Below are positions 1-10,169 of a DNA stretch of 10,169 bases, piece after piece; positions within the stretch are counted from its first letter, which is position 1, and each line of letters begins with the position of its first letter. A program made the position numbers and the translations under genes. The notes under the pieces are model-generated. The model was not told where the DNA came from and ran no database searches. It was given only the letters and a program-made list of their open reading frames with translations. The stretch is taken from positions 1-10,169 of the forward strand of contig JAESSU010000092.1 of NCBI GenBank assembly GCA_016763955.1, read 5' to 3'. This DNA comes from Phycisphaeraceae bacterium. GTDB lineage: Bacteria > Planctomycetota > Phycisphaerae > Phycisphaerales > Phycisphaeraceae.

Positions 1-384
1 AACGCCGGACCTGGCGGCCTGGCCACACTCGCTGGCCTGTCCACGCCCCAGTTCGATTCTCTTGGCAAAGCTTACAAAGCCATTGGCCCGCACCGTCCCT
101 TGATTCGACGCTGGAAAGCAATTGAGCAGTCGCTTGTTACTGCACGTAAATTTGCTTCGACTCAGTGCTTTGTTGATCCAACGACGGGCCGTCATTATTG
201 CATTGTTGTGAATAATGATTTACGTCGTTCACGCGATATTGTTCTTGATATCCAAGCTTCCAATGCAATGGATATGATCACTGGCAAACCCATTGAGTTA
301 AAGAAAAGTAATGGCAGTCAATCTATGCGGGGCACAATCTCTTTACCTGCTGGCGGGGGTACTATTGTGGAATTAGTTAAATAG
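1..384 (+). CDS. C-terminal end of a probable glycoside hydrolase (5' end outside window)
   Basis: The + strand frame is open from base 1 to the TAA at 382-384, giving 127 residues with no start inside the window. A TTG at 100 is only an internal codon, since the frame upstream of it also reads as sensible protein (GPGGLATL, then AYKAIGPHRPLIRRW). The second half has the look of a small terminal beta-sandwich: a strand around GRHYCIVVNND, then VLDIQAS, a turn with MITGKPIEL, and a final strand GGGTIVELVK. Such ends, with a 'TGK' turn and a 'G-G-T-x-V-x-L' last strand, are common on large glycosidases of Planctomycetota and Lentisphaerota. The catalytic part lies upstream and cannot be seen, so family and substrate are unknown. 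It converges on the - strand rhamnosidase gene and is probably a separate transcript. Glycosidase identity is inferred; a generic secreted protein is possible. Confidence 0.6.
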   Translation, partial: NAGPGGLATLAGLSTPQFDSLGKAYKAIGPHRPLIRRWKAIEQSLVTARKFASTQCFVDPTTGRHYCIVVNNDLRRSRDIVLDIQASNAMDMITGKPIELKKSNGSQSMRGTISLPAGGGTIVELVK

Positions 385-442
385 TGGATTTTAGACGATA
401 AGGTGGGCGAGCCTTTTATTGTCGTGAATTATTAAGGTGAGA

Positions 443-465
443 CGGGGCGGTATGGGTTTGCCCCG
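443..465 (+). terminator. GC-rich hairpin, possible terminator of the upstream + strand gene
   Basis: CGGGGC at 443-448 pairs perfectly with GCCCCG at 460-465 around an 11-base loop, 59 bases after the stop codon of the partial + strand gene. The six-pair all-GC stem is the strongest in the gap. No T tract follows, so a factor-independent terminator is only a possibility; it could be a pause or mRNA 3'-end hairpin. Confidence 0.3.
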
Positions 466-595
466 AATCTCTGTGCGTGGGCTGAAAATTATGGACTGAC
501 TCACAAAAATGTTGTTTTGACGATTTTTAAATAGGCTTCAAATACACAATAAAAAATTGAACGTGAAAAAAGTTAATATGTATCAGCAATAATGT

Positions 596-610
596 ATATC
601 CATCGGATAT
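596..610. repeat. 15-bp palindrome ATATCC-N3-GGATAT
   Basis: A perfect inverted repeat with six-base arms and a three-base spacer lies 40 bases past the stop of the - strand rhamnosidase gene. On the + strand it is followed by GATTTT, on the - strand by no T run. It could be a weak terminator stem or a protein site. It has the same 6-3-6 geometry as the palindromes at 8008-8022 and 8081-8095, though with different bases. Confidence 0.35.
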
Positions 611-649
611 GATTTTAGCTTAGGCCTGAATTCTATAGTGATGTGTTTA

Positions 650-3055
650 TCATGTGGGTTGAGTAGGAAGGTACGAACGAACGTCCAACTCATTAAGGCG
701 GCCGGGAGTTAGTTCGTATTGCTTGTCGCCCCAGACAAAAATACCTGGCGTGTCGTTGGGCAACTGTATTTTTGCTTGACAGCGTTTACCCTCTTGGGAA
801 AAACATAGACTCACAGAAATCTTGCCACGCGGATGCGGGATTTCACTATCAATCTTTTTCAACGATCCGGGCAAGGGTGCAATTTCGACCGAACCAAAGC
901 CATACGATGTCGGACGAATCCCCGCTAGCGATGCGTGGAAATGATACAGCGGATGAGAACCCCATGCATGGCAATCTGACCGTGCAGGCTCGGGGCGTTC
1001 CAAAGGTGTCTTGAGACCTTGGGAAGGGAGATGCTTCCAAAAATCTAATTTTTCACACAGGGCGTGACCGCAGTTGAATTTGTTAAAGACTTCAAGCAGA
1101 TAGAAGGAAAAATAGATCGTTGCTTTTGCCATGTCCTGGCTATCTAACAAACATTTTAGGCTTGACTGAGTTTGTTGTTCGTCAAGAACATCTGAAAGAA
1201 GAGATAAACACTGGGCATGTTCGCTGTAATGTTCATGGGACAAATCATCAGCAAGGCAACCTTCCTTGTCATCCCAAAATTGTTCAATCACACACTTGGC
1301 AAGACGCTGAGCCATGGCATTGTAACGCTGGGCTAACAGCGGTTCGCCAAATTGATTTTCCAATTTTGCAGCTTGCTTTAATGCGTAAATAAACAGCAAA
1401 TTGTTGACGGATGAAATGCCATCTTTGCCATCCGGAGCATTGCCGTAGTCCCACTGGGGCACCCAGTCCATAAAAGACCAACCGGGCAAAGCATTGAGAA
1501 GCTCTTTGCCTTCGATGTGCATAAAAAATTGCTCTAGCAAACTACGAAGACCGACAAGCTGTCTGCGTATCCATGAACTGTCGTCACGCCACCAGGCATA
1601 ATCGTGGAGCATTAAAACCCAGATCATGGAAAAGGTTGTACTTAGTTGAAAAGGCTCGCTTGGATAGCGTTCAGCAACATAGCCGGTTTTCCAACGTGAA
1701 AAATCAAACAGCTCAATGGCACGACGCGCAAGGTGATCATCATCGTTGATAACATACCAAATCAACATTTGCACGCGTGTATCACCGACATACATTAATT
1801 GTTCATAAAAAGGACAGTCCATGAAAGTTTCATGGCAACACATCTGCAAACCACGCACTGCAATGGGAACCACTGCATCGAGTTGCGGATCATCACTAAT
1901 CCACTGTGAATGATCTTCAAGTGGATAGCGTGTTTCAATCATATTAATGGATTCAATTTGAACAGCATTGTCTTGGGTGGTGATACTTAACTGCCAATAC
2001 CGTCCCGCTCGCCACCAATGACTTTGGTAGTTGCGATCTGGCTGACCATCATTGAGAAAACTGTCGCCACAGCCAAAATAATACTTCTCAACAACCTCAT
2101 CACGATTACCCTTATGACATGGCTCTTTGGAGCCTTGGGGGGCATCGAGATAAAGTGATTCCGCCCAATGCCAAGTCACCTTGCTGGTCTTGCCGCCGGA
2201 GAGTTTAAGTTGGCTGTAGCCGCAATAATAATTTTGTAAGTCGATGATCACAGAGACCTGCGTATGTGGCGGGATGATTACAGGTTGCTGAGTCTCTAAA
2301 AGTTTTTGCCAGTCTTCTAATTGTGACGGATGGCAATCCTGCTTGGTGATTTGTTGGGTGGCTGGCCCGTCCACGACGGCTCGCACTTTTCCTAGTGAGC
2401 AATGTTTTCGCAACATGTCCGGCAACCCACTGGGCTCTAACTTCCAACCTGACCGAACGGTGCCCCCTCTACACGCAATCATTGGGGCAATTAGAATCTC
2501 TGGGGTATGCCAGGGTTGCGTCTGAGAAAAATATTCCTTCGCGTCGGTGATCAAACCGGGGCCTGTCACTTGGTATTTAAAATTTTCAAAAGAGATTCCT
2601 TGGATTTGGCGTACTTGCCAAGTCGGGGCTCCCGTGTTTAATGTCTCTATATCTGCTGCAAAAATAAATCCACAGCGATAAGATCGTTGTGCAAACGGGG
2701 CGTCTTGGCCAAGCCACCAAACTTTCGCTAAAAACTCATGTTCACCTGCAGCAAGCGTCATGCGATAAGAAGCAAAGCTCCAGTGTTCTTCGTCACCTCG
2801 ATCGGGCCCCATGCTAACAAACTGACCCTCACAAAATAATTCATAGCGATGATCAGCACTGACATGAAATTCAATGGTTTGTTCTTGTTTTAAGACAAAT
2901 CGGTTGCGAAATTCTAAAAAGGCTGTCTGCCCAATGGGGCAATTGGGAAGTCCAACCCAAGCAGCAGATTCGATGGCATAACGAGGCACAATATTGGCAC
3001 TGGCCCTAGGATACACCACAGGAACGGACAGACGTTTCATGTTTTTCATAATCAC
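650..3055 (-). CDS. GH78-type alpha-L-rhamnosidase, no signal peptide
   Basis: This 801-residue protein should hydrolyse terminal alpha-L-rhamnose from glycans or oligosaccharides. An N-terminal jelly-roll module (about 40-140, with 'VSADHRYELFCEGQFVSMGP') resembles the accessory beta domain of bacterial rhamnosidases. A second beta-rich region covers about 200-375, and an (alpha/alpha)6 barrel about 385-710. The barrel carries DCPFYEQLMYVGD at 413-425, matching the GH78 D-C-P-x(2)-E-x(6)-D signature; E418 would be the general acid, with D413 and D425 binding rhamnose. E686 or E689, just before SDCHAWGSHP (693-702), is a candidate general base. A C-terminal beta domain follows. No signal peptide is visible, so it probably acts in the cytoplasm. 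The GTG at 3055 is followed by ATG at 3049 and 3040; none has a good SD, so the start is uncertain by up to five codons. The gene begins 49 bases after the frame-corrected end of the GH20 gene, fitting one operon. A related non-rhamnosidase specificity is possible. Confidence 0.85.
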   Translation of the reverse strand: MIMKNMKRLSVPVVYPRASANIVPRYAIESAAWVGLPNCPIGQTAFLEFRNRFVLKQEQTIEFHVSADHRYELFCEGQFVSMGPDRGDEEHWSFASYRMTLAAGEHEFLAKVWWLGQDAPFAQRSYRCGFIFAADIETLNTGAPTWQVRQIQGISFENFKYQVTGPGLITDAKEYFSQTQPWHTPEILIAPMIACRGGTVRSGWKLEPSGLPDMLRKHCSLGKVRAVVDGPATQQITKQDCHPSQLEDWQKLLETQQPVIIPPHTQVSVIIDLQNYYCGYSQLKLSGGKTSKVTWHWAESLYLDAPQGSKEPCHKGNRDEVVEKYYFGCGDSFLNDGQPDRNYQSHWWRAGRYWQLSITTQDNAVQIESINMIETRYPLEDHSQWISDDPQLDAVVPIAVRGLQMCCHETFMDCPFYEQLMYVGDTRVQMLIWYVINDDDHLARRAIELFDFSRWKTGYVAERYPSEPFQLSTTFSMIWVLMLHDYAWWRDDSSWIRRQLVGLRSLLEQFFMHIEGKELLNALPGWSFMDWVPQWDYGNAPDGKDGISSVNNLLFIYALKQAAKLENQFGEPLLAQRYNAMAQRLAKCVIEQFWDDKEGCLADDLSHEHYSEHAQCLSLLSDVLDEQQTQSSLKCLLDSQDMAKATIYFSFYLLEVFNKFNCGHALCEKLDFWKHLPSQGLKTPLERPEPARSDCHAWGSHPLYHFHASLAGIRPTSYGFGSVEIAPLPGSLKKIDSEIPHPRGKISVSLCFSQEGKRCQAKIQLPNDTPGIFVWGDKQYELTPGRLNELDVRSYLPTQPT

Positions 3056-3104
3056 AAATTATATCAATAAAAAACTATTTATCAGGTTACGTATTCTGGC
3101 TTTG

Positions 3105-3354
3105 TTACTTTAATCCATCAGGCCAAGACCCTCTATTGAGGTTTGTCATAATATGATTGCTAGTCCATTGAATCTTGTGGACTTTTATGTTTGTTTCTGT
3201 CTTCTTGTTTAGGAAAAATTGTAGCCGGATTTTTTTGACATTGTCCAATTGTAAATTGCCCTGTTCAGGGGTTAAGCTAGCCGGCGAGATCGCAATATTA
3301 TTTGTGCCTTTTTTTAGTGAAACGTAACGTACACGGTAGTTTTTCCAGTTGGTA
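3105..3354 (-). pseudogene. Displaced C-terminal piece of the GH20 protein (frameshift)
   Basis: Downstream of the 816-residue frame the next frame is open to a TAA at 3105-3107 and reads as the missing end of the same beta-sandwich: NWKNYRVRYVSLKKGTNNIA, then LDNVKKIRLQFFLNKKTETN and IKVHKIQW. The pattern 'W-x2-Y ... L-x2-G-x-N-x-I' followed by a strand ending in 'I-x-W' is typical of carbohydrate-binding modules. The length 5748-3105 is 3n+1, so one base too many (or two too few) explains it, giving about 880 residues. Both frames are open over 3298-3407, so the switch cannot be placed exactly. Joining at 3354 gives GDG-TNWKNYRV, the best protein match. A homopolymer of seven A (3309-3315 on this strand) is the likeliest place for a replication or sequencing slip. 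Genuine mutation, sequencing error and programmed frameshifting cannot be separated here. Confidence 0.7.
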
Positions 3355-5748
3355 GCCATCGCCAAGATAAAATCCCATACGCATGGGCGTGTTGGATTCA
3401 ACTTCAAAAGTTAAATTGTGCGAGAGCAGTGTATCTTCACTGAGGGCTATTTTTTTATCTAAGCTAATCCGATCCGATTTTGTGTCAGCGGGAGCAGTGA
3501 GTACCAAAATATGCTCGTCTTGCGCGTCACCAATTTTTTTAAATTGGATGCCAGTTTTTCCCGCATGCTGCGCGGGGATTGTTGGCTGCCAGTTTTTCTT
3601 GAAATCCTTGATGGAGGAGTAAGCGAAATCGTCTAGCACGATTGGCTGTGATGACGGGGATAGAGCAGTGACGGCAAGGCAAGCAATAGTCACACCCTCA
3701 TAGTTATTAGAAATCAGCTTAATGCTGGCGATCGTGTTCTGGGGAAATGGATTCGTCCAGAGATAGGAGCATAGTTGAAAACGAATATTGTTTTTGTGGG
3801 TATCGACATAAACATTACGTCCCGCGACTGGCGATAAACGTGAATTCCAGTCGGTGATGTTCCAACGGTATTTCAACGGCACGTTCACCGTTTTCCCATT
3901 CGTGTAAAAAATTTGATAGTGACCAACCAATGGCCTCTTTAACGAACCAAATAGATAGTTTAGATTCGATGTGTTAAACGGGACTCCGCTTGCGTGAACA
4001 AAGGCAAGGTGTTTTACTTTGAGATTGACGTTAATGTCTAGGGCTTGCAGGGGGAAGCCATCACCTTCAAGACCACTAACCGTTAGCAGGCTTTGATCTT
4101 GATTGAGGTTGAATTTAATATCGCTGCTGGTGATGGTCGCCGGTAGTGGCGATAGGCTTCGTTCTAAAACACGCCCCGGCCAGTTGCCTGAAAGGTTGCC
4201 TACGCGATTGTTGCCTAGAAGGGCAAGGGGTTGCTGATCAAAATTGGTGAAGTCCTGCGGTGTCCCAATGCAGCGTGAACTAAATTCTGTAACGGGGTCG
4301 TAAGTCAGATCATCAGTTGCTGACAATTTAGCGGGATTCCAACTATACGCAGCAGTGAGGGTGGTAAGGGCAGCTGCGTCAGGTGAAAATAGGTGCTTCG
4401 CCCAGTTCCCCGCGAAATACCAGTAAGTTGCCAACATCCCTAAGGATTTAGGGTTGGCAGAACATTCTTCAGCCATCAATTGAATATTTTTAAAACGATT
4501 GAAGGAAGCACCTAAAACATCAAAATTTTTGTCAGTGAAATACTTGAGATGACCCTGTATTCTTTGGCGGTCTGTGGAGTAATCCCATACGTTGATAATA
4601 ATATCTTTGGGTAAAGAATCTACAATTTTATGTCCCCGGGTCAGATCAGCTTGTACGTACTTGTTGGGGTATGGAAGTAGTTGGTCATGGTACATGATCA
4701 TTCTTACGCCATGCTGTTTTAGGAAGTCATATGCATGAATAATTGCGCCCTTGAAAACCTCGGATGGTTCTTGCTTCTTACATGTGTCGCAGTGATGAAA
4801 TGGGCCGTATGAAATTTCGTCCATCGACAGATGAATATATTTTGGATCAAAGATATCAATCGTTTCAGTTAAGACCGCGTCGATAAAATCGTTGGTTTTG
4901 GGGTTCGTTGGACACCAAGCTGTGTGCCATGTTTTATTTTTTGGATTTTCAAGTAGTTTGACATTGTCTGGGTTGTCAAGAATCCATGTGGTATGGCTTA
5001 GATACTGAAAATAAGGGACGATTTCCAGATGTAGACTGCGTGCGTATTGAGATAATTCTTTGAGCTGTGCTTTTGAAAAAGCCTTCTTTTGAGTCTTTGG
5101 AAACTTCACCGAATCGTACTTGACATTACTCGAAAACTCAAGAAATAACGTGTTGATTTTTAGCTCTGCCAGTGCGCTAAAAAGCGATTTGAGGTTGCCC
5201 ATTGTATCTGGATTTGTCGCGTCACTTGCTCGCAAGTTTAGAAAAACCCCACGTATTTTCATAGCTGGTGCATCGTTAATTTTACCTTCAGAGAGAACTA
5301 TTTTTCCCTCGACGGTTCTAAATAATTGAACCAGTGTATGAATGCCATGATTGATCCCCGCAGCAGTCCAGGCGGTAATGGTCACCTGGTTAGATTTTGC
5401 CGTAAGGGTGTATGCCTCGCCTTTAACAACATCACTTTGTTTGAGCAGAATTTTTAGCCCGTTTGATTGATCAACTTTAACACCTTTGCGGTTTAGTAAT
5501 TCGGCGAGATAGGCAGCCTCTGGGGCGAAATTTTCTGTGACAATATTGACCTGTTGGCCTGAAATCATTTTTCCGGTAAACACTGCATGCTTGGGAGCGG
5601 GGAGTATAAATGGTGTACTGATGGAACTTTGAGGATTGTTGCTGACGGCAATTTTTGGCTGATTAGAATTGCTTTGGTCGTTAGCAAAAAGCAAGCTACT
5701 AAGGCAGAAACAGATCGCCATGGTTTTTAAAATTACAGTGTGATTCAT
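3298..5748 (-). CDS. Exported GH20-type beta-N-acetylhexosaminidase, C-terminus frameshifted
   Basis: The frame encodes 816 residues. A signal peptide is visible (basic/polar start, hydrophobic core 9-21, likely cut after A22). Residues about 48-160 look like the GH20 non-catalytic domain ('EAYTL...TAAGINHGIHTLVQLF'). The TIM barrel starts at KIRGVFLNL (164-172) and includes IHLSMDEI (305-312), where D310-E311 is the expected catalytic pair for substrate-assisted removal of N-acetylhexosamine. The family usually has H-x-G-G-D-E here; the L-S-M variant followed by C320-x2-C323 marks a divergent subgroup. A beta-sandwich (about 510-697) and a carbohydrate-binding-like module starting at LDDFAYSS (705-712) follow. 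The reading frame ends in KRHK at 3298, but the expected rest of the last module continues in another frame to 3105 (see separate entry). ATG at 5748 is preceded by AAAGGA about 10 bases upstream. It sits between a prepilin-like gene and a rhamnosidase gene. Substrate is inferred from family only. Confidence 0.85.
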   Translation of the reverse strand: MNHTVILKTMAICFCLSSLLFANDQSNSNQPKIAVSNNPQSSISTPFILPAPKHAVFTGKMISGQQVNIVTENFAPEAAYLAELLNRKGVKVDQSNGLKILLKQSDVVKGEAYTLTAKSNQVTITAWTAAGINHGIHTLVQLFRTVEGKIVLSEGKINDAPAMKIRGVFLNLRASDATNPDTMGNLKSLFSALAELKINTLFLEFSSNVKYDSVKFPKTQKKAFSKAQLKELSQYARSLHLEIVPYFQYLSHTTWILDNPDNVKLLENPKNKTWHTAWCPTNPKTNDFIDAVLTETIDIFDPKYIHLSMDEISYGPFHHCDTCKKQEPSEVFKGAIIHAYDFLKQHGVRMIMYHDQLLPYPNKYVQADLTRGHKIVDSLPKDIIINVWDYSTDRQRIQGHLKYFTDKNFDVLGASFNRFKNIQLMAEECSANPKSLGMLATYWYFAGNWAKHLFSPDAAALTTLTAAYSWNPAKLSATDDLTYDPVTEFSSRCIGTPQDFTNFDQQPLALLGNNRVGNLSGNWPGRVLERSLSPLPATITSSDIKFNLNQDQSLLTVSGLEGDGFPLQALDINVNLKVKHLAFVHASGVPFNTSNLNYLFGSLKRPLVGHYQIFYTNGKTVNVPLKYRWNITDWNSRLSPVAGRNVYVDTHKNNIRFQLCSYLWTNPFPQNTIASIKLISNNYEGVTIACLAVTALSPSSQPIVLDDFAYSSIKDFKKNWQPTIPAQHAGKTGIQFKKIGDAQDEHILVLTAPADTKSDRISLDKKIALSEDTLLSHNLTFEVESNTPMRMGFYLGDGYQLEKLPCTLRFTKKRHK
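3309..3315 (-). other. A7 homopolymer in the frame-overlap region of the GH20 gene
   Basis: Seven consecutive A on the coding strand (T on the + strand) follow ACT and precede GGC. Losing one A joins the upstream frame (...TLRFTKK) to the downstream frame (GTNNIAIS). It is therefore a candidate indel or slippage site. Confidence 0.5.
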
Positions 5749-5981
5749 TTGGATGATTATCCTTTAGTTTTTTTTTTACTATCTTTAAAAGGTGAAATTT
5801 TATGTGAAACCTTGGTGTTGGTTTTGACATTTAATTGCATTGAATAAGATTGTGTATGTACGGTAGACTTTACACTTGTTTGCAGCCGATTTTCTAACGC
5901 TTGTGTCATAGCGTCCGGCATGTGTTAACGACATAGCGGATGATGTTGAAACTGATACACGTGATTGCAAGGCAAGGCATA
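5749..5981 (-). other. Intergenic region between prepilin-like and GH20 genes
   Basis: This 233-base gap has no convincing gene. It holds ten A in a row on the - strand (5768-5777) just upstream of the AAAGGA ribosome site of the GH20 gene, a short inverted repeat ACGCT/AGCGT (5897-5901 with 5910-5914), and a CATAGCG direct repeat at 5907 and 5932. No hairpin followed by a T run is seen, so read-through from the prepilin-like gene into the GH20 gene is possible. No clear promoter could be picked, although the gap is long enough for one. Confidence 0.4.
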
Positions 5982-6695
5982 TCAATCTTTATCGGGGGTG
6001 AATTTTCTGTTGATCTTTGTCCTGTATGGGCCTCCCCAGCCCCACTTCGTGGTCCCATAGTTAAACACAGCATCTTCGGTGAAAACGACATTGTGTTTCA
6101 GTGATTCGGCATGCCCATCTATGCCCAAATAACCACCGCCGCCTAGATGCCTTGCAGCGATCGATATGCCACTTGTTTGTGCTGGAAAAATCCTGGCCTG
6201 GCTGTTGCCGACATCTGAATTGTCGCCGAGTATAAAAGTGGAGTTAACGGGCACCTGATCTAGTTTAGTGCCCCAGCCATAGCCTTTACGTGTCTCAGGA
6301 GCCCACGACACGGTCTCCCATCCGAAATAATCCCAGTTCCATCCGTAACCAAAACTAGCCCATGTTGCACCTTCGTTTTGTCTACTGGGACATTGCGAGA
6401 CGCCTGTCGTTCTGAAGGTAGCGATATCTGTCGCATTGAAATAGCGGGGGAGGTAATTGAGCCACCATCCCTTACCGTTCACAAAGGAGCCTAGGATCAA
6501 GGCGTTTGTGTTGTCTGAGGCATACATGTTAATGCCAAGCCCTAATTGTCTTTGATTACTTAGGCAGGAAATTCGTTGGCCGGAGGCTCTTGCACTTTTT
6601 AGTGCGGGAAGCAATATTGCAATCAAAAGACTGATAATTGAAATAACCACCAATAATTCAATGAGCGTAAAGCCGGTGTTTTTGATAGGTTTCAT
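5982..6695 (-). CDS. Prepilin-like protein with H-X9-DG motif (DUF1559/GspG-like)
   Basis: This 237-residue protein has a class III (type IV prepilin) leader: MKPIKNTG, cleavage expected between G8 and F9, then [20 protein letters not shown] with glutamate at the required fifth mature position (E13). The hydrophobic helix, about 9-30, would anchor it in the inner membrane or pack it into a pseudopilus. The C-terminal domain is rich in Trp and Gly. It ends with H183, nine residues, then D193-G194, the H-X9-DG signature of the prepilin-like families greatly expanded in Planctomycetota. C44 and C102 could form a disulfide. The start is firm: AAAGGAG five bases before ATG. It lies 64 bases after the regulator gene and 233 before the GH20 gene on the same strand. 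What these single, carbohydrate-locus-associated pseudopilins do is not established; surface display or glycan capture are guesses. Confidence 0.88.
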
Positions 6696-6700
6696 GGTTG

Positions 6701-6707
6701 CTCCTTT
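6701..6707 (-). promoter_or_regulatory. Strong ribosome binding site AAAGGAG of the prepilin-like gene
   Basis: AAAGGAG on the - strand lies five bases before the ATG at 6695. It is the best SD among the - strand genes and fixes that start; the rhamnosidase start has none, so prepilin-like protein may be translated more strongly. Confidence 0.75.
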
Positions 6708-6759
6708 GGCTGTGTCTTGAAACTCGTTTATTTGTGATGAAAATGAATCTATTTAGGTA

Positions 6760-7860
6760 TTACAACTGTGATTGACGAACCTTAATATTGACGATCTCAT
6801 TATTGGCGTTACCAGTGAGAACAATTCGCTGAAGCATGTCGTTTGCTTTTTCAATCAATTGTGGAAAATCAAGAATCCAGTGCAACACGCCTGATTTATT
6901 GTATTGACGTGCTTGGGGACTGGCATTCGGGGTGAAGATGTCTACCAACTGTATATCGTTAAGTTGATCGTGTAGGCCAGTTTCTACAATGACGTGCTTG
7001 AGAAATTGATCTTGGGGGGAAAAGATAGTGTCGTAGCCACCTTTGGTAATTAGTTTTTCGACATCTTCTTTAAAGTGATTTACCGCTGAAAAATCATTGT
7101 TGTTGATTTGTTCGATAAATTTAGATAGCTCCAATTGAATAATGGTTAGATCATCACTGCGCCCTATGATCTTTGCTTGATCACGAAGTCCTTGCATTAA
7201 ATTTTTGTATGGCGAGATTTTAAGATCGTCAATGATGCAAAGCATTCGCTTGCGGTTTTTAACTTCCAGCATTTCTCGGCAAATATCTTTGCCTGCTTCA
7301 TAAGTATCGAAAATCACAGCAGGCAATTTGGCGTTGTCGAGTAACCTGTCAACGAGAACGATGGGGACTTTTTGAGACAGCTTTTCAAAAAAGGGGCCGT
7401 TGGGGTTGTTTTCGACCGGCCACAATAAAATGCCTTGTACGCCATTGTTGATAGCGTGCTCTGCGATTTCCCTTTCGAGTGCAACATCTAATTGTGATGA
7501 ACGAAACACCATTAAATTACCCCGCGCACTGAAACCCTCCTCCGCATATTGGATGACCCGCTGTTCGAATGGGGTACTTGCTGGATAGGGCTGAATGAAA
7601 GCAAACAAAATAGCGGTCCGAGCTACGCGATTGTTTTCCTGAACCATGGTCCCTTTCCCGTGGTGAGATTGGACCAAACCATTTTCTTCAAGCTCACGCA
7701 TCGCGCGGTAGATCACATTCGTACTAACACCAAAATCATCCCGAAGCTTACGCACCGAGGGCAACATACTGCCCGATTGGTAAATCCCTTGCTGCATCTT
7801 TTGTTTTAAATGCTGAGCAACCTGACGAGATAATGGAATTTTATTTCCAACATTAACCAT
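6760..7860 (-). CDS. GntR-family regulator with LacI-type sugar-binding domain (AraR-like)
   Basis: This 366-residue transcription factor joins a GntR winged helix-turn-helix (about 8-75) to a periplasmic-binding-protein-like effector domain (about 82-366). In the first part one sees the GntR pattern: QVAQHLKQKMQQG helix, SGSMLPSVRKLRDDFGVS, then NVIYRAMRELEENGLV and the wing HGKGTMV. The effector part has the LacI-like run GVQGILLWPVE, then VPIVLVDRLLD and FDTYEAGKDICREML. AraR of Bacillus has the same layout, with release from DNA on sugar binding; the ligand here is unknown. The ATG at 7860 has AGGA about nine bases upstream. It is the first gene of a - strand run leading to a prepilin-like protein, a hexosaminidase and a rhamnosidase, so it most likely controls these in response to a breakdown sugar. 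Repeats over its own promoter suggest autoregulation. Confidence 0.9.
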   Translation of the reverse strand: MVNVGNKIPLSRQVAQHLKQKMQQGIYQSGSMLPSVRKLRDDFGVSTNVIYRAMRELEENGLVQSHHGKGTMVQENNRVARTAILFAFIQPYPASTPFEQRVIQYAEEGFSARGNLMVFRSSQLDVALEREIAEHAINNGVQGILLWPVENNPNGPFFEKLSQKVPIVLVDRLLDNAKLPAVIFDTYEAGKDICREMLEVKNRKRMLCIIDDLKISPYKNLMQGLRDQAKIIGRSDDLTIIQLELSKFIEQINNNDFSAVNHFKEDVEKLITKGGYDTIFSPQDQFLKHVIVETGLHDQLNDIQLVDIFTPNASPQARQYNKSGVLHWILDFPQLIEKANDMLQRIVLTGNANNEIVNIKVRQSQL

Positions 7861-7871
7861 ACGAGATATTC

Positions 7872-7888
7872 CTGTTGCGAATCAACAG
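7872..7888. repeat. Palindrome CTGTTG-N5-CAACAG next to the regulator start
   Basis: Six-base perfect arms at 7872-7877 and 7883-7888 flank a five-base spacer, 11 to 28 bases upstream of the regulator ATG. On the - strand transcript the second arm runs directly into the AGGA ribosome site, so the site could be an operator or an mRNA hairpin that limits translation. It overlaps the first 10-bp repeat at 7884. Confidence 0.45.
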
Positions 7889-7928
7889 TAGAAATAGAAC
7901 TGTAGAACACTATGGGATAACAGTAGAA
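7884..7928 (-). promoter_or_regulatory. Three direct repeats TTCTAC(T/A)GTT, likely operators
   Basis: On the - strand TTCTACTGTT occurs at 7893-7884 and 7928-7919, and TTCTACAGTT at 7907-7898. The two outer copies on the promoter side share a longer 13-base match beginning GTGTTCTAC. Starts are spaced 14 and 21 bases. The upstream copy covers the candidate -10 element and the others lie between the start site and the ATG, a typical layout for repression. The AraR-like regulator next door is the obvious candidate binder. Confidence 0.6.
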
Positions 7929-7948
7929 CACGCATCGTTCAAAGTCAA
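7920..7948 (-). promoter_or_regulatory. Candidate sigma-70-type promoter of the - strand operon
   Basis: TTGACT (7948-7943) matches the -35 box in five of six positions; 17 bases later comes TACTGT (7925-7920), a weak -10. Transcription would begin near 7912 and give a leader of about 50 bases before the regulator ATG. An alternative -10 is TGTTAT three bases further on. The weak -10 lies inside a 10-bp repeat. Confidence 0.45.
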
Positions 7949-8007
7949 GGTGTAAATTTTAAAATTATGACTTATGGTTATGCATCTAGCTGCGAAGGGT
8001 GTTATGA

Positions 8008-8022
8008 GTTATTGAAAATAAC
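8008..8022. repeat. 15-bp palindrome GTTATT-N3-AATAAC
   Basis: Perfect six-base arms separated by GAA lie in the middle of the divergent region. Its centre (8015) is 73 bases from the centre of the palindrome at 8081-8095 (8088), close to seven helical turns, which would put two bound dimers on the same face of the DNA. Confidence 0.45.
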
Positions 8023-8080
8023 ATGGTCACTGCTCCAAATTCTGAAAATGGGGACATGTTCAAAATACAGCTTATTTGTT

Positions 8081-8103
8081 AACAGGTTACCTGTTTGGGT
8101 AAC
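8081..8103. promoter_or_regulatory. Nested palindromes AACAGGT-T-ACCTGTT and GTTACC-N6-GGTAAC
   Basis: A perfect 15-bp palindrome (8081-8095) overlaps a second inverted repeat with arms at 8086-8091 and 8098-8103. CCTGTTT recurs at 8113-8119. The cluster sits about 30-50 bases upstream of GATAAT (8134-8139), in the position of an operator or activator site for the + strand regulator gene. It is the best candidate operator for the second regulator, but this is inferred from symmetry and position only. Confidence 0.5.
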
Positions 8104-8133
8104 GGCGGGCCCCCTGTTTTGTAAGGTTATTTA

Positions 8134-8139
8134 GATAAT
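8134..8139 (+). promoter_or_regulatory. Candidate -10 element GATAAT for the + strand regulator
   Basis: GATAAT matches TATAAT in five of six bases and lies about 110 bases before the preferred ATG at 8249. No good -35 box lies 16-18 bases upstream, so if it is used it may depend on an activator binding the palindromes at 8081-8103. Confidence 0.3.
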
Positions 8140-8184
8140 ATGTTTAAAGTACATATTTGATTTAAATAAAAAGGCGTGTTTAAC

Positions 8185-8208
8185 AAATTTGAAAATTTTT
8201 ACAAATTT
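8185..8208. repeat. Inverted repeat AAATTTG-N10-CAAATTT
   Basis: Seven-base perfect arms (8185-8191, 8202-8208) flank an AT-only spacer; ACAAATTT is also directly repeated with an 18-base period. It lies in the leader upstream of ATG 8249. Its symmetry argues that this stretch is a leader or operator, not an N-terminal coding extension from the TTG at 8189. Confidence 0.4.
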
Positions 8209-8248
8209 CTTTGACTTAAGTAGCCAACTATGCCTACAATTGGCCAGC

Positions 8249-9481
8249 ATGAAAATGGCAGACCTTATCAATTCTTTAGAGTACGAATTGGCTCAGCCGC
8301 CAGCCAAGGCTGGGCTCCGATTAGTCGGCGAGCATTTTTTGGCAGGTCTTTATGACATTAACCGCCGAAAAGCTAGGCGGGTGCTGGACGTGATGGTGGA
8401 GCGTGGTTATCTGGTGCGTCGTCATGGCAGTGGAACCTATCTCAGAAAAATTCCTGTGGTTGTTGACTTGCCAGAAAATTACATCGCGATAGAAGGTTCA
8501 ATTTTTTCTCAGAATGAGTCTCAGAATAAAGTTGTTCGTTTGCAGCCTGTGCCCGGTCAACAGCAATTGACCCTTGGACTTTGGAGTGACCTGGATTGCG
8601 GTAGGGTTATGCAGCAATCGTTGTTGGGGGGGATTAAGCATCGTGTTGCAGAGTTAGGTCATCTGTTAGAAACCCATTCGTCTGTCCACGAGATTGGCAT
8701 GCCGTTATCCAGTGATGAATTGGAAGTGCAACTGCGTGATAGCACTTGTGATGGTTATATGATTATCACACAATGGGCAGACCAGTTTCTTGAAGCAGTT
8801 AATCGTGTTTGGCCAAACCACAATCCGCCGATTGTTTATATTTGGCCAGGCAGTGTTCGTTCTTTATTTGAGCCGATGATTAAAACTGATACGCAGGATG
8901 CAGTGGAGCGTGGGGTCTTGCATTTAATTGAAGGTGGATTTACAAAAATTGGTCTCATTGATACAGCTGTTCAACTAAGTAATAAAAAGCATGACATAGG
9001 CTATCAAGTCACGATGGCTTGTGCGGGCTTACCTTGTTTTCCTTCTTTAAGGCTTCATGCAGATTACCTGACAAACCCTAATAATATCGATGCAATTAAC
9101 CAATGGCTTGATCAAAATCCGGCCATAGAGGCAGTGTGTGTGATGTCTGAAAACTTATTGGAGCTGTTAGCGAAACAGTTCCAGTTACGAGGCAAAAAAC
9201 TCGGTCACGACATCGGCGTGGTAAGCATCAGCAATCGCAACAGCAAGCTTCCTAAAGGAACCCAGTGGAGTTGCATGGAGTTTGAGCCGAGTGTCGTGGG
9301 TTCTATGGCTGTTAATAGTCTCGTGTCCACGATTGTAACTGCTGGGCATGCTTTACATTCATTCTCACATCAAGCTCACTGGCGACCGGGCCAAACACAT
9401 TTACGTCAACAAATAATTACGAATGAAACCCAATCCAAACCGCTCGCTAAGCGAGTTATACCCACAGGAGCTTTAGTATGA
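8249..9481 (+). CDS. Second GntR-type regulator with LacI-like sensor domain
   Basis: Counting from the ATG at 8249 the protein has 410 residues. The GntR-like winged helix covers about 1-66: a first helix MADLINSLEYELAQ, then GLRLVGEHFLAGLYDINRR, the recognition region ARRVLDVMVERGYLV and the wing RHGSGTYL. A linker follows, then a LacI-like effector domain from about 108 (LTLGLWSD) with IKTDTQDAVERG (211-222), HDIGVVSIS and EFEPSVVGSMAVNSL, and the ending WRPGQTHLR. It should be a sugar- or oligosaccharide-responsive DNA-binding protein; ligand unknown. The frame is open back to a TTG at 8189, but the 20 extra residues have no GntR counterpart and cover an inverted repeat, so ATG 8249 is preferred; neither start has a clear SD. 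The TGA overlaps the ATG of the next gene (ATGA), so both are probably translated in a coupled way. It is divergent from, and only distantly similar to, the regulator at 6760-7860. Confidence 0.85.
   Translation: MKMADLINSLEYELAQPPAKAGLRLVGEHFLAGLYDINRRKARRVLDVMVERGYLVRRHGSGTYLRKIPVVVDLPENYIAIEGSIFSQNESQNKVVRLQPVPGQQQLTLGLWSDLDCGRVMQQSLLGGIKHRVAELGHLLETHSSVHEIGMPLSSDELEVQLRDSTCDGYMIITQWADQFLEAVNRVWPNHNPPIVYIWPGSVRSLFEPMIKTDTQDAVERGVLHLIEGGFTKIGLIDTAVQLSNKKHDIGYQVTMACAGLPCFPSLRLHADYLTNPNNIDAINQWLDQNPAIEAVCVMSENLLELLAKQFQLRGKKLGHDIGVVSISNRNSKLPKGTQWSCMEFEPSVVGSMAVNSLVSTIVTAGHALHSFSHQAHWRPGQTHLRQQIITNETQSKPLAKRVIPTGALV
9466..9470 (+). promoter_or_regulatory. Ribosome binding site AGGAG of the second prepilin-like gene
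   Basis: AGGAG lies inside the end of the regulator gene, seven bases before the ATG at 9478. Together with the ATGA overlap it fixes the start of the downstream gene. Confidence 0.7.
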
Positions 9482-10169
9482 AAAACGACAAAGCATTTAC
9501 ATTGATCGAACTTTTGGTTGTGATTAGTATTATCAGTATATTAATTTCAATTCTTCTTCCAGCCTTGAGTAGTGCAAGAAAATCAGCTCAAGCAATTTTG
9601 TGCGGTAGTAATACACGTCAAATTTTGATTGCTTGTGTGCTTTATGGTGAAGACTACAATGAGTTTTACCCGACTCAAAGGCATACGCATCAGGGTGCAG
9701 CTGGGACGGGGCCCAATCCAACTATTGGCTATTTTAATGCTTGGTTGTCTTCTGTGATGCTTTATACTGGGGAAACAACACTGGGTAATGCTCGGGCTGC
9801 TTGGATCAGTACTGCCATACCAGAACAAGTTGCCAAGAGTGTTTACGATTGTCCTACCAACCCACGGCTTTATACGACCTCTGCCATGCCGACAAACTAT
9901 GTCTATAACGCAGAGTTGGGCTACGATTATGTTTCTCCCATCCCTGGTGTGGGGCCGCTTGGCAGAGCGACGCTTCTTCCTGATGCTGCTCGTATTGCAG
10001 TTATAGTGGATGCTGGAATCGGGTTCCCCTTGGCTGCTGGTACGTTGACAAATTGGTCTGTGGTGATGTCCAACAACTCGACCACACGAGGTTGGGCGGG
10101 TAAGTGGCATAACGGTGCTTACAATGTAGGCTTCCTTGATAGCCATGTTGAACGTGTGGAAATGCCCTC
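9478..10169 (+). CDS. Second prepilin-like protein, H-X9-D-S variant (3' end outside window)
   Basis: The frame is open from ATG 9478 to the window end, 230 codons so far. It starts MKNDKA and then [20 protein letters not shown], a type IV prepilin leader with glutamate at mature position five (E11). The residue before the cut is Ala (A6), where Gly is normal; prepilin peptidases are known to tolerate Ala, so processing is likely but may be less efficient. After the helix come SARKSAQAILCGSNTRQI and a globular domain; C42 and C125 might pair. Near the end H211 is followed by nine residues and D221-S222-H, a variant of the H-X9-DG signature. Thus nearly the whole protein appears to be present, probably with few residues missing. 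It overlaps the regulator gene by four bases (ATGA) with a good AGGAG, so it is the second gene of the + strand operon. It parallels the prepilin-like gene at 5982-6695. Function beyond pseudopilin-like assembly is unknown. Confidence 0.85.
   Translation, partial: MKNDKAFTLIELLVVISIISILISILLPALSSARKSAQAILCGSNTRQILIACVLYGEDYNEFYPTQRHTHQGAAGTGPNPTIGYFNAWLSSVMLYTGETTLGNARAAWISTAIPEQVAKSVYDCPTNPRLYTTSAMPTNYVYNAELGYDYVSPIPGVGPLGRATLLPDAARIAVIVDAGIGFPLAAGTLTNWSVVMSNNSTTRGWAGKWHNGAYNVGFLDSHVERVEMP

Follow-up and report, generated by a model that had tools for sequence, protein, structure and literature searches.

Back-to-back regulator-prepilin cassettes beside glycosidase genes in a Phycisphaeraceae genome

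Introduction

Polysaccharide utilization loci of Bacteroidota bring a substrate sensor, a surface glycan-handling protein and enzymes together in one co-regulated locus. Chimeric GntR-LacI sugar repressors such as AraR join a GntR DNA-binding domain to a LacI-type sensor domain.

Among Planctomycetes a different use of surface structures has been proposed: according to the 'fishing rod' hypothesis, pilus-like fibres bind polysaccharide before its uptake into the periplasm (PMC5394234, PMC12078418), and dextran has been seen on the pili-like fibres of two species (PMC5394234). Pilin-like genes can be numerous. Tuwongella immobilis is reported to carry 100 copies with N_methyl and SBP_bac_10 (DUF1559) domains, of which 31 were detected, enriched in the detergent-soluble fraction (PMC8567305). 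Verruconatronum alginivorum is described as having 67 pseudopilin homologs in one genome, acquired via transfer and duplication; a PulG-like pseudopilin gene lies inside its alginate cluster, and another pseudopilin is over-expressed on alginate (PMC13274419).

Here we describe a locus in which two prepilin genes each follow a putative sugar regulator. The window, the whole stretch of DNA analysed, comprises 10,169 nucleotides of contig JAESSU010000092.1 from a Phycisphaeraceae bacterium.

Results

On the minus strand regulator A (6760..7860) combines a GntR DNA-binding domain (PF00392; 68.1 bits, cut-off 27) with a sensor-type Peripla_BP_4 domain (50.4 bits, cut-off 35.1; LacI/PBP-type sensors were sought as PF13377 or PF13407). 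A gap of 64 nt separates it from prepilin A (5982..6695, minus strand), which begins with an N-terminal N_methyl segment (PF07963; 29.1 bits, cut-off 21.2) and carries an H-X9-DG string in its C-terminal part, from residue 183. The DUF1559 / SBP_bac_10 domain (PF07596) is present in many relatives of prepilin A; in prepilin A itself it scores 16.7 bits, under the cut-off of 23.3. Downstream, after 233 nt, lies a GH20-type glycosidase (3298..5748, minus strand) with a start that looks by eye like a signal peptide, and beyond it a GH78-type alpha-L-rhamnosidase (650..3055, minus strand), in which no signal peptide is obvious by eye.

On the plus strand the arrangement is repeated with different proteins. 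Regulator B (8249..9481) has a Peripla_BP_3 sensor domain (30.6 bits, cut-off 26.5) and a weak GntR domain which, at 20 bits against a cut-off of 27, does not place it in that family. Its start is most likely the ATG at 8249 rather than the TTG of a longer frame at 8189, because a promoter-like TTGACT..TACAAT (8211-8240) lies between the two. Neither regulator belongs to the LacI family proper, no LacI-type helix-turn-helix model being listed for either at E <= 0.01. Prepilin B (9478..10167, plus strand), which overlaps regulator B by 4 nt and is cut by the contig end, has an N-terminal N_methyl segment (35.6 bits, cut-off 21.2) and the H-X9-DS string HNGAYNVGFLDS from residue 211; PF07596 (cut-off 23.3 bits) is not listed for it. 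The order of genes on both strands, the 64-base gap and the 4-base overlap in the original prediction are thus seen directly and by Pfam, and the bare H-X9-D[G/S] string it named is found in both prepilins. The family model for H-X9-DG proteins (TIGR04294) matches three places in the genome at E <= 0.001, none of them in the window, and is not listed for prepilin A or B at E <= 0.01. AlphaFold models of prepilins A and B reached pLDDT 81.7 and 80.9; a fold search of the pilin C-terminal part for a carbohydrate-binding fold returned only weak pilin matches, a negative that does not prove such a fold absent. Searches against Rfam, and of plasmids by tblastn with regulator B as query, gave no match.

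Each regulator is preceded by promoter-like elements. For regulator B the likely promoter-operator region (8211..8246, plus strand) comprises TTGACT (8211), TACAAT (to 8240) and an inverted repeat, TAGCCAA-N12-TTGGCCA, at 8221-8246, in which six of seven pairs match. At the equivalent place four relatives of regulator B have a perfect TGACCCA-N12-TGGGTCA, lying over the -10 box and reaching the start codon (for C480 the sequence checked was 60 nt long, for the rest 45 nt), and both arms of the window copy are altered relative to theirs. Scanning the window for promoter-like sites gave 18 against 18.0 expected, which is the level of chance; support for the regulator B promoter therefore comes from recurrence in relatives. 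For regulator A a possible promoter with its operator (7883..7948, minus strand) consists of TTGACT followed by the repeats TGTTCTACTGTT, TGTTCTACAGTT and TTCTACTGTT, and TACTGTT stands at a similar place in three of the four other regulator A relatives with sufficient upstream sequence. The elements of the two regulators are about 260 bp apart, and are thus two elements and not a single control element. Between the start codons, which are 388 nt apart, lies a perfect 7-1-7 palindrome (8081-8095). As a shared operator it is a weak candidate: such a palindrome arose in 221 of 5000 shuffles, and it was not seen upstream of 10 regulator B relatives. The promoter pattern favours a single transcript for regulator and prepilin.

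In the regulator B family the pair is kept together. A prepilin stands directly next to the regulator in 9 of 13 loci (window included), and across 10 pairs the identities of regulator and pilin correlate with r 0.98. In sister species, two loci with flanks read by eye are stand-alone cassettes of a B-type regulator, a pilin and an enzyme, which is of GH42 type in one (L278) and of GH71 type in the other (L280). The regulator B operon is likely autoregulated, given the frequency with which a prepilin comes next, the divergence of regulator and pilin in step and the recurrence of the repeat. Strict co-evolution of regulator and pilin is found in this family, but comparisons across the window's own genome do not show it (21 pairs, Mantel r 0.12, p 0.067; 17 triads, r 0.05, p 0.16).

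The regulator A group shows another pattern. Regulator A has four paralogs in this genome, 64-72% identical. Paralogs of this group keep the regulator and a GH20 enzyme, and the pilin between them is unrelated. Between the window and locus C105, for example, regulators are 68% identical and the GH20 enzymes (in C105 the gene after two prepilins) 58%, with unrelated pilins; in a sister species, locus G048 has a regulator 54-58% identical to those of C125 and of a G022 relative, with pilins at 20-23%. Elsewhere the pilin stays: locus G022, from another genus, matches C105 in its regulator (78%) and in one of the two C105 pilins (82%), and matches C125 at 73% in both proteins; its rhamnosidase is 22% identical to that of the window. 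A prepilin is directly next in only 8 of 18 regulator A matches, and at the paralog C128 a GH20-type gene occurs without a pilin. For this group, regulators and GH20 enzymes retained around unrelated pilins indicate a slot that is conserved and a pilin that can be exchanged. Loci C20 and C531 have a pilin type in common (score ratio 0.56), with unrelated regulators (0.07) and unrelated next genes (0.01).

Prepilin genes are abundant: this genome has 69 N_methyl matches, and three sister genomes have at least 129 apiece. Adjacency to regulators nonetheless exceeds what abundance predicts here. Because gene calls missed 5 of the 69 N_methyl, 2 of the 33 GntR and 1 of the 41 Peripla_BP_3 matches, a caller-free count was added, with distance limits (400 and 1400 nt) picked after the tables were seen. 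By this count a prepilin begins no more than 400 nt downstream of 23 of the 41 Peripla_BP_3 matches, where 0.16 are expected; with GntR matches added, 28 of the 69 prepilins are reached downstream of a regulator and the reverse order occurs once. Called genes give 25 cases against one in reverse, and 20,000 shuffles of gene order within hit-rich contigs averaged 7.1 with a maximum of 17. The gaps have a median of 45 nt, and three pairs overlap by 4 nt. No pilin comes next for 22 of the 47 regulators with a same-strand downstream gene.

The order recurs in sister species (first 20 prepilins by E-value among matches listed for three genomes, 2 not called). In the wider family, sampled as the first 80 loci outside the own genome among matches listed (6 without a called regulator, 3 at a contig edge), 37 of 46 regulators with a same-strand downstream gene have no pilin next; the exact order, at 9 of 46, does not exceed the local pilin density (19 of 114), a level at which chance from abundance would suffice. 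Among named pilin loci (80 loci, the best 80 of 426; 10 pilins not called), a GntR-type regulator lay upstream in 3 of 44 cases, only same-strand neighbours being counted and 1 of the 44 upstream proteins being omitted from Pfam alignment. The order is strong in this genome, less common among sister species and in the family, and rare in the named sample. The link of regulator and prepilin that had been claimed stands for this genome, where it is frequent, and for its sisters, where it recurs; a general rule for the PVC group is not borne out by the named and family samples.

The claimed association with glycosidases is also apparent, in that glycosidases follow several regulator-prepilin pairs. 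The 42 genes found after prepilins include GH20 (3), GH71 (2), GH42 (2), GH39 (2), Melibiase (1), beta-helix (4) and CBM9 (2) types, and many are not recognised glycosidases. Over 17 cassettes of this genome, similarity between pilins does not follow that between next genes (r -0.001, p 0.35). A Mantel test of pilins against downstream genes on 41 rows gave r 0.44 and p 0.0005; it was discarded, since tandem pilins have one downstream gene in common. Elsewhere the genome encodes 2 prepilin peptidase matches, 11 T2SSE-type ATPase matches (10 over the cut-off) and 2 secretins: the peptidase, assembly ATPase and secretin of a type II secretion or type IV pilus user are all present.

Discussion

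Our data suggest that one genus of Planctomycetota induces a dedicated component of a surface fibre along with the enzyme that acts on a given food glycan. The reading that we favour, by a modest measure, is that each half of the locus is a separate glycan-use cassette, in which a dedicated prepilin and one or more glycosidases accompany a sugar-responsive regulator and probably share an operon with it. The regulator, in which a DNA-binding domain is joined to a sensor of the periplasmic-binding-protein type, would most likely repress its own promoter; on the appearance of its cognate sugar, regulator, pilin and enzyme would be produced together. Prepilin peptidase would then cleave the prepilin, which would be built into a type IV pilus or type II secretion machine encoded elsewhere. 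At the surface the pilin would probably handle the polymer that the enzyme cuts. Against this reading stand the unrelated pilins at similar regulator A loci, the many regulators with no pilin next, the level of the order in the family sample, the many genes after prepilins that are not recognised glycosidases, and a fold search in which no carbohydrate-binding fold emerged. The part played by the pilin may be glycan capture or enzyme secretion; the glycan sensing, capture or uptake originally envisaged is inferred.

The most serious competitor, though we consider it rather improbable, is that the prepilin is dedicated to secretion: a pseudopilin produced alongside the glycosidase, it would allow type II export of that enzyme and would have no contact with glycan. 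The smallest cassette is made up of one large enzyme with its regulator and pilin; among the members of the regulator B family that were scanned, the pilin subgroup tracks the enzyme type, GH42 or GH71; and type II secretion of alginases is what the authors of the V. alginivorum study suggest (PMC13274419). A helper matched to its cargo is nonetheless hard to reconcile with the unrelated pilins that accompany similar GH20 enzymes in the window and C105, or with the failure of pilin similarity to track the next gene over 17 cassettes. Exchange of this kind, with differing pilins behind similar regulators and the pilin type of C20 and C531 standing behind unrelated regulators and before unrelated genes, would be expected of a generic or diversifying surface subunit, serving adhesion or phage escape, for which any inducible site will do and whose C-terminal part is exchanged without being matched to a sugar. 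This we think less probable still, given the pilins retained with their regulators between G022 and both C105 and C125, and the pairs that stay together in the regulator B family.

Two further explanations carry little weight. Chance adjacency draws on the abundance of prepilin genes and on the family sample, in which the order hardly departs from local pilin density; for this genome it is ruled out by the caller-free counts, the near absence of the reverse order and the shuffles, whose maximum falls short of the observed 25, and as an account of the locus we regard it as barely credible. A single functional unit made of both modules and sharing one control region, as the original prediction suggested, might be read from the closeness of the start codons and the palindrome between them. 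We judge it very improbable: relatives of either regulator occur without the other in the flanking sequence examined, each module has its own promoter-like element, and such a palindrome also arises in shuffles and was not seen upstream of 10 regulator B relatives. Each module resembles a separate cassette, the two being placed back to back.

A broader conjecture, which we put forward tentatively and consider somewhat doubtful, extends these cassettes to the genus as a whole. The genus would carry dozens of glycan cassettes, each with its own pilin, and a shared pilus or secretion machine would be re-fitted for each sugar sensed; the exchangeable slot would then provide a modular, sugar-programmed fibre replacing outer-membrane uptake of SusCD type. 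Defined regulator-prepilin-glycosidase cassettes, with their promoter-like elements, make it a testable question what the greatly expanded prepilin families of Planctomycetota and related bacteria do.

The comparison with polysaccharide utilization loci of Bacteroidota is instructive: here the surface component is a prepilin, and a SusC/SusD-type domain is absent from the 7 window proteins, so that the window shows no Sus-type locus. With AraR-type chimeras the regulators have the domain fusion in common, although the GntR domain of regulator B is weak. The N_methyl/DUF1559 pilin-like proteins of Planctomycetes have, like the window pilins, a prepilin cleavage motif; the window pilins are under the DUF1559 cut-off, and the relevant passages of that report mention flanking genes with signal peptides and not sugar regulators (PMC8567305). 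V. alginivorum likewise has a pseudopilin gene in a polysaccharide cluster, but belongs to a different phylum, and the account of its alginate cluster does not describe a regulator-pilin gene pair (PMC13274419). The use proposed for 'fishing rod' fibres is alike; the organisms differ (Planctopirus, Gemmata), and in the pertinent parts of those reports genes are not assigned to the fibres (PMC5394234, PMC12078418). If the pilins of these cassettes do handle glycans, they would supply genes for the fibres proposed to act in planctomycetal polysaccharide uptake.

Results

The window is one whole contig (C518) of a draft genome comprising 559 contigs (3.58 Mb, 78.5% complete). On the minus strand regulator A (6760-7860) is followed by prepilin A (5982-6695), a GH20-type glycosidase (3298-5748) and a GH78-type rhamnosidase (650-3055); on the plus strand regulator B (8249-9481) is followed by prepilin B (from 9478, cut off by the end of the contig). 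The spacing first noted – a gap of 64 nt in the first pair and an overlap of 4 nt in the second – proved exact, and the H-X9-D[G/S] motif is present in both prepilins; of the 64 prepilins called genome-wide, 24 have it. Among named organisms, prepilin A has its closest relatives in Victivallales and Omnitrophota; C44, C102, H183 and D193 are invariant across the 63 proteins of its alignment (A4), a hint of a disulfide bridge and of a conserved H/D site. Positions 1-384 hold the C-terminal fragment of a protein truncated at the contig start, to which neither Pfam nor NCBIfam gave a match at E ≤ 0.01.

Genome-wide there are 69 matches to the prepilin N-terminal domain (N_methyl), 33 to the GntR DNA-binding domain and 41 to the Peripla_BP_3 sensor domain. 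Genes were called on the contigs with such matches, 75 in addition to the window, the final 157 bases of C385 being absent. Of 47 regulators whose downstream neighbour lies on the same strand, 25 have a prepilin next; the reverse order, prepilin then regulator, occurs once. Shuffling prepilin labels within those contigs gave a mean of 7.1 (sd 2.3) and a maximum of 17 in 20,000 shuffles, a conservative comparison because the contigs had been picked for matches. Counts independent of gene calling place a same-strand N_methyl match no more than 400 nt downstream of 23 of the 41 Peripla_BP_3 matches (density alone predicts 0.16) and no more than 1400 nt downstream of 15 of the 33 GntR matches (0.45 expected); jointly these reach 28 of the 69 prepilins, with the opposite order once. 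The regulator-prepilin gap has a median of 45 nt, against 93 nt for 264 other same-strand pairs.

Variants of the arrangement were also seen: C105 and C125 each carry two prepilins behind the regulator, and on C179 (6400-8800) one Peripla_BP_3 regulator precedes three similar prepilins in tandem. GntR matches on C498 and C346 contain an internal stop, and are possibly decaying regulator copies or assembly errors.

For the family, 80 regulator loci from other genomes were picked by Peripla_BP_3 score alone among the matches listed. A downstream gene is present in 71, on the same strand in 46, and is a prepilin in 9 of those 46 (reverse order, 1 of 26). Of 114 other genes at the loci, 19 have a prepilin next; the neighbourhood is therefore prepilin-rich and the exact order not clearly above background. 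The claim that adjacency exceeds what pilin abundance would give held in this genome and did not clearly extend to the family sample. Three same-genus genomes contribute 5 of 18 regulators followed by a prepilin, all others 4 of 53; a divergent prepilin lies upstream of 8 of the 71. Twenty same-genus prepilins were also picked, by N_methyl score alone among the matches listed, and 18 were called; with regulators recognised by profiles made from this genome's matches, a regulator sits immediately upstream in the same orientation at 5 of the 18 and in divergent orientation at 5. In a named sample (the best 80 of 426 loci, titles mostly Verrucomicrobiota, Lentisphaerota and Planctomycetota) GntR-type regulators make up 3 of 44 same-strand upstream neighbours: in Phycisphaeraceae NAT22, one Lentisphaeria genome and one uncultured bacterium. 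Across these counts the pairing is a strong habit in this genome, present in the genus and rare in the named sample.

Regulator A has paralogs in this genome: C105 68%, C20 67%, C128 64% and C98 72% over 240 residues. In the family search a prepilin directly follows 8 of 18 regulator A matches (the window, C105, C20, C125, C331, two loci in genome G022 and one in G048); one more has a divergent prepilin, C98 lies at a contig edge and eight have no prepilin next. Between the window and C105 the regulators are 68% and the GH20 enzymes 58% identical, and the pilins past the first helix 30-33%, a value that unrelated pilins here also reach. One G022 locus matches C105 in regulator (78%), second pilin (82%) and first pilin (60%); the other matches C125 (73%, 73% and 49%, respectively). 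The G048 relative, with a regulator 54-58% identical to those of C125 and its G022 counterpart, carries an unrelated pilin (20-23%), which argues against simple inheritance of regulator-pilin pairs. Set against the mismatches of window with C105 and of G048, the G022 matches mean that some pairs are inherited together and that elsewhere the pilin was replaced or diverged past recognition. In this genome, taking 17 cassettes, regulator similarity correlates with that of the next gene (r 0.46, p 0.004, a result owed mainly to the window and C105), and pilin similarity with neither. Two loci in G040, L088 and L094, have regulator A relatives (42% identical) followed by genes of 275 and 268 aa, not prepilins; L094 has two such genes in a row, with signal-peptide-like starts by eye.

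Relatives of regulator B occur at 13 loci in 5 of 397 genomes of the class, including the window and three more loci of this genome, and a prepilin directly follows at 9 of the 13. C212 has a divergent prepilin; of the three loci that lack one, two lie outside the genus. A relative in same-genus G050 is 94% identical to one in Phycisphaeraceae bacterium NAT22, in line with the likely placement of this genome in the class Phycisphaerae. Over ten pairs (the nine and NAT22) regulator and pilin identities rise and fall jointly (Mantel r 0.98, p 0.0002, a generous value, since two subgroups drive the correlation and some members are near-duplicates). Two same-genus loci are stand-alone cassettes of regulator, prepilin and either a 1469-aa GH42-type (L278) or a 684-aa GH71-type protein (L280), beyond which, reading the flanks by eye, come a strand change or other genes; by eye, L279 and L281 appear to share this layout. 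The gene after the pilin is GH42-type in C480 and NAT22 and GH71-type in C289. On this basis we predict that prepilin B is followed, past the end of the contig, by a GH42-type enzyme.

Four relatives in one regulator B subgroup (C480, L265 and the close orthologs L266 and L207) share a perfect inverted repeat, TGACCCA-N12-TGGGTCA, lying over the -10 box and up to the start codon. For each sequence, 8-12 of 500 shuffles yield a repeat as good, yet the place is the same in all four. There the window has TAGCCAA-N12-TTGGCCA, with 6 of 7 pairs and both arms altered, which has no significance by itself, 121 of 500 shuffles being as good. It sits between TTGACT at 8211 and the ATG at 8249, so the regulator B message would be nearly leaderless. 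No such repeat was seen by eye upstream of the second subgroup. For the regulator A type, TTGACTT then TACTGTT occurs in 4 of 5 upstream sequences, the window included; a second TACTGTT is inverted in C20 and C128, the window has direct copies, and the C98 upstream stretch has no exact copy. Regulators A and B are inferred to bind their upstream elements. Between the two regulators lies also a perfect palindrome, AACAGGT-T-ACCTGTT (8081-8095); when the intergenic sequence is shuffled, 221 of 5000 shuffles hold such a palindrome, and none was found upstream of 10 regulator B relatives.

Discussion

We propose autoregulated cassettes which, induced by sugar, would produce a pilin along with an enzyme. 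Co-regulation of the cassette genes is very probable; for glycan handling by the pilin we see about an even chance. The main rival casts the pilin as a secretion helper. The occurrence of unlike pilins beside similar regulator and enzyme tells against a strict enzyme partner, and likewise against the simplest matching of pilin to substrate.

Among the matches listed, titles and abstract starts of the open-access literature (subscription papers and preprints being outside this scope) do not report regulator-prepilin pairing. A locus of Capsulimonas (L217), in which prepilins lie amid repeated PadR-like genes (types by eye), may show that a different phylum has its own way of linking pilins to regulators.
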